From contig JAEULJ010000007.1 in assembly GCA_016793865.1 (NCBI GenBank), positions 496,001 to 560,000 on the forward strand: 64,000 bases of DNA, written 5' to 3'. The stretch is from Altererythrobacter sp. GTDB taxonomy: Bacteria; Pseudomonadota; Alphaproteobacteria; Sphingomonadales; Sphingomonadaceae. Numbering within the stretch: the first letter of the stretch is position 1; every line of letters starts with the position of its first letter. Of this stretch, positions 1 through 64,000 are shown in pieces. The position numbers and the translations under genes are program-made. Under the pieces are notes generated by a model that was not told the DNA's origin, ran no database searches, and was given only the letters and a program-made list of their open reading frames with translations.

Positions 1-69
1 CCAGACGCCCGCGCGAGGGACGCAAGGCTTGCCCCCGCGAATTGCGTAACGCCGCGCGGCTGCTTGCCG

Positions 70-1281
70 CTAGCGGGTAACGGCCTGCCCTTCCCCGCCG
101 CCCGTGTCCGGCTCCGGCACAAGGAGCCGCCAGGCCAACAGGCCATAGAAGCATAGCAGCACGGGCGCCGCGATCGGGATCGGGGCGAGATGGGCCAGCG
201 GCCTGGCGAACAGCGGCACCACGAAGACCAGCGCGGCGGCGCTCTTTTCCCACGGGCGGAAGCCGGTGGCCGCCACATAGGCCAGCGGAAAGGCGAGCAG
301 CACCAGATCGTAATCGAGCGCGAAGGGCGTCACCAGCGGGGCAGCCGCGAGCAGCGCGGCGGCGTGGCCGCGCGTGTATCGCCGCCGCCAGCTCACCGCG
401 AGCAGCGACCCGGCCACCGCCAGGCTCACCCCGGCCTGCAACGCATAGGCGAACGGGGGAGACGCGCCCACGAGACGCGCCGCCGCGAAGGGGCTGATCA
501 TCTTGCCGAAGCCCATCATGCCCTCGGCGAGCGCCTGTCCGGCGAGCGGGCTGGCGTGCCACCATGCGGCCCAGACTTCGTGCCCGAAGGCAAGGGTGGC
601 AAGCACACCCACCGCCAGCGCGGCAAGCGAGGCCGAGACAAGGACCCGCCACTCCCCCGTGGCGATCAGCACCAGCGGCACCAGCACGCCGAATTGCGGC
701 TTGATCACCGCCAGGCCGATCAGGACCCCGGCGCGCCAGGGGTGTGGACGCACCCACATCGCCCCCAGCCCGAGCAGGGCGGCGACCAGAAACGACGTTT
801 GCCCGTGAAGGATGGTTATGACGACCGGGGGAAAACCGATCACCAGCAGCGCCATCGGCCAGTCGAGCGAGAGCGAGCGGAACCAGCTTCGAACCGCCAG
901 GACGAAAGCGGCGCCGGTCGCCGCGAGCCACAGCAGCAGCGCGGGGAAATAAGGCACCAGGCCCAGCGGAAAGCAGAAAAGCAGGAAGACGGGCGGATAG
1001 AAGAAGGCGGCGAAACCGTCCGGGCGGGCGAAATAGCGCCCCTGAGCCGCGACATGCGCGGCCACATCATACACGTTATCGCCACGCACCGCCATCTGCC
1101 CGGCGGCCCAGAAGCTGATGAAATCGGTGCCGAGCAGCATCCCGCTGGCATCGATTCCCCCGCGTGAGAAGGCCACCACCACCGCGAGCTGGATGATCGC
1201 CGCGAGCGCCAGCAGCCGCGAATAGCCGCGCCCGCGCACACCGTTCAGCCAGTTCGCATCCCGGATTGCCCTGGGTCCCAT
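70..1281 (-). CDS. GT87 (DUF2029) polyprenol-phosphate-mannose-type mannosyltransferase-like membrane protein
   Basis: The 403-residue protein is almost entirely hydrophobic, with about ten predicted membrane segments starting near residue 20 and short polar loops. This is the layout of the GT87/DUF2029 family (GT-C fold integral membrane glycosyltransferases using polyprenyl-phosphate sugars). Family-like features are the long first periplasmic loop after TM1 (GGIDASG, then FISFWAAGQMA) and the YPPVFLLF segment. I chose the ATG at 1281, which gives a short cytoplasmic N-terminus before TM1; the frame stays open far upstream but that part is antisense to the MoxR gene. It is divergent from moxR with about 100 bp between. 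Substrate and acceptor cannot be read from the sequence. Family call moderately strong, activity inferred. Confidence 0.7.
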   Translation of the reverse strand: MGPRAIRDANWLNGVRGRGYSRLLALAAIIQLAVVVAFSRGGIDASGMLLGTDFISFWAAGQMAVRGDNVYDVAAHVAAQGRYFARPDGFAAFFYPPVFLLFCFPLGLVPYFPALLLWLAATGAAFVLAVRSWFRSLSLDWPMALLVIGFPPVVITILHGQTSFLVAALLGLGAMWVRPHPWRAGVLIGLAVIKPQFGVLVPLVLIATGEWRVLVSASLAALAVGVLATLAFGHEVWAAWWHASPLAGQALAEGMMGFGKMISPFAAARLVGASPPFAYALQAGVSLAVAGSLLAVSWRRRYTRGHAAALLAAAPLVTPFALDYDLVLLAFPLAYVAATGFRPWEKSAAALVFVVPLFARPLAHLAPIPIAAPVLLCFYGLLAWRLLVPEPDTGGGEGQAVTR

Positions 1282-1380
1282 CGCGCGGCTGTCTGAAGCC
1301 TCCCCGCATCGCTGTCCATATCCATCCCCGCGCCCTTGTGGACGGTTGCAACGCGCAACCTGACGGGCGATAGGGCCGGC

Positions 1381-2241
1381 ATGGACAGGACCGAGACGCA
1401 ACGCTTCGAAGGCACCAGCAACTATGTCGCGACCGACGATCTGAAGGTCGCGGTCAACGCGGCGGTCACGCTGCGCCGGCCATTGCTGGTGAAGGGCGAG
1501 CCGGGCACCGGCAAGACCGTGCTGGCGGCCGAAGTCGCCAAGGCGATGGGCGCGCCGCTGATCGAATGGAACGTCAAATCCACCACCAGGGCGCATCAGG
1601 GGCTTTATGAATACGATGCCGTCGCCCGCCTGCGCGACGGCCAGCTGGGCGACGAGCGCGTCCACGACATTCGCAACTACATCAAGCGCGGCAAGCTGTG
1701 GGAAGCGTTCACCGCGCCCGAGCTCCCGGTGCTGCTGATCGACGAGATCGACAAGGCCGACATCGAGTTTCCCAACGACCTGCTCCAGGAACTCGATCGG
1801 ATGCGTTTCGACGTGTACGAGACGCAGGAGACCGTCGAGGCGCGCGAGCGCCCGATCGTCATCATCACCAGCAACAACGAGAAGGAGCTGCCCGACGCAT
1901 TCCTGCGCCGCTGCTTCTTCCACTACATCCGCTTCCCCGACCGCGAGACAATGCAGGCGATCATCGACGTCCACTTCCCCGGCATCCAGAAGCTGCTCGT
2001 GAAGAAGGCGATGGACGTGTTCTACGAGATCAGGGACGTGCCCGGCCTCAAGAAGAAGCCGAGCACCAGCGAGCTGCTCGACTGGCTCAAGCTGCTGCTC
2101 AACGAGGACATGCCGCTCGAGGTGCTGCAGGACAAGAGCCCGCATTCCGCGATCCCGCCGCTGCATGGCGCGCTGCTCAAGAACGAGGCCGACGTGATGC
2201 TGTTCGAACGGCTGGCCTTCATGGCGCGCCGGCAGAGCTGA
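1381..2241 (+). CDS. MoxR-family AAA+ ATPase
   Basis: The 286-residue protein has Walker A GEPGTGKT (39-46), Walker B LLIDEID (about 118-124) and a sensor-1 stretch ITSNNEKELPDAFLRRC (about 162-178). MoxR ATPases act as chaperones that insert cofactors or mature protein complexes, usually with a von Willebrand A-domain partner encoded next to them. The likely partner here, the CoxE-like VWA protein, starts at 4077 beyond an intervening chemoreceptor gene. I chose the ATG at 1381; an in-frame TTG 45 bp upstream would add residues not typical of the family. Full family length, all ATPase motifs intact. The client complex is unknown; no CO-dehydrogenase or methanol dehydrogenase genes are in the window. 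Confidence 0.9.
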   Translation: MDRTETQRFEGTSNYVATDDLKVAVNAAVTLRRPLLVKGEPGTGKTVLAAEVAKAMGAPLIEWNVKSTTRAHQGLYEYDAVARLRDGQLGDERVHDIRNYIKRGKLWEAFTAPELPVLLIDEIDKADIEFPNDLLQELDRMRFDVYETQETVEARERPIVIITSNNEKELPDAFLRRCFFHYIRFPDRETMQAIIDVHFPGIQKLLVKKAMDVFYEIRDVPGLKKKPSTSELLDWLKLLLNEDMPLEVLQDKSPHSAIPPLHGALLKNEADVMLFERLAFMARRQS

Positions 2242-2573
2242 GCGACACCGGCGCGCCCTTCCCCAGCCCCGGATCGGAATCCCGGATGCGCTGGGCGATA
2301 GCAGGATCGCGCGCGTCGCGATCGGCCTGGTATTCGCTCGGCCCCGCGCGAAGTGGCGCCGCTGGCCGCATGGCACAATTCAGCAATGCGCGGGCTTGAA
2401 TATAACCAAATCGGTAATATCTTCAATTTCCGTTCGAGGCGATCCGCCAGTATCGCGGGGACTGGAAGGTGACACCCGAAACAGCCAGAATTCGGATAAC
2501 CACCTAAGATACCGTTATAATCCGGGGATGGAAAGTTTCGAAAAAGCCCCACTTGTGTGGTCCACGCGCGCCC
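2242..2573. other. intergenic stretch between convergent moxR and chemoreceptor genes
   Basis: 332 bp between two convergent stop codons. It is more A/T-rich than its surroundings from about 2395 to 2545. I see no convincing coding sequence, no tRNA and no known RNA fold. The only structure is a small stem CCAC/GTGG (2549-2560) next to a run of five A on the + strand, which would be U5 in the chemoreceptor transcript. The moxR and VWA genes are normally contiguous, so this stretch may mark the joint where the chemoreceptor gene was inserted. Confidence 0.5.
2541..2560 (-). terminator. weak candidate rho-independent terminator of the chemoreceptor gene
   Basis: On the minus strand, 14 bases after the chemoreceptor stop, a 4-bp stem CCAC-ACAA-GTGG is followed by GGGC and five T. 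The stem is short, so this is only a weak candidate; the position just past the stop codon is what supports it. Confidence 0.3.
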
Positions 2574-3974
2574 TCAACCAAATGTGTAAGCCACCTCAAA
2601 ATCGCCCCAGCGGCGGCCGTTGACGGTCATGGGCACATAGACGTTGCGGACCACGCGATAAGTCTTGCCGTCGCCTTCCTGGCGATAGACCGCCATCATA
2701 TAAGGCGCCTGGCTGGCCTTGGCGCGCTGGTCGATGGCGTCGAACAGGATGCGGCCGTTGCGGCAGAACTGAGTGTCGTGCGTCACATCGCCGGTGGGGG
2801 TGCGCGAATGGCGGCTGAGGTGCGTGGGCAACCAGCCGAGGCTGTCGGTGCAGGCGGCGGCCATGATCCGGGTGTCGCTGCCGGCCACCTCGTCCAGCTT
2901 GAACCGCCAGTTGGCATGGGCCCAGTCGGTCAGACCGGCGGTGAAGCGCTGGGGATTGGACCCTTCCACCAGCCGATAGGCGCGGTCGAAAGCCTGGGCC
3001 TCGCTCACCGCCCCCGCCGCGATGGCATCGGCGAGCTGCCCCTCCAGCTCACGCGCGTGGCGCTGCGCCAGTTCGACCATCGCGCTGTCCTGCGGGCTCA
3101 GGCCGGCATGGACCAGCCGGTCGAACATGTCGCTCGCGGTCAGTTCCAGATCGGTCATGCGCGCATGGGCGACTTCCAGCTTGGCCTCGTTGTCGGTGGC
3201 GGCGCGATTGAAGCTCTCGATCACCTCCTGCACCCGATGGACATTGCCGGTCATCATCCCGGTCGCCTGCGCGATGGTGAAGTTCTGCGCATCCACCTCG
3301 CCCACCAGTTGCGAGACGCCGCTCATCGTCGCCTCGATGCTGGCGACCGAGGCCTTGGCCTGCTCGCTGGCGCTGGCACCGGCTTCGATCCGCTCGATCA
3401 CGGTCGCCGCTTCCGCGCCCAAGGTGCCTATGACGGTCGCGATCTCGTCGGTCGCCTTTCGGGTCTCGCCCGCCAGCCCCTTCACCTCGCTGGCGACGAC
3501 CGCGAAGGTGCGCCCCGCCTCGCCCGCGCGCATGGCCTCGATCGTGGCGTTGAGCGCCAGGATGTTGGTCGTCTCGGCGATCTGCTCGATGTCCTTGGAG
3601 CAACGCCGGACCTGCTCCATCGCGGCCGCGAAGCCGGTGACATGGCTGGCCAGCGCGCTCACCAGGTCGAGCAGTCCGGTGATCTGCGCCAGCGAGGACT
3701 GGATCTGCAGCGTGCCCTGCCCCAGCCGTTCGATCGCGCGGGCGGAAAGCAGCCGCGCCTCCTCGCTCGCCTCGGCGACCTTGCGCTGGTCCTTCTCCAG
3801 TTCGTGGACCGTATCCTGCAATTCGGCATGTTCGGCGCGCAGAACGCCGGAGGTTTCGATCACCGCCTGGACTATGCCGGCAACGTCGGAGCAGCCCACC
3901 GTCACCTTGCCGCAGGCTTCGGGAATGCGGTCGAGCGCGCTTGCCCCGGCGGTATCGACAGCCAGCATTTCCAT
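2574..3974 (-). CDS. soluble methyl-accepting chemotaxis protein, signalling domain followed by C-terminal cache/PAS-like domain
   Basis: The 466-residue protein has no signal peptide or transmembrane segment. A coiled-coil region leads into the MCP signalling hairpin; its tip has [24 protein letters not shown] (about residues 155-177) followed by [12 protein letters not shown], the CheA/CheW-binding signature. The last roughly 140 residues carry DSLGWLPTH and [12 protein letters not shown], motifs of the ligand-sensing domain found in many chemoreceptors. The order (signalling first, sensor last) and lack of membrane anchor point to a cytoplasmic receptor sensing an internal signal. No che genes are nearby. 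It lies on the opposite strand between moxR and the VWA gene. Ligand unknown. Confidence 0.85.
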
Positions 3975-4076
3975 AATCGCTCCGTTTCGTACCCGCTGTT
4001 ATCTGCGCCGGGCTCTAGGGGCGGCACGGTTAGAAAATCGCTAACCACGTCACCGGCGATGGGATAGGAGGCGGCG

Positions 4077-5258
4077 ATGTTCTTCAATTTCGTGGACGAG
4101 CTTCGCGCCGCCGGCATCCCCGCCAGTTTCAAGGAGCACCTCGTGCTGCTGGAGGCGCTGGACAGGGAGGTGATCGAGGCGACGCCGGAGGCGTTCTATT
4201 ACCTGAGCCGCGCGACTTTCGTGAAGGACGAGGGGCTGCTCGATCGTTTCGACCAGGTCTTCGCCAAGGTCTTCAAGGGGATCATGAGCGACCATGGCCA
4301 GAACCCCGTCGATGTGCCTGAGGACTGGCTGAAGGCGGTGGCGGAAAAGTTCCTCAGCCCGGAGGAGATGGCCGCCATCCAGTCGCTCGGCTCCTGGGAC
4401 GAGATCATGGAGACGCTGAAGAAGCGGCTGGAGGAACAGCAGGAGCGCCACCAGGGCGGCAACAAATGGGTCGGCACCGGCGGCACCAGCCCGTTCGGCA
4501 ATTCCGGCTACAATCCCGAAGGCGTGCGGATCGGCGGCGAAAGCCGGCACAAGCGCGCGCTCAAGGTGTGGGACAAGCGCGAGTTCAAGAATCTCGACAA
4601 CACCAAGGAGCTCGGCACCCGCAACATCAAGATGGCGCTGCGCCGGCTGCGCCGCTTCGCGCGGGAGGGCGCGGCCGACGAGCTGGACCTGGACGCCACG
4701 ATCGAGGGGACGGCCAAGCAGGGCTGGCTCGACATCCATATGCGCGCCGAACGGCACAATGCGGTGAAGCTGCTGCTGTTCCTCGACGTGGGCGGCTCGA
4801 TGGACCCGTTCATCAAGCTGGTGGAAGAGCTGTTCAGCGCCGCCACCGCCGAATTCAAGAACCTGCAGTTCTTCTACTTCCACAACTGCCTCTACGAAGG
4901 CGTGTGGAAGGACAATCGCCGCCGCTGGCAGGAGCGGACGAACACCTGGGACGTGCTTCACAAATACGGCCACGACTACAAGGTTGTGTTCGTGGGCGAT
5001 GCGGCGATGAGCCCCTACGAGATCACCCACCCCGGCGGCAGTGTCGAGCACATGAACGACGAGCCCGGCGCGGTATGGATGAACCGCGTAACGAACACCT
5101 ACCCCGCGACCGTGTGGCTCAATCCCGTGCCCGAGAAGCAGTGGGGCTATTCGCAGTCCACCAAGCTGCTGAAGCAGCTCGTCGGCGACCGGATGTATCC
5201 GCTCACGCTCGGCGGGCTGGACGAGGCCATGCGCGAACTCAGCCGCAAGCACGGGTGA
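4077..5258 (+). CDS. CoxE-like von Willebrand factor A domain protein
   Basis: The 393-residue protein matches the CoxE-like VWA family that pairs with MoxR ATPases. The N-terminal helical half begins MFFNFVDELRAAGIP, and the VWA domain starts near residue 236 with FLDVGGSMD, a MIDAS-like metal site variant (DVGGS in place of DxSxS) usual in this subfamily. GGAG (4067-4070) precedes the ATG at good spacing. Its stop codon overlaps the GTG of the DUF817 gene by 4 bp. By family precedent it works with MoxR (1381-2241) in maturing a protein complex; the client is unknown. Confidence 0.85.
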   Translation: MFFNFVDELRAAGIPASFKEHLVLLEALDREVIEATPEAFYYLSRATFVKDEGLLDRFDQVFAKVFKGIMSDHGQNPVDVPEDWLKAVAEKFLSPEEMAAIQSLGSWDEIMETLKKRLEEQQERHQGGNKWVGTGGTSPFGNSGYNPEGVRIGGESRHKRALKVWDKREFKNLDNTKELGTRNIKMALRRLRRFAREGAADELDLDATIEGTAKQGWLDIHMRAERHNAVKLLLFLDVGGSMDPFIKLVEELFSAATAEFKNLQFFYFHNCLYEGVWKDNRRRWQERTNTWDVLHKYGHDYKVVFVGDAAMSPYEITHPGGSVEHMNDEPGAVWMNRVTNTYPATVWLNPVPEKQWGYSQSTKLLKQLVGDRMYPLTLGGLDEAMRELSRKHG

Positions 5259-6133
5259 GCGCGCCGCGCCACTCCCGCTTCGAGGCGGTCCGCCTTCGGC
5301 TCGAGAGCTTCGAGCCCGGTGCGGGCTGGCGGCTGTGGCTGTATGAATTCGCCCTGTTCGGCTTCAAGCAGGCCTGGGCCTGCCTGTTCGGGGCGCTGAT
5401 GCTGGCGCTGCTGCTGGCGACGCATCTGTTCTATCCCGATAGCGCCGCGCTCTACCGCTATGACTTCCTGACGCTGTGCGCCCTTGCCATCCAGATCGCC
5501 ATGCTCGCCTTCCGGCTGGAGACCTGGGCCGAGGCGAAGGTGATCCTGCTGTTCCACATCGTCGGCACCGTGATGGAGCTGTTCAAGACGGCGGCGGGAT
5601 CGTGGGTCTATCCCGAACCCAGCGTGCTTCATATCGGCGGGGTGCCGCTCTTCTCGGGCTTCATGTACGCCAGCGTCGGCAGCTACATCGCGCGGGTCTG
5701 GCGCATCTTCGACTTCCGCTACACCGCCTATCCGCCGCGCTGGGCGACCTATGCGCTGGCGGCGGCGATCTACGCCAACTTCTTCGCTCATCACTGGCTG
5801 CCCGATGCGCGCTACGTCCTCTTCGCCGTCACCGTGCTGCTGTTCGCGCGCACCCGCATCCACTTCCGAAACTGGCGCGATCATCGCTGGATGCCGCTTC
5901 TGCTGGGGCAGTTCCTGGTGGCACTGTTCATCTGGCTTGCAGAAAACATCGCTACCTTCGCCAATGCGTGGACATACCCTAACCAGGCCGCTGGCTGGCA
6001 GATGGTCGGGCCGGGAAAGCTGGGCAGCTGGTTCCTGCTGATGCTCATCAGCTTCGTGCTGGTAAGCCTTGTCAGCCCCATCCGCCCGCCTGGCGACAAG
6101 CGCGGAGACGAAAGCGAGGGAGAGCGGATATGA
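5255..6133 (+). CDS. DUF817 family integral membrane protein
   Basis: The 292-residue protein has about eight hydrophobic helices and family-typical stretches such as LFHIVGTVMELFKTAAGSW and SVGSYIARVWRIFDF, followed by an AENIATFANAWTYP segment. DUF817 proteins are conserved in proteobacteria but have no assigned function. It starts at GTG 5255 inside a GTGA overlap with the VWA gene and ends in an ATGA overlap with the next small gene, so all three are very probably co-translated. The reading frame extends upstream, but that part is the shadow of the VWA gene. Confidence 0.8.
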   Translation: MSAPRHSRFEAVRLRLESFEPGAGWRLWLYEFALFGFKQAWACLFGALMLALLLATHLFYPDSAALYRYDFLTLCALAIQIAMLAFRLETWAEAKVILLFHIVGTVMELFKTAAGSWVYPEPSVLHIGGVPLFSGFMYASVGSYIARVWRIFDFRYTAYPPRWATYALAAAIYANFFAHHWLPDARYVLFAVTVLLFARTRIHFRNWRDHRWMPLLLGQFLVALFIWLAENIATFANAWTYPNQAAGWQMVGPGKLGSWFLLMLISFVLVSLVSPIRPPGDKRGDESEGERI

Positions 6134-6492
6134 AATTCTCCACGGCGGTTCTGCTTCTGGCCGGCCTTCCCGCGGGCGTTTTGGCCGAATCGACACGGGA
6201 TGCCGGCGCCACCGTGGCCCGCACCGAGGCAACCGATCGCCGGGATGCTCAAGCCGATGCAGCCACGCTCCGGAAACGCTGTCGCGCCGGCATCAGTCAT
6301 TCCCGCGCCCTTCCCGTCAGGCCGGGGCTTGACCGCACGCCAGCACAGCCGGGCGAGCCGCCGGTCTACTATGCCGTCGACCGCCGGCTCGACGGCTGCG
6401 GCGTGCTGGTGCCGGTGGGCGATCCAACCGAAATGCGCGAATCGCCGCCGCCGGGACAGCCCGCATTCCGAACCATCAGGCCAAGGGGATAA
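6130..6492 (+). CDS. small exported protein of unknown function
   Basis: A 120-residue ORF beginning in an ATGA overlap with the DUF817 gene. The N-terminus (MKFSTAVLLLAGLPAGVLA) is a good Sec signal peptide with cleavage expected near residue 19. The mature part is polar, with two cysteines (CRAG and DGCGV) and a short conserved-looking stretch PVYYAVDRRLDGCGVLVPV. I do not recognise the family. Coupling to the upstream membrane-protein gene and the signal peptide support it being real and periplasmic. Confidence 0.65.
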   Translation: MKFSTAVLLLAGLPAGVLAESTRDAGATVARTEATDRRDAQADAATLRKRCRAGISHSRALPVRPGLDRTPAQPGEPPVYYAVDRRLDGCGVLVPVGDPTEMRESPPPGQPAFRTIRPRG

Positions 6493-6540
6493 TCGGCGGG
6501 TAGCGATGGCGCGGGCCATTCCCGGAGCCTAAGCTGCGGC

Positions 6541-7344
6541 ATGGACACCCAGCTCGTCGTCATCTGCGCGCTGACCTTCGGGATCAACCTCATCGGCGCG
6601 CTGGCCTATGCGGCGCGGATCGCCGGAGTGCGGACGCGGCGGATCGCGATGAGCTTCGCGCTGTTCAACGTGCTGGTGCTGGTTTCGCGCACCGCCAATG
6701 GATTCCTCGGCCCCTTCCTCGCCAAGCGGATCGAGACGCGGCTGCTGGACGGCGGCGGCGAGGCACTGGCTGGCGACTTCCGTCTCGTCCTCGCCAGCGC
6801 CAGCGCAGCGGTGGTGCTGGGGATCGTGCTGGTGCCCACCGCGCAGCGGCTGTTCGCCCGCGCGATCGGCCATTTCCAGCGCAACCGCTCCACCGGCAAG
6901 CTGCTGCTGCGCTCCGCCACGCCCGCCGGCCTCAGGACCGTGCGCGAAGAGGTGGCGGTGCCCGGGCGCGCTCATCTGGCCGCGCTCCGCAAGCCGCTCG
7001 GCGTGTCGTGGAATGTGCTCGCCGCCAATGCACTGGCGCAGGGGCTGCTGACCGTGGGTGTGGTCGCCTCGCTCTACGCGGGCTATCTCGCCCCCGAGTT
7101 CCGGGTGACCGCCAGCCAGCTTTCGGCGGTGGTCAACGGCTTTGCCACCATCCTGCTGTTCGCGCTGATCGATCCGCAGCTCTCGGTGATGACCGACGAC
7201 GTCGTCGAAGGCCGGATCGACGAGGCGCTGTTCCGCCGCACGATCGTGTGGATCTCGTTCAGTCGCCTTGCCGGCACGCTACTGGCGCAGGCGGTGTTCC
7301 TGCCCGCGGCCATGTTCATCGCGTGGATCGCGGTCTTCGTCTGA
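6541..7344 (+). CDS. amj: lipid II flippase of the Amj family (DUF2837)
   Basis: The 267-residue polytopic membrane protein matches the Amj/DUF2837 family: N-terminal TM1 (LVVICALTFGINLIGALAYAAR cut here to its core GINLIGALAYAAR), then FALFNVLVLVSRTANGFLGP and a C-terminal pair of helices. Amj proteins move lipid II across the cytoplasmic membrane, as an alternative to MurJ. Here it would be an additional flippase; murJ is not in the window. It is convergent with the namZ-like gene, whose product degrades peptidoglycan fragments. The start ATG at 6541 gives the expected N-terminus. Family membership is clear; flippase activity is carried over from Bacillus work. Confidence 0.75.
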   Translation: MDTQLVVICALTFGINLIGALAYAARIAGVRTRRIAMSFALFNVLVLVSRTANGFLGPFLAKRIETRLLDGGGEALAGDFRLVLASASAAVVLGIVLVPTAQRLFARAIGHFQRNRSTGKLLLRSATPAGLRTVREEVAVPGRAHLAALRKPLGVSWNVLAANALAQGLLTVGVVASLYAGYLAPEFRVTASQLSAVVNGFATILLFALIDPQLSVMTDDVVEGRIDEALFRRTIVWISFSRLAGTLLAQAVFLPAAMFIAWIAVFV

Positions 7345-7363
7345 ACAATCACCCACAAGGCGT

Positions 7364-8563
7364 TCAATATAGCAGGAAGGGCGCAATCTCCTCGCGCCAG
7401 CGGGCCTCGTCCGCGCCCGCGAGAAGGTCGAGATCGCTCGGCTCGGCAGCCGGATCGTCCACCCACTCCCGCAAGGCCGTGCCGCCATTGATGACGTCGA
7501 TGGCGCGCCGGGCGAATTCGTACTCATAGGCGAAATCCCGCCAGATCGGGTAATCGGGATACAGGCGCCGTATCGCCTTGAATGCCAACGCCTGCAGCCG
7601 CCACGGCCGGAACGCCCGATGATCGTAGAACGCGCCCTCCGCGTGGATCATCAGCCCGTTGCACAGCAATCCCGCGTGCTTGTGAAAGGTCGGCGTGAAC
7701 CAGCATTCGCGAAGCGCGCAGCCAGCCAGCCATGACGGCGCAACGCGCTCCATCTCCGCCATGACCGCCAGCGCGTCGACATCGGGTGCGCCGAACAGCA
7801 CTTCGAGCGGGCGGGTGGTGCCCCGCCCCTCGCTCAGCGTCGCCCCCTCGATCATGACCGTGCCCGCATAGGCGCGCGCCATGTTGAGGCTGGCGGCGTT
7901 GGGGCTTGGGTTGATCCAGATGCGGTCCTCTGGCCAACCGAAGCCGGGCATGGCGTCGGGTTGCCAGCCCTCCATCGCGATGACCCGATAATCCACGTCG
8001 AGCCCGAAGTGGCGGATGAACCAGCGCCCCATCTCGCCCATCGTGAGCCCGTGGCGCATGGGCATCGGCGCGGCCCCGACGAAGCTTTCCTGCCCTCGCA
8101 TCAGCAGCGTTCCCTCCACGGGGCGCCCGGCGGGGTTGGGGCGATCGAGCACCCACACGCTCTTGCCGTGGCTCGCGGCTTCTTCGAGCAGGTAGAGCAG
8201 CGTGGTGACGAAGGTGTAGATGCGGCAGCCGAGATCCTGCAGATCGAACAGGAAGACATCCGCGCTCGACATCATCTGCCCGCTGGGGCGGCGCAGTTCG
8301 CCGTAAAGACTGAATACCGGGATGCCGTATCGCGGATCGGTGTCGTCCGCAGTCTCGACCATGTTGTCCTGCTTGTCGCCCTTGAGCCCATGCTGCGGCC
8401 CGAAGGCGCTGGTGACGTTAACGCCTGCCGCGATCAGCGCGTCGAGGCTGTGCGTGAGATCCGCGGTGACCGAGGCAGGATGCGCGACCAGCGCGACACG
8501 CCGTCCGGCAAGCTCGCCCACCAGCGCGGGATCGGCGAGCAGGCGGTCGATTCCGAACTTCAT
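7364..8563 (-). CDS. NamZ-like exo-beta-N-acetylmuramidase (DUF1343)
   Basis: The 399-residue protein has the DUF1343 hallmarks: VALVAHPASVT near residue 25, AFGPQHGLKGDKQDNM near 54, VFLFDLQDLGCRIYTFV near 103 and VLDRPNPAGRPVEG near 136. Family members include NamZ, which releases N-acetylmuramic acid from peptidoglycan fragments. Secreted family members carry signal peptides; this one does not, so it is probably cytosolic and used for recycling. It starts in an ATGA overlap with the upstream DOMON-like gene and is convergent with amj. Activity on MurNAc oligosaccharides is inferred from the family. Confidence 0.8.
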   Translation of the reverse strand: MKFGIDRLLADPALVGELAGRRVALVAHPASVTADLTHSLDALIAAGVNVTSAFGPQHGLKGDKQDNMVETADDTDPRYGIPVFSLYGELRRPSGQMMSSADVFLFDLQDLGCRIYTFVTTLLYLLEEAASHGKSVWVLDRPNPAGRPVEGTLLMRGQESFVGAAPMPMRHGLTMGEMGRWFIRHFGLDVDYRVIAMEGWQPDAMPGFGWPEDRIWINPSPNAASLNMARAYAGTVMIEGATLSEGRGTTRPLEVLFGAPDVDALAVMAEMERVAPSWLAGCALRECWFTPTFHKHAGLLCNGLMIHAEGAFYDHRAFRPWRLQALAFKAIRRLYPDYPIWRDFAYEYEFARRAIDVINGGTALREWVDDPAAEPSDLDLLAGADEARWREEIAPFLLY

Positions 8564-9099
8564 CGTGCCGCACCGCCCTCGATAGCCACCCGAAAGGCGA
8601 AGGGATCGTGAAAGTCCGGCCGAAGGCCGTTATGCGCCAGCGCCCAGTAGGACGGGCGCCCGCCCTCCTCCACTATCACCGCGGCCAGCGCCGCACGCTC
8701 TGCGCCCAGCAGGATCGCGGAATCGACGAATACGGTCTGCACGAAAACGCTGGTCCCCCGGTCGTGGCGGATCTCTGGATAGTCGCGCAGCACCGCCTGG
8801 CCGGCGCGATTGCGGTATCCCTCGAATGCATAGAGCGCCCATTGCCCGCTGGGCGAGAAGTTGAGCTCGCGATAGCGCCCCTCGCCATCGTAGAGGAACA
8901 GCTCGAAGCAGGTGGTTTTCCACAGGTCGTCGCCCTGGCCGTGACCCCGGAAGGGCGGCAGCACCAGTGCCTCGCACCCATCCACGCGGTATCGCAGCAT
9001 CAGTCGCCCGTCGCCCAGTTCGTTCCAGCGCACGCTCACGCCGCGCACCCGTGCCGGCTGGAACGCGGGATGCGCGCTCAATTCATGCGTTTGCACCAT
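8560..9099 (-). CDS. DOMON-like domain protein
   Basis: The 179-residue protein has DOMON-like features: RYRVDG near residue 35, LWKTTCFELFL near residue 59, and ELNFSPSGQWALYAFEGYR near residue 78. These resemble proteobacterial DOMON-like, carbohydrate-binding-related proteins. There is no signal peptide. It overlaps namZ by 4 bp (ATGA), so the two are co-translated; a sugar-binding helper role in muropeptide handling is possible but unproven. The ATG at 9099 sits just across a 43-bp gap from divergent tyrS. Confidence 0.65.
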   Translation of the reverse strand: MVQTHELSAHPAFQPARVRGVSVRWNELGDGRLMLRYRVDGCEALVLPPFRGHGQGDDLWKTTCFELFLYDGEGRYRELNFSPSGQWALYAFEGYRNRAGQAVLRDYPEIRHDRGTSVFVQTVFVDSAILLGAERAALAAVIVEEGGRPSYWALAHNGLRPDFHDPFAFRVAIEGGAAR

Positions 9100-9142
9100 G
9101 CCTCCCCCATGCTAGCGCGCCCGCCGTCCCCCGGGGAGCACG

Positions 9143-10372
9143 ATGAGCCAGTTCCGATCCAACCTCATGCGCCTTATGGAAGAGCGCGGCTATGTCCACC
9201 AGGCGACTGACGCCGCAGGGCTGGATGCCCTGGCCGCACGGCAGGTGGTGCCCGGTTATATCGGGTTCGACGCCACCGCGCCCAGCCTTCACATCGGCAG
9301 CCTGGTTCAGATCATGCTGCTGCGTCGGTTGCAACAGGCAGGCCACAAACCGGTGGTGCTGATGGGCGGCGGAACCACGCGAATCGGCGATCCCACCGGA
9401 CGCGACGAAAGCCGCAAGATGCTGACCGACGCGGCGATCGCCACCAACATCGCCGGCATCCGCACCGTGTTCGAAAGGCTGCTGACCTTCGGTGACGGAC
9501 CCACCGACGCGGTGATGGTGGACAATCAGGACTGGCTGGGGGGGCTCGGCTACATCGAGATGCTGCAGAAGGTCGGCACGCATTTCACCGTCAACCGGAT
9601 GCTCGCGTTTGATTCGGTGCGACTGCGCCTCGAACGCGAACAGCCGATGACCTTCCTCGAATTCAACTACATGATCCTGCAGGGCTACGATTTCCGGCAT
9701 CTGGCGCAGGAAATGGGCGTGCGGTTGCAGATGGGCGGCAGCGACCAGTGGGGCAATATCGTCAACGGGGTCGAACTGGGCCGGCGAATGGACGGGGCGG
9801 AACTGTTCGGCCTCACCACTCCGCTGCTCACCACCGCCGATGGTGCCAAGATGGGCAAGACCGCCGCCGGCGCGGTATGGCTCAACGAGGCCCAACTGCC
9901 CGCCTGGGACTTCTGGCAATACTGGCGCAATGTCGATGACCGCGACGTCGGGCGCTTCCTGCGGCTGTTCACCGACCTTCCGCTGGAGGAGATCGCCCGG
10001 CTCGAGGCGCTGGAAGGCGCCGAGGTCAACGCCGCCAAGGTAATCCTCGCCAACGAGGTCACCCGGCTGGTGCGAGGGGAGGAGGCCGCGCGATCGGCCG
10101 AGGCGACCGCGGCGGCGACGTTCGCTGGCGGCGGCATGGGCGATGATCTGCCCGTGCTCGAACTGGGACCGGAAGGTATGCGGATCGGCGCCGCGCTGAC
10201 TGCGCTGGGCTTCGCCGGATCCGGCGGCGAAGCGAAGCGCAAGCTGGCGGAAGGGGCCGTCCGGCTGGACGGGGTGGTGGTGAGCGATCCGGGCCAGGAA
10301 ATCCGCCTCACACCCGGAACCGAGGCACGGCTCAGCCTCGGGCGAAAAAGGCACGCGGTCCTGCGCGGCTGA
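9143..10372 (+). CDS. tyrS: tyrosyl-tRNA synthetase
   Basis: The 409-residue protein charges tRNA-Tyr. It has the class I signature HIGS (50-53), the KMSKS counterpart KMGKT (about residue 236-240), and a C-terminal S4 RNA-binding domain ([17 protein letters not shown], near residue 362). [13 protein letters not shown] and [13 protein letters not shown] are characteristic of bacterial TyrRS. GGGGAG precedes the ATG. Full length, no missing catalytic motif. Confidence 0.97.
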
Positions 10373-10478
10373 ACGCCGCGGTGCCCTGGCCCTGTTCCGA
10401 CGGCGGCCATGCTTAACCGAATGTCAGCCTTTATGCGGCACACACTGCCTCGAGGTCCAAACGAGGGAAGTGCTTTCC

Positions 10479-10817
10479 ATGAGCGCAGGAGCCCAGCTCA
10501 GCGTCACTGACCAGCGCAGGCTGGCCCGTCATCCCGTCGATCATCCGGTGATCGCGGAGCATTTCCGCGACGGCGACATCCGCCTGCATATCGCGAATCT
10601 GTCCGCGCACGGCTTCATGGTCGATGACGCGCGGGATCTCGCGCGGGGCGATCGTGTGATCGTGCGCCTGCCGGTGATCGGCCGCATCGAGGCCTATGTG
10701 ATCTGGAGCCGCGACAACCGCGCCGGGTTCCAGTTCGAGCGTATCATCCGGATCGACGACTTTCTGGCCATGATCGACACGCTCCAGCCCAATCCGCGCC
10801 TGCGCCGTTCGCGCTGA
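10479..10817 (+). CDS. PilZ-domain protein, c-di-GMP binding candidate
   Basis: A single-domain 112-residue protein. It has both c-di-GMP-binding motifs of PilZ: RxxxR (RRLAR, residues 14-18) and the N-x-S-x-x-G motif (NLSAHG, about 41-46). AGGGAAG-like Shine-Dalgarno bases (10464-10470) support the ATG at 10479 over the in-frame GTG at 10470. It is not in an obvious operon: 106 bp after tyrS and 71 bp before the MFS gene. The output partner is unknown. Confidence 0.85.
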   Translation: MSAGAQLSVTDQRRLARHPVDHPVIAEHFRDGDIRLHIANLSAHGFMVDDARDLARGDRVIVRLPVIGRIEAYVIWSRDNRAGFQFERIIRIDDFLAMIDTLQPNPRLRRSR

Positions 10818-10888
10818 TCGCCTTGGCATGATGCGCTGAGGCGGCCCGGCCGCTTTCCAAGCGCGGGAAGTTTTGCCAAGGGCAGCGG

Positions 10889-12199
10889 GTGAGCACCACA
10901 CCCGCGCCGCCTTCGGAACCGTCCAGCCCGCTCGCGATACCCGATTTCCGCCGCTTCTGGCTGGCCCGCTTCATGGCAGTGGGCGCCACCCTGTCGATGG
11001 TGGTGCTGATCGGCTACCAGGCATACGACATCGCGCGCACCCGCTACGGCTATTCCACCGAGGAAGGGGCGTTCCTGCTCGGTCTTCTGGGCCTGGCCCA
11101 GTTCCTGCCGCTGCTGGTGCTCACTCCGGTCGCGGGCTGGGCCGCCGACCGCTTCGACCGCCGGGTGGTGGCGGCCTGCGCCAATCTCACCGACTGCCTG
11201 ATAGCCGTGCTGCTGGCGGTGACCACGCTGACCGGCGCGCTTTCGCTGCCGCTGCTGTTCGCGCTCGCGGCGCTGCACGGCGCGGCGCGCGTCTTCCTGG
11301 GGCCATCGATGAGCGCGATCGCGCCCAATATCGTCCCCCAGCACCTGCTACCGCGCGCCATCGCGCTCTCCAGCATCGCGTGGCAAGGGGCGACGGTGAT
11401 CGGCCCGGCGGCCGGCGGCTTCCTGTTCGCCGTGGCGCACTGGTTCCCTTACGCGGCTTCCGCCGCGATGCTCATCGGCTCGGCTATGCTGATTCTCTCG
11501 GTCCGTCCGGTGCGCGCGCCGCAGGATGCCACGCCCCCGCACCCGGTGCGCCAGATGATCGAAGGCGCGCGGTTCACCTGGCGCGAGCGCTTCCTGCTCG
11601 GCTGCATCACGCTCGACCTGTTCGCCGTGCTGCTGGGCGGAGCCACGGCGATGCTGCCGGTGTTCGCCCGCGATATCCTGCACGTCGGGCCCGAAGGGCT
11701 CGGCATCATGCGCGGCGCGCCAGCGCTTGGGGCGGCGGTTGTCGCGGCGTGGATGGCCTGGCGCCCGCTCGCCAACAATGTCGGCCCCAAGATGCTGTGG
11801 GCGGTGGTGGGGTTCGGCGCGGCCACGGTCGCTTTCGGTCTGTCGCGCGATTTCGCCTTCTCGGTGGCGATGCTCGTCCTCCTGGGGGCGAGCGACATGA
11901 TCTCGGTTTTCATCCGCTCGAGCCTGGTCCAGCTCAACACGCCTGACCGGATGCGCGGCCGGGTTTCTGCGATCTCGGGACTGGCGGTGTCGGCATCCAA
12001 CGAGCTTGGCGAGATGCGTTCGGGCCTGATGGCCGGTGTGTTCGGTGCGGCGGGCGCAGTTGTATTCGGCGGCGTGGGAGCCATAGTGGTGACGATGATC
12101 TGGGCGATTATCTTCCCCGAGCTGCGCCGTGCGAAGACCTTCGCCCCCGAATTTCTGCACGAAGCGCAGCGTGAAGCCGCAAAGGACCCCCCCCCGTGA
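10889..12199 (+). CDS. MFS transporter, EntS-like exporter family
   Basis: The 436-residue protein shows the 12-helix major facilitator pattern. The loop 2-3 motif [12 protein letters not shown] (about 83-94) and the FRRFWLARF start near residue 20 resemble the MFS_3/EntS exporter group. The GTG start at 10889 is the only sensible one. It ends with Pro codons in a run of nine C (12187-12195) and overlaps cysK by 4 bp (GTGA), so cysK is probably translationally coupled. Substrate unknown; export of a small metabolite or siderophore is a family-level guess. Confidence 0.8.
12187..12195 (+). repeat. nine-C homopolymer at the MFS/cysK joint
   Basis: A run of nine C encodes the last Pro residues of the MFS protein and ends directly before the GTG of cysK. 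Slippage here would change the MFS stop position and the stop/start coupling. Confidence 0.9.
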
Positions 12200-13116
12200 A
12201 AGCTGACAACGTCCTCGCCACCATCGGCGCGACGCCGCATATCCGCCTGGCGAAACTGTTCCCCAACCACGAAGTTTGGGTGAAGTCCGAGCGCAGCAAC
12301 CCCGGCGGCTCGATCAAGGACCGCATCGCCCTGGCCATGGTGGAGGACGCGGAAGCTTCGGGAAAACTCGGCCCGGGCGGGACGATCATCGAACCGACGA
12401 GCGGCAACACCGGTATCGGCCTCGCGATGGTGGCCGCGGTCAAGGGCTACAGGCTGGTTCTGGTGATGCCCGAATCGATGAGCCTGGAGCGGCGGCGGCT
12501 GATGCTGGCCTATGGCGCCACCTTCGACCTGACCCCGCGGGAGAAGGGCATGAAGGGCGCGATCGAGCGCGCGCAGGAATTGGTTCGCGACACCAGCGGC
12601 GCCTGGATGCCGGGGCAGTTCGACAATCCATCCAACTTCCAGGTGCACCAGCGCACTACCGCGCAGGAGATCCTGGCCGATTTCGCCGATTCGCCCATCA
12701 ACGTGCTCATCACCGGGGTCGGTACCGGCGGCCATCTCACGGGCTGCGCGGAAGTGCTCAAGGAAGCATGGCCCGGCCTCAAGGCCTTTGCGGTGGAACC
12801 TGCGCTCTCACCCGTCATCAGCGGTGGCCAGCCCGGCCCGCACCCTATCCAGGGCATCGGCGCCGGCTTCGTGCCGGAGAACCTCCATACGGAATCGATC
12901 GATGGTGCGATCCAGGTCGATGCCGAGCAGGCGCGCGAGATGGCCCGTCGCTGCGCGCGGGAGGAAGGGCTGCTGGTCGGCATATCCAGCGGCGCGACAC
13001 TGGCCGCGATCGCCGCCAAGCTACCCGAGCTGGAGCCCGGCAGCCGTGTGCTCGGCTTCAACTACGACACCGGCGAGCGCTATCTTTCGGTGCCGGACTT
13101 CCTGCCGGAGGAGTGA
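12196..13116 (+). CDS. cysK: cysteine synthase (O-acetylserine sulfhydrylase)
   Basis: A PLP enzyme making L-cysteine from O-acetylserine and sulfide. The Schiff-base lysine is K41 in NPGGSIKDR; the substrate loop TSGNTG is at about 68-73, the phosphate-binding [11 protein letters not shown] near 175, and GISSGA near 262. The 306-residue length is normal. It starts at GTG 12196 inside a GTGA overlap with the MFS gene. CysK and CysM are hard to separate by sequence alone; the loop and length favour CysK. No cysE is nearby. Confidence 0.92.
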
Positions 13117-13157
13117 GGCTTGGGGCGAGCGCTTGTCGCCTCGCTTCAGGAGCGGGC

Positions 13158-14495
13158 TTACAAGCCCTCCCCACCGACCCAGTGGGCGTTGGACATGCGG
13201 CGGGCCAGCGCCCACACCTGCTGACGGATGTCGGGCACGGCCACGATTTCCCACGATGCGCCGCGAGTCATCGGGCCGATGGCATAGAGGCGCTCGTTGG
13301 CGACGCCGTCCGCCGCGATCGTGCGTGACTGGGCATCGACGTCGATTCCGATGGCGAGCGGGTCGGGCCGAATCGCCCCCGCGGCGGTAAGCTGGCGGAG
13401 CAGCGGATCAGTGGTCGCGGCGAGATTGCCCTGCGGCCCCGTGCAGTTGATCGCCCGCCGGACCGAAATTGTCCGCTCGTCCGGCTCCCCCCGCGGCTTG
13501 TATCGCACCGCCAGCGCGGCGTCGGATGCCTCGGCGTCGAGCGTGCTCGCCGCCATCAGCACCAGGCGGCCGCTGTCCATCAGTCCGGCGATGCGCTCCG
13601 CCACGATCGGTGCCAGGCGGTGACGGTGGATGTCCCACCACGGCCGCAGATGTCTGAGGAACCGCCGCCGGGCGCGCTGGTCGGAAGCACGCCAGATATC
13701 CTGGGTGAAGCGCCGCAGCTCGTCCACCGCATTGCGCCAGCCCACCGCCGCCGCCCGCTCGCGCACGGAGCGCACCAGGCGCGAGGGGGCCAGCTCGGGC
13801 CGCTCCTCGATCGGGGCGAAGGCTTCCTGAGCGCCGTGGCGGTGCGGCAGAAGCCCCCGCCGCGAAAGCGCCACCATGCGCCCCCCGAAGCCGTTCTCCG
13901 CCAGCCGCAGCGCGGTGTCCACCATCGTCAGCCCGGTGCCGAGAAGCAGCACGGTGTCGCTGTCCTTCAGCCCCGATGTCGCCCCCTCCTCCCACGGATC
14001 GGGCGCATAGAGATCGGACGGGAGATGATCCCCGAAGCCGCGAGGATGGTGTGGGGGGAGATTGCCCACCGCGAGGATGGCGAGATCGGCGCGCACCTGG
14101 CGCCCATCGCCGAGCGTGATCGCAACCTCACCGCCCCGCCCGCGCCCATTCTCCAGCGAGATCGCCTCGCCACGCAGCAGCGTCAGCCGGCCCGGCTGCG
14201 CCGCCATCTCGCGGGCCAGCAGGTCGCGCAGGTAATCTCCGTAGATCAGTCGCGGCACGAAGGCATCCGGTCTGAAGCCCAGCCCCCGTTCCTCCAGCCA
14301 GTGGACGAAACCTTCCGGATCGTCTGGGAAGGCGTTCATTCCCAGCGCGCGGACGTTGAGCAGGTGCGACGCGGCGGCATCGCCATAGGCCAGGCCCTCG
14401 CCAGCGCGTGGCCGCCTTTCGATCAGCGTGGCGCGGGGGCCGTCGTGGCGGAGCAGATTGATGGCCTGCAACGCGCCCGAAAAGCCGCCCCCCAC
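13158..14495 (-). CDS. FAD/NAD(P)-binding protein (putative flavin-dependent monooxygenase or oxidoreductase)
   Basis: The nucleotide-binding motif is VAIVGGGFSGALQAINLL at the N-terminus; a second NAD(P) Rossmann motif LLLGTGLTMVDTAL lies near residue 180, and LAVGNLPPHHPRG near 144 is typical of this FAD_NAD_binding family. The only standard start, GTG at 14495, falls inside the first beta strand and removes V-A-I. A CTG at 14525, in frame 30 bp upstream and overlapping the DUF6356 stop as CTGA, restores the strand (THSPSHVAIVGGGF) and is my preferred start; the coordinates given use the conservative GTG. Substrate unknown. Confidence 0.8.
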   Translation of the reverse strand: MGGGFSGALQAINLLRHDGPRATLIERRPRAGEGLAYGDAAASHLLNVRALGMNAFPDDPEGFVHWLEERGLGFRPDAFVPRLIYGDYLRDLLAREMAAQPGRLTLLRGEAISLENGRGRGGEVAITLGDGRQVRADLAILAVGNLPPHHPRGFGDHLPSDLYAPDPWEEGATSGLKDSDTVLLLGTGLTMVDTALRLAENGFGGRMVALSRRGLLPHRHGAQEAFAPIEERPELAPSRLVRSVRERAAAVGWRNAVDELRRFTQDIWRASDQRARRRFLRHLRPWWDIHRHRLAPIVAERIAGLMDSGRLVLMAASTLDAEASDAALAVRYKPRGEPDERTISVRRAINCTGPQGNLAATTDPLLRQLTAAGAIRPDPLAIGIDVDAQSRTIAADGVANERLYAIGPMTRGASWEIVAVPDIRQQVWALARRMSNAHWVGGEGL

Positions 14496-14521
14496 GATGG
14501 CGACATGCGAGGGCGAGTGAG

Positions 14522-14812
14522 TCAGATCACGTAATCCGGGAAGGAATCGGCCGAAGCGGCGCGGCGACGGGTCAGCTCACCGTTAAGCTTGGTGACGCAA
14601 TCGCTCGCAGAGCGCTCGAACACCGATGGCAGCACAGCATGGATCAGGCATTTGACCCCGCCCACCACCATCGTGACTCCGAAACGGGAAGCGATCCCGG
14701 CGTGCTCGCTATAGGTTTCGCCGACCGTGCGCGGGTGTGCCATCAGCAGGCGATCGATCAGCCCGCCGGGCGGATCGATCGCGATCGACGGTATCGTGGG
14801 TGCATCACTCAT
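14522..14812 (-). CDS. DUF6356 family small membrane-associated protein
   Basis: A 96-residue protein with the DUF6356 pattern common in sphingomonads: LLMAHPRTVGETYSEHAGIA, then FGVTMVVGGVKCLIHAVLP as a hydrophobic helix, then a polar tail. Function unknown. It lies directly upstream of, and probably overlaps, the FAD-binding protein gene, so the two may work together. The 80 bp separating it from the acyl-CoA dehydrogenase stop hold nothing recognisable. Confidence 0.75.
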   Translation of the reverse strand: MSDAPTIPSIAIDPPGGLIDRLLMAHPRTVGETYSEHAGIASRFGVTMVVGGVKCLIHAVLPSVFERSASDCVTKLNGELTRRRAASADSFPDYVI

Positions 14813-14892
14813 GAGATGCCCCTAGCCCAGCGCCGCCACCCATCCAACCCCGATCGCACCGCGCAGCAGGAAACCACGCGGCGTGAACCGGC

Positions 14893-16698
14893 TCAAACCG
14901 CGGTGGCGAATCCGTCCGCGTCGAGCGCCATCATCGCTTCGCTGCCGGCCTCGAGCTTGCGGCGGAGCGCACCGGCATCGGGCAGGAAGCGCTCGGCATA
15001 GAAGCGCGCGGTGACCAGCTTGGCCTCGTAGAAAGCCTTGTCCCCGGCTCCCGCCGCCAGCGCGGCGCGCGCCACACGCGCCATGCGGAGCCACATCCAG
15101 CCCAGCGTCACCACGCCCATCAAAGTCATGTAGTGATGCGCACCCGCGCCCAGGTGATTGGGATTGGCCATCGCATTCTGCATGAACCACATCGTGGCGG
15201 CCTGCTGCTCGCCAAGGGCCTTCTCGAGCTTCTCGGCCTGCGGCGCGAGCACCTCGTCGCCCTTCGCGGCGGCGCATTCCTCGCCCACCAGCCGGAAGAA
15301 CGCCTGGATCGCCGCGCCGCCGTTCTGGGCCAGCTTTCGGCCGCACAGATCCATCGCCTGGATGCCGTTGGTGCCTTCGTAGATCTGCGCGATCCGCGCA
15401 TCGCGCACGAATTGCTCCATGCCCCATTCGCGGATGTAGCCGTGGCCGCCGAACACCTGCTGCATGTCCACCGCGACCTGGAAACCGCGATCGGTGCCGT
15501 AGCCCTTGATGACCGGGGTCATCAGCCCGATCAGCGCATCGGCATCTGCACGCTCCTGCTCGGTCGCGGCCCTGTGGCTGAGATCGACCTGAAGCGCGCC
15601 CCACAGGCACAGCGCCCGCATACCCTCGGTAAAGGCCTTGCCCTCCATCAGCATACGCCGCACGTCGGGGTGGACCAGTATGGGGTCGGCCTTGGCCGCA
15701 GGGTCCGCCGGGCCGGTAAGCGCCCGGCCCTGGCGGCGGTCTTTGGCGTAGGCGACGGCGTTCTGATAGGCGACCTCGGCCTGGCTGAGCCCCTGGATGC
15801 CGACACCGAGCCGGGCCGCGTTCATCATGATGAACATGGCGGCGAGGCCCTTGTTCTCCTCGCCGACCAGCCAGCCCTTCGCGCCATCGTAGTTGAGCAG
15901 GCAGGTCGAATTGCCGTGAATGCCCATCTTCTCCTCGATCGAGCCGCAGGTGACCGCATTGCGCTCGCCAAGCGATCCATCGGCGTTCACCAGCACCTTG
16001 GGCACCACGAAGAGGCTGATGCCCTTGGAACTGTCGGGCGCGCCGGGCAGCTTGGCGAGGACGAGGTGGATGATGTTCTCGGTCAGGTCGTGCTCGCCGG
16101 CGGAGATGAATATCTTGGTGCCGGTTATCGCGAAGCTGCCGTCCGCCTGCGGCTCGGCCCTGGTGGTGATGAGGCCGAGATCGGTGCCGCATTGCGGCTC
16201 GGTCAGGTTCATCGTGCCAAGCCAGTCGCCCGCGATCATCTTCGGCAGGTAGGTGGCCTTCTGCTCGTCAGACCCCTTGGCGAGCAGCGCCGCCACCGCG
16301 CCGCCGGCAAGGCCGGGGTACATCCCGAAGGCATGGTTGGCGCTGGAGATGAACTCCTCGAGCGCGAAGGCGAGAACGTGCGGCATCCCCTGCCCGCCGA
16401 ACTCCTCCGGCTGGGCGAGCGTGCCCCAACCCGCTTCCTTGAACTGGCGATAGGCGTCCTTGAAACCCCCCGGGGTCGTCACCGAGCCATCGGGATGGCG
16501 GGTGCAGCCTTCCTCGTCGCCGCTGCGGTTGAGCGGGGCCAGCACCTCCTGGCAGAACCTTCCGCCCTCGCCGATCACGCTGTCCACAATGTCGGCGCTG
16601 GCGTTCTCGAAACCGGGCAAATTGCCGAGGCTGGCGATGTCCAGCATCTCGTTGACGATGAAGCGCGTGTCGCGGGCGGGGGCGGTGTAGCTGGGCAT
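14893..16698 (-). CDS. acyl-CoA dehydrogenase, DmdC/AcdA-like with C-terminal extension
   Basis: The 601-residue protein has acyl-CoA dehydrogenase motifs: MNLTEPQCGTDLG (about 163-175), ITGTKIFISAGEHD near 190 and YEGTNGIQAMDL near 438. The length and C-terminal domain match the long 3-methylmercaptopropionyl-CoA dehydrogenase-like subfamily rather than the 380-residue beta-oxidation type. FAD-dependent alpha,beta-dehydrogenation of an acyl-CoA is expected; the actual substrate is unknown. The MerR regulator lies 13 bp upstream on the same strand, so they form an operon. Many sphingomonads use this type of enzyme in fatty acid or branched-chain breakdown. Confidence 0.88.
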   Translation of the reverse strand: MPSYTAPARDTRFIVNEMLDIASLGNLPGFENASADIVDSVIGEGGRFCQEVLAPLNRSGDEEGCTRHPDGSVTTPGGFKDAYRQFKEAGWGTLAQPEEFGGQGMPHVLAFALEEFISSANHAFGMYPGLAGGAVAALLAKGSDEQKATYLPKMIAGDWLGTMNLTEPQCGTDLGLITTRAEPQADGSFAITGTKIFISAGEHDLTENIIHLVLAKLPGAPDSSKGISLFVVPKVLVNADGSLGERNAVTCGSIEEKMGIHGNSTCLLNYDGAKGWLVGEENKGLAAMFIMMNAARLGVGIQGLSQAEVAYQNAVAYAKDRRQGRALTGPADPAAKADPILVHPDVRRMLMEGKAFTEGMRALCLWGALQVDLSHRAATEQERADADALIGLMTPVIKGYGTDRGFQVAVDMQQVFGGHGYIREWGMEQFVRDARIAQIYEGTNGIQAMDLCGRKLAQNGGAAIQAFFRLVGEECAAAKGDEVLAPQAEKLEKALGEQQAATMWFMQNAMANPNHLGAGAHHYMTLMGVVTLGWMWLRMARVARAALAAGAGDKAFYEAKLVTARFYAERFLPDAGALRRKLEAGSEAMMALDADGFATAV

Positions 16699-16711
16699 GG
16701 GATCGCTTTCG

Positions 16712-17158
16712 TCAGGCGGTGGTGTCGAGGTTTTCGATACTGGCGATGAAGTCGGTCAGTTCCTTGATGGAGCTGTCGATGTCGGCACGCTGATGTTTGA
16801 GCTTGGCGATATGGTCGCGGCACTTCTCGATCGTCACGCGCCGTTGCTCGACGCGGCCGTCACCCAGGTCGTAAAGGTCGATCATCTCGCGGATTTCGGT
16901 CAGCGAGAAACCCACGTTCTTGGCCCGCATGATCCACGCGAGCCGCGCCCGATCGCGCTTGGAATACAGCCGCGCCAGCCCCAGCCGGCGCGGCGCGATC
17001 AGGCCCTCGTCCTCGTAGAAGCGAAGGGCGCGCGCGGTGCAGCCGAACTCGCCGGTCAGGTCCGAGATGGTGTAGCTTTCCCGCTCCAGCTTGTCGGGGC
17101 GGTCAAGCAGCGCGCCCGAGTTGGCCGCCGCGGGGGCCGGTTTGGCGGAGTGGTTCAT
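16712..17158 (-). CDS. MerR-family transcriptional regulator of acyl-CoA metabolism
   Basis: The 148-residue protein has a MerR winged helix: YTISDLTGEFGCTARALRFYEDEGLI near residues 29-54, then RLYSKRDRARL, followed by a coiled-coil dimer helix. No cysteine cluster for metals is present, so it belongs to the organic-ligand group such as LiuR/PsrA-like regulators. AAGGAG (17166-17171) stands 7 bases before the ATG at 17158, which fixes this start over an upstream in-frame one. It is the first gene before the acyl-CoA dehydrogenase and probably regulates it. Confidence 0.85.
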   Translation of the reverse strand: MNHSAKPAPAAANSGALLDRPDKLERESYTISDLTGEFGCTARALRFYEDEGLIAPRRLGLARLYSKRDRARLAWIMRAKNVGFSLTEIREMIDLYDLGDGRVEQRRVTIEKCRDHIAKLKHQRADIDSSIKELTDFIASIENLDTTA

Positions 17159-17191
17159 GGACGAACTCCTTATCCGCACTTTACGTAAGCG

Positions 17192-17581
17192 TCAAGCAAG
17201 CGGAAAGCGGATCACCGGCCAGCCGCCGCCCGAATCCGCCTCTCGCTCCGGTCCCGTCGCGCGGTCGAGTCGATGGGAAAAGCAACTGCGGGTGCCGGTG
17301 TGGCAGGTCGGGCCGGCGGGGCGGCAGCGCAGGACCAGCGCGTCCTGGTCGCAGTCCACCAGCATCTCATCCACCGCCAGCACATTGCCGGAGCTTTCGC
17401 CCTTCTTCCACAACCGCCCGCGCGAGCGCGAATGAAAATGGGCGAAGCCGGTCTCGATCGTCGCCGCCAGTGCCTCGCGGTCCATGAAGGCGACCATCAG
17501 CACCGTGCCGTCGGCCGCGTCCACCACTACCGCGCTCAGCAGGCCGCGGTCGTCGAACTTGGGGGTGAAATCCGTGCTCAT
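17192..17581 (-). CDS. hisI: phosphoribosyl-AMP cyclohydrolase
   Basis: The 129-residue monofunctional HisI catalyses the third step of histidine synthesis, opening the adenine ring of phosphoribosyl-AMP. Conserved metal-binding and catalytic stretches are present: [10 protein letters not shown] near 28, [16 protein letters not shown] near 50, [10 protein letters not shown] near 75 and GPTCHTG with its metal Cys near 90. CGGAGAA-like bases sit before the ATG at 17581, favouring it over the upstream GTG/ATG candidates. It stands apart from other his genes and lies 33 bp upstream of merR. Confidence 0.95.
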
Positions 17582-17872
17582 GGCCGGTTCTCCGTTACGC
17601 ATTTGTTGCAGGATAACCACTCCCCTCGTGCAAAATCCGGCGCGATCCAACGCGGCGCTTTGCTCGCCGGTGGATTCGAGGGATGATCGAAGGGCAGGCC
17701 GGATCGGCCAGCACCATGGATCGAGTGCGACGCCAGAGCGCCGGGTTCAGGGGTAGTTCCGGGAACCGCCGCCGCGCAATGCGCCGGCGCGGCCGGAAGA
17801 TGAGGGATGGACCCTGGTTGTGCGGCCCCGGGGGGGTGCCGCCGTCCTGCAAAGGGGGGTCCGTGCATATCG
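17582..17872. other. 291-bp spacer between comF and hisI
   Basis: No reliable gene or RNA was found. An open frame crosses it on the minus strand, but it has Pro/Ala/Arg-rich composition and no family resemblance. The region contains GC-rich inverted-repeat-like stretches (for example around 17780-17800) without a T tract. It probably holds the hisI promoter. Confidence 0.4.
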
Positions 17873-18709
17873 TCACGTGGCGCCCGGGGCTGTAATGGCT
17901 CCGGGCGTTTCGCTTTCCCGCAGCACGCGATCCGGGAGCGGGCGGCGCACAGCATCGAGCGATTCGTCGAGGACGCGGGCGAAGCACGCGATCCGCACCG
18001 ATCGCGCTCGCGCTCCACGCAGGGCTCGCACGCAGGCCTCGCTGGTGGCGCCGCTGGTGAACACGTCGTCCACGAGCAGGATCTCACGCCCCGCGATCCG
18101 CGCCTTCGCGCGCTCGCGCACCACGATCGCACCCGCGAGCGCACGGCGCCGCGCCTTCGCCCCCAACCCGCCGAGCGAAGGTGTCCCCCGCCGCCGTTCG
18201 AGCGCATCGACCATCACCTCACCCTGCCCCAGCCGCGCCAGCTCATGCGCCAGCAGCGCGGCCTGGTTGTAGCCGCGCACCCATAGTCGCCCCCGATGAA
18301 GCGGCACCGGCACGATCACGCGCCCGGCACCGTCCGCCGGCAGCCGTGCCGCGATCAGCCGGGCCAGCATCGGCGCCAGCGCGATCCGCCGTCCGTGCTT
18401 GAAGGCCAGCACCAGCTTGCGCGAGGTGGGCGTATAGAGCGTGGCGGCATAGATGCCATCGTGGCGCGGCGGCTTGGCGAGGCAGGGGGCGCACAGGGCG
18501 CTCGCCCCATCGTCCGCCCCCGCACCGTTATCGCCGCGCAAGGGCCGCTGGCAGGCGGCGCACCACGGCTCCGCAGGTATCGCGAGACCGGCCCAGCAAT
18601 CGCCGCACAGCCCGCCGTGGCGCCCTACCCCGGCCCCGCAGGCGGGGCAGCGCGGCGGGAACACGAAGTCGAGCACCGGCTCCAGCGCTCTCGCCAGCCC
18701 GCTGCTCAC
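17873..18709 (-). CDS. comF: ComF-family phosphoribosyltransferase-like protein
   Basis: The 278-residue protein has the ComF layout: an N-terminal double zinc finger (FPPRCPACGAGV with CGDC, then CAAC and CAPC, residues about 18-82), then a phosphoribosyltransferase domain ending in the PRPP loop ILLVDDVFTSGAT near residue 205. In naturally competent bacteria ComF helps DNA uptake; in others its role is unclear. GTG at 18709 fits the divergent methyltransferase start at 18748; the longer frame upstream is arginine-rich and runs into that gene. Confidence 0.88.
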   Translation of the reverse strand: MSSGLARALEPVLDFVFPPRCPACGAGVGRHGGLCGDCWAGLAIPAEPWCAACQRPLRGDNGAGADDGASALCAPCLAKPPRHDGIYAATLYTPTSRKLVLAFKHGRRIALAPMLARLIAARLPADGAGRVIVPVPLHRGRLWVRGYNQAALLAHELARLGQGEVMVDALERRRGTPSLGGLGAKARRRALAGAIVVRERAKARIAGREILLVDDVFTSGATSEACVRALRGARARSVRIACFARVLDESLDAVRRPLPDRVLRESETPGAITAPGAT

Positions 18710-18747
18710 GGCTTGCCACCGGCGCGCGCGGGGGCCACGGCGCGCAG

Positions 18748-19490
18748 ATGAGCAGCCAGGTGCCCCATATCTTCGACAGCCGCCGCCGCGAGGCCGTGAC
18801 GGCAAGGGCGCGGCATCGCCAGGCGCGCGGCGGCGCGGCGCGCTGGCTCGCCGACGCCATGAGCGAGGATGCGGTGGAGCGGCTGGGCTTCATGCGTTTT
18901 TCCGGCACGCGCGTCTTGCTGTCCGGGGCGGGAAGCGACAGCGTCGCAAGGGCCCTGGGCCTGCCGGCGGAGACGATTGCCGCCAAGGCTCCCGATTTCG
19001 AGCGGCCGATGGAGGGCGGCTCCTACGATGCCATCGTGGCGCTGGCGGCGCTCGACAGCGTGAACGACCTGCCCGGCGCGCTCATCCACCTGCGCCACGC
19101 GCTGGCACCCGGCGGGGTGCTTCTGGCGGCGCTGATCGGCGGGGGATCGTTGCCCATGCTGCGCGCCGCGATGCTGGCGGCGGACGGCGATCGCCCCGCG
19201 GCACGCATCCACCCGCAGGTGGACAGCCGCGCGGCGAGCGCCCTGCTCCAGCGCGCCGGCTTCGCCCGGCAGGTGGTGGACCAATGGCCGCTGACGGTCC
19301 GCTATCCCTCGCTCGATCGACTGGTGGCGGACCTGCGCGATCAAGGGCTGGGCTCGGTGCTCGCGGACCGTGCCCCACCGCTCGGGCGTGCGGCGCTGGA
19401 GCGCGCGCGAGCCGCCTTTTCGGCGCTGGCCGAAAATGATGGCAAGACTTCAGAGCGTTTCGAGATTCTCACCCTTACCGCCTGGAAAGA

Positions 19491-19494
<4 letters not shown>
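18748..19494 (+). CDS. SAM-dependent methyltransferase-like protein, BioC/NDUFAF5-related
   Basis: The 248-residue protein begins with a PHIFD motif and an arginine-rich helix, followed by a Rossmann-like domain with SYDAIVALAALDSVNDLPGA (motif-IV-like) and HALAPGGVLLAALIGGGSLPML. This is typical of alphaproteobacterial homologues of NDUFAF5, a complex I assembly arginine hydroxylase. Motif I is degenerate (VLLSGAGSDSVA) and lacks the GxGxG pattern, so SAM binding is uncertain. It is divergent from comF (38 bp) and its stop overlaps the convergent ppdK stop by 4 bp. Confidence 0.75.
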
Positions 19495-22145
<2,651 letters not shown>

Positions 22146-22205
22146 GTTAGCCCCTGATTAGCTGAAGACATGGACCACGTGTTACACGGTCCTAGAGAAG
22201 AAAAG

Positions 22206-24647
22206 TCACCCTTCGATGCGGCCGAAATCGGCAACGCGGTGGACCGCATCGCGGAAGCGGGCGAGCAGGCCAAGCCGTGCGGCGCGCTTGTCCCGATTGG
22301 GATCGTTCACGGTCACCTCCTCGAAGAATCGGTCGATGGGCCCGCGCAAGGTAGCGAGCGCGGACATGGCGCCGGCGAAATCCTCCGCCTCCACGGCGCG
22401 GACCGCAGCGGGCTCGGCCGAATCGAGCGCCGCGATCAGCGCTTCTTCCGCATCGTCGGGGGTGTAGGAAAGCGATTTGTTCTTCTTTTCTTCCAACTGC
22501 GCCTTTATCACCGCGGCCATGTCGGGATCGTCGACCATGCTGAGCGGGTCTTCCTCGCCCGTGCGCGCGATGCCCTGGGTGTTTAAGGCCCCTTCCCTTG
22601 AGGGAATGGGTTGGGGATGGGTTTGCGGCGGCGGCGGCGTGGCGCCCCCCACCCCCACCCCCGGCCCCTCCCCCTCGGGGAGGGGAGTGGAAGCAGTGGG
22701 AGAAGCCCATCCCTCTTTCTTGAGGATGTTGGCCGCGCGCTTGTAGGCGGCGAGAAGGTCAGCACCCTCGGCGGTTTCGATATAGTGCTGCAACGCCTTC
22801 ACCCTTGCCAGCAGGCGGACCAGATCGTCCTCCCCGCCTAAAGCGAACACCGCATCGATGAGATCGTGCCTGACCCCCGCCTCGCGCTGCTGGACCTTGA
22901 GGCGGTCAGCAATGAACTCACGGATGTCCGCCATGAAAACCCTAGCGAATTGCTGTTGCAGTTCCGCCCTCACAGTTTGAGTTTCGAGGTGTGGCCTCTC
23001 ATCTTCGATGCCCTGTTCGCGAAATCCATTGCGGGCCTCTGCAAGCCAGATGGCAAGCTTCCCACGCAAGTTGCCCTCGATCGTAACGGCTAGAACGCCA
23101 AGTGAGGCGCGCCGGAGGGCAAAGGGGTCTTTCGATCCCGTTGGCTTGAGCCCCTTCATGAAAAACCCAGCCAACGTATCCAGCTTGTCCGCCAAACTCA
23201 CCGCCACCGTCACCGGTGCGGTGGGGACTTCGTCGCCCTGCCCCATCGGTTTGTAGTGGTCGCGGATGGCGTCGGCGACTTGAGGGTCGAGGCCCTCGGC
23301 GCGGGCGTAGTAGCCGCCCATCACACCCTGGAGCTCGGGGAACTCGCCGACCATCTCGGTGACGAGATCGGCCTTGGCGAGCCGCGCGGCCTGTTCGGCG
23401 AGGTCGGCCAACGAAGCCCCTTCCCTTGAGGGAAGGGGTTGGGGATGGGTGCTCGACGGCCGCGAGGTGGCACCCCCCACCCCCGGCGCCTTCCCCGAGG
23501 GGAGGGGAGTTTCAACGACTATCCCTTCGTCGACCAGCCAGCGGGCCAGTTTCGCCACACGCTCGACCTTGTCGGCCACGGTGCCGAGCTTTTCGTGGAA
23601 GGTGATCCGTTCCAGTTTCTTCGCGTGCTCGGCGAGCGTGGTCTTGCGGTCCTGCTCCCAGAAGAAACGCGCGTCCGAAAGCCGCGCGGCGAGCACCTTG
23701 CGGTTGCCTTCCACGATGGCCGCCCCGCCGTCGTCCGCCGCGATGTTGGCGGTGCACACGAAGGCGTTGGCGAGTTTCCCCGCGCCGTCGTTGGCGACGA
23801 AATACTTCTGGTTCACGCGGGCGGTGAGCTGGATCACCTCGGGGGGCACGTCGAGGAACGCCTCGTCGAAGCGGCCGAGCAAGGGCAGCGGCCATTCGGT
23901 CAGGCCGGCGTTCTCCACCACCAGCCCCTCGTCCTCGACCAGCGCCAGGCCTGCATCGCCGGCGGCCCTGGCCGCACCTTCGCGGATCAGCGCGGCGCGT
24001 TCCTCGTGGTCGACGATCACATGGCAGGCGCGCAGCTTCTCGGCATAATCGTGCGCCCCGCCGATGGTGACCGGGCCGGAATGGTGGAACCTGTGGCCCA
24101 GGGTCGCGAAACCGCTCGCCACGCCCGCCGCCTCGCATTCGACCAGATCTTCACCCAGAATGGCGACGATGCCGCTCAAGGGCCTGACCCAGCGCGGACT
24201 TTCGGTGCTCAGCGAGGCCTCGCCCCAGCGCATCGACTTGGGCCAGGCGAAGTCGCGGACGACCGCCGGGATGGCTTCGGCAAGCACGTCCCTGGTGGCG
24301 CGGCCCGGCTTGTCGATGATCGCGAACCAGGTCGGGCGGCCCTTCACATCGCGCAGCTGAAGCTGATCCTTCGTGACGCCATTCTTGCGGCAGAAGCCTT
24401 CCAGCGCTGCATCTGGCGCGCCCTCGGGCGGGCCCTTCGCCTCCTCGGAAACCGCCTCCGTGGCGTCGGGCAGTCCCTTCGCGATCAGGGCAAGACGGCG
24501 CGGGGTCGACCACACCGTGACGTCACCCGCGTCGATCCCGGCGGCCGCCAGCTCGCGGCGCAGCAGCTTCCCCAGCTCGGCGCGCGCGCCGGCCTGCATC
24601 CGCGCCGGGATTTCCTCGCAGCGCAGTTCGAGGAGGAAGTCGCTCAC
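22206..24647 (-). CDS. glyS: glycyl-tRNA synthetase beta subunit, with two repeat-derived insertions
   Basis: The 813-residue protein starts [14 protein letters not shown], the GlyS signature, and works with GlyQ as an alpha2beta2 enzyme. It is about 120 residues longer than the E. coli subunit (689). Two Pro/Gly-rich inserts explain much of this: residues about 379-411 and about 654-687, both encoded by copies of a palindromic repeat (23417-23512 and 22589-22687) and sharing the THPQP-L/I-PSREG peptide. The GTG at 24647 overlaps the glyQ stop as GTGA. The reading frame is intact, so the protein is presumably functional despite the insertions. Confidence 0.95.
22589..22687. repeat. palindromic repeat copy A, in frame in glyS
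   Basis: A composite of two hairpins. The first has arms CCCTTCCC and GGGAATGGG around a TTGA loop (one mismatch), followed by TTGGGGATGGGTTTG. The second has perfect 9-bp arms CCCCTCCCC and GGGGAGGGG around CTC. Between them is a CCCCCCACCCCCACCCCCGG stretch. It is read through by glyS as roughly residues 654-687. Confidence 0.85.
22921..23100. other. lower-GC segment within glyS
   Basis: Counting the three 60-base lines gives about 53-58 percent G+C against about 67 percent in a glyS line further upstream (23521-23580). It lies between the two repeat copies in the same gene. No frame change; the encoded protein still looks like GlyS. Confidence 0.6.
23417..23512. repeat. palindromic repeat copy B, in frame in glyS
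   Basis: The left hairpin is perfect: 9-bp arms CCCCTTCCC (23417-23425) and GGGAAGGGG (23430-23438) around TTGA, followed by TTGGGGATGGGTG. The right half is CACCCCCCACCCCCGG, then an imperfect stem CCTTCCCC/GGGGAGGGG. Same order as copy A. It encodes glyS residues about 379-411. Confidence 0.88.
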
Positions 24648-25546
24648 AGCACCCACTCCGGGTACTTCGCCTGCCATTCCGGCGTCATCTTGGCGGCGTA
24701 GGCCTCGCAGCTCGAACGGGCGAGGTCGCGGACGCGGGCCATGTAGCTGGCGCGTTCCTGCACGCTGATGACGCCGCGCGCCTGGAGCAGGTTGAAGACA
24801 TGGCTGGCCTCGACCGCCTGCTCATAAGCCGCGATCGGCACGTCATTGGCCAGACAATTGCGGCATTCCGCCTCCGCCTTGGCGAACAGGTCGAACAGCG
24901 CGGCCGTGTCGGCGACCTCGAAGTTCCACTTCGACATCTGGCGCTCGTTCTCGAGGAACACATCGCCGTAGGTGGTGCCCCGGCCATTGAAATCGAGATC
25001 GTAAACGTTGTCGACGCCCTGGATATACATCGCCAGCCGCTCCAGCCCGTAGGTCAGCTCGCCCGCAACAGGCTTGCAGTCGAAGCCGCCCATCTGCTGG
25101 AAATAGGTGAACTGCGTCACCTCCATCCCGTCGCACCACACTTCCCAGCCCAGGCCCCAGGCGCCCAGCGTGGGGCTTTCCCAGTCATCCTCCACGAAGC
25201 GGATATCGTGCTTGAGCGGATCGATGCCGATCACGCGCAGGCTTTCGAGATAGAGATCCTGGATGTCGGGCGGGCTCGGCTTCAGGATCACCTGGTACTG
25301 GTAGTAATGCTGGAGCCGGTTGGGGTTTTCGCCATAGCGCCCGTCGGTCGGGCGGCGGCAGGGCTGGACGAAGGCGGCGTTCCACGGCTCCGGCCCTAGC
25401 GCGCGCAAGGTGGTGGCGGTGTGGAAGGTGCCCGCGCCCATCCGCATGTCATAGGGCTGGAGGATCAGGCAGCCGCCCTTGGCGCTCCAGAAATCATGGA
25501 GCGCCAGGATCATGTCCTGGAAGCTGGAGGCCGGGTCACGCTGCAT
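24644..25546 (-). CDS. glyQ: glycyl-tRNA synthetase alpha subunit
   Basis: The 300-residue catalytic alpha subunit of the bacterial heterotetrameric GlyRS. Typical stretches: [19 protein letters not shown] near residue 8, [20 protein letters not shown] near 31, [19 protein letters not shown] near 61 and [19 protein letters not shown] near 132, all class II catalytic core. Its stop overlaps the glyS GTG by 4 bp. Full length. Confidence 0.98.
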
Positions 25547-25681
25547 CGCAGCGCGCCATGGCGAAGCGCCTGTCCAGCGTCAACGCCAAGCGCGCTGTCA
25601 CCGCGAGGGAACGAGCGGGGTGGGAAAGCCGGGATCGAGTGGCTAGGAGACGCCATCCCCCTCCACGAGAGACCGCTGCCA

Positions 25682-26641
25682 ATGATCGCGTTCCGCCGAC
25701 CAATCGCCATCCTGCTGGCGGGAGCCACGCTTCAGCTCGCCGCCTGTGCCCCGGTGAAAGAGGCCCCGCGCACCGCCGCGCCGCCCCCGGTCAAGGCCGC
25801 ACCGGCTCCGGCCCCGGCAGCCGCAGACGCAGCCGCAGCTGCCGGCCCGGCGTTGTGGAAGGTCGCGGACGAGGACACCACCATCTACCTGTTCGGCACC
25901 GTCCACGCCCTGCCCGCCAGTGTCGAATGGTACACCGGCCCCGTGGCCCAGGCGCTCGCCGCGGCGCAGGTGCTGGTGACGGAGATTCCCTCGGGCGAGC
26001 TGACGACGCCGGCGGTGCAGCAGGCCTTCATCGCCCGCGCGCAGCTTCCGGAGGGACAAAGCCTGCGCGCCATTCTGCCGGCCGAGCGACGCGCCGCCTA
26101 TGATGCGGCGCTGGCCAAGTTCGGCCTACCGGCGGCCGCCTTCGACCGGTTCGAACCCTGGTTCGTCGCCATCACGCTGAGCACGCTGCCGCTGCTGAAG
26201 GCCGGTTACAGCATGGAGGCGGGGGTGGAATCCGCGATCGAGGGCAAGGCCGGCACCGAAAAGAAGCGCGCCGCGCTCGAAACGGTCGAGAGCCAGCTTC
26301 GCCTGTTCGACGAGCTGCCGATGGATACGCAGATCGCCTATCTCGGGGCGGTGATCGAACAGCTCGACCAGACCGTGCCGACGATGAACGCGATGGTCGC
26401 GGCCTGGGCCAAGGGCGATGCCGACGCACTTGCCGAGCTGCTCAACCGCGAGCTCGACGATCCGGCGCTGGCCGAACGCCTGCTGTACGCGCGGAACCGG
26501 AACTGGGCGGAATGGATCCGTAAGCGGCTGGAAGAGCCTGGCACGGCATTCATGGCCGTGGGCGCGGGGCACCTGGCTGGGAAGAACAGCGTTCAGGACT
26601 ATGTGACCAAGGCCGGCACCGCGGTCGTGCGGGTGCAGTGA
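25682..26641 (+). CDS. TraB/GumN family lipoprotein, first of a tandem pair
   Basis: The 319-residue protein begins with a lipoprotein signal (LLAGATLQLAAC, lipobox LAAC) and an Ala/Pro linker to about residue 55. The TraB/GumN domain follows with YLFGTVHALP near 63 and a C-terminal GAGHLAG near 290; these conserved His-containing motifs resemble the metal/catalytic motifs of the TIKI/PrgY/TraB superfamily of putative proteases. It overlaps the second paralogue by GTGA. Substrate unknown. ATG 25682 was chosen because upstream codons are antisense to glyQ and precede the signal peptide. Confidence 0.85.
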   Translation: MIAFRRPIAILLAGATLQLAACAPVKEAPRTAAPPPVKAAPAPAPAAADAAAAAGPALWKVADEDTTIYLFGTVHALPASVEWYTGPVAQALAAAQVLVTEIPSGELTTPAVQQAFIARAQLPEGQSLRAILPAERRAAYDAALAKFGLPAAAFDRFEPWFVAITLSTLPLLKAGYSMEAGVESAIEGKAGTEKKRAALETVESQLRLFDELPMDTQIAYLGAVIEQLDQTVPTMNAMVAAWAKGDADALAELLNRELDDPALAERLLYARNRNWAEWIRKRLEEPGTAFMAVGAGHLAGKNSVQDYVTKAGTAVVRVQ

Positions 26642-27513
26642 TCCGCGCCCTGCTGGCGCTGCTGCTGTGCGGGCTGGTGGCCGCTTGCGGCGCGCGGGAA
26701 GGCAACGCGGACCCCGCCCCCGCCCGTCCGGCCCTGTGGGCCATTGAGGATGCCTCCGGGGTCGAGGCGGGCTGGCTGTTCGGCACCATTCACGCCCTTC
26801 CCGCCGGCACGCACTGGCGAACCCCGGCGTTCGACAAGGCCGAGGCCCGCGCCGGCGTGCTGGTGGTGGAGGTCCGCGATCTCGATCCCGGCCGGATGGC
26901 GGCGATCTTCGACCGGCTCGCGCGCGATCGTCCCGGCCCGCCGCTCGCCCAGCGCCTTCCCCCTCAGGAGCGGCGCGCGCTTGCCATGCTGATGGAACGC
27001 GAGGACATCGCGCCCGACCGCCTCGACGGGCTGGAGACCTGGGCCGCCGCGCTGGCGCTCGCCCGCGCCGGAGCGCAGGCGACCCCTGCCGGCGGAGTGG
27101 ACAAGGCGCTGATCGCGGATTTCACCGGACGTCCGGTGATCGAGCTCGAGGGCGCCGAACGCCAGCTCGCGATCTTCGACCGCCTGCCCCAGACCGCGCA
27201 ACGCGCCCTGCTCGTCGCCATCGTCGAGGAAAGAACGGCACGCGAAGGCGGCGAGGCGGCGCTGGCGCGAGCGTGGCTGGCGGGCGATCTGGCGGCGCTC
27301 GATCGCGAGACCGGGCGCGGACTGCTCGCCGATCCCGGATTGCGCGCTGCCCTTTCCACGAACCGCAACGGCGATTGGGCACGCAGTATCGCGGCGCTTC
27401 TGGCCAGCGGACGGCGGCCGCTGGTCGCGGTGGGTGCGGCGCATATGGTGGGCGCCGAAGGGCTGCCGGCCCTGCTCGCGCGCGAAGGCTACAAGCTCCG
27501 CCGATTGCAGTAA
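26638..27513 (+). CDS. TraB/GumN family lipoprotein, second of a tandem pair
   Basis: The 291-residue paralogue of the preceding gene. Signal [16 protein letters not shown] has lipobox VAAC. It has [11 protein letters not shown] near residue 43 and GAAHMVG near 268, corresponding to the first paralogue's motifs. The two proteins are clearly divergent, so the duplication is old. GTG 26638 lies in a GTGA overlap with the first gene, making co-translation likely. Function unknown; a periplasmic membrane-anchored hydrolase is the family-level guess. Confidence 0.83.
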
Positions 27514-27524
27514 CCGGCCTGCGC

Positions 27525-27552
27525 CTTGCATTTCGCCGCGATCCTGCTAACG
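27525..27552 (+). promoter_or_regulatory. candidate promoter of rplY
   Basis: CTTGCA (27525-27530), a 16-bp spacer and CTAACG (27547-27552), an alphaproteobacterial-looking sigma-70 pair about 75 bp before the rplY ATG. Pattern match only. Confidence 0.35.
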
Positions 27553-27626
27553 GCCCGCGCTCCGGCGTCATGGTCATCCCTGGAGGCGTGGCGAGACCGG
27601 GCAACCCGCATTCGAAAGGCATACCC

Positions 27627-28313
27627 ATGAGCGACGCTCTGACCCTGCCGGCCGAGGCGCGCGAACGGGCTGGCAAGGGAGCCTCCCGTCATCTGCGCCG
27701 TGAAGGCCGTGTCCCCGCTGTGATCTACGGCGGCAAGGACGAACCCCAGATGATCCATGTGGAGGCGAAGGAACTCGTCCGCATGCTCGGCACGGGCCAC
27801 TTCATGAACTCGATCGTCACGCTCAAGGTCGGCGGCAAATCCGTCCGGACCCTGCCCAAGGACGTCGCGCTCAACCCGGTCACAGACCGTCCGGAGCACG
27901 TCGACTTCCTGCGCCTGGCGAAGAACGCCAAGGTCGAAGTGGCGGTGCCGGTGGTGTTCATCAACGAGGAAGCCGCGCCCGGCCTCAAGAAGGGCGGCGT
28001 GCTCAACGTGGTCCGTCACGAGCTCGAACTGGTGTGCGACGCGGAGAAGATCCCGACCGACATCCAGATCGACGTCACCGGCAAGGATGTCGGCGATTCG
28101 ATCCACATCAGCGAGATCACGCTGCCCGAGGGCAGTGAGAGCGCCATCACCGACCGCGACTTCACCATCGCGACGCTGGTCGCCCCCTCGGCGCTGAAGA
28201 AGGCCGAAGGCGACACCACGACGACCGATGCCGCTTCGGGCGAAGCTGCCGCTGACGAGGCCGAAGAGGCCGAAGGCGAAGGCGAAGCCGAGAGCGAGGA
28301 AGCCGGCGAGTAA
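27627..28313 (+). CDS. rplY: 50S ribosomal protein L25, long Ctc/TL5 form
   Basis: The 228-residue protein has the L25 domain ([25 protein letters not shown] cut here to [13 protein letters not shown] near residues 24-36) that binds 5S rRNA, and a C-terminal TL5/Ctc domain (ending near residue 190) plus an acidic Glu/Ala-rich tail. The long form is usual in alphaproteobacteria. It is followed by a clear rho-independent terminator and then by pth, the classic rplY-pth order. Confidence 0.96.
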
Positions 28314-28340
28314 GCTCGCCCGCTTCGCGGAATCACAAGG

Positions 28341-28367
28341 CGCCGGCTCCGAGAGGGGCCGGCGTTT
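28341..28367 (+). terminator. rho-independent terminator after rplY
   Basis: Stem CGCCGGCTCC / GGGGCCGGCG (10 bp including one G-T pair) around a GAGA loop, directly followed by TTTT. It lies 27 bp after the rplY stop and before pth, so pth is either read through or has its own promoter. Confidence 0.85.
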
Positions 28368-28413
28368 TGCTTGGATCCTCCCCGTCCCGGCGATGATTTG
28401 ATAAGGCCACCCC

Positions 28414-28989
28414 ATGCAGATCTGGACCGGCCTGGGCAATCCAGGCGCGCAATATGCGATGCACCGCCACAACGTCGGCTTCATGGCGGCCGATGTGATC
28501 GCGGATGTGCACGGTTTCGGGCCGGTGCAGAAGAAGTTCTCCGGGTGGGTGCAGGAGGGGCGGATCGGCGGCGAGAAGCTGCTGCTGCTCAAGCCTGCGA
28601 CCTACATGAACGAGAGCGGCCGCGCGGTGGGCGAGGCGCTGCGCTTCTACAAGCTCGGCCCCGAGGCGCTGACGGTGTTCCATGACGAGCTCGATCTCGC
28701 GCCGTTCAAGGTCAAGGTCCGCACCGGCGGCGGCCTTGCCGGGCACAACGGCTTGCGCTCGATCGACCAGCATCTCGGCCCGGACTTCCGCCGTGTGCGG
28801 ATCGGCATCGGCCATCCCGGGCACAAGGACCGGGTAACCGGCCATGTGCTGGGCAATTACGCCAAGGTGGAACTGGACCCGCTGACCGATATGCTGGCGG
28901 CGCTGGCGGCGGAGGCGGAGTGGCTGGCGAAGGGCGAGGATGCGCGTTTCATGAGCGAGGTGGCGCTGCGGCTGCGCGATCCGGCCTGA
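28414..28989 (+). CDS. pth: peptidyl-tRNA hydrolase
   Basis: The 191-residue enzyme releases tRNA from peptidyl-tRNA dropped by ribosomes. GLGNPGAQYAMHRHNVGF (6-23) holds the catalytic His19 and conserved Asn; KPATYMNESG near 60 and FHDELDL near 90 supply the remaining active-site Asn and Asp; GGGLAGHNGLRS near 107 is also conserved. Normal length, sits after rplY as usual. Confidence 0.97.
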   Translation: MQIWTGLGNPGAQYAMHRHNVGFMAADVIADVHGFGPVQKKFSGWVQEGRIGGEKLLLLKPATYMNESGRAVGEALRFYKLGPEALTVFHDELDLAPFKVKVRTGGGLAGHNGLRSIDQHLGPDFRRVRIGIGHPGHKDRVTGHVLGNYAKVELDPLTDMLAALAAEAEWLAKGEDARFMSEVALRLRDPA

Positions 28990-29045
28990 CCCGCTCGACT
29001 TGCGCTCGCCTTGCTGGCTAAGGTGGCGGGGCAAAGGAGAACGCC

Positions 29046-30056
29046 ATGCCCGCCGAGCTGCCCCTCGACCGCCGGAGCCTGCTTGCGGGAGCCGCCGCCT
29101 CCGGACTTGCCCTTTCGGCGGTCGCCCGCGCGCAGACCGCCGCGGCGCCTGCACCGGCGCCCGACCTGAAGGGTCAGGCGATACTGGTCACCGGCGCGTC
29201 CTCCGGCTTCGGGCGGCTGGGCGCGGAGCATTGGGCGCGGCTCGGCGCCAAGGTGTTCGCCACCATGCGCGGCCTGCCTCGCCCCGAGGCGGAGGAGCTG
29301 CGCCGGCTGGCGCGTGACGCGAAGCTCGACCTGACCGTGCTGGAGCTCGACGTGCTGGACGAGGATATGGTCAACCGCGCCGTGGCCGAGGCCGAGAAGC
29401 AGGCGGGGCGCGGGCTGGACGTGCTGGCGAACAACGCAGGCGTTGGCATCACCGGCCCGGTCGAGGTGCAGGACATGGAGGCGACGCGGCTCGCCTTCGA
29501 TACCAATGTCTTCGGCTACCACCGGCTCGCGCGCGCTGTGCTGCCAGGAATGCGTGCCCGCAAGTCCGGCCACATCTTCGCCGTCTCCAGCCAGCTCGGC
29601 CGTGTCATCGCGCCATTTGCCGGCCATTACTCGGCCACCAAATTCGCTGTCGAGGCCATGTTCGAACAGCTCGCCTACGAAATCCACCCGCACGGCATCG
29701 GCGTGACCATCATCGAGCCCGGCGGCTATCCCACCAAGGTGTGGTCCAACCGCAACCGCTATTCGGGCGAGCTGAAGGCGCGCGCCGAAGGACGGCACAC
29801 CGACGGTTACGCCGGGGTGGTGGCGCGCATGGGCACCGAGGACGGATCGGGACGGAGCGCCGATCCGATGGACGTGCCCCGCGCCATCGCCGGGGTGCTG
29901 GCGCAGCCCGCGGGCAAGCGCCCCCTGCGCGTTCCGGTGAGCGCCGGGGCAGTGCCGCAACTGGCGATCAACAAGGCCAGCGCCGAGGCGCAGATCGCCA
30001 TGCTGGGCCGCTCGCCGACCCTGGGCCCGATCGTGAGAGCGGTAAATGGCGCCTGA
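29046..30056 (+). CDS. Tat-exported short-chain dehydrogenase/reductase
   Basis: The 336-residue SDR has a twin-arginine signal (LDRRSLLAGAAASG, residues 7-20) with cleavage expected after ARA near 29. The NAD(P) motif TGASSGFG is at 49-56, NNAG near 127, and the catalytic Y195-x3-K199 pair in YSATK. Tat export implies that it folds with its cofactor in the cytoplasm before reaching the periplasm. AAAGGAG precedes the ATG. Its end overlaps the CPBP gene by 11 bp. Substrate unknown. Confidence 0.85.
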   Translation: MPAELPLDRRSLLAGAAASGLALSAVARAQTAAAPAPAPDLKGQAILVTGASSGFGRLGAEHWARLGAKVFATMRGLPRPEAEELRRLARDAKLDLTVLELDVLDEDMVNRAVAEAEKQAGRGLDVLANNAGVGITGPVEVQDMEATRLAFDTNVFGYHRLARAVLPGMRARKSGHIFAVSSQLGRVIAPFAGHYSATKFAVEAMFEQLAYEIHPHGIGVTIIEPGGYPTKVWSNRNRYSGELKARAEGRHTDGYAGVVARMGTEDGSGRSADPMDVPRAIAGVLAQPAGKRPLRVPVSAGAVPQLAINKASAEAQIAMLGRSPTLGPIVRAVNGA

Positions 30057-30711
30057 GGATCGCGCCGAGACGCAAACGGCCGAACCCGCGCCGCCGATCT
30101 CGCTGCGCAAGGCGTTGGTCGTGCTTGCCCTGCAAGCCATCGGCATGGGTGCGATCGGCGCGTTTCTGTGGCGCTGGTCGGGCCGGGAGCAGGCAGGGTT
30201 CATCACCTTTTCCACCGTCCAGCTTCTCCAGGGCCTGGCGCTCGGACTCGCCCTTATCGCCATCGCCTATGCGCTGTTCCGTGGCCTTCCACGCATCAGC
30301 GAAAGGCTGGTCAGGATGCAGGCGGACACCTACGCCTTTCTCGGCCCGAAGCTGGGCTGGCCTGCCATCGTCATCATCTCGATCTGCGCGGGCGCGGGAG
30401 AGGAAGCCTTGTTCCGCGGGGGCTTGCAGACCTTCCTTGGCGACTATGTGGGCGTGCCGCTGGCCATTGCGTTGTCCTCGGCAGTGTTCGCCGTCATCCA
30501 TCTCGGCAAGCCGGCTATCACCGCTCTCCTGCTGGTGATCGGCGCGATCTTCGGCGTCGTGTTCTGGCTGACCGGCAGCCTTCTCGCGGTGATAGTAGGT
30601 CATGCGCTCTACGACATCTGGGCGCTGCGCTACCTGCATCGCGAGTTCCAGCGGCTGGGACTGGTAGGCGGTCCCCCTCCCCCGCTGGCCAAGTCGGCAT
30701 CCCGAAGCTAA
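30046..30711 (+). CDS. CPBP (Abi/Rce1-type) intramembrane glutamic endopeptidase
   Basis: The 221-residue membrane protein has about six helices and the CPBP active-site motifs: EExxxR as GEEALFRGG (E119-E120), a conserved His in FAVIHLG near 150, and GHALYDIWA near 184. Such proteases cleave prenylated or leaderless peptides or act in immunity; here no bacteriocin gene is seen. The start overlaps the SDR stop by 11 bp, and ychF follows 33 bp downstream. Confidence 0.88.
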   Translation: MAPEDRAETQTAEPAPPISLRKALVVLALQAIGMGAIGAFLWRWSGREQAGFITFSTVQLLQGLALGLALIAIAYALFRGLPRISERLVRMQADTYAFLGPKLGWPAIVIISICAGAGEEALFRGGLQTFLGDYVGVPLAIALSSAVFAVIHLGKPAITALLLVIGAIFGVVFWLTGSLLAVIVGHALYDIWALRYLHREFQRLGLVGGPPPPLAKSASRS

Positions 30712-30744
30712 GGCGCGCGCCAGACCAGCTTCCCGGAGTTTTCG

Positions 30745-31845
30745 ATGGGTTTCCGTTGTGGAATCGTCGGCCTGCCCAATGTCGGCAAGTCGACCCTGTT
30801 CAATGCCTTGACCGAAACGCAGGCCGCGCAGGCCGCGAATTATCCCTTCTGCACCATCGAGCCCAATGTCGGCCAGGTGGCCGTGCCGGACGAACGGCTG
30901 GACAGGATCGCGGCTATCGCCGGGTCGGCCAAGACGATCCCCACCCAGCTCGCCTTCGTGGACATTGCCGGGCTGGTAAAGGGTGCCAGCCAGGGCGAAG
31001 GGCTCGGCAACCAGTTCCTCGGCAACATCCGCGAGGTGGACGCCATCGTCCATGTGCTGCGCTGCTTCGAGGACGACGACATCCAGCATGTCGCCAACAA
31101 GGTCGATCCGCTCACCGATGCCGAGGTTGTCGATACCGAGCTGATGCTGTCCGACCTGGAAAGCCTGGAAAAGCGCGTCCCCGCCGCCGCCAAGCGCGGC
31201 GCGGCGGGCGACAAGGAGGCGAAGGCCACCGCCGTGGTGCTGGGCAAGGCGCTCGACCTGCTGCGCGAAGGCAAGCCCGCAAGGCTGACCGAGCTGGGCG
31301 ACGAGGAAGAAGCGCGGATTTTCGCGCAGGCGCAGCTCCTGACCGCCAAGCCCGTGCTCTATGTCTGCAATGTCGCCGAGGAAGACGCGGCGAACGGCAA
31401 CGCCCTCAGCGCGCAGGTGTTCGAGAAGGCGAAGGCCGAAGGCGCCGAGGCGGTGGTTGTCTCGGCCGCGATCGAGAGCGAGCTGGTGGCGATGCCCGCC
31501 GAAGACCGCGCCGAGTATCTCGCCGAACTGGGCCTGGCCGAGAGCGGACTCAGCCGCGTGATCCGCGCCGGATACAAGCTGCTCGGCCTCAAGACCTTTT
31601 TCACGGCGGGCCCCAAGGAAGCGCGCGCCTGGACTTTCCCAACCGGCGCGCGGGCCCCGCAGGCCGCGGGCGAGATCCACACCGATTTCGAGAAGGGCTT
31701 CATCCGCGCGGAGACCATCGCCTTCGACGATTACGTCACGCTCGGCGGCGAAGCGCCTGCGCGCGAGGCGGGCAAGCTGCGCCAGGAAGGCAAGGAATAT
31801 GTCGTGCAGGACGGCGATGTCCTGCACTTCAAGTTCAACGTCTGA
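30745..31845 (+). CDS. ychF: redox-regulated P-loop ATPase YchF/Ola1
   Basis: The 366-residue protein has G1 GLPNVGKSTLFNAL (8-21), the switch region NYPFCTIEPNVGQV and DIAGLVKGASQGEGLGNQFL near 72-91, a coiled-coil arm and a C-terminal TGS domain (AGEIHTDFEKGFIRAE near 310 and the closing FKFNV). It binds ATP rather than GTP in this family and associates with ribosomes. Normal length. Convergent with the 5'-nucleotidase gene, 9 bp between stops. Confidence 0.97.
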   Translation: MGFRCGIVGLPNVGKSTLFNALTETQAAQAANYPFCTIEPNVGQVAVPDERLDRIAAIAGSAKTIPTQLAFVDIAGLVKGASQGEGLGNQFLGNIREVDAIVHVLRCFEDDDIQHVANKVDPLTDAEVVDTELMLSDLESLEKRVPAAAKRGAAGDKEAKATAVVLGKALDLLREGKPARLTELGDEEEARIFAQAQLLTAKPVLYVCNVAEEDAANGNALSAQVFEKAKAEGAEAVVVSAAIESELVAMPAEDRAEYLAELGLAESGLSRVIRAGYKLLGLKTFFTAGPKEARAWTFPTGARAPQAAGEIHTDFEKGFIRAETIAFDDYVTLGGEAPAREAGKLRQEGKEYVVQDGDVLHFKFNV

Positions 31846-31854
31846 CCGCGACCC

Positions 31855-33621
31855 CTAGTCGCCGGGTGGCGGCGTGACGGGCGCGTCCACGCGCGTCACC
31901 CGGCCCAGCGGCGGCGGCGCGATGTTGCCGCCCTGCTTGAGATAGGCCTCGAGCGACGCGACATCGTCGGTCCCGCCGCCGGTAAGATCGGTTCCGTTCT
32001 CGAAAACCGAGAAGTTGTCGCCGCCGGTGGCCAGGAAGTTGCTGATCCCGACGCGGTAGACGCGCCCATCCTCGATGGGCTTGCCGTCGAGCGTCATGGC
32101 AATGATGCGCTCTCCGGCGGGTCGGCGCAGATCGTAGCTGTAGACGAAGCCGCGCGAGGCATGGAGCATATTGGGCCGATCGACGGTGTTGCTGCCGCTG
32201 TTGAACTGCTGCTCCAGCAGCGCGCGCAGCTGCACCCCCGTCAGCCCCTTCACCTGAAGCACGTTCCCGAACGGCTGGACCGCATAGAGCTGGCCGAAGG
32301 TCACACCACCATCGGTGCGCGGCACCAGATCGGCGCGCAGCCCGTAAGCGTTCATGAAAGCGATTTCGGCGTTCGTCGCGGCGAGCTGCGCATCCGCCAC
32401 CAGGCTCCCAAGCTGCGATTCGCCCGAGGTGTTGCGCGCGCGTTGCAAGGGCGCGCCGAGCCGCCCGGCGATGCGATCCGCGATCGGCTTGGCGGCGGCG
32501 ACATAGCGGTCCACCAGCGCCTTCACCGCGCCGTCCGGGGGATAGACCGGGAATGCGGCGTCGACCGGGACGATGCCCGCCGGGCCATCATAGGGATCGC
32601 TGGCGACGATCACATTGTCCGCGCTCTTGCGCATGACCCGCCGGCTGGCGGGATCGATCGCGAGCGTGATGTTCGTCACGAGCATCCCGCGGCTGCCGGC
32701 ACTCGTCACCAGATAGGGCCGCGCAGCATCGATCTTGCCGTAGTCGCAGACATAGGCCGCATGGGTATGCCCCGAGACGACGACGTCGATACCGGGATCG
32801 AGCCTGGCCAGAACCGGCAGCAGATCGCCCGAAACCCCGCCGCAGCTTTTGTCGTTGTAGCCGACCTTGGTGTAAACGCCCTGATGGATCATGACGACGA
32901 CAGCGTCGGCCCCTTCTGCGCGAAGGCGGGGCACCAGCGCGTTGATGGTCTCGGCCTCGTCGGCGAAGGTCACGTCGGTCACCGCGTCGGGGGCGACCAG
33001 CGTTGCGGTTTCGCGCAGCGTCAGGCCGATGAAGCCAACCTGGACCTTGCTCGCGCCACTGCCGAAGCTGCGAAGCGCCGTCGCCGGAAACAGCGTCCCG
33101 CCGGATTTGGCGTTCACATTGGCGGAAAGATAGCGGAAGCGCGCACCGGCAAACTCCTTGTCCACCCGGCAGGCGGGCAAGGCGGTGTGCTGCACGCAGC
33201 CGCCGTTCTGCAACCGCAGCAGCTCGCTGGTACCCCGATCGAATTCGTGATTGCCGACCGCGTTCAGGTCCAGCCCGATCATGTTCAGCGCCACGATCGA
33301 GGGTTCGTCGAGGAACTGCGACGATACGAAGGGCGAGGCGCTGGTGAGATCGCCGGCCGCGACCGAAATGGTGTTGGCATTGCCCGCGCGCAGCCGCGCC
33401 ATCGCGGTGGCGAGATGTGCCGCACCGCCCGCCGGGATGCGCTGCTCCGATCCCGGCTCGCCCCCGGCCACCACCGCCAGTCGCGGCGGCTCCAGCGCGC
33501 CGTGGAAATCATTGATCGCCAGGATCTGGACTTCGACCGGGGCCGAATCGCGCACGGCGGTGCGCGGGGTGACGCAACCGCCTAGCGCGGCGAGGAAAAG
33601 CACGGGCAGGACGTATCGCAT
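31855..33621 (-). CDS. UshA-like metallophosphatase/5'-nucleotidase lipoprotein
   Basis: The 588-residue protein has a lipobox signal (LPVLFLAALGGC). The calcineurin-like metal sites follow in order: INDFHGALEPP near 35, VAAGDLTSASP near 93, NAVGNHEFDRG near 129 and VSGHTHAAY near 298. The C-terminal 5'-nucleotidase domain (QLGSLVADAQL, then GVTFGQLYAVQPFGN) gives substrate specificity. It would hydrolyse periplasmic nucleotides for phosphate and nucleoside uptake. ATG 33621 starts the signal peptide; the longer frame is not supported. Confidence 0.92.
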   Translation of the reverse strand: MRYVLPVLFLAALGGCVTPRTAVRDSAPVEVQILAINDFHGALEPPRLAVVAGGEPGSEQRIPAGGAAHLATAMARLRAGNANTISVAAGDLTSASPFVSSQFLDEPSIVALNMIGLDLNAVGNHEFDRGTSELLRLQNGGCVQHTALPACRVDKEFAGARFRYLSANVNAKSGGTLFPATALRSFGSGASKVQVGFIGLTLRETATLVAPDAVTDVTFADEAETINALVPRLRAEGADAVVVMIHQGVYTKVGYNDKSCGGVSGDLLPVLARLDPGIDVVVSGHTHAAYVCDYGKIDAARPYLVTSAGSRGMLVTNITLAIDPASRRVMRKSADNVIVASDPYDGPAGIVPVDAAFPVYPPDGAVKALVDRYVAAAKPIADRIAGRLGAPLQRARNTSGESQLGSLVADAQLAATNAEIAFMNAYGLRADLVPRTDGGVTFGQLYAVQPFGNVLQVKGLTGVQLRALLEQQFNSGSNTVDRPNMLHASRGFVYSYDLRRPAGERIIAMTLDGKPIEDGRVYRVGISNFLATGGDNFSVFENGTDLTGGGTDDVASLEAYLKQGGNIAPPPLGRVTRVDAPVTPPPGD

Positions 33622-33773
33622 GGCCGCCCTATGCGCGGGCGAAGGCCGTGGCGCAATTGCCCAGGCGCCTGGAAAGGGCGAGCGGGACCGGGGATACCTC
33701 ACGAGTGTTTCGCAAACCCGGCCTGATCGATTAGACGCCCTGCGAATGAATCATTTTCCGGGAGCGTGCGCGC

Positions 33774-34268
33774 GTGATCCATTTTGAAGATGTCGAGATT
33801 GGGCGGAAGCAGTCGTTCGGCCGCTACGAGGTCACGCGCGAGGAGGTGGTGGATTTCGCCGGCAAGTACGATCCCCAGCCTTTCCACCTGAGTGACGAGG
33901 CGGCCGCGCAAACCTATTTCGGCCGGCTGTCGGCCAGCGGATGGCACACGGCGGCGATGACCATGCGGATGCTGGTCGATAACATGAAGACCGAGGAACA
34001 GGCCGGGCTCGGCTCGCCCGGACTGGATCACCTGCGCTGGGCGAAGCCGGTCTATCCGGGCGACGTGCTGCATTGCGAGACCGAGGTGATCGAGAAGCGC
34101 CGCAGCCGTTCACGCCCCGACATGGGGCTGTTCAAGAGCCGCTGCCGCACATTCAACCAGAGCGGGGAGCTTGTGCTGGAAATGGTCAGCAACGGGCTCA
34201 TCCGTGTTCGCAACCCCGGCTCGCCGGAGGGCGATCACCCGCAGAGCGAAACGCCCTCCGCCACATAG
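33774..34268 (+). CDS. MaoC-like hotdog-fold dehydratase
   Basis: The 164-residue protein has the MaoC (R)-hydratase 2 motif: YDPQPFHLSDEAA (32-44), with Asp and His as expected catalytic pair, and RLSASGWHTAAMTMRM near 51. Full length. GGGAG precedes the GTG at 33774. Probably hydrates an enoyl-CoA or a related thioester; substrate unknown. Its 3' end overlaps the convergent lipoprotein gene by 34 bp. Confidence 0.88.
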   Translation: MIHFEDVEIGRKQSFGRYEVTREEVVDFAGKYDPQPFHLSDEAAAQTYFGRLSASGWHTAAMTMRMLVDNMKTEEQAGLGSPGLDHLRWAKPVYPGDVLHCETEVIEKRRSRSRPDMGLFKSRCRTFNQSGELVLEMVSNGLIRVRNPGSPEGDHPQSETPSAT

Positions 34269-34735
34269 ACGGTCCGCCGGCGTCCATCCTGGAGGGTGAT
34301 GCGCGTGGGGATGCTCACCCCGCCCGCCACCTTGGCGGTTCGCGCCGTGTCGAAGCTGATGAGCAGCGCGTGCGTGCCGCCGTCGTAGCGGGTGCTGGTT
34401 CCCGCCGGGCCGCCTCCCGCGCCGGCATCGGGCGCGAAGCGTTCCATCCGCCCATCGAACTTCATGTAGCCGACGTTGATCTGCAGGATGGCCTGCGCGC
34501 CGATCTCCGGGCTGGCGACCGCGAAGGCACAGCCGCTGTCGCTGAGGCGGTAACGCTCGCGCTCGGCATCGGTGATGCGCTCGGGCGTGACCACGTCGGG
34601 CGGCGGGGTCTGCGCTGCTTCCACCTCGGCGATCGCGCGCTCGTCGTCGATCTGCCTTTGGGATTGCGAGCGGGGCTCCTCGCCGCAGGCAGAAGCCAGC
34701 ACCGCCAGCCCCGCCACCATCACCATCGCGCGCAT
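34235..34735 (-). CDS. putative lipoprotein of unknown function
   Basis: The 166-residue protein starts MRAMVMVAGLAVLASAC with lipobox ASAC, then a charged, glutamate-rich linker. The folded part contains DSGCAFAV, GYMKFDGRMERF and GTHALLISFDTA; I do not recognise a named family, though similar small lipoproteins are common in Sphingomonadales. The ATG shares one base with the mutL stop (TGATG), so it is translated after mutL. Any functional link to mismatch repair is unsupported. Confidence 0.7.
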   Translation of the reverse strand: MRAMVMVAGLAVLASACGEEPRSQSQRQIDDERAIAEVEAAQTPPPDVVTPERITDAERERYRLSDSGCAFAVASPEIGAQAILQINVGYMKFDGRMERFAPDAGAGGGPAGTSTRYDGGTHALLISFDTARTAKVAGGVSIPTRITLQDGRRRTVYVAEGVSLCG

Positions 34736-36549
34736 CAATGTCTCCCGAACAGCTTCTCGACGTCGCTCATGGCGAGCTTGACCCACGTCGGCCGGCCATG
34801 ATTGCACTGGCCCGAGCGCGGGGTCGATTCCATTTCGCGCAGCAGCGCGTTCATCTCGGCAACGGAAAGCGCGCGCCCGGCGCGCACCGAACCGTGGCAG
34901 GCCATCGTGGCAAGCACCAGGTCGAGCTTTTTACCCAGCAGCAAGGCATCGCCGTTGAGCGCCAGATCGTCCGCGATGTCGCGCAACAGGCGCTCCGGGT
35001 CGGCCCGGCCTAGCGCATGAGGCAGGCTGCGCACGAGCATTGCGCCGGGGCCGAAACGCTCGATGGCCAGGCCCAGCGCGGCCAGCTTCCCGGCCGCTTC
35101 CTCCAGCCGGTCGCAGGCGGGCTCGTCCAGTTCTACCACATCCGGGATCAGCAGCGCCTGCGCGCGACTGGTCGCCTCCTCCGCACCGGCGGCGCGCAGC
35201 CGCTCCAGCACCAGCCGCTCGTGGGCGGCATGCTGGTCCACCAACACCAGCCCGTCCGCCGCCTCGGCAACGATATAGGTGTTGGCGACCTGCCCGCGCG
35301 CGATACCCAGGGGGTAGGACTGCGCGTCCTGGGGAATGGGTGCAGCTTCCTCCACGCGCCCTTGCGGTGCCGCGGCGAAGTCCATCCGCCGTTCGCGCAG
35401 CATCAGCCCCTCTCCCACAGGAAAGGGCGTCGCGCCCGTGTCGGGTATCGGCAGAGCCCGCCCCAGCCCTAGCGCCGGCCCCTCGCCTGAAGGCGGGGGG
35501 GCTTGAAACTGCGATGTCCAGCGGCTCATGGCCGCGGCGTCGGGGGTTTGCGCGCTGCGCCGGTCACCCGTCGCCAGCGCGCGCCTCAGGCCCGAGACGA
35601 TGAACCCTCGCACCCCCGCGGCATCGCGGAAACGGACCTCGGTCTTGGCGGGGTGGACGTTGACGTCCACCTCTTCCGGCGCAAGTTCGAGGAACAGCGC
35701 CAGCACCGCGTGGCGGTCACGCGCGAGCATGTCGGCATAGGCGCCCCGCACCGCGCCCACCAGCAACCGGTCCTTCACCGGCCGGCCGTTGACGAACAGA
35801 TATTGATGGTCGGCGACGCCGCGGTTGTAGGTCGGCAAGCCGGCGATGCCGGTCAGGCGCATGCCCGCGCGCTCGTCCTGGATGGAGACCGCGTTGTCCC
35901 GCAGTTCGCGCGCCACCAGCTGCGTCACCCGTTCGGCCAGCGTCTCGCCTGCCTGCAGCGCCAGGATGCGCCGCCCGCCCTGCTCCAGGCTTACCGCGAC
36001 ATCGGGCCGGGCCATCGCCAGCCGCCGCACCACGTCGAGACAGGCGGCGTACTCGCTACGCGCCGAACGCAGGAATTTGCGTCGCGCCGGCACACGCGCG
36101 AACAGGTTTTCGACCCGCACCCGCGTGCCCGGAGGAAGTGCGGCCGGGCCTTCCTCGACCGCCTGCCCGTGATCGACCACCCGGCGCCATCCCTCCGCCG
36201 CCCCCGCCGGACGGCTTTCGAGCGTGAAGCGCGCCACGCTGGCGATGCTGGGCAGCGCTTCGCCTCGAAAGCCGAGCGTGGTCACCTGCTCGATCGCATC
36301 GTCGGGTAGCTTGGAGGTGGCGTGGCGTTCCAGCGCCAGCGCCATGTCCTCGGGGGTCATCCCGCAACCGTCGTCGGTCACTTCCAGCAGCTCGAGCCCG
36401 CCCTCGGCCAGGCGCACCGCAATCCGCGTCGCGCCGGCGTCGAGCGCGTTTTCGACCAGTTCCTTGAGCGCTGCGGCAGGGCGTTCGACCACCTCGCCGG
36501 CGGCGATGCGGTTGACCAGCGCTTCGGGGAGGCGACGGATGGCAGGCAT
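34735..36549 (-). CDS. mutL: DNA mismatch repair protein MutL, linker carrying a degenerate repeat insertion
   Basis: The 604-residue protein has the GHKL ATPase domain: IAAGEVVERPAAALKELVEN (15-34), DDGCGM near 59 and TLGFRGEALPSI near 90, and a C-terminal dimerisation domain with QVANTYIVAEAADGLVLVDQ near 416. It lacks the metal-binding DQHAxxExxxYE endonuclease motif in full (DQHAAHERLVLERL is present, where the usual endonuclease motif ends in E-x4-E), so nicking activity is uncertain. Residues about 349-383 (PPPSGEGPALGLG to PFPVGEGL) are encoded by a degenerate palindromic repeat in the linker. Divergent from mreB. Confidence 0.95.
   Translation of the reverse strand: MPAIRRLPEALVNRIAAGEVVERPAAALKELVENALDAGATRIAVRLAEGGLELLEVTDDGCGMTPEDMALALERHATSKLPDDAIEQVTTLGFRGEALPSIASVARFTLESRPAGAAEGWRRVVDHGQAVEEGPAALPPGTRVRVENLFARVPARRKFLRSARSEYAACLDVVRRLAMARPDVAVSLEQGGRRILALQAGETLAERVTQLVARELRDNAVSIQDERAGMRLTGIAGLPTYNRGVADHQYLFVNGRPVKDRLLVGAVRGAYADMLARDRHAVLALFLELAPEEVDVNVHPAKTEVRFRDAAGVRGFIVSGLRRALATGDRRSAQTPDAAAMSRWTSQFQAPPPSGEGPALGLGRALPIPDTGATPFPVGEGLMLRERRMDFAAAPQGRVEEAAPIPQDAQSYPLGIARGQVANTYIVAEAADGLVLVDQHAAHERLVLERLRAAGAEEATSRAQALLIPDVVELDEPACDRLEEAAGKLAALGLAIERFGPGAMLVRSLPHALGRADPERLLRDIADDLALNGDALLLGKKLDLVLATMACHGSVRAGRALSVAEMNALLREMESTPRSGQCNHGRPTWVKLAMSDVEKLFGRH
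35403..35505. repeat. degenerate palindromic repeat copy E in the mutL linker
   Basis: A weakened relative of copies A and B. The right hairpin is CCCCTCGCC and GGCGGGGGG around TGAA (one T-G pair). The left hairpin CCCCTCTCCC/GAAAGGG is imperfect. The encoded peptide (PPSGEGPALGLG then PFPVGEGL) resembles the glyS inserts ([12 protein letters not shown] then PQPLPSREG). Confidence 0.6.
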
Positions 36550-36629
36550 TACGCGGCCAGCCTAGCGACGAAGCGCCACGATTTCGAGACGGGTGCGGCG
36601 GCCATCCCCGGCCGCATGACGCGAAAATT

Positions 36630-37787
<1,158 letters not shown>

Positions 37788-37803
37788 CGCCGGGAGCGAA
37801 GCC

Positions 37804-38694
37804 ATGCCGCCCAGAGCGGGCTTTTCGAAGCGCGCGCAGTACACTCAGTTCACCGGCTATATCGCCGCTGGGCTCGGCGCGCTGATAGGGGCCTTGCTGC
37901 TCGGCGTCTCGCTGTGGCAGCCGCAGTTTCTCTCCGGATTGCGCGGGGGGGCACAGGATGTGGCTGCCCCTGGCACAACGGCGGTCGCTGCGGCGCGCAC
38001 CGACAGCAAGGACCTGCTCGCCACCATTCGCGGCTATCTGCGCGCCGGATCGCAGAACGCGGCGCTCAAGCGCGAGGTGGAAATCGCCCGTATCCGCCTG
38101 AAGGAAGCCGACGCGGTTCGGCAGGAGAACGCCCGGCTGAAGGCGCTGCTCGACATCCGTGACGGCGAGGTACGCCCGGTCGCCATCGCCCGCCTGGTGG
38201 GCTCAACGGCCTCCAGCAGCCGCCGCTTCGCCTATCTCGGCGCGGGCAGCGCCGACGGGGTGCAGGCCGGAATGTCAGTAGTAAGCCCGCGCGGCGTCGT
38301 CGGCCGCATCCTCGAAGTTGGGCGCAATTCGTCACGCGTGTTGCTTCTGCTCGATTCCGAGAGCGTGCTGCCGGTGCGCCGCGCGCGGGACGAGCTGGTC
38401 GCCTTCGCGGAGGGGCGCGGCGACAGCCTGCTGCGGGTCAAGCTCATCAATCTGGGCATCAACCCCCTGGCGGTGGGCGATATGCTCGTCACCAGCGGCG
38501 CGGGAGGATACTACCGGCCCGGCACCGCGGTGGCGATCGTCACCGAAAAGACCGCCGATGGCGCGCTCGCCCGGGTGGTCAGCGATCCTGCGGCGACCGA
38601 TTTCGTGGCCGTGATGCCGATCTTCGAATCCGCCGCCGCGCGCGTGGCCGATACCCCGCCCGAGCATGTGCTGGATCAGGGCGGCCCCGGCTAG
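37804..38694 (+). CDS. mreC: rod shape-determining protein MreC
   Basis: The 296-residue protein has one N-terminal transmembrane helix (GYIAAGLGALIGALLLGVSL), a coiled coil around residues 80-115 (NAALKREVEIARIRLKEADA), and the beta-domain with SSSRRFAYLGAGSADGVQAG and GVVGRILEVG. It links MreB to periplasmic PBP2. 16 bp after mreB and adjacent to mreD. Confidence 0.95.
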   Translation: MPPRAGFSKRAQYTQFTGYIAAGLGALIGALLLGVSLWQPQFLSGLRGGAQDVAAPGTTAVAAARTDSKDLLATIRGYLRAGSQNAALKREVEIARIRLKEADAVRQENARLKALLDIRDGEVRPVAIARLVGSTASSSRRFAYLGAGSADGVQAGMSVVSPRGVVGRILEVGRNSSRVLLLLDSESVLPVRRARDELVAFAEGRGDSLLRVKLINLGINPLAVGDMLVTSGAGGYYRPGTAVAIVTEKTADGALARVVSDPAATDFVAVMPIFESAAARVADTPPEHVLDQGGPG

Positions 38695-39249
38695 GTGGAC
38701 CGTTATGCTCCCAAGGCGCGCAGCGATGCCTACGGCCGGCGCATCAACCGCGAGCATTCGCCGCTTGTGGCGCTCGCGCTGCCGTGGCTGTCGATCATGG
38801 CGGGTTCGTTGGTGCCGCTGTTCTTCATCGCCACCGCACTGCCGCTGGTCCCGCCCGCCGGCTTCCTGATGCTGCTTGCGTGGCGGCTGGTGCGGCCGGG
38901 CCTGCTGCCGGTGTGGGCGGGATTGCCGCTGGGCCTGTTCGACGATCTCTTCAGTGGACAGCCGCTGGGCAGCGCGGTGGTGCTTTGGTCGCTGACGATG
39001 ATCGCCATCGAGCTGCTCGACAGCCGAATCCCCTGGCGCAGCTTCCTCCAGGACTGGATCGTGGCGACAGGGGCAGCGCTGGCCTATCTGCTGGCCGCTT
39101 TCGTGGTCTCGGGCGCCCCACCGACCGTACCGGGCCTTGTCGCGCTGGGTCCGCAGGCGCTTCTGTCGGTGCTGCTCTATCCCGCCGCCGCCCGCCTCGC
39201 ATCCGGTCTGGACCGGCTGCGCCTGACGCGCTGGCTGTCCACGTCGTGA
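38695..39249 (+). CDS. mreD: rod shape-determining protein MreD
   Basis: The 184-residue protein has five or so membrane helices, with GLPLGLFDDLFSGQPLGSAV typical of MreD. GTG at 38695 follows the mreC stop immediately. The GTGA overlap with mrdA at its end supports co-translation of the elongasome membrane subunits. Confidence 0.92.
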   Translation: MDRYAPKARSDAYGRRINREHSPLVALALPWLSIMAGSLVPLFFIATALPLVPPAGFLMLLAWRLVRPGLLPVWAGLPLGLFDDLFSGQPLGSAVVLWSLTMIAIELLDSRIPWRSFLQDWIVATGAALAYLLAAFVVSGAPPTVPGLVALGPQALLSVLLYPAAARLASGLDRLRLTRWLSTS

Positions 39250-41381
39250 AGTTCCGCCGCCGACGCCGCGGAGCGCGCCCATTCGTCAGCGCAACCACGC
39301 TGGACACCGCTTTCGGGCGCCGCAGCATTGTGATCGGTACGGCTATGGGCGGCCTGGGCACGCTGCTCGCCGGACGGCTCGCGTGGCTGTCGATCGCCCA
39401 GAACGAGAAGTATCAGCTCGAATCCGAAAGCAACCGGGTCAACCTGTCGCTCATCCCGCCGCGGCGCGGCTGGATACTCGATCGAAACGGTGCGCCGATG
39501 GCCTCCAATCGCGCCGATTTTCGCGTCGATGTCGTGCCGGACCGGATGACCGATCCGCAGGCCACGGTCGCGCGTCTCGGCGCCATACTCTCCATCGCCC
39601 CGGACGCGCTGGCCGATGTTCAGAAGCGCGTCGCCGCGGCCAAGGGGCCGCAGCCGGTCGAGGTCGCGACGGGGCTGGATTACGAGCAGTTCGCCGCCGT
39701 CAGCGTCCGTCTGCCGGATATGCACGGGGTCATCCCGCAACGCGGCTTCTCGCGCTTCTACCCCACCGGACCCAGCGTGGGCCATCTGATCGGATATGTC
39801 GGCCCCGCCAGCGCCGAGGAATACGCCAAGGACAAGAACCCGCTGCTGGTCACGCCGGGCTACAAGATCGGCAAGGACGGGCTGGAAAAGCAGTTCGAGC
39901 AGCGCCTGCGCGGCACGCCCGGCGCGCGGCGCGTGGAAGTGACCGCCTCGGGGCGCATCGTGCGCGAGCTCGAAACCCGTGAGGATGTGCAGGGGCGCCC
40001 GATCCAGCTCACCATCGACGGGCCGCTCCAGGACTATGCCGCACGGCGGATCGGGCTCGAAAGCGGCTCGGTCGTGATGCTGGACTGCGACACGGGCGAG
40101 ATACTGTGCATGGCCTCCATGCCCAGCTTCGATCCCAACAGCTTCTCCTCGGGCATCGGCAGCGTCGAGTACGCCATGCTCCGCGACGATGAGCGCGTGC
40201 CGTTGCGCAACAAGATCCTCAAGGGGCTCTATCCGCCGGGATCGACCGTCAAGCCGATGGTGTCGATGGCGTTCCTAAAGGAAGGGCTCGACCCCAAGGC
40301 GACCGTGTTCTGCGGTGGCGGGCTGCGCGTCGGCAACCGCGTCTTCCGCTGCTGGAAGCGCGGAGGCCACGGCACGGTGGACATGGCCAAGGGGATTTAC
40401 CAGTCCTGCGATGTCTATTTCTATCACTTCGCCCAGTCGGTCGGCATGGATCCGATCGCCGCGATGGCGCGGCGCTGCGGCATGGGCGAAACCTTCGACC
40501 TGCCCGTGGCCAGCCAGTTCTTCGGCACCGTTCCCGATCCGGCGTGGAAGCTGAAGAAATACGGCCAGCCTTGGGCTACTTTCGATACCGTCAACGCCAC
40601 CATCGGGCAGGGCTACATGCTCTCCAACCCCTTGCAGCTTGCGGTCATGGCCGCCCGCCTGGCCTCGGGCCGCCATGTCGAACCCCGACTGGTGCGCGCC
40701 GCCAAGCGCCCGCCCTTCGCCGCGGCCGACTTCTCGCCCGAACACGTCTCGTTCGTGCGAGCGGCGATGAGCGATGTGGTCAACGGCCCCGGCACCGCGG
40801 GTCGGGCGCGGCTGCCCGTGCCCAAGGTGCTGATGGCGGGGAAGACCGGCACCGCGCAGGTCGTCGGCCTCAACTTCTCCGACGGCAAGTCGGGCCCCTG
40901 GAAATACCGGGACCACGGATTGTTCATCTTCTTCGCGCCCTTCGACCGGCCCAGATACGCCGGGGCGGTGGTGATCGAGCACGGCGGCGGATCGGGCGCG
41001 GCCTATCCCATCGCCCGCGACGTGATGACCTTCCTGTTCGATCCCGGCAAGGCGATGGATGCCCTGCGCGGTTTCGAGCAAAGCTGGGGCGGCACCGCTC
41101 AGCAGCGGCTGGCGGCGAAATATGCCGCCTATGCCTCCGCCGCGGGGATCGATGCGCGGCCGCTGCCCCGCAGCGAAGCCGACATCTTCGCCCGGGTGGA
41201 TGCCGAAGCCCGGCTCCAGGCCAATCTGACCGAGCGGCAGGGAGATCGCGCCTTCGATCCGCGGCCGGAGGCCAATCCCGTCTCCACCGGCCCCGTCCCC
41301 GGCGCGGCCGGCCCGGCTTCGACGCCGAGCGTCTCCTCAAGCCCCATAGCCGGCGACTCCGCCGCCGGAGAGCCGCCTTGA
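39246..41381 (+). CDS. mrdA: penicillin-binding protein 2 (elongasome transpeptidase)
   Basis: The 711-residue class B PBP has an N-terminal membrane helix (near residues 30-50), a dimerisation domain with PRRGWILDRNG, and a transpeptidase domain with S333 in PPGSTVKP, the SCD of QSCDVYFYHF near 386, and KTGTAQ from K533. A roughly 80-residue Ala/Pro-rich C-terminal tail follows the catalytic domain; such tails are common in this order. GTG 39246 lies in a GTGA overlap with mreD. It crosslinks lateral-wall peptidoglycan together with RodA. Confidence 0.96.
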   Translation: MKFRRRRRGARPFVSATTLDTAFGRRSIVIGTAMGGLGTLLAGRLAWLSIAQNEKYQLESESNRVNLSLIPPRRGWILDRNGAPMASNRADFRVDVVPDRMTDPQATVARLGAILSIAPDALADVQKRVAAAKGPQPVEVATGLDYEQFAAVSVRLPDMHGVIPQRGFSRFYPTGPSVGHLIGYVGPASAEEYAKDKNPLLVTPGYKIGKDGLEKQFEQRLRGTPGARRVEVTASGRIVRELETREDVQGRPIQLTIDGPLQDYAARRIGLESGSVVMLDCDTGEILCMASMPSFDPNSFSSGIGSVEYAMLRDDERVPLRNKILKGLYPPGSTVKPMVSMAFLKEGLDPKATVFCGGGLRVGNRVFRCWKRGGHGTVDMAKGIYQSCDVYFYHFAQSVGMDPIAAMARRCGMGETFDLPVASQFFGTVPDPAWKLKKYGQPWATFDTVNATIGQGYMLSNPLQLAVMAARLASGRHVEPRLVRAAKRPPFAAADFSPEHVSFVRAAMSDVVNGPGTAGRARLPVPKVLMAGKTGTAQVVGLNFSDGKSGPWKYRDHGLFIFFAPFDRPRYAGAVVIEHGGGSGAAYPIARDVMTFLFDPGKAMDALRGFEQSWGGTAQQRLAAKYAAYASAAGIDARPLPRSEADIFARVDAEARLQANLTERQGDRAFDPRPEANPVSTGPVPGAAGPASTPSVSSSPIAGDSAAGEPP

Positions 41382-42493
41382 GCATCGTCCCGACCCCCAT
41401 AGCCCGCCAGCCGTGGCGGATGCTGATCCCGTTGATCGGGCTGGTCGTCTTCGGGTCGCTGGTGCTCTATTCGGCCGGCGCGGGCGACTGGAACCGCTAT
41501 GCGAGTTCGCATCTGATCCGCTTCGGCGTCTTTCTCACCATGGCGATCGTGATGACGCGCTTCGGGCGCGATCTGGTGCGTTTCGCGGCCTATCCCGGCT
41601 ATGCCGCGGTTCTGGTGCTCCTGATCGCAGTGGACGCCATCGGGTTCGTGGGAGGCGGCGCGCAGCGCTGGCTCGACCTCGGGTTCATGCAGCTCCAGCC
41701 TTCGGAGCTGATGAAACCGGCCATCGTGCTGGTGCTGGCGCGCTTCTACGGCGACCTTCCGTTCGGCATGATCCCCACCTGGCGCGCCCTGCTGCCCGCG
41801 GGGATGCTGATCGCGGCGCCGATGGCGCTGGTGCTGCTCCAGCCTGACCTGGGGACCGCGCTCGCAATCGGCTTCGGCGCGGTCACGGTGATGTTCCTCG
41901 CCGGCCTGCCGCTGTCCTGGTTCATCGGCGCGGGGGCGGCCGCTGCCCTGATCGCGCCGCTCGCCTTCTTCTTCGGCCTGCATGATTACCAGCGGCGCCG
42001 GGTCTTCACCTTCCTCGACCCCGAGAGCGATCCCCTGGGCGATGGCTACCACATCACTCAGTCCAAGATCGCCATCGGCTCAGGCGGGCTGTTCGGTAAA
42101 GGCTTCGGCGAGGGTACGCAGAGCCACCTCGCCTATCTTCCCGAGCCGCACACCGATTTCGTGTTCGCGACGATGGCGGAGGAATGGGGCTTCGCCGGCG
42201 GGCTGTTCGTGCTCTTCGTGTTCGCGATGATACTGTCGTGGGGCCTTTCGGTCGCGCGGCGCTCGACCGACCGCTTCGCCAAGCTGCTGGCCGCCGGGAT
42301 GACCGCCACCATCTTCTTTTATGTGGCGATCAACCTGATGATGGTGATGGGCCTCGCGCCGGTGGTGGGGATCCCCCTTCCCTTTCTCAGCCACGGTGGT
42401 TCGTCGATGATGACCAACATGATCTGCATCGGCACGCTGATGATGATCGATCGCTGGAACCGGCGTGCCCCGCGCGGGAGTTTGTCGGGCTGA
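41378..42493 (+). CDS. rodA: peptidoglycan glycosyltransferase RodA
   Basis: The 371-residue SEDS polymerase pairs with PBP2. Family motifs: GGGAQRWLDLGFMQLQPSELMKPA near 87, VLLQPDLGTAL near 148, QSKIAIGSGGLFGKGFGEGTQ near 227 and PLPFLSHGGSSMM near 330. The best start is TTG at 41378, overlapping the mrdA stop as TTGA; the preceding open frame is an mrdA shadow. Last gene of the operon, about 110 bp before tRNA-Lys. Confidence 0.95.
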   Translation: MSIVPTPIARQPWRMLIPLIGLVVFGSLVLYSAGAGDWNRYASSHLIRFGVFLTMAIVMTRFGRDLVRFAAYPGYAAVLVLLIAVDAIGFVGGGAQRWLDLGFMQLQPSELMKPAIVLVLARFYGDLPFGMIPTWRALLPAGMLIAAPMALVLLQPDLGTALAIGFGAVTVMFLAGLPLSWFIGAGAAAALIAPLAFFFGLHDYQRRRVFTFLDPESDPLGDGYHITQSKIAIGSGGLFGKGFGEGTQSHLAYLPEPHTDFVFATMAEEWGFAGGLFVLFVFAMILSWGLSVARRSTDRFAKLLAAGMTATIFFYVAINLMMVMGLAPVVGIPLPFLSHGGSSMMTNMICIGTLMMIDRWNRRAPRGSLSG

Positions 42494-42604
42494 AGCGCGA
42501 TTGTGCGCTTCCATTCCCGCCCACCCCCGCTATATGCGGCGCCTTCCCCGATTCGGACCCGACGGTCCATCGGGCAAAGCAGGCCGGCAGCAGCCGCCCG
42601 GTGT

Positions 42605-42680
<76 letters not shown>

Positions 42681-42804
42681 TCCCTTCCAGCCAGCGCCGC
42701 GCTCGCGCAGCGGCCCTGCGGATCGCAACCGGGCTTGCAGGAGTCGCAACTGTGTTTCCCGTCCGAGTTCTCTAGGGTAACCACGGACACGAAGGGAACC
42801 TCGC

Positions 42805-44274
42805 GTGCTGGCTGATTTCGATGCGATTTTGCTGGCCCGGATCCAGTTCGCCTTCACCGTCAGCTTCCATTTCATCTTTCCGGCGTTCTCCATCGGCCTG
42901 GCCAGCTATTTGATGGTTCTGGAAGGGCTGTGGCTGCGCACTGGCCGCGCGCTGTATCTCGATCTGTTCAGGTACTGGATCAAGATCTTCGCGATCACCT
43001 TCGCGATGGGTGTCGTGTCGGGCATTGTGATGAGCTACCAGTTCGGCACCAACTGGGCGGTCTTCAGCGACCGGGCGGGGCCGGTGATCGGCCCGTTGAT
43101 GGCTTATGAGGTGCTCACCGCCTTCTTCCTCGAGGCGGGCTTCCTAGGCGTGATGCTGTTCGGTCTCAAGAAGGTCGGCCGCAAGCTGCACTTCCTGGCC
43201 ACGGTCATGGTCGCGCTCGGCACATTCGTGTCCGCGTTCTGGATCCTTTCGGTCAACAGCTGGATGCAGACGCCCACCGGCTACGAGCTGTCCGCCAGCG
43301 GCCAGTTCCTGCCTGGCGAAAGCTGGTGGGCGATCGTGTTCAATCCCAGCTTCCCCTATCGCCTGGTCCACACGGTGATCGCCGCCTACCTCACCACCGC
43401 CTTCGTGGTCGGAGCGGCCGGAGCATGGCACCTGCTGCGCGACCGCACCAATCTCCACGCGCGCAAGATGTTCTCGATGGCGATGTGGATGGCCGCGATC
43501 GTGGCACCGATCCAGATCGTGGCAGGGGATCTGCATGGCCTGAACACGCTGGAGCATCAGCCGGTGAAGGTGATGGCGATGGAAGGGCACTATCGCAGCT
43601 ATCCGGACGGCGCGCCGCTCTATCTTTTCGGCATCCCCAACGAAGCCGCGCAACGCCTCGACCACGCCGTCGCCATCCCCAAGCTGTCCTCCCTGATCCT
43701 CAAGCACGATCCCGATGCGCCGCTGGCCGGGCTCGACACCGTTCCCGACGATCTCCAGCCGCCGGTGAATATCGTGTTCTGGTCGTTCCGAATCATGGTG
43801 GCGATGGGGATGGCCATGCTGGCGATCGGCCTGTGGAGCCTGCTGGCGCGATGGCGCGGCCGGCTCTACGACTGGCGCACGCTTCACCGCGCCGCTTTGC
43901 TCATGGGCCCATCGGGCTTCGTGGCGGTGCTGGCGGGCTGGATCACGACCGAGGTGGGCCGCCAGCCCTGGGTCATCCACGGCCTGCTGCGGACCAGCGA
44001 CGCCGCCAGCCCGCTCGATGCCCCCGCCGTCGCCGCCTCGCTGATCGCCTTCGTGGTGGTCTATTTCGCGGTCTTCGGCGCGGGTGTGTGGTACATCCTT
44101 CACCTCATGCACAAACCACCGCAGGCAGGCGAGCCGGGGGTCGAGGCCAGCGAGCCGGGCCCGATCCGCACCGCCGGCATCACGCCCGGCCCCGCCCAGG
44201 CATCCACGGCCGAGCCCGGCCAGGATTGGCCCGAACCTCCAGAGGCCGCTCCCAACGGAGATCCTGGCAAATGA
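42805..44274 (+). CDS. cydA: cytochrome bd ubiquinol oxidase subunit I, CIO type
   Basis: The 489-residue subunit carries heme ligand H22 (SFHFIFP), the EAGFLGVMLFG segment near 110 and the GRQPWVI motif near 389. Its Q-loop is short, as in the cyanide-insensitive (CioA) subgroup. After the last helix there is an unusual roughly 55-residue Pro/Gly/Glu-rich cytoplasmic tail (from about residue 435). GAAGGGA precedes the GTG at 42805. It overlaps cydB by ATGA. Bd oxidases reduce O2 at low oxygen or under respiratory stress. Confidence 0.95.
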   Translation: MLADFDAILLARIQFAFTVSFHFIFPAFSIGLASYLMVLEGLWLRTGRALYLDLFRYWIKIFAITFAMGVVSGIVMSYQFGTNWAVFSDRAGPVIGPLMAYEVLTAFFLEAGFLGVMLFGLKKVGRKLHFLATVMVALGTFVSAFWILSVNSWMQTPTGYELSASGQFLPGESWWAIVFNPSFPYRLVHTVIAAYLTTAFVVGAAGAWHLLRDRTNLHARKMFSMAMWMAAIVAPIQIVAGDLHGLNTLEHQPVKVMAMEGHYRSYPDGAPLYLFGIPNEAAQRLDHAVAIPKLSSLILKHDPDAPLAGLDTVPDDLQPPVNIVFWSFRIMVAMGMAMLAIGLWSLLARWRGRLYDWRTLHRAALLMGPSGFVAVLAGWITTEVGRQPWVIHGLLRTSDAASPLDAPAVAASLIAFVVVYFAVFGAGVWYILHLMHKPPQAGEPGVEASEPGPIRTAGITPGPAQASTAEPGQDWPEPPEAAPNGDPGK

Positions 44275-45278
44275 TCGGCGCGGTCGATCTCACCGTGGTG
44301 TGGGCCTTCATCATCGCCTTCGCCGTCTTCGCCTATGTCGTCATGGACGGGTTCGATCTGGGCATCGGCATCCTGTTTCCAACTTTCGAGCCGGGGCCGG
44401 AGCGTGACCGGGCGATGAACTCCATCGCGCCGGTGTGGGATGGCAACGAGACCTGGCTGGTGCTGGGCGGCGGCGGCCTGCTTGCCGCCTTCCCCCTCGC
44501 CTATGCGGTGATCCTGCCCGCCACCTATCCGCTCATCATCGCAATGCTGCTGGGCCTGGTGTTCCGCGGCGTGGCGTTCGAGTTCCGCTGGCGCGATCCA
44601 CGCCACCGGCAGTTCTGGGATGCCGCCTTCACCGGCGGATCGCTGACGGCGGCGCTGGCGCAAGGGATGACGCTGGGCGCGCTGCTCCAGGGGGTCGCGG
44701 TGGAGAATCGGGCCTATGCTGGAAGCTGGTTCGACTGGCTCACGCCCTACACGCTGTTGACGGGGCTGGGCACCGTGGCCGGCTACGCGCTCCTGGGCGC
44801 GACATGGCTGGTGTGGAAGCTGGATGGGCCGGAACAGGCTCACGCCCGCAAGCTGGCGAAGCGGGCCGCCTGGACCACGTTCGTGCTGATGGCCGGCGTA
44901 AGCCTCTACAATGTGCTGCTCGATCCGGAATATGCCGCCCGCTGGCTTTCCGCGCCGGCGATCTATCTGCTCGCACCCGTGCCGATCGTCACCGGCGCTA
45001 TCGCGCTGGCGCTCCTGCACGCCCTGGCGAAAGGCCGCGACGCGGCGCCTTTCTGGCTCGGCGTCGCGCTATTCTTCATGGGCATGGCGGGCCTGGGGGT
45101 GACGATCTGGCCATATGTCGTGCCCACCGCGATCACGATCTGGGACGCCGCGGCACCCGAACGCAGCCAGATCTTCATGCTGGTGGGCGTCGCGCTGACC
45201 CTGCCGCTGATCCTGGCCTATACGGCATGGAGCTATTGGGTATTCAGGGGCAAGACGGGCCACGACGGCTACCACTGA
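44271..45278 (+). CDS. cydB: cytochrome bd ubiquinol oxidase subunit II
   Basis: The 335-residue subunit has the FVMDGFDLGIG-type motif (here YVVMDGFDLGIGIL near residue 23) and PVWDGNETWLVLGGGGLLAAFP near 53, both hallmark CydB sequences; about eight membrane helices follow. The ATG overlaps the cydA stop. No cydX-like small ORF is evident after it; the following 60 bp hold the ribB operator instead. Confidence 0.95.
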   Translation: MIGAVDLTVVWAFIIAFAVFAYVVMDGFDLGIGILFPTFEPGPERDRAMNSIAPVWDGNETWLVLGGGGLLAAFPLAYAVILPATYPLIIAMLLGLVFRGVAFEFRWRDPRHRQFWDAAFTGGSLTAALAQGMTLGALLQGVAVENRAYAGSWFDWLTPYTLLTGLGTVAGYALLGATWLVWKLDGPEQAHARKLAKRAAWTTFVLMAGVSLYNVLLDPEYAARWLSAPAIYLLAPVPIVTGAIALALLHALAKGRDAAPFWLGVALFFMGMAGLGVTIWPYVVPTAITIWDAAAPERSQIFMLVGVALTLPLILAYTAWSYWVFRGKTGHDGYH

Positions 45279-45284
45279 CCCTCG

Positions 45285-45302
45285 CGCGCATCATGATGTG
45301 AT
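45285..45302. promoter_or_regulatory. candidate upstream half-operator of ribB
   Basis: An ATGTGAT half-site (45296-45302) identical to the right arm of the palindrome at 45316-45333. The left arm of this putative site is poor (CGCGCAT against ATCACAT). Centre-to-centre spacing to the main palindrome is 31 bp, about three helical turns. Confidence 0.4.
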
Positions 45303-45315
45303 ATCGGGACTGGCA

Positions 45316-45333
45316 ATCACATTATAATGTGAT
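45316..45333. promoter_or_regulatory. perfect 18-bp palindrome containing the ribB -10 box
   Basis: ATCACATTATAATGTGAT is a perfect inverted repeat, and TATAAT within it (45323-45328) is a consensus -10 element placed 16 bp before the ribB ATG. A -35 at the right spacing (around 45300) is poor. A protein bound here would block or control ribB transcription. The transcript leader would be about 10 nt with AAGG as the ribosome site. Confidence 0.75.
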
Positions 45334-45344
45334 AAGGCGGCGGT

Positions 45345-46610
45345 ATGGACTCGACCATCACGCGCATTCGCGATCTCGTCAACGAAGGTGCAATGACCCG
45401 CAGCGGGCTCGCGCGGGCCGCCGGGCTGCACGCCAACACGCTGCGCGACTGCACCACCGACGGCTGGAACCCCACCTCCGACACGCTGGGCAAGCTCACC
45501 CGCTTCCTGGACGAGGTCGGAGACGGCCCGGTGCTCGCGCCGATCGAGGACATCATCGACGAGGCGCGCAACGGGCGGATGTTCATCCTGGTGGACGATG
45601 AGGACCGCGAGAACGAAGGCGATCTCATCATTCCGGCACAAATGGCCACCCCGGCGGCGGTCAACTTCATGGCGACCCACGGCCGCGGGCTGATCTGCCT
45701 GGCGCTCACCCGCGCACGTGTCGCGGCGCTGGGGCTGGAGCCGATGAGCCGCAACCATACCGAAGCCATGCAGACCGCCTTCACCGTCTCCATTGAGGCG
45801 CGGGAGGGCGTGACCACCGGCATCTCCGCCGCCGACCGCGCCCGCACCGTTTCGGTCGCGATCGACGCGGGCAAGGGTGCCGCGGACATCGTAACCCCCG
45901 GCCATGTCTTCCCGCTGGCCGCGCGCGAGGGCGGCGTGCTGGTCCGCGCCGGCCATACCGAGGCGGCGGTGGACATCTCGCGCCTTGCCGGCCTCAACCC
46001 CTCCGGCGTGATCTGCGAGATCATGAACGAGGATGGCAGCATGGCCCGGCTCGACGATCTGATAGGCTTCGCCCGACGCCACCAGCTCAAGATCGGCACC
46101 ATTCGCGACCTCATAGCCTATCGCATGAAGCACGATCATCTCGTTGAAATGGTGAGCGAAAGCAATCTGGCTTCCGACTATGGCGGGGACTGGCGGGCCA
46201 TGACCTATCGTAGCAAGGTTTCCGGCGCGACCCATGTCGTGCTGCAGAAGGGCCATGTCGATCCCGCGCAGCCTACGCTGGTGCGGATGCACGCAATCTC
46301 CATCTTCGACGATGTGCTGGGCCAGACTGGCCCCCGAAAGCGCCAGTTACAACGTTCGATGGATGCCATCGGGCGGAGCGGGGCGGGACTGATCGTATTG
46401 CTCATGCCGGATCGACCTGAGCGCCTCCAGGCCGAGATCGGACGCCACCCGCCGGTGGAAGGCGAACTGCGCGACTACGGCATCGGCGCGCAGATCCTGG
46501 TCGACCGCGGGGTAAGCGAGATGATCCTGCTGTCCGACAGCGAACGCACCGTGGTCGGGCTGGAAGGCTACGGCCTGAAGGTGGTGGGGCGGGAAAATAT
46601 TCCTGCGTGA
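45345..46610 (+). CDS. ribB: HTH-fused 3,4-dihydroxy-2-butanone-4-phosphate synthase with degenerate GTP cyclohydrolase II domain (RibBX type)
   Basis: The 421-residue protein has three parts. Residues about 1-58 form a small helix-turn-helix (MTRSGLARAAGLHANTLRDC, 17-36). The DHBP synthase domain is complete, with DDEDRENEGDLI (about 83-94), GVTTGISAADRART near 159 and GHVFPLAAREGGVL near 186. The C-terminal GTP cyclohydrolase II-like domain (VRMHAIS onwards) lacks the zinc cysteines and the CDC motif, so it should not make the pyrimidine precursor. The 18-bp palindrome over the promoter suggests that the HTH autoregulates. First of ribB-eamA-ribH. Confidence 0.9.
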   Translation: MDSTITRIRDLVNEGAMTRSGLARAAGLHANTLRDCTTDGWNPTSDTLGKLTRFLDEVGDGPVLAPIEDIIDEARNGRMFILVDDEDRENEGDLIIPAQMATPAAVNFMATHGRGLICLALTRARVAALGLEPMSRNHTEAMQTAFTVSIEAREGVTTGISAADRARTVSVAIDAGKGAADIVTPGHVFPLAAREGGVLVRAGHTEAAVDISRLAGLNPSGVICEIMNEDGSMARLDDLIGFARRHQLKIGTIRDLIAYRMKHDHLVEMVSESNLASDYGGDWRAMTYRSKVSGATHVVLQKGHVDPAQPTLVRMHAISIFDDVLGQTGPRKRQLQRSMDAIGRSGAGLIVLLMPDRPERLQAEIGRHPPVEGELRDYGIGAQILVDRGVSEMILLSDSERTVVGLEGYGLKVVGRENIPA

Positions 46611-47449
46611 CGGCCAGCACGCTGGGGTTGGCGCTGGCGGCGCTCTCCGCGCTCGGCACCGCCATCTCGCACGCCTTGGTGAAGGCCGGGCGCGACAAGT
46701 TGGCGGTGCAGGTATGGATAAGGCTCGGTGGGCTTCTCTTCGCCCTGCCCTTCGTCGTCACCAGCCCGCTGCCGGATGCCAGGCTCACAGGCTGGCTGGT
46801 GTTGGCCGCAGCAGTTCACGGGATCTACCAGGCGGTGCTGGCGCGATCCTACCACGCCAATGATTTCGCCGCCGCCTATCCGATCGCACGCGGCACGGGG
46901 TTGTTGCTGACCGCGGCCGGAGGGCTGCTGCTCCTGGGAGACCGGATACCGCTCGGGCAGGTCGCGGGCATCGCGCTGGTCGTGGCGGGTATCCTCACCA
47001 TCGCGCGGTTCGGGCGCATCCACCGCGCCGGGCTAGCGCTGGCGGTAGCGACGGGAACGATGACCGCGGTGTATTCGGTGGTCGACGCCCATGCGATGCG
47101 CATTGCGCCGACCATCGGCACATTCCTCGGCTGGTTCTTCCTGCTCGACACAATCTCTACCCCCACGCTGTTCTTCCTCACTCGCGGGAAAGGCACACGG
47201 CGTGCCTTGTTCCTGGCCGAGCGCAAGACCGGGCTTTACGCGGCGCTCGGCGCGCTGGCCGCCTTCGTACCCGCGCTGATCGCCTATCGGTTCGCGCCGG
47301 CCGGGGTAGTCAACGCGCTCCGCGAAACAAGCATCCTGATCGCGCTGGCGGCGGGACGGCTGTGGCTGGGCGAGCGGCCGGGCCACTGGCATTGGGCGGC
47401 GGGCATCGCTATCGCTGCGGGCGCAATCATCGTGGTCGCTGCAAACTGA
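46607..47449 (+). CDS. EamA/DMT-family transporter in the riboflavin operon
   Basis: The 280-residue protein has about ten membrane helices in two EamA-like repeats, e.g. YPIARGTGLLLTAAGGLLLLG in the first and VVNALRETSILIALAAGRLWLGE in the second. GTG 46607 overlaps the ribB stop (GTGA), and ribH follows 16 bp later, so it is co-expressed with riboflavin genes. Transport of a flavin or a precursor is a context-based guess; DMT proteins have very varied substrates. Confidence 0.8.
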   Translation: MTASTLGLALAALSALGTAISHALVKAGRDKLAVQVWIRLGGLLFALPFVVTSPLPDARLTGWLVLAAAVHGIYQAVLARSYHANDFAAAYPIARGTGLLLTAAGGLLLLGDRIPLGQVAGIALVVAGILTIARFGRIHRAGLALAVATGTMTAVYSVVDAHAMRIAPTIGTFLGWFFLLDTISTPTLFFLTRGKGTRRALFLAERKTGLYAALGALAAFVPALIAYRFAPAGVVNALRETSILIALAAGRLWLGERPGHWHWAAGIAIAAGAIIVVAAN

Positions 47450-47465
47450 TTGAGGACACAAGAGA

Positions 47466-47885
47466 ATGGCGCAATTCCTGATCGTCGAGGCGCGCTTCTA
47501 CGATCATCTCAACGACATGCTGGTGGCGGGCGCGCGGGCCGCACTCGAAGGGGCGGGCCACGAGGTGGAGGTTCTCACCGTGCCCGGCGCGCTGGAGATC
47601 CCCGGCGCGATCGCACTCGCCTCGGAGAGCGGGAAATACGATGGCTTCGTGGCGATCGGTGTCGTGATCCGGGGAGAGACCTGGCATTTCGAGATCGTGG
47701 CCGGCGAAAGCGCGCGCGGCGTCATGGCCCTGACGATGGACGGCGTGGCGATCGGCAACGGCATACTGACGGTCGAAAACGAGGCGCAGGCGCTGGTCCG
47801 CGCCGATCCCGCGCAAAAGGACAAGGGCGGCGAGGCGGCGCGAGCCGCGATGGCGCTCCACGATCTGGCGCAACGCTTCGCCTGA
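47466..47885 (+). CDS. ribH: 6,7-dimethyl-8-ribityllumazine synthase
   Basis: The 139-residue lumazine synthase condenses the ribB product with the pyrimidine intermediate. [14 protein letters not shown] (39-52), the substrate-binding [14 protein letters not shown] with catalytic His near 74, and GNGILTVEN near 98 are present. It is a short, single-domain form. Last gene in ribB-eamA-ribH. ribA, ribD and ribE are not in the window. Confidence 0.96.
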
Positions 47886-47933
47886 TGCGGCCGGGCGGAC
47901 AGCACGTCTTCTGAACCGGGGGGAACGGTTCCG

Positions 47934-49805
47934 CTATCGCACCTGCGCGTTGAAGGTGACGGAGAAATTGGGCGGTGTCCCGGTCGATCCAGCCATGATC
48001 CCCTTGGGATTGAGGCACACATGACGAACCGCCGGATCGTAGGCGGCGACCGGGGTATAGGTGCAGGCCGCGAAGCTTGCGGGCGCCGCAACGGCGTTGG
48101 AATAGCGGATATCGGTCAGAGCGTTGAAGGTGAGCGCGCTGGCTGGCGTTCCTTCGACGAAGGCGGCGGAGGCCGCGTTGCCCACCGCGATGTCGGCGGG
48201 AAGCGTATCGACCATGACCAGCGAATTGACATCGACCGGGGATGGCCCGCTGTTGCTAACCTGGATGCTGTAGCGGACCACGGCGCCGGGGATCGAGAGC
48301 GGATTGGTCGTCCCACGATAGGGATCCGAGATCGTCGAGGATGTCTTGATGACGCTGAGCGAGGCATTGGGTGCCCGCTTGGTGTTGGTGATCGTGCAGC
48401 CGATCACATCGCCCACCTGTGGCGTGACGGCGGCGCCAATGCTGGTGGGAAGCGTGGTCGTGGAACCGGGATTGGCGTTGGTGCAGGCCAGCGCCGATGT
48501 GTATTGCGCCAGCAGCGTCGTGCCCGATCCAACCTCTGCTAGGGAATAGGCGGTCCCGGGCGCAGCCTGGTAGCGCGGCGTGGATGCATTGGTGACCGTC
48601 GCACCGCTGCCGGTGGTGGTGGTGGTGGCCACCACCGTCGAGGCCTGGCGGATTTCCATGACGAACTGGTCGCCCGAGAACTGCCGCCCGCCGGCACCCA
48701 GCGCCTTGCTCAGGCGGAGATGCGGCTGCGGGGTCTGGGTATAGGTGCAGGCAACCTTGTCGCCGAACTGCAGCATCCCGAAATTGTATGAGGTGGTAAG
48801 CACGCCGTTGGGCATGACGGTGCCCGAGCCGGCGGTGGCGTTGGTGCAGGTGAGGCTGGAGCGATATTGCGAGACTGTGCTCGCGCTTCCACTCGCCATC
48901 GACTGGTTGAGCGCGAGCGGAAGCGCCGCGCTGGTCGGGAGCGAGGCTGCGGTGAACGGCCCGAGCCCCGTGCCGGTCGAGGTGCCGCTGGCATAGGCGG
49001 TGCCCCCGCCCGAGGGACCGATCGAGAAGGTGAACTGGTCTGCCGGGTCCACGCGCACGCCCTGAATGACGGTGTTGAGCGTGATCGAGGCGAACCGCAC
49101 CGCGAACATGGCGCCCTGCAGCCCCCCGCCAACCAGGGTGGTGACGACCTGCGTCGGACCGGCGCTGCCCACGATATAGGCGCCCACGGTACCCGCCGCT
49201 CCGGTTTCGGTGAACGTGCTGGTGCCTGCCCCGGTGGTAGTGGGATATGTGCTGCCGGAGATGGGTCCGATCTGTCCAATGACGGCCCAGTTCCCGCCGT
49301 TGGTCTGGACCCGGAAGCTCTCGCCCTCATTGGTGGATTCGGCGTCGGCGGCGACAAACATATAGGATGTGATCGTTCCGCCCGACGGCGGGGTCAGGGC
49401 GATACTGGATACAGTCATGGTGGAGGTGCCGCCTGTGCCCTGGTACAGGATCGGGCGCCCGGCGATGCCGAGAAAAGCCGTGTTCCCGACCGCTGCTCCG
49501 CTCCAGGAAGGCGCTGCGACCGAGGAAAGCGCCGGCCCGCTCACGCGCAGGCGGAAGGTCATGGTGGTGCCATCCGGCAGTATATAGCTGAAGGCCTGGC
49601 CCGAAGCCGTGCGCGCGGTGGCGTCGTTATACTCGGACAGGTCCAGCCAGCAGTAGGTCTGCCAGTCCGCCGGTCCAGTCGTACCCTGCGATGTCGCGAT
49701 GTTGCAGTTCGCCGCCGCTGCGGGCAACGCCCAGAGAAACGCGAACAGCGCCGCGAGCAACCGGGCTGTGCTTCGACAGCGCGAGAGATTCGGTAATTGT
49801 GCCAT
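47934..49805 (-). CDS. secreted surface protein with CshA-like and DUF11-like domains
   Basis: The 623-residue protein has a signal peptide (LLAALFAFLWALPAAAA). The N-terminal half is a Thr/Ser/Gly-rich beta region resembling non-repetitive CshA-type adhesin domains (QAFSYILPDGTTMTFRLRVSG near 70). Then come two DUF11/SpaA-like modules with CxN patterns (SSLTCTNATAG and SALACTNANPG) and a final DUF11 domain (SNSGPSPVDVNSLVMVDTLP). Probably an exported envelope or surface protein; no LPXTG or autotransporter barrel. Stand-alone gene between ribH and eno. Confidence 0.75.
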   Translation of the reverse strand: MAQLPNLSRCRSTARLLAALFAFLWALPAAAANCNIATSQGTTGPADWQTYCWLDLSEYNDATARTASGQAFSYILPDGTTMTFRLRVSGPALSSVAAPSWSGAAVGNTAFLGIAGRPILYQGTGGTSTMTVSSIALTPPSGGTITSYMFVAADAESTNEGESFRVQTNGGNWAVIGQIGPISGSTYPTTTGAGTSTFTETGAAGTVGAYIVGSAGPTQVVTTLVGGGLQGAMFAVRFASITLNTVIQGVRVDPADQFTFSIGPSGGGTAYASGTSTGTGLGPFTAASLPTSAALPLALNQSMASGSASTVSQYRSSLTCTNATAGSGTVMPNGVLTTSYNFGMLQFGDKVACTYTQTPQPHLRLSKALGAGGRQFSGDQFVMEIRQASTVVATTTTTGSGATVTNASTPRYQAAPGTAYSLAEVGSGTTLLAQYTSALACTNANPGSTTTLPTSIGAAVTPQVGDVIGCTITNTKRAPNASLSVIKTSSTISDPYRGTTNPLSIPGAVVRYSIQVSNSGPSPVDVNSLVMVDTLPADIAVGNAASAAFVEGTPASALTFNALTDIRYSNAVAAPASFAACTYTPVAAYDPAVRHVCLNPKGIMAGSTGTPPNFSVTFNAQVR

Positions 49806-49894
49806 AGGCTTGTCCTCGGCGCAGCCTAGCGCCGAATGGCTAACGAGCCGTTTACGTTTGGCGGCCTATCCGAATCTCCGCACCGCTGCGAACG

Positions 49895-51187
<1,293 letters not shown>

Positions 51188-51370
51188 TCAGCTCCGATGC
51201 TTGTTGTGTTTGTCTGGCAGGCTTGACATGACGGCTCACCTGATGGGAGGCCGGTGAATTGCCGCCGGCTCTATGAGGCGGAACATTGGCGCGCAAGCCG
51301 CGTTCAAGCCCACGCAACCCGGAGCGGGAGGTGCGATGCCGCCTTTCCATCCGAACAGAGGGAAATACCG

Positions 51371-51979
51371 ATGGCCGATGACACTGCCCCCCCCACCCCT
51401 CGCAAGCGCGCCGCGCCGAAGGCCGGTGGCGGTTCCGCGGCCAAGCCGCGCAAGACCGCTGTCGCCAGCAAGACCGTTTCGGGCAATTCGCGCGCCGCGA
51501 GCAATCGCAGCGAAGCGAAATCGCGCTTCAACGCGGCGGTGAGCGAAGCCCGCGCCGGCGCCGCCGCACTGAAGGCCGAAGCCAGCGAACGCGCCAGCGT
51601 CTATCGCGGACAGGCCGAGCGCAAGGGGCAGGATTGGGCCACCGAGGCGAAGGCCTATGGTCAGGATGCTCGCGTCAAAGGGCGCGATCTCGCCACGCAG
51701 GGCAAGGGCAAGGTCAGCGAGGGCCTCACCGTCCTGAGCCAGGCCGTGGCCGATAGCGCTCAGACAGTGGACGACAAGCTGGGCGCCAAATACGGCGACT
51801 ACGCCCGCAGCGCGTCGCGCAGCATCCAGGATGCCGCCACGCGGCTCGACGCCAAGAGCATCGACGATCTGGGTGAGGATGCGCGAACCTTCGTCCGCAA
51901 GAGTCCCGGCGCAGCGGTCGGGATCGCGGCGGTGTTCGGTTTCCTCCTCTCGCGACTGTTCTCCGGCTCGCGCCGCTGA
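51371..51979 (+). CDS. ElaB/YqjD-like membrane-anchored protein
   Basis: The 202-residue protein has a basic Ala/Lys/Ser-rich N-terminus, a long amphipathic helical stretch (SEARAGAAALKAEASERASV onward), and a C-terminal anchor FVRKSPGAAVGIAAVFGFLL ending in basic residues. That tail is the hallmark of ElaB/YqjD/DUF883 proteins, which bind ribosomes at the inner membrane in stationary phase in E. coli. AGAGGGA-type bases precede the ATG. First of four small membrane genes, matching the yqjD-yqjE order. Confidence 0.7.
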   Translation: MADDTAPPTPRKRAAPKAGGGSAAKPRKTAVASKTVSGNSRAASNRSEAKSRFNAAVSEARAGAAALKAEASERASVYRGQAERKGQDWATEAKAYGQDARVKGRDLATQGKGKVSEGLTVLSQAVADSAQTVDDKLGAKYGDYARSASRSIQDAATRLDAKSIDDLGEDARTFVRKSPGAAVGIAAVFGFLLSRLFSGSRR

Positions 51980-51987
51980 TCCGTCGG

Positions 51988-52422
51988 ATGGGGGCGGAGC
52001 GGCCGGAACCGGACGTGCGGGTGGATCGCGCGGAACTGCCGCCGGATGTCCCGGATGATTTCGATCCCGAACCCGCCGATCCGGCGGTCGAGCCCTCGCT
52101 GCTGGACGATTTGAAGACGCTGCTCGGCGACGGCAAAAACTATGTCGAAGCCGAGCTGGCGTTTCAAACGAGCAGGGCCGGCCATACCGCCGCTCTTGCC
52201 AGGCTGTCGGCTGTCTATCTGGCGGTTGCGCTCGCGCTGGTGCATTTGGCGCTGATCGCGTTGGTGGTGGGCCTCGTCTTCGCCCTTTCGCCGCTGGTCG
52301 GCCCGTGGCTCGCAACCGGGATAGTGGTGGGGCTACTGCTGGCCGGCGCGCTTGTGCTGGTGCAGCGTCTGCGCGCGAAGCTTTCCGAAATTCGCGGTAT
52401 GTATTCAGAGCAGGAGCCATGA
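51988..52422 (+). CDS. YqjE-like phage-holin-family (holin-X) membrane protein
   Basis: The 144-residue protein has an acidic N-terminus, an amphipathic helix (LLDDLKTLLGDGKNYVEAEL), and two transmembrane helices (LAVALALVHLALIALVVGLV and the following GPWLATGIVVGLLLAGALVL). This is the PF07332/YqjE layout, not a true lysis holin. It starts 8 bp after the YqjD-like gene and overlaps the next by ATGA. Confidence 0.72.
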   Translation: MGAERPEPDVRVDRAELPPDVPDDFDPEPADPAVEPSLLDDLKTLLGDGKNYVEAELAFQTSRAGHTAALARLSAVYLAVALALVHLALIALVVGLVFALSPLVGPWLATGIVVGLLLAGALVLVQRLRAKLSEIRGMYSEQEP

Positions 52423-52703
52423 GCGGGCCGAGCGAAAGACTGGCGGAGGATCGGCACCTGCGCGATGCGGCCCGTGCTCTGTTGCAAGCCGATGTCGAGA
52501 ACCTCCGCGCCGACCTCGCCCAGAAGGGCGTGGGCAAGCGTGCCCTTGGCAGGGCCGGCGAAAGCGCCGCCGCGCTGGGCGAAGAGGCGATCGATGTCCT
52601 GGCCAGCAACAAGGGAATAGTTGCCGGAGTGATCGCGGCTTTGGCCCTCTGGTTCGCGCGCGAGCCGATACTCGACGCGCTGCTCGGCAAAGGCGACGAG
52701 TGA
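52419..52703 (+). CDS. small tail-anchored protein of the YqjD-like cluster
   Basis: A 94-residue protein with an N-terminal charged helix (ERLAEDRHLRDAARALLQAD), then LASNKGIVAGVIAALALWFA as a single membrane segment and an acidic tail. Family not recognised; by position it corresponds to yqjK in the enterobacterial yqjD-yqjE-yqjK order, but the sequence similarity is not obvious. The ATG overlaps the preceding stop. Confidence 0.65.
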   Translation: MSGPSERLAEDRHLRDAARALLQADVENLRADLAQKGVGKRALGRAGESAAALGEEAIDVLASNKGIVAGVIAALALWFAREPILDALLGKGDE

Positions 52704-52761
52704 GCGGAACAACGCTGCGCGGCTGCCGTTACCGAACCAAGTCATTCACTGGAGAAATACC

Positions 52762-53268
52762 ATGGCCAAATCCGCCGCAACCGACGCCCAGAAGCGCAAG
52801 GCGCTCCGCGCCAGGATCGACGCGAGGACCGGCGAGGCTCGGCAGCGCAGGCACGAGCGCGGGTTGGCCGATCAGGCGCGAAACGCCGCGGACGGGGCCA
52901 TCGCCTATGTGCGTGCCAATCCGCTGGTTTCCATTGCGGCCGTGGCGGTGGGCGCACTGGTCATCGGTGCATTGACCCGGCCCGGGCGCCGCGCAGGTCG
53001 CAAGGCGGGCGCCCTGGCCGGCGTGGCCACCGATGCGGCGCTGGCCTACGGGCTTAGCCTGCTCGACAGCGCAAGCACAGCGGCGAGCAAAGGCCAGGAC
53101 CGGATCGCCGATCTGGGCGACAGGGTAGGCGGACGGGCACGCGACCTGCAGGCGACGGCCATTCGCGAGGGTGGCAATCTTTCCGAGTATCTGGTCACTG
53201 CCGCGAGGCGCAGAGGCCAGCGCGCGGGCAGGACCATCGAGGATCTGCGTAGCCGCATCACGCACTGA
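52762..53268 (+). CDS. YqjD/ElaB-like helical membrane-associated protein
   Basis: The 168-residue protein is rich in Ala/Arg. A helix with YVRANPLVSIAAVAVGALVI (about 49-68) resembles the YqjD anchor but is internal, followed by glycine-rich RPGRRAGRKAGALAG and a long amphipathic helix. GGAGAAATACC precedes the ATG. It is 58 bp after the 94-residue gene and probably belongs to the same cluster. Function unknown. Confidence 0.65.
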   Translation: MAKSAATDAQKRKALRARIDARTGEARQRRHERGLADQARNAADGAIAYVRANPLVSIAAVAVGALVIGALTRPGRRAGRKAGALAGVATDAALAYGLSLLDSASTAASKGQDRIADLGDRVGGRARDLQATAIREGGNLSEYLVTAARRRGQRAGRTIEDLRSRITH

Positions 53269-53376
53269 TGCCCTCCGTGGCGCTGGCGGGGTGACGAGGT
53301 GGAATGGCGGGTTTGCCTGCCGCGCCGTAGCGCTTATGGCGCGATGCATCGCGAATCTTCCGCCAGCTAGGGCACC

Positions 53377-53622
53377 ATGACCGAAACCACCTCCCGCCAG
53401 CTTCTCCATCTCGTGATGGGGGGCGCCGTCAAGAATCCGCTCACCCTGGAGTTCGCGGACCCCTCCGCGATCGACGTTGTCGGGGTATTCCCCAGCTACG
53501 CCGCTGCGCTCGAAGCCTGGCGGGGTGCGGCGCAACGCACGGTGGACGATGCCGAGACGCGCTATGTGATCGTGCATCTCCACCGCCTGCTGGAGCCCGG
53601 CCAGGATGGCGCCTCGGACTGA
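53377..53622 (+). CDS. DUF4170 family protein
   Basis: The 81-residue protein has the DUF4170 pattern LLHLVMGGAVKNPLTLEFAD and VVGVFPSYAAALEAWRGAAQ, ending in YVIVHLHRLLEP. It is widespread in alphaproteobacteria and of unknown function. Convergent with the APH-like kinase gene, 4 bp between stops. Confidence 0.82.
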   Translation: MTETTSRQLLHLVMGGAVKNPLTLEFADPSAIDVVGVFPSYAAALEAWRGAAQRTVDDAETRYVIVHLHRLLEPGQDGASD

Positions 53623-53626
53623 GCGG

Positions 53627-54352
53627 TCAGAACAACTCGTCGAGTGACCGGTGTAGCAGCATCCGCTGCCGGTCGGGTGTGGAATGACCAATCGCGTCGA
53701 GGAACAGGCTCTGCGCGTCCGAACCGAACCCGCCGAGGTCGCGCCAGCATAGAGCGATGTCCTGATACGGGTCGGCCACGCCCGATCGCCCGACATCGAT
53801 GCAGCCGGTGACCACGCCCCTGTCGTCGACGATCAGATTGCCGAGGGTGAAGTCACCGTGGACGACGACCCGCCCGCTGGCCCGCCCAGCCAAGGCCTCT
53901 ACTTGCTCGAGAACCTGCTCGCTGCTCCATCCGCGATGATCGGGGTCGAAATCCTCTTCGTCGACCGCACCGGCCGCGACCCGCCGCCGCGCCTCCGGCA
54001 ACCAGTAAGCAATGCTGGCGTCGAACGGACAATCATCCACCGGCAGCCCATGCAACCGTGCGAGGAAATCCGCGATTCCAGTGACGACCACCGGGAGCAG
54101 CGACCGGTCGCCCGCGATCCGGTCGCCCGCGCTGCGTCCTGGCAAGGCTTCGGTCAGCAACCAGACGTGGTCGCGCTCCTCGCCCCATTCGATGATCCGC
54201 GGCGCGGGGATGCGACCGGCCAGCCATCGCAAGCGCCGATACTCCGCAGCAAGGCCCGTGGCGGCCTCTCGTGCGGCGCACTTGAGGTATCGCAGCTCGC
54301 CATCGGGCATCGTCAGGCGCAGGACACCCGCGCCCGATCCGCCAGTCGCCAC
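53627..54352 (-). CDS. APH(3')-like aminoglycoside/choline-kinase-fold phosphotransferase
   Basis: Kinase motifs are intact: VVVHGDFTLGNLIVDD near the C-terminal third (Brenner HxDxxxxN as HGDFTLGN) and CIDVGRSGVADPYQDIA as the metal-binding DxG. The nucleotide loop ATGGSGAGVLRL is at the very N-terminus when GTG 54352 is used, which removes the first beta strand. An in-frame CTG at 54409, overlapping the greA stop as CTGA, would give a 260-residue protein with the expected length before the loop; I prefer it although the coordinates use GTG. Substrate unknown; resistance should not be assumed. Confidence 0.78.
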   Translation of the reverse strand: MATGGSGAGVLRLTMPDGELRYLKCAAREAATGLAAEYRRLRWLAGRIPAPRIIEWGEERDHVWLLTEALPGRSAGDRIAGDRSLLPVVVTGIADFLARLHGLPVDDCPFDASIAYWLPEARRRVAAGAVDEEDFDPDHRGWSSEQVLEQVEALAGRASGRVVVHGDFTLGNLIVDDRGVVTGCIDVGRSGVADPYQDIALCWRDLGGFGSDAQSLFLDAIGHSTPDRQRMLLHRSLDELF

Positions 54353-54405
54353 CAGCTCGGTGGATAGGGCGCCGCCGATCAGGGCATCGACGGATTGGGA
54401 ACCGC

Positions 54406-54882
54406 TCAGATGAACTCGATCTTGTCCACCAGGTAGAACCTGTCGCCCGAAGGCACGGTCACCTCGACCTCGTCCTGCACCTGGCGCCCGATCAATGCGC
54501 GGCCAATGGGCGAATTGTAGCTGATCCGGCCCTTGCTGGCATCGGCCTCGGTCTGGCCCACGATCTGGTAACGGACGGGCTTGTCGTCCTCGTCGAGCAG
54601 GGTGACGGTGGCGCCGAACACCACCTTGTCGCCGGACAGCGTGGTGGGATCGATGATCTGCGCGCGGGTCACCTTGTCCTCGATCTCGGCGATCTGCGCC
54701 TCGATCTGGCCCTGGCGTTCCTTGGCGGCGTGATATTCGGCGTTCTCCGAAAGGTCGCCATGAGCGCGCGCTTCCTCGATCGCCTCGACGATCTTGGGCC
54801 GCTCGGCGCGCAGCACCTTGAGGTCCGCCGTCAGCTTCTCATAGCCTTCGGCCAGCATCGGCACCTTTTCCATCGTCGCCAT
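54406..54882 (-). CDS. greA: transcription elongation factor GreA
   Basis: The 158-residue factor has the coiled-coil tip that reaches into RNA polymerase with the acidic pair in [18 protein letters not shown] (about residues 40-57), and the C-terminal FKBP-like domain with [20 protein letters not shown] near 118. It rescues backtracked polymerase. Start [10 protein letters not shown] is the standard GreA start. It lies 101 bp downstream of carB. Confidence 0.97.
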
Positions 54883-54983
54883 GTCGTTCCTACTTTCCGC
54901 CCTTCCACCGGCAATTCACTGCCCCGCCGCTCTTGCCAGCGGCATTTCGAGACAAGCGATGTCGAGGAAGCATGAATGCGTGT

Positions 54984-57900
54984 TCAGCTATAATAGTCCC
55001 GCAGGCTGCGCACTTCAAGCTGCCCGGCCTTTACCTCGGTGATCGCGCGCGCGACCGCCAAGCAGGCTGCGGCGGTGGTGTAGTAGGGAAGCTTCTTTTC
55101 CAGCGCCCCGGCACGGATCGATTTGGAATCGAGCAGCGACTGCCACCCCTCGGTGGTGTTGAAGATCAGCGCGATCTCGCCGTCGATGATGGCATCGACG
55201 ATATGCGGGCGGCCCTCCGCCACCTTGTTCACCGGCTTCACGTCCAGCCTCTGGCCAACGAGATACCGCTGCGTCCCCCCCGTGGCGACGGCGGTGAACC
55301 CATGATCCAGGAGCGCCTTCACCGCGGGCACGATCACGGGCTTGTCGCTGTCCTTTACCGACACGAACAATGTGCCCCGCTCGGGCAGGTTCATGCCCGC
55401 GCCCAGCTGGGACTTGAGGAATGCCGCGGGAAAATCCCGATCGATTCCCATGACTTCGCCGGTACTCTTCATCTCCGGTGAGAGCACCGGATCGGCTCCG
55501 GGGAAGCGGTTGAAGGGGAACACCGCCTCCTTCACCGCCATGTGGCGGGTGGGAACCGCGAAGGGCTCGAAGGCGGACAGCGGCTCGCCCGCCATCACCC
55601 GCGCTGCGATCTTGGCGACCGGCCGCCCGATAGCCTTGGCCACGAATGGCACCGTACGGCTGGCGCGCGGATTGACCTCGATCAGATAGACGCCGTTGCC
55701 GCGATCCGCCCCGGGCCTTGCCCCCGGTTCCGTGGCCGGATCCTTGTAGGCGAACTGCACGTTCATCAGGCCCTGGACCTTCAGCGCCTTGGCGAGCGCG
55801 ACGGCCTGGCGTTCCATTTCCACGATCACCTCGTCCGGGAGGCTGTAGGGCGGCAGGGTACAGGCACTGTCGCCCGAATGAACGCCGGCCTCCTCGATAT
55901 GCTGCATCACGCCGGCGATCCGCACCTCGCCTTCCGCATCGGCGATCACGTCGACATCGCATTCGATGGCATCGCGCAGATACTGGTCCACCAGCACCGG
56001 GCTGTCGCCGCTGACGTTGACCGCGGTGGCGATGTAGTCGTCGAGCTGGGCCTCGGAATCGACGATCTCCATCGCGCGCCCCCCCAGCACATAGCTGGGG
56101 CGCAGCAGCACCGGATAACCGATGGTCCGCGCCGCCGCCGCCGCCTCGTCGCGGCTCTTGGCGATGCCGTTGGCGGGCTGGCTGAGTTCGAGCTGGCGCA
56201 CCAGCTTGGCGAAACGCTCGCGGTCCTCGGCCAGGTCGATGGCGTCCGGGCTGGTGCCCAGGATCGGGATGCCCTCACGCTCCAGCGCCGCGGCCAGCTT
56301 GAGCGGTGTCTGCCCGCCGAGCTGGACGATCACACCCACCACCTCGCCCCTGCTCATCTCGACGCGCAGGATCTCCAGCACGTCTTCCTCGGTCAGGGGC
56401 TCGAAGTAAAGCCGGTCGCTGGTGTCGTAATCGGTGCTGACGGTCTCGGGATTGCAGTTGACCATGATGGTCTCGAACCCGGCCTCGGATAGCGCGAAGC
56501 AGGCGTGGACGCAGCAATAGTCGAACTCGATTCCCTGGCCGATGCGGTTGGGCCCGCCGCCCAGGATCACGATCTTGCGCCGGTCGCTGGGGTCGGCCTC
56601 GTCCTCGGCTTCCCCGAAGCTGGGCGCCTCGTAGGTCGAATACATATAAGGCGTGATCGCCTCGAACTCGGCGGCGCAGCTATCGATGCGCTTGAACACG
56701 GGGAGAACGCCGAGCTTGTGGCGCAGCGCGCGCACCTCGCCCTCGCTGGTGGCGCCGGCCATCGCACGCAGGGCATCGTGGAGCAGGCCCGAGCGCTTGG
56801 CCTGCGTCTCGCCCAGCCCGCCCGCCACGCCGACACTGCGGACCGCCAGCGTGGCGAGCCGCTTGTCGGAAAAGCCCATCGCCTTCAATCGGCGCAGGCC
56901 ATCGGCATCGGTCGGCAGGCCCCTCTCGCCGATCGCGGTCTCCTCGGCGATGATCGCCTCGATCTGGCGCAGGAACCAGCGGTCGTAGCCGGTGAGCGCG
57001 TGGATTTCCTCCACGCCGAAGCCCTCGCGGAAGGCCTGCCCGACCTTGAGGATGCGGTCGGGCGTGCGCTGGCTGAGCGCGGCGGTGATGGCGTCCCGGC
57101 GAACGCCTTCGAGCTCGGGCACACGGTTGAAACCGTCGAGCCCGGTCTCCAGCCCGCGCAACGCCTTCTGCATCGATTCCGCGAAGGAGCGGCCGATCGC
57201 CATCACCTCGCCCACGGACTTCATCGCGGTCGAAAGCTCGGGCACCGCGCCCTTGAACTTCTCGAAGGCGAAGCGCGGGATCTTGGTGACCACATAGTCG
57301 ATGGTCGGCTCGAACGCCGCCGGGGTCGCGCCGGTGATCTCGTTGCGAAGTTCGTCCAGCGTATAGCCCACCGCCAGCTTGGCCGCGACGCGCGCGATCG
57401 GGAAGCCGGTCGCCTTGCTCGCCAGCGCGCTGGAGCGGCTGACGCGCGGGTTCATCTCGATCACGATCAGCCGCCCGGACTTCGGATCGACTGCGAACTG
57501 CACGTTCGAACCACCTGTTTCCACGCCGATTTCGCGCAGCACGGCGATGCTCGCCGAGCGCATGATCTGGTATTCCTTGTCGGTCAGCGTCAGCGCCGGG
57601 GCGACCGTGATGCTGTCCCCGGTGTGGACCCCCATCGAATCGACGTTCTCGATCGAGCAGATGATGATCGCATTGTCCTTGCGGTCGCGCACCACCTCCA
57701 TCTCGAACTCCTTCCAGCCGAGGAGAGATTCCTCGATCAGGACTTCGGTGGTGGGGGATGCGTCGAGGCCGGAGCGGACGATCGTCTCGAACTCCGCCTT
57801 GTTGTAGGCGATGCCGCCGCCGGTGCCGCCGAGCGTGAAGCTGGGGCGGATGATCGCGGGCAGCCCCGTGCGATCGAGCACCGCGAAGGCTTCCTCGACA

Positions 57901-58352
57901 GTATGCGCCACGCCGCTGCGCGCGCTTTCGAGGCCGATCCTGTCCATCGCCTCGCGGAAGCGCTGGCGATCCTCCGCCTTGTCGATGGCGTCGGCATTGG
58001 CGCCGATCATCTGCACGCCATAGTCGGCGAGCACGCCCATCCGCTCGAGATCGAGCGCGCAATTCAATGCGGTCTGCCCGCCCATCGTCGGCAGCAGCGC
58101 GTCGGGCCGCTCCTTGGCGATGATCTTGGCCACTATTTCCGGCGTGATCGGCTCCACATAAGTGGCGTCGGCCATCTCCGGATCGGTCATGATCGTGGCC
58201 GGGTTGGAGTTGACGAGGACCACACGGTAGCCCTCCTCCTTCAGCGCCTTGATCGCCTGCGTGCCCGAATAATCGAACTCGCACGCCTGCCCGATGATGA
58301 TGGGCCCGGCGCCGATGACGAGGATGGATTGGATATCGGTACGACGAGGCAT
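54984..58352 (-). CDS. carB: carbamoyl-phosphate synthase large subunit
   Basis: The 1122-residue enzyme has two ATP-grasp synthetase halves: [20 protein letters not shown] (9-28) with [15 protein letters not shown], and [20 protein letters not shown] near 589 with [14 protein letters not shown], then a C-terminal MGS-like allosteric domain. All parts are present. Its upstream leader is abnormal: the ATG is preceded by GAGCCACTGA and palindromic repeats, not by the carA-linked gene. Residues 1-31 occur a second time at 58940-59083. So the current 5' end appears to have been rebuilt after an insertion. Confidence 0.97.
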
Positions 58353-58378
58353 TCAGTGGCTCCATACCGCGGGCGCCG

Positions 58379-58475
58379 ACCCCCCACCCCCGGCCCCTCC
58401 CCAGGGGGAAGGGAGCTTGCGAGGTTTGCGCTGGAGTGTAAGCCCCTTCCCTTGAGGGAAGGGGTTGGGGATGGG
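58379..58475. repeat. palindromic repeat copy C between carB and the DUF559 gene
   Basis: Same two modules as in glyS but in the reverse order: first CCCCCCACCCCCGG with the imperfect stem CCCCTCCCC/GGGGGAAGGG, then the perfect hairpin CCCCTTCCC-TTGA-GGGAAGGGG with TTGGGGATGGG (ending about 58475), 15 bp before the DUF559 GTG. Confidence 0.85.
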
Positions 58476-58490
58476 TTTGCGACATTGGCG

Positions 58491-58838
58491 GTGAAGCGAT
58501 TGACAGGCGTAGCGCGCAGGTTGCGCGCCGACATGACCGATGCCGAGCGCCGCCTGTGGTCGCAGCTGCGCGCCAGCCAACTCAGCGGCGCCAAATTCAC
58601 GCGGCAGTTTCCGATCGGCGATCACGTGGTCGATTTCGCCTGCCGATCCCTGCGGATCGCGATCGAATGCGATGGCGGCCAGCATTCCGAGAGCACGACC
58701 GACGACGCCCGCACGCGCATGATCGAAGCCCACGGCTACCGCGTGATCCGCTTCTGGAACCACGACGTCCTGCAAAACACCGACGGCGTTCTGGCCCGCA
58801 TCGCCGGGGAAATCGCCCTCGCTCGCAACGAACCTTGA
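58491..58838 (+). CDS. DUF559 protein, Vsr/PD-(D/E)XK-like endonuclease fold
   Basis: The 115-residue protein has the DUF559 pattern: RLRADMTDAERRLWSQLRAS near residue 11, HVVDFACRSLRIAIECDGGQ near 47-66 holding the Asp and Glu-x-Asp of the nuclease-like core, and GYRVIRFWNHDVLQN near 84. DUF559 belongs to the very-short-patch-repair/restriction-endonuclease-like superfamily, which also contains homing endonucleases; catalytic activity of this copy is inferred. GTG 58491 gives the usual start; an internal ATG at 58533 is an alternative. It lies antisense to the car genes and between repeat copies C and D. Confidence 0.82.
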   Translation: MKRLTGVARRLRADMTDAERRLWSQLRASQLSGAKFTRQFPIGDHVVDFACRSLRIAIECDGGQHSESTTDDARTRMIEAHGYRVIRFWNHDVLQNTDGVLARIAGEIALARNEP

Positions 58839-58849
58839 AAGGCGCCCTC

Positions 58850-58989
58850 CCTCATGGGAGTCGAAACCGGCATAGCCCCCTCCTTGAAGGGAGGGGGTTG
58901 GGGGTGGGTTTACGACGCCCGAACCGTTGCCCCGCCCTCTCACCGCCGAACCCCCATCCCCAACCCTTCCCCACGGGGGAAGGGAGCCG
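58850..58989. repeat. palindromic repeat cluster D between the DUF559 gene and the carB fragment
   Basis: Two or three hairpin modules: CCCTCC-CTCAT-GGGAG (about 58843-58860), CCCCCTCC-TTGA-AGGGAGGGGG followed by TTGGGGGTGGGTTT (about 58874-58902), and CCCCCATCCCCAACCC with CCTTCCCC-AC-GGGGGAAGG at 58950-58986. The last module abuts the duplicated carB sequence exactly. Confidence 0.8.
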
Positions 58990-59083
58990 GCGTGCCCGAA
59001 TAATCGAACTCGCACGCCTGCCCGATGATGATCGGCCCAGCGCCAATGACGAGGATCGAGGAGATGTCAGTGCGTTTGGGCAT
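58940..59083 (-). pseudogene. carB: stranded 5' fragment of carB (31 codons of homology, 47-codon ORF)
   Basis: The first 31 codons match CarB residues 1-31 except K3 for R3 and S8 for Q8, then run into repeat sequence ([13 protein letters not shown]) and stop at TGA 58940. The 43 bp nearest the junction (GT-C side, codons about 17-31) are identical to the working carB, while the 5' half differs at many positions. Its ATG overlaps the stop of the upstream unknown gene (TAATG). This is best read as the original carB start, cut off when the DUF559 cassette inserted. Confidence 0.85.
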
Positions 59084-59658
59084 TATTCGCTCTCATCCGG
59101 GATCGCTTCGTTCCCGATGAAGCCAACTTTGAAGACCTCGCCTTTGGCGGCGACGTACATCATCGCGCTCATGAGACAGGTCACTTTGTCCCATTCAGGT
59201 CCCTCGATCGGCTTGTCGGTCATCTGTGGCTGAGCTGTTAGGCCCCACTCGCTTTCGACAAAGAAGGAGCCCCGCTCGACTCCGCAATGCCTTTCGAGCG
59301 CCTCGGCGAAAAGCTTATCGGTTGAAAAACTCGCGCGTTCTGGAAAGTCTTTGAGCAGCCCACGCTTTTCGAGCGACTTCTCTGCCTCTGCAAGCATTTG
59401 AGGCCGGTAAATCTCGCCCACGAAATCCAAATAGGCAACTTGCAAATCGGCTTTTTTGAAAGTCACTATTTCGTGATCCACTGCTTTGTGGATGCAGGCA
59501 AAATCGCTTTCAGACGCACCCGCGCTTTCATCGATGACGATTTCGATGCTTTGCAGATAATCCTCGTATTTTACCGTGAACCCATCAGCATTGAGACCGC
59601 ACTCGACCAACTTCTGCTGGATCGCCTGCTCTTGATGGATCGGTGGTTGTGGCGGCAT
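59083..59658 (-). CDS. unknown low-GC gene between carA and carB
   Basis: A 191-residue protein, soluble and acidic, with no signal peptide and no membrane helix. I do not recognise a family. Three sampled lines give 45, 48 and 55 percent G+C against roughly 65 percent nearby, and codons such as AAA, TTT and GAA are common, so it is probably of foreign origin. ATG 59658 lies 5 bp after the carA stop and its TAA overlaps the ATG of the carB fragment, so it was part of the carA-carB transcription unit before the cassette arrived. Confidence 0.7.
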
Positions 59659-59663
59659 TTCGA

Positions 59664-60857
59664 TCACCCCAACATCCCCACGAATTTCTCGAACAGATAG
59701 AAACTGTCCTGCGGGCCGGGGCTGGCTTCGGGGTGATACTGGACGCCGAAGGCGCGTTTGCCGGTGATGGCGATGCCGCAGTTGGTGCCGTCGAACAGCG
59801 AGACGTGGGTTTCCTCGACGCCCGGCGGCAGCGTGGCGTTGTCGATCGCGAAGCCGTGGTTCATGCTCGTGATCTCGAACAGGCCCTCGCTGGCGCCCCA
59901 GCTCTTGCCGACGCGCTTGACCGGGTGGTTGGCGCCGCGGTGGCCCTGGTGCATCTTGGCGGTCTTCGCCCCGGCGGCGAGGCCGAGCATCTGGTGGCCG
60001 AGGCAGATGCCGAACAGCGGCACGTCCGCCTCCAGCAGGCCCTTGATGACCGGCACCGCATATTTCCCCGTCGCCGCCGGATCGCCCGGGCCGTTGGAGA
60101 GGAACACCCCGTCGGGCTTGAGCGCCATGATCTCGTCCAGCGAGGTGCGTGCGGGCACCACGGTAACCTTGGCTCCGGCGCTGGCCAGATTGCGGAAGAT
60201 GTTGTCCTTCGCGCCGTAATCGATGGCGACGACGTGCGGCTTCCCCTGCCAGTCGGCGCGGCCATAGCCCTTGCCGAGCGTCCAGCCGCCGCCGCCCCAT
60301 TGCTCGCTCTCGGCGCGGGTGACGCGCGGCACCAGGTCCAGCCCTTCCAGCCCGCTCCACTCCTGCGCCAGCTTGCGGAGGGCCTTGAGGTCGAACTTGC
60401 CCCCGGGATCGTGAGCGATCGCCACATTGGGCGCGCCCTCCAGCCGGACCTTGCGGGTGAGCGCGCGGGTATCGACCCCGGAAAGGCCGATCTTGCCCTG
60501 CGCCCTGAGCCAGTCGCCAAACTCGCTCTCGGCACGGAAACTGGACGACGGGGTCACGTCCTCGCGCACGACACAGCCCACGGCGCCCAGTGACCGTTCC
60601 TGGCCCCGGCTCTCCACATCCTCCGCATTGGCGCCGACATTGCCGATATGCGGGAAGGTGAAGCACACCACCTGCGCGTCATAGGAGGGATCGGTCATAA
60701 CCTCCTGATAGCCGGTCATGGCGGTGTTGAAGCACAGCTCGCCCACCGCCTGGCCCTCGTGCCCGAAACCCTTGCCCCAGATCACCGTGCCGTCAGCGAA
60801 CACGAGCACGCCGGTCGAGCCGGGAGGTTGCGCGTGCGAAGAGGCGGATCGGGCCAT
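59664..60857 (-). CDS. carA: carbamoyl-phosphate synthase small subunit
   Basis: The 397-residue glutamine amidotransferase subunit supplies ammonia to CarB. N-terminal domain: LVFADGTVIWGKGFG near residue 18 and FPHIGNVGANAEDVESR near 69. Class I GATase domain: LSNGPGDP near 250, catalytic C285 in FGICLGHQMLGLA, and QYHPEASPGPQDS near 370. Complete. It is divergent from yqeY; carB follows only after the unknown gene and the DUF559 cassette. Confidence 0.97.
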   Translation of the reverse strand: MARSASSHAQPPGSTGVLVFADGTVIWGKGFGHEGQAVGELCFNTAMTGYQEVMTDPSYDAQVVCFTFPHIGNVGANAEDVESRGQERSLGAVGCVVREDVTPSSSFRAESEFGDWLRAQGKIGLSGVDTRALTRKVRLEGAPNVAIAHDPGGKFDLKALRKLAQEWSGLEGLDLVPRVTRAESEQWGGGGWTLGKGYGRADWQGKPHVVAIDYGAKDNIFRNLASAGAKVTVVPARTSLDEIMALKPDGVFLSNGPGDPAATGKYAVPVIKGLLEADVPLFGICLGHQMLGLAAGAKTAKMHQGHRGANHPVKRVGKSWGASEGLFEITSMNHGFAIDNATLPPGVEETHVSLFDGTNCGIAITGKRAFGVQYHPEASPGPQDSFYLFEKFVGMLG

Positions 60858-61014
60858 TGGCGCTCCGTGAACAGATTGCGACGATGTGTGCTAAGGCGTC
60901 GCCGCTAGAGACGCCCTCCCCCGCCGTCAACCGGCGCTTGGGCGGCAACACTTGGATTTGCGGCTGGGCGGACTATTGAAACGCCGACCCATCCACAGAT
61001 TCACGAAACCCGAA

Positions 61015-61467
61015 ATGATCCGCGACACCATCAAGACCGAAACCATCGCCGCCATGAAAGCCGGCGACAAGAGCCGCACCCACGCGCTCCGCCTGATCGG
61101 CGCGAAGATCAAGGACCGCGACATCGAGCTGCGGACCGCCACGCAGAAGCCCGAGGACGATGCGATGGTGGTCGAGGTGCTGATGAAGATGGCCAAGCAG
61201 CGCCGCGAATCGATCGAGATGTTCGATGGCGGCGGCCGCACCGAACTGGCCGACCAGGAGCGCGGCGAGCTGGCTGTGATCGAGGAGTTCCTGCCCCAGC
61301 AGATGAGCGAGGACGAAACCCGCGCCGCAATCGCCGCGATCAAGGCCGAACTGGGCGCGAGCAGCGTCAAGGACATGGGCCGCGTCATGGCCGAACTGAA
61401 GGCCCGCCACGCCACCAGCCTCGACATGAGCAAGGCGAGCGGGCTGGTGAAGGAAGCGCTGGCCTGA
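61015..61467 (+). CDS. yqeY: GatB/YqeY domain protein
   Basis: The 150-residue protein corresponds to the tRNA-binding tail domain of GatB: MIRDTIKTETIAAMKAGDK at the start, LRLIGAKIKDRDIELR near 24, ELAVIEEFLPQQMSEDE near 84, and KDMGRVMAELKAR near 114. It is a stand-alone YqeY, role unclear, perhaps in tRNA or amidotransferase function. ATG 61015 gives the standard length. Followed by a coupled lipoprotein gene and dnaG. Confidence 0.92.
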   Translation: MIRDTIKTETIAAMKAGDKSRTHALRLIGAKIKDRDIELRTATQKPEDDAMVVEVLMKMAKQRRESIEMFDGGGRTELADQERGELAVIEEFLPQQMSEDETRAAIAAIKAELGASSVKDMGRVMAELKARHATSLDMSKASGLVKEALA

Positions 61468-62162
61468 TGCGCCCCGTCGCCGCCCTGGCGCTGGCGGCGC
61501 TGCTGGCCGGCTGCACGGCGGAACGCGCGCCCGACCCCGCGCCCACGCCGACCGCGACGGTGGCCGCGCCGCGCACGCTGGTCGCCGCCGATCTCGATCC
61601 GGCGACGCTCGGTCCGCGAGTGGCCGGAATGGCGGTGGAGGACATGACGGTGGGCGGCCATGCCGCGCCGCTTGCCCGGGTCAGCGCCTTCGTGGCCTGT
61701 GCCAGGGGGATGACGGCCTGCGATCCGGCTGTGCTGCCCGAAGGCACGATCTACACCTACTTCCTCACGATCACTCCCGCCCCGCCGGCGGCGGCCCCGG
61801 TTGCGAGCGCCAGCACGGTCGATCCCGCGGCGCCCGCCGAGGCTCCGGCGGAGCTGGTCGGCATGAACATGGCGGCGGCGGGGTTCAACGGCGCGGTCGG
61901 CTTCGCCCATGCCGAGGCGGCGGTGGCGCTCGGCAAGGAGGATGCGCTGGGCGTCACGCTGGACCAGAACCGGCTCATCTGGCGCGTGACCGGCGGCAGC
62001 GGCTGGACACCGGGGCGGCCGGTCACCCTGTGGTGGCAATCGACCCGCCCGCCGGCCGGGCAGGCCGCGGCCTATCGCCTGGAATACGCCGGACAGCGCG
62101 CCGACATCCGCGCTCCGTTCCCGGCGGAGGACAAGGCTGTGGAGCGCGATTCGCCACGCTAG
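61467..62162 (+). CDS. putative lipoprotein
   Basis: The 231-residue protein has signal ALALAALLAGC with lipobox LAGC, a Pro/Thr linker, then VAGMAVEDMTVGG, VACARGMTACDP and an Ala-rich middle region; the end contains WTPGRPVTLWWQSTRPP. I do not recognise a family. TGATG overlap with yqeY. Membrane-anchored periplasmic or outer-membrane location is expected from the lipobox. Confidence 0.65.
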   Translation: MRPVAALALAALLAGCTAERAPDPAPTPTATVAAPRTLVAADLDPATLGPRVAGMAVEDMTVGGHAAPLARVSAFVACARGMTACDPAVLPEGTIYTYFLTITPAPPAAAPVASASTVDPAAPAEAPAELVGMNMAAAGFNGAVGFAHAEAAVALGKEDALGVTLDQNRLIWRVTGGSGWTPGRPVTLWWQSTRPPAGQAAAYRLEYAGQRADIRAPFPAEDKAVERDSPR

Positions 62163-62194
62163 GCGCGAATCGGCGGCTCGGTTAGGCTGCTGCG

Positions 62195-64000
62195 ATGGCC
62201 CTCTCCCCCCAATGGCTCGATGCGCTCAGGGCGCGGATCACGCTGTCGGCGGTGATCGGGCGCAGCGTGCGGCTGCAGAAGGCCGGACGCGAGTTCCGCG
62301 CCTGCTGCCCCTTTCACGATGAGAAATCGCCCAGTTTCTACGTCAATGACGCCAAGGGCTTCTATCACTGCTTCGGCTGCCAGGCGCATGGCGATGCGAT
62401 CCGCTGGCTGACCGATCATCAGGGCCTCGCCTTCATGGATGCGGTGAAAGAGCTGGCGGCGGAAGCGGGCCTGGAAGTGCCGGCCCCCGACCCGCGCGCC
62501 GCGCGCCAGGCGGAGCAGCGTGCCGGGCTGAGCGACGTGACCGAGGCGGCGCAGAACTGGTTCGAGGACAATCTGCGCTCGGCTGACGGCGCGGAAGCGC
62601 GCGGCTATCTCGCCCGGCGCGGGATTTCCGATGCCACCGCGCGCGCCTTCGGCTTCGGCCATGCACCCGACAGCCGGCAGGCGCTGTCCCGCGCCCTGTC
62701 CCGCTTCGACGAAGCGCTGCTGGTCGAGGCGGGAATGCGGATCGCGCCCGAGGACGGCGAGAAGGAGCACTACGATCGCTTCCGGGGGCGGCTGATGCTG
62801 CCCATCCACGATGCGCGCGGGCGCGTGATCGCCTTCGGCGGGCGCACGCTCGCCACGGACGTCGCCAGGAACGGGGGCGGCGCGAAATATCTCAACAGCC
62901 CCGATACCCCGCTCTTCGACAAGGGACGCACGCTTTACAACCTGCACCGCGCCGCGCCCGCCGCGCGCAAGGCCGGGCGGATGGTGGTGGTCGAAGGCTA
63001 TATGGACGTGATCGCGCTGGCGCAGGCGGGGATCGCGGAAGCGGTCGCGCCGATGGGCACCGCGCTTACCGAACACCAGCTCGAGCTGCTGTGGCGCCAG
63101 GTCGAACGCCCGATCCTGTGTTTCGACGGCGATGCGGCGGGCCAGCGCGCCGCCTTGAAGGCGATTGCCCGCGCCTTGCCGCTGCTGCGTCCGGGCCATT
63201 CGCTGGGGATCGTGCGCCTCCCGGCCGGGCTCGATCCCGATGACCTGATCCGTCAGCAGGGCGCCGGGGCGGTGGCGGCCTTGCTCGCCGCGCCCCAGTC
63301 GCTTGCCGATGCGCTGTGGCGGTTCGAGCACGACGCAGCCCCGCTTTCCGCGCCCGAGGACAAGGCGGGACTCAAGGCCCGCCTGCTCTCCCATGTCGAG
63401 ACTATCCAGGATCCCGACATCCGCGCGCTGTATCGGCGCGAACTGCTGGAGCGATTCTCCGCCTTCGCCTTTCCGCCCCGCCCCCCTCGAAGCAATCAGC
63501 CGCGCGAATGGAAGCCCGGCCAACCGCGCCGTGCGGACGCGCCGCAGCGCTCCGCACCCGAGGTCACGGCACGGTTGCAGCAGCTCGCGCGGGGCGGCGC
63601 GCGGAGCGCTTTCGCCACCGCCGTGCTCAGCGGCCTCGCCCGCCATCCGGGGGAGATCGCGCGGCACGAGGACGCGCTGATGCAGCTCGCCAGGCGTGAC
63701 CGAAATGTCGCCCCCGCGATCGACGCGTTGATGGCGTTGTCGGAATCGCTTGATTTGGGCGGCACATCGCCCATATCTGCGCCAATCGGCCTGCCTGCCC
63801 TACCGGACAGAAATCACTATGCCTTTCTCCATGAAGGCAATTCTCCGGACGAAGCGCGCGAGGATCTGGCCGAGGCTGTGTCGTTGCTGGTCGAAAGGCC
63901 CGCGCTGAAAGCCGCCAAGGCGGCCGCCACCGCGCGTTTCGATCACGACCCGGAAGGCTCGATCGCCGAGCAGGGGCGCTTGCGTGAACGCGAGATGGCC
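62195..64000 (+). CDS. dnaG: DNA primase, 3' end outside the window
   Basis: The first 602 codons of primase, in frame to the window end. The zinc finger CCPFH...CFGC has ligands C38, H41, C59 and C62. The RNA polymerase domain carries HYDRFRGRLMLPIHDARG near 189 and the TOPRIM motif VVVEGYMDVIAL near 264, then LCFDGDAAGQRAA near 308. The linker and the start of the helicase-binding domain follow. It makes primers for replication. rpoD usually follows and would lie off the edge. Confidence 0.97.
   Translation, partial: MALSPQWLDALRARITLSAVIGRSVRLQKAGREFRACCPFHDEKSPSFYVNDAKGFYHCFGCQAHGDAIRWLTDHQGLAFMDAVKELAAEAGLEVPAPDPRAARQAEQRAGLSDVTEAAQNWFEDNLRSADGAEARGYLARRGISDATARAFGFGHAPDSRQALSRALSRFDEALLVEAGMRIAPEDGEKEHYDRFRGRLMLPIHDARGRVIAFGGRTLATDVARNGGGAKYLNSPDTPLFDKGRTLYNLHRAAPAARKAGRMVVVEGYMDVIALAQAGIAEAVAPMGTALTEHQLELLWRQVERPILCFDGDAAGQRAALKAIARALPLLRPGHSLGIVRLPAGLDPDDLIRQQGAGAVAALLAAPQSLADALWRFEHDAAPLSAPEDKAGLKARLLSHVETIQDPDIRALYRRELLERFSAFAFPPRPPRSNQPREWKPGQPRRADAPQRSAPEVTARLQQLARGGARSAFATAVLSGLARHPGEIARHEDALMQLARRDRNVAPAIDALMALSESLDLGGTSPISAPIGLPALPDRNHYAFLHEGNSPDEAREDLAEAVSLLVERPALKAAKAAATARFDHDPEGSIAEQGRLREREMA

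Follow-up and report, generated by a model that had tools for sequence, protein, structure and literature searches.

A DUF559 gene between two carB starts points to a homing-like cassette that may restore the gene it invades

In the 64,000-nucleotide stretch of an Altererythrobacter sp. contig analysed here (the window), the 5′ end of carB is present twice with a DUF559 gene between the two copies, and this arrangement is beyond chance because relatives have the same layout. We favour, as reasonably probable for both the window and its relatives, a homing-like cassette that restores the start of its target gene. Such a cassette would comprise REP-like palindromes, duf559 antisense to the operon, further palindromes, a linker and carB nucleotides (nt) 1–38, and would invade uninterrupted carB starts that, in the carA-carB operon, are preceded by a small unrelated gene. 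The host’s own first codons would remain behind the small gene as a dead relic, the cassette’s copy of the first 12–13 codons would turn into the working start, and CarB would stay whole. We infer intronless homing: DUF559 would cut an empty carB close to nt 38 and the cassette allele would serve as template for repair of the break, with the relic as the left arm and carB after nt 38 as the right arm. In the window the left end seems to have been joined at about nt 97 instead, so that nt 39–97 would be doubled too. Read along the minus strand, the window runs carA, a 194-aa ORF, a carB 5′ fragment, G-rich palindromes, the DUF559 gene (itself on the plus strand), palindromes and carB, with the parts placed as follows:

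54984..58352, minus strand: carB, the working gene, 1122 aa (ORF)
58315..58352, minus strand: carB nt 1–38 of the working copy, a foreign-type start MPRRTDIQS... (identity to relatives, divergence of occupied alleles)
58353..58490, no strand: linker and right-hand REP-like palindromes, 58379–58421 and 58441–58483 (repeat search)
58491..58838, plus strand: DUF559 (PF04480) gene, 115 aa, GTG start assumed (Pfam E 1.2e-37; PDB 3hrl E 3.5e-27)
58874..58985, no strand: left-hand REP-like palindromes, 58874–58916 and 58950–58985 (repeat search)
58986..59083, minus strand: carB 5′ fragment, the putative former host start, cut at about nt 94–98 (repeat pairing, identity to relatives)
59083..59667, minus strand: 194-aa cargo ORF with no assigned function (ORF)
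59664..60857, minus strand: carA, 397 aa (ORF)

The repeat search paired 58255–58353 with 58986–59084 (99 nt, 85%), bearing out the earlier note’s claim that carB codons 1–31 occur twice, in the working gene and as a fragment. The two starts share 80 of 94 nt, and both the 43 bp of identity (nt 52–94) and the K3/R3 and S8/Q8 differences are as that note had described them, as is the presence between the two starts of repeats, here palindromes, and of a DUF559 gene on the opposite strand (PF04480, E 1.2e-37). One inverted palindrome pair flanking this gene, 58444–58475 and 58953–58984, is 84% complementary. The fragment stays open for 47 aa before a stop, and counted from its ATG it ends at 94–98 nt, the precise base being ambiguous. 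The ATG overlaps the stop of the upstream ORF (TAATG), which is what a former start would show. The cargo ORF, the last 191 aa of which had no match in Pfam or NCBIfam, shares bases at either end, its GTG with the carA stop and its stop with the ATG of the fragment, an arrangement expected for a gene ahead of a live carB start.

To trace the origin of the two starts, 19 relatives were compared along carB. Over codons 1–31 the fragment shares 89 of 93 nt with G029 and G040, and likewise with G162, G018 and G027; the figures are 87/93 for G039 and 77/93 for G174, a member of another genus. Codons 1–9 of the working copy are 92.6% identical (25/27 nt) to G174 and 81.5% to contig C389 of G038, as against 63.0%, 55.6% and 63.0% for the close kin G029, G039 and G040; over codons 10–33 these three stand at 97–100%, and for the remainder of carB they are still among the best matches. 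Taking codons 1–31 together, the working copy is nearer than the fragment to G174 (85 vs 77 of 93), G038 C389 (84 vs 77), G145 (76 vs 72), G230 (84 vs 81) and G159 (80 vs 79), and further than the fragment from the other 14 of the 19 relatives. G230 is a contrary point, having no DUF559 between carA and carB and yet being slightly nearer the working start. Both G174 and G038 C389 carry DUF559 65 bp upstream of the same carB start, MPRRTDIQS, which was found only in these two and the window among the starts compared. The K3+Q8 combination occurs with DUF559 nearby in G036 and G145, and also in five genomes of two other genera with no DUF559 within 1.4 kb upstream. These comparisons support a working start that is foreign-type and DUF559-linked and a fragment that is host-type. 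The note’s proposal of a donated N-terminus with the host’s own start left as the fragment is supported, and codons 1–31 group as it had predicted, the working copy with another lineage and the fragment with the host. The diagnosable foreign stretch of the working gene is nt 1–38, mainly codons 1–9; since it is this short, the crossover may have lain within the 43-bp identity, where the note placed it, but need not have done so. G174 is the nearest row of the carB tree and had hinted at a long donor tract, an idea that was dropped after sliding identity.

A replicate of the arrangement comes from G145, of another genus, where carA is followed by a different ORF (171 aa) and then by a carB fragment about 50 nt long; between this fragment and carB lies DUF559, with palindromes on both sides. 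Its relic matches two cassette-free genomes of the same genus (G208 and G258) at 37/38 and 36/38 nt, its working start matches them at 28/38 and 27/38, and its working gene over nt 39–100 at 58/62 and 59/62. As far as sequence can establish it, the window and G145 show at least two independent insertions, and in both the left-behind end appears host-like and the working end foreign, as in mobile ORFs that donate a gene end.

The product of the window’s DUF559 gene matches PF04480 with 128.6 bits (curated cut-off 20.6), and residues D48, E59, D61, G62, G63 and H65 are invariant among 24 aligned DUF559 sequences. A solved relative is PDB 3hrl (E 3.5e-27); profile positions 38–105 also weakly match PDB 3r3p, ‘Mobile intron protein’ (E 0.024), which we take to be I-Bth0305I, of the EDxHD/Vsr-like class. 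The one annotated ORF of the window cassette matched only DUF559 and MTES_1575 in Pfam, with no Y1/HUH transposase such as a REP/RAYT element would have, and no integrase in Pfam or NCBIfam such as an integrase-borne island at the 5′ end of a gene would have. Among its relatives, flanking loci were examined for the best 80 of 103 in named genomes. The 16 closest (58–78% identity) adjoin carB in 16/16 cases, all antisense to the operon, and carA too in 14, the remaining two running off their contigs; they come from the genomes of 15 records, made up of Erythrobacteraceae by name, a Sphingomonas and MAGs. The other 64 of the best 80 have neither carA nor carB within the DNA examined. Of the 57 genomes of the window’s genus in which carB was matched, five (G000, G005, G028, G036, G038) have DUF559 in the carA-carB gap, a patchy distribution. 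The carB-linked lineage thus keeps a fixed address across species, a mark of homing elements, and the expectation that other strains would have DUF559 at the same place proved correct in other genera (G174 and G145 both carry it before carB).

To find relics, the 300 nt before each DUF559 gene were scanned against 40 real carB starts and 40 shuffles (one further flank was too short). A carB-start relic scored above all 40 shuffles in 11 of the 21 scorable DUF559-carB loci, although the margin was small in G129 and ErECHK (one site) and in G209 (two sites); no relic above chance was seen in the other 10. In six of these 10, no more than about 150 bp separate the start of DUF559 from the carA end, and given this proximity both cargo and relic may have been lost there. 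In G005, G028 and Pontixanthobacter the relic ATG lies 38 nt from the palindrome, and in G162 39 nt; the distance is also 38 nt at contig C340 of G038 with the palindrome placed by eye, the script having stopped at an inner match, at 20. The window stands at 97 nt and the other five above-chance loci at 53, 50, 41, 32 and 32 nt, so that relic length is 38–39 nt in five of the 11 (one by eye) and 32–97 nt in the other six. This uneven junction counts against the homing reading, as do the 10 loci with no relic above chance. An Alteriqipengyuania relic also measures 38 nt, but its match (22) is below the highest shuffle (23); exact 38-nt relics above chance occur only in the window’s genus and Pontixanthobacter. 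By eye, the left junction is the outer edge of the palindrome each time. The ORFs preceding the relics are unlike one another, the matches among those of the window, G005, G162 and Pontixanthobacter being extensions into carA, and three loci have no ORF ending at the relic. The insertion between codons 31 and 32 that the note had proposed has to be corrected, the point most often seen in relatives being carB nt 38–39 (codon 13), and the window, with its left junction at about nt 97, is an outlier among them. A fixed site at codon 33, hinted at by the window and G033, was likewise dropped, other scraps ending between about codons 11 and 51.

Empty sites of the kind that the note had predicted do exist. 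G005 and G027 have a common cargo, 70% identical, behind which the carB of G027 is uninterrupted and the relic of G005 breaks after nt 38; by cargo identity, G028/G016 (34%) and Alteriqipengyuania/G048 (47%) are weaker occupied/empty pairs. G005/G027 and G145 vs G208 and G258 each represent the occupied and the empty state of one site, as expected of a homing element. Within the genus, six occupied rows (two from one MAG) were compared with the consensus of 52 empty rows. Over nt 1–38, occupied rows differ at 6.0 sites and empty rows at 1.23 (permutation p 7e-5); over nt 39–100 the values are 2.83 and 3.19 (p 0.75), and because the rows are related these p values are a guide only. Here the insertion has a foreign flank with a sharp edge at nt 38, again in keeping with a homing element, and the nt-38 edge on both relics and working copies is the trace that would be left if a break at this point were repaired with the cassette allele as template. 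The note’s idea of a cassette carrying its own carB start and restoring its target gene thus keeps the foreign start, the host fragment and the empty sites; its insertion codon does not stand.

DUF559 is one of many occupants of this junction. The first 84 aa of the working carB were matched in 57 of 60 genus genomes, and over these 57 the carA-carB gap ranges from 2 to 1793 bp. Four genomes have 2–3 bp there, and one more, with 97 bp, lacks any ORF of 45 aa; in most of the others a single small ORF fills the gap, overlapping the carA stop with its start and the carB ATG with its stop. Gap ORFs fall into 35 clusters over 63 loci, spurious ORFs included, and the junction has the look of a slot through which small genes are exchanged. 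The carA-carB region is also variable in Neisseria. A carB fragment precedes the working carB with no DUF559 between them in G033, where the insert is gene Y; in G162 one stands before a PIN-domain gene on the opposite strand, followed by the working carB, and others precede non-DUF559 inserts in G223, G087, G309, G430 and G180. Across the family, 9 of 397 genomes, the window’s included, have two carB-start matches at E 1e-6, those of G129 and G354 on separate contigs. In G162, the DUF559 cassette is followed by a lipoprotein-like ORF (L127:1673–2236) whose first residues, MPKRSDIYCVLV, resemble a carB start, and which has possibly grown from a carB-start scrap. Just upstream of the working carB, five genomes from other genera (L100, L105, L103, L104, L102) have, in varying degree, a motif like TGCAATCAATGTATGCAATG.

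A junction that takes so many modules might have DUF559 as a passenger. Incoming carA-cargo-carB DNA could enter by recombination in carB at one end and by homology-free joining at the other, which would leave a 5′ scrap of carB and make DUF559 idle cargo. We consider such passive, one-sided recombination rather unlikely as the account of the carB loci, and it stays a serious rival because carB-start duplications occur with other cargo too: the 2–1793 bp gaps of the 57 genus genomes hold many unrelated ORFs fitted by start and stop overlaps, scraps with variable ends stand before gene Y (G033), the PIN-domain gene (G162) and other inserts, and the same mechanism has been proposed for the T6SS arrays of V. 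cholerae (PMC5361080). What it does not predict is the fixed address of one nuclease lineage (16/16), the repeated 38–39 nt relics after unlike cargo or the nt-38 edge of divergence, and the left junction, by eye, at the palindrome’s outer edge each time also speaks against it. The note had held that a plain tandem copy arising without DUF559 would count against its reading; duplications without DUF559 do exist (G033, G223, G430 and others), but inserted genes are present and they are not plain tandem copies. In the window itself, tandem duplication of the carB start with later divergence would account for the same 94 nt in two copies, but the divergent working codons 1–9 fit a foreign DUF559-linked allele (25/27 nt, G174); with the divergent start foreign-type and the fragment host-type, we regard this explanation as extremely improbable and have rejected it.

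An old, single insertion with vertical descent, frequent loss and later exchange of cargo between carA and the relic, the window being a local rearrangement, we judge to be improbable, if less so than tandem duplication. The 16 closest carB-linked DUF559 genes do share one orientation, some DUF559 sister pairs match the carA and carB trees, and monophyly of the genus’s DUF559 is not rejected when L143 is included (p 0.22). It is rejected when L143 is left out (p 1.7e-4), and we withdrew this test as proof of transfer because it hinged on that omission. The trees conflict in parts, and as to horizontal spread the AU tests point in both directions. The carA and carB data reject one DUF559 grouping (AU p 1.1e-6 and 3.4e-4), the DUF559 data do not reject the carA/carB grouping (AU p 0.33), and the carB data do not reject the G174-G162 pair of the DUF559 tree (p 0.35). 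Against a single insertion, the relics of the window and G145 are near-perfect to cassette-free kin and their working starts are not, and G005 sits behind cargo that G027 has with an uninterrupted carB.

Palindromes of the cassette type were also seen outside carB. Two cassette-type REP pairs lie at 22588–22688 and 23416–23510 of the window, read through in frame inside the open frame 22206–24677, which is presumably glyS-like; strict copies of the cassette palindrome number only three in its own genome. An inverted repeat scoring at least 15 flanks 23 of 33 DUF559 loci (L001–L004, L055–L083; shuffle maximum 14, five shuffles per locus), and by eye the repeat type follows the address. Among 60 genus genomes, at least three REP-like motifs were counted in 12/29 with a strong DUF559 vs 1/31 others (p 3.6e-4), a count for which the reversed-pattern control was also positive in several genomes (29 in G039, 8 in G021). 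Repeated flanks, mostly palindromic, are likewise present at DUF559 loci of other bacterial groups (L154, L155, L161, L163, L171, L181, L185, L198, L206, L210). A direct-repeat screen listed 67 DUF559 loci, 65 of them with flanks long enough; 14 non-carB loci score at least 18, mostly with palindromic repeats, the L169 direct repeat being left unclassified and that of L187 by eye resembling a second DUF559 start. No further duplicated gene end was recognised among the 65; the cross-locus control of this screen includes carB pairs, which contaminate it (maximum 59, 95th percentile 14). The same anatomy had been considered for the lpd and pnt DUF559 loci and was rejected for want of a clear gene-start relic (best 11/18 nt, counted by eye), which also weighs against the homing reading. 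It is possible, though doubtful, that palindrome-bounded DUF559 genes form a large homing-element family of bacterial chromosomes with one address per lineage, in which the carB lineage would survive by carrying recoded, cleavage-resistant first 38 nt and each invasion would swap the enzyme’s N-terminus.

The nearest analogue of the carB cassette is the fungal mitochondrial mORF, which carries a foreign C-terminus of its target: Allomyces atp6 and Glomus atp6, atp9, cox2 and nad3 (PMC3630166). In both, a nuclease ORF comes with a foreign gene end that takes over, and the native end, left behind, matches host kin where the inserted end does not. mORFs act at the C-terminus, encode LAGLIDADG or GIY-YIG proteins, reside in an organelle and have been shown to yield hybrid transcripts (PMC3630166); the carB cassette is N-terminal, carries DUF559 on the opposite strand between palindromes in a bacterial chromosome, and is known from sequence evidence only. 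In T-even phages, free-standing homing endonucleases (seg, mob) with demonstrated activity in intronless homing resemble it in having an intergenic nuclease gene at a fixed place and co-conversion tracts around the site, but they cleave at sites hundreds or thousands of bp away from their gene, and the account given of them mentions no spare gene end (PMC2988022). The mobile intron protein of the weak 3r3p match (E 0.024) differs by its name from the free-standing DUF559 gene of the cassette. REP/REPIN elements with RAYT transposases (PMC3116915, PMC2817692) likewise have a gene between inverted palindromes, and the window holds more copies of the palindrome pair; the nuclease here is DUF559, however, and the genome has only three strict palindrome copies. 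In the T6SS modular arrays of V. cholerae, ascribed to homology-facilitated illegitimate recombination with reference to transformable bacteria, a new module also displaces an old gene end that is left behind, but in the account given no nuclease is implied, there is no common junction and the ends are 3′, not 5′ (PMC5361080). A literature search by titles and abstracts found neither this carB/DUF559 arrangement nor a bacterial counterpart of mORFs. Our best reading is that the carB cassette may be the bacterial, N-terminal counterpart of the fungal mitochondrial mobile ORFs. Fungal mitochondria are known to harbour elements that replace the end of an invaded gene; a counterpart on a bacterial chromosome, in a gene of basic biosynthesis, would, if true, give DUF559, a domain of unknown function, a directly assayable function, and the chain of cut, copy and donated start would be testable with one enzyme and one short target.
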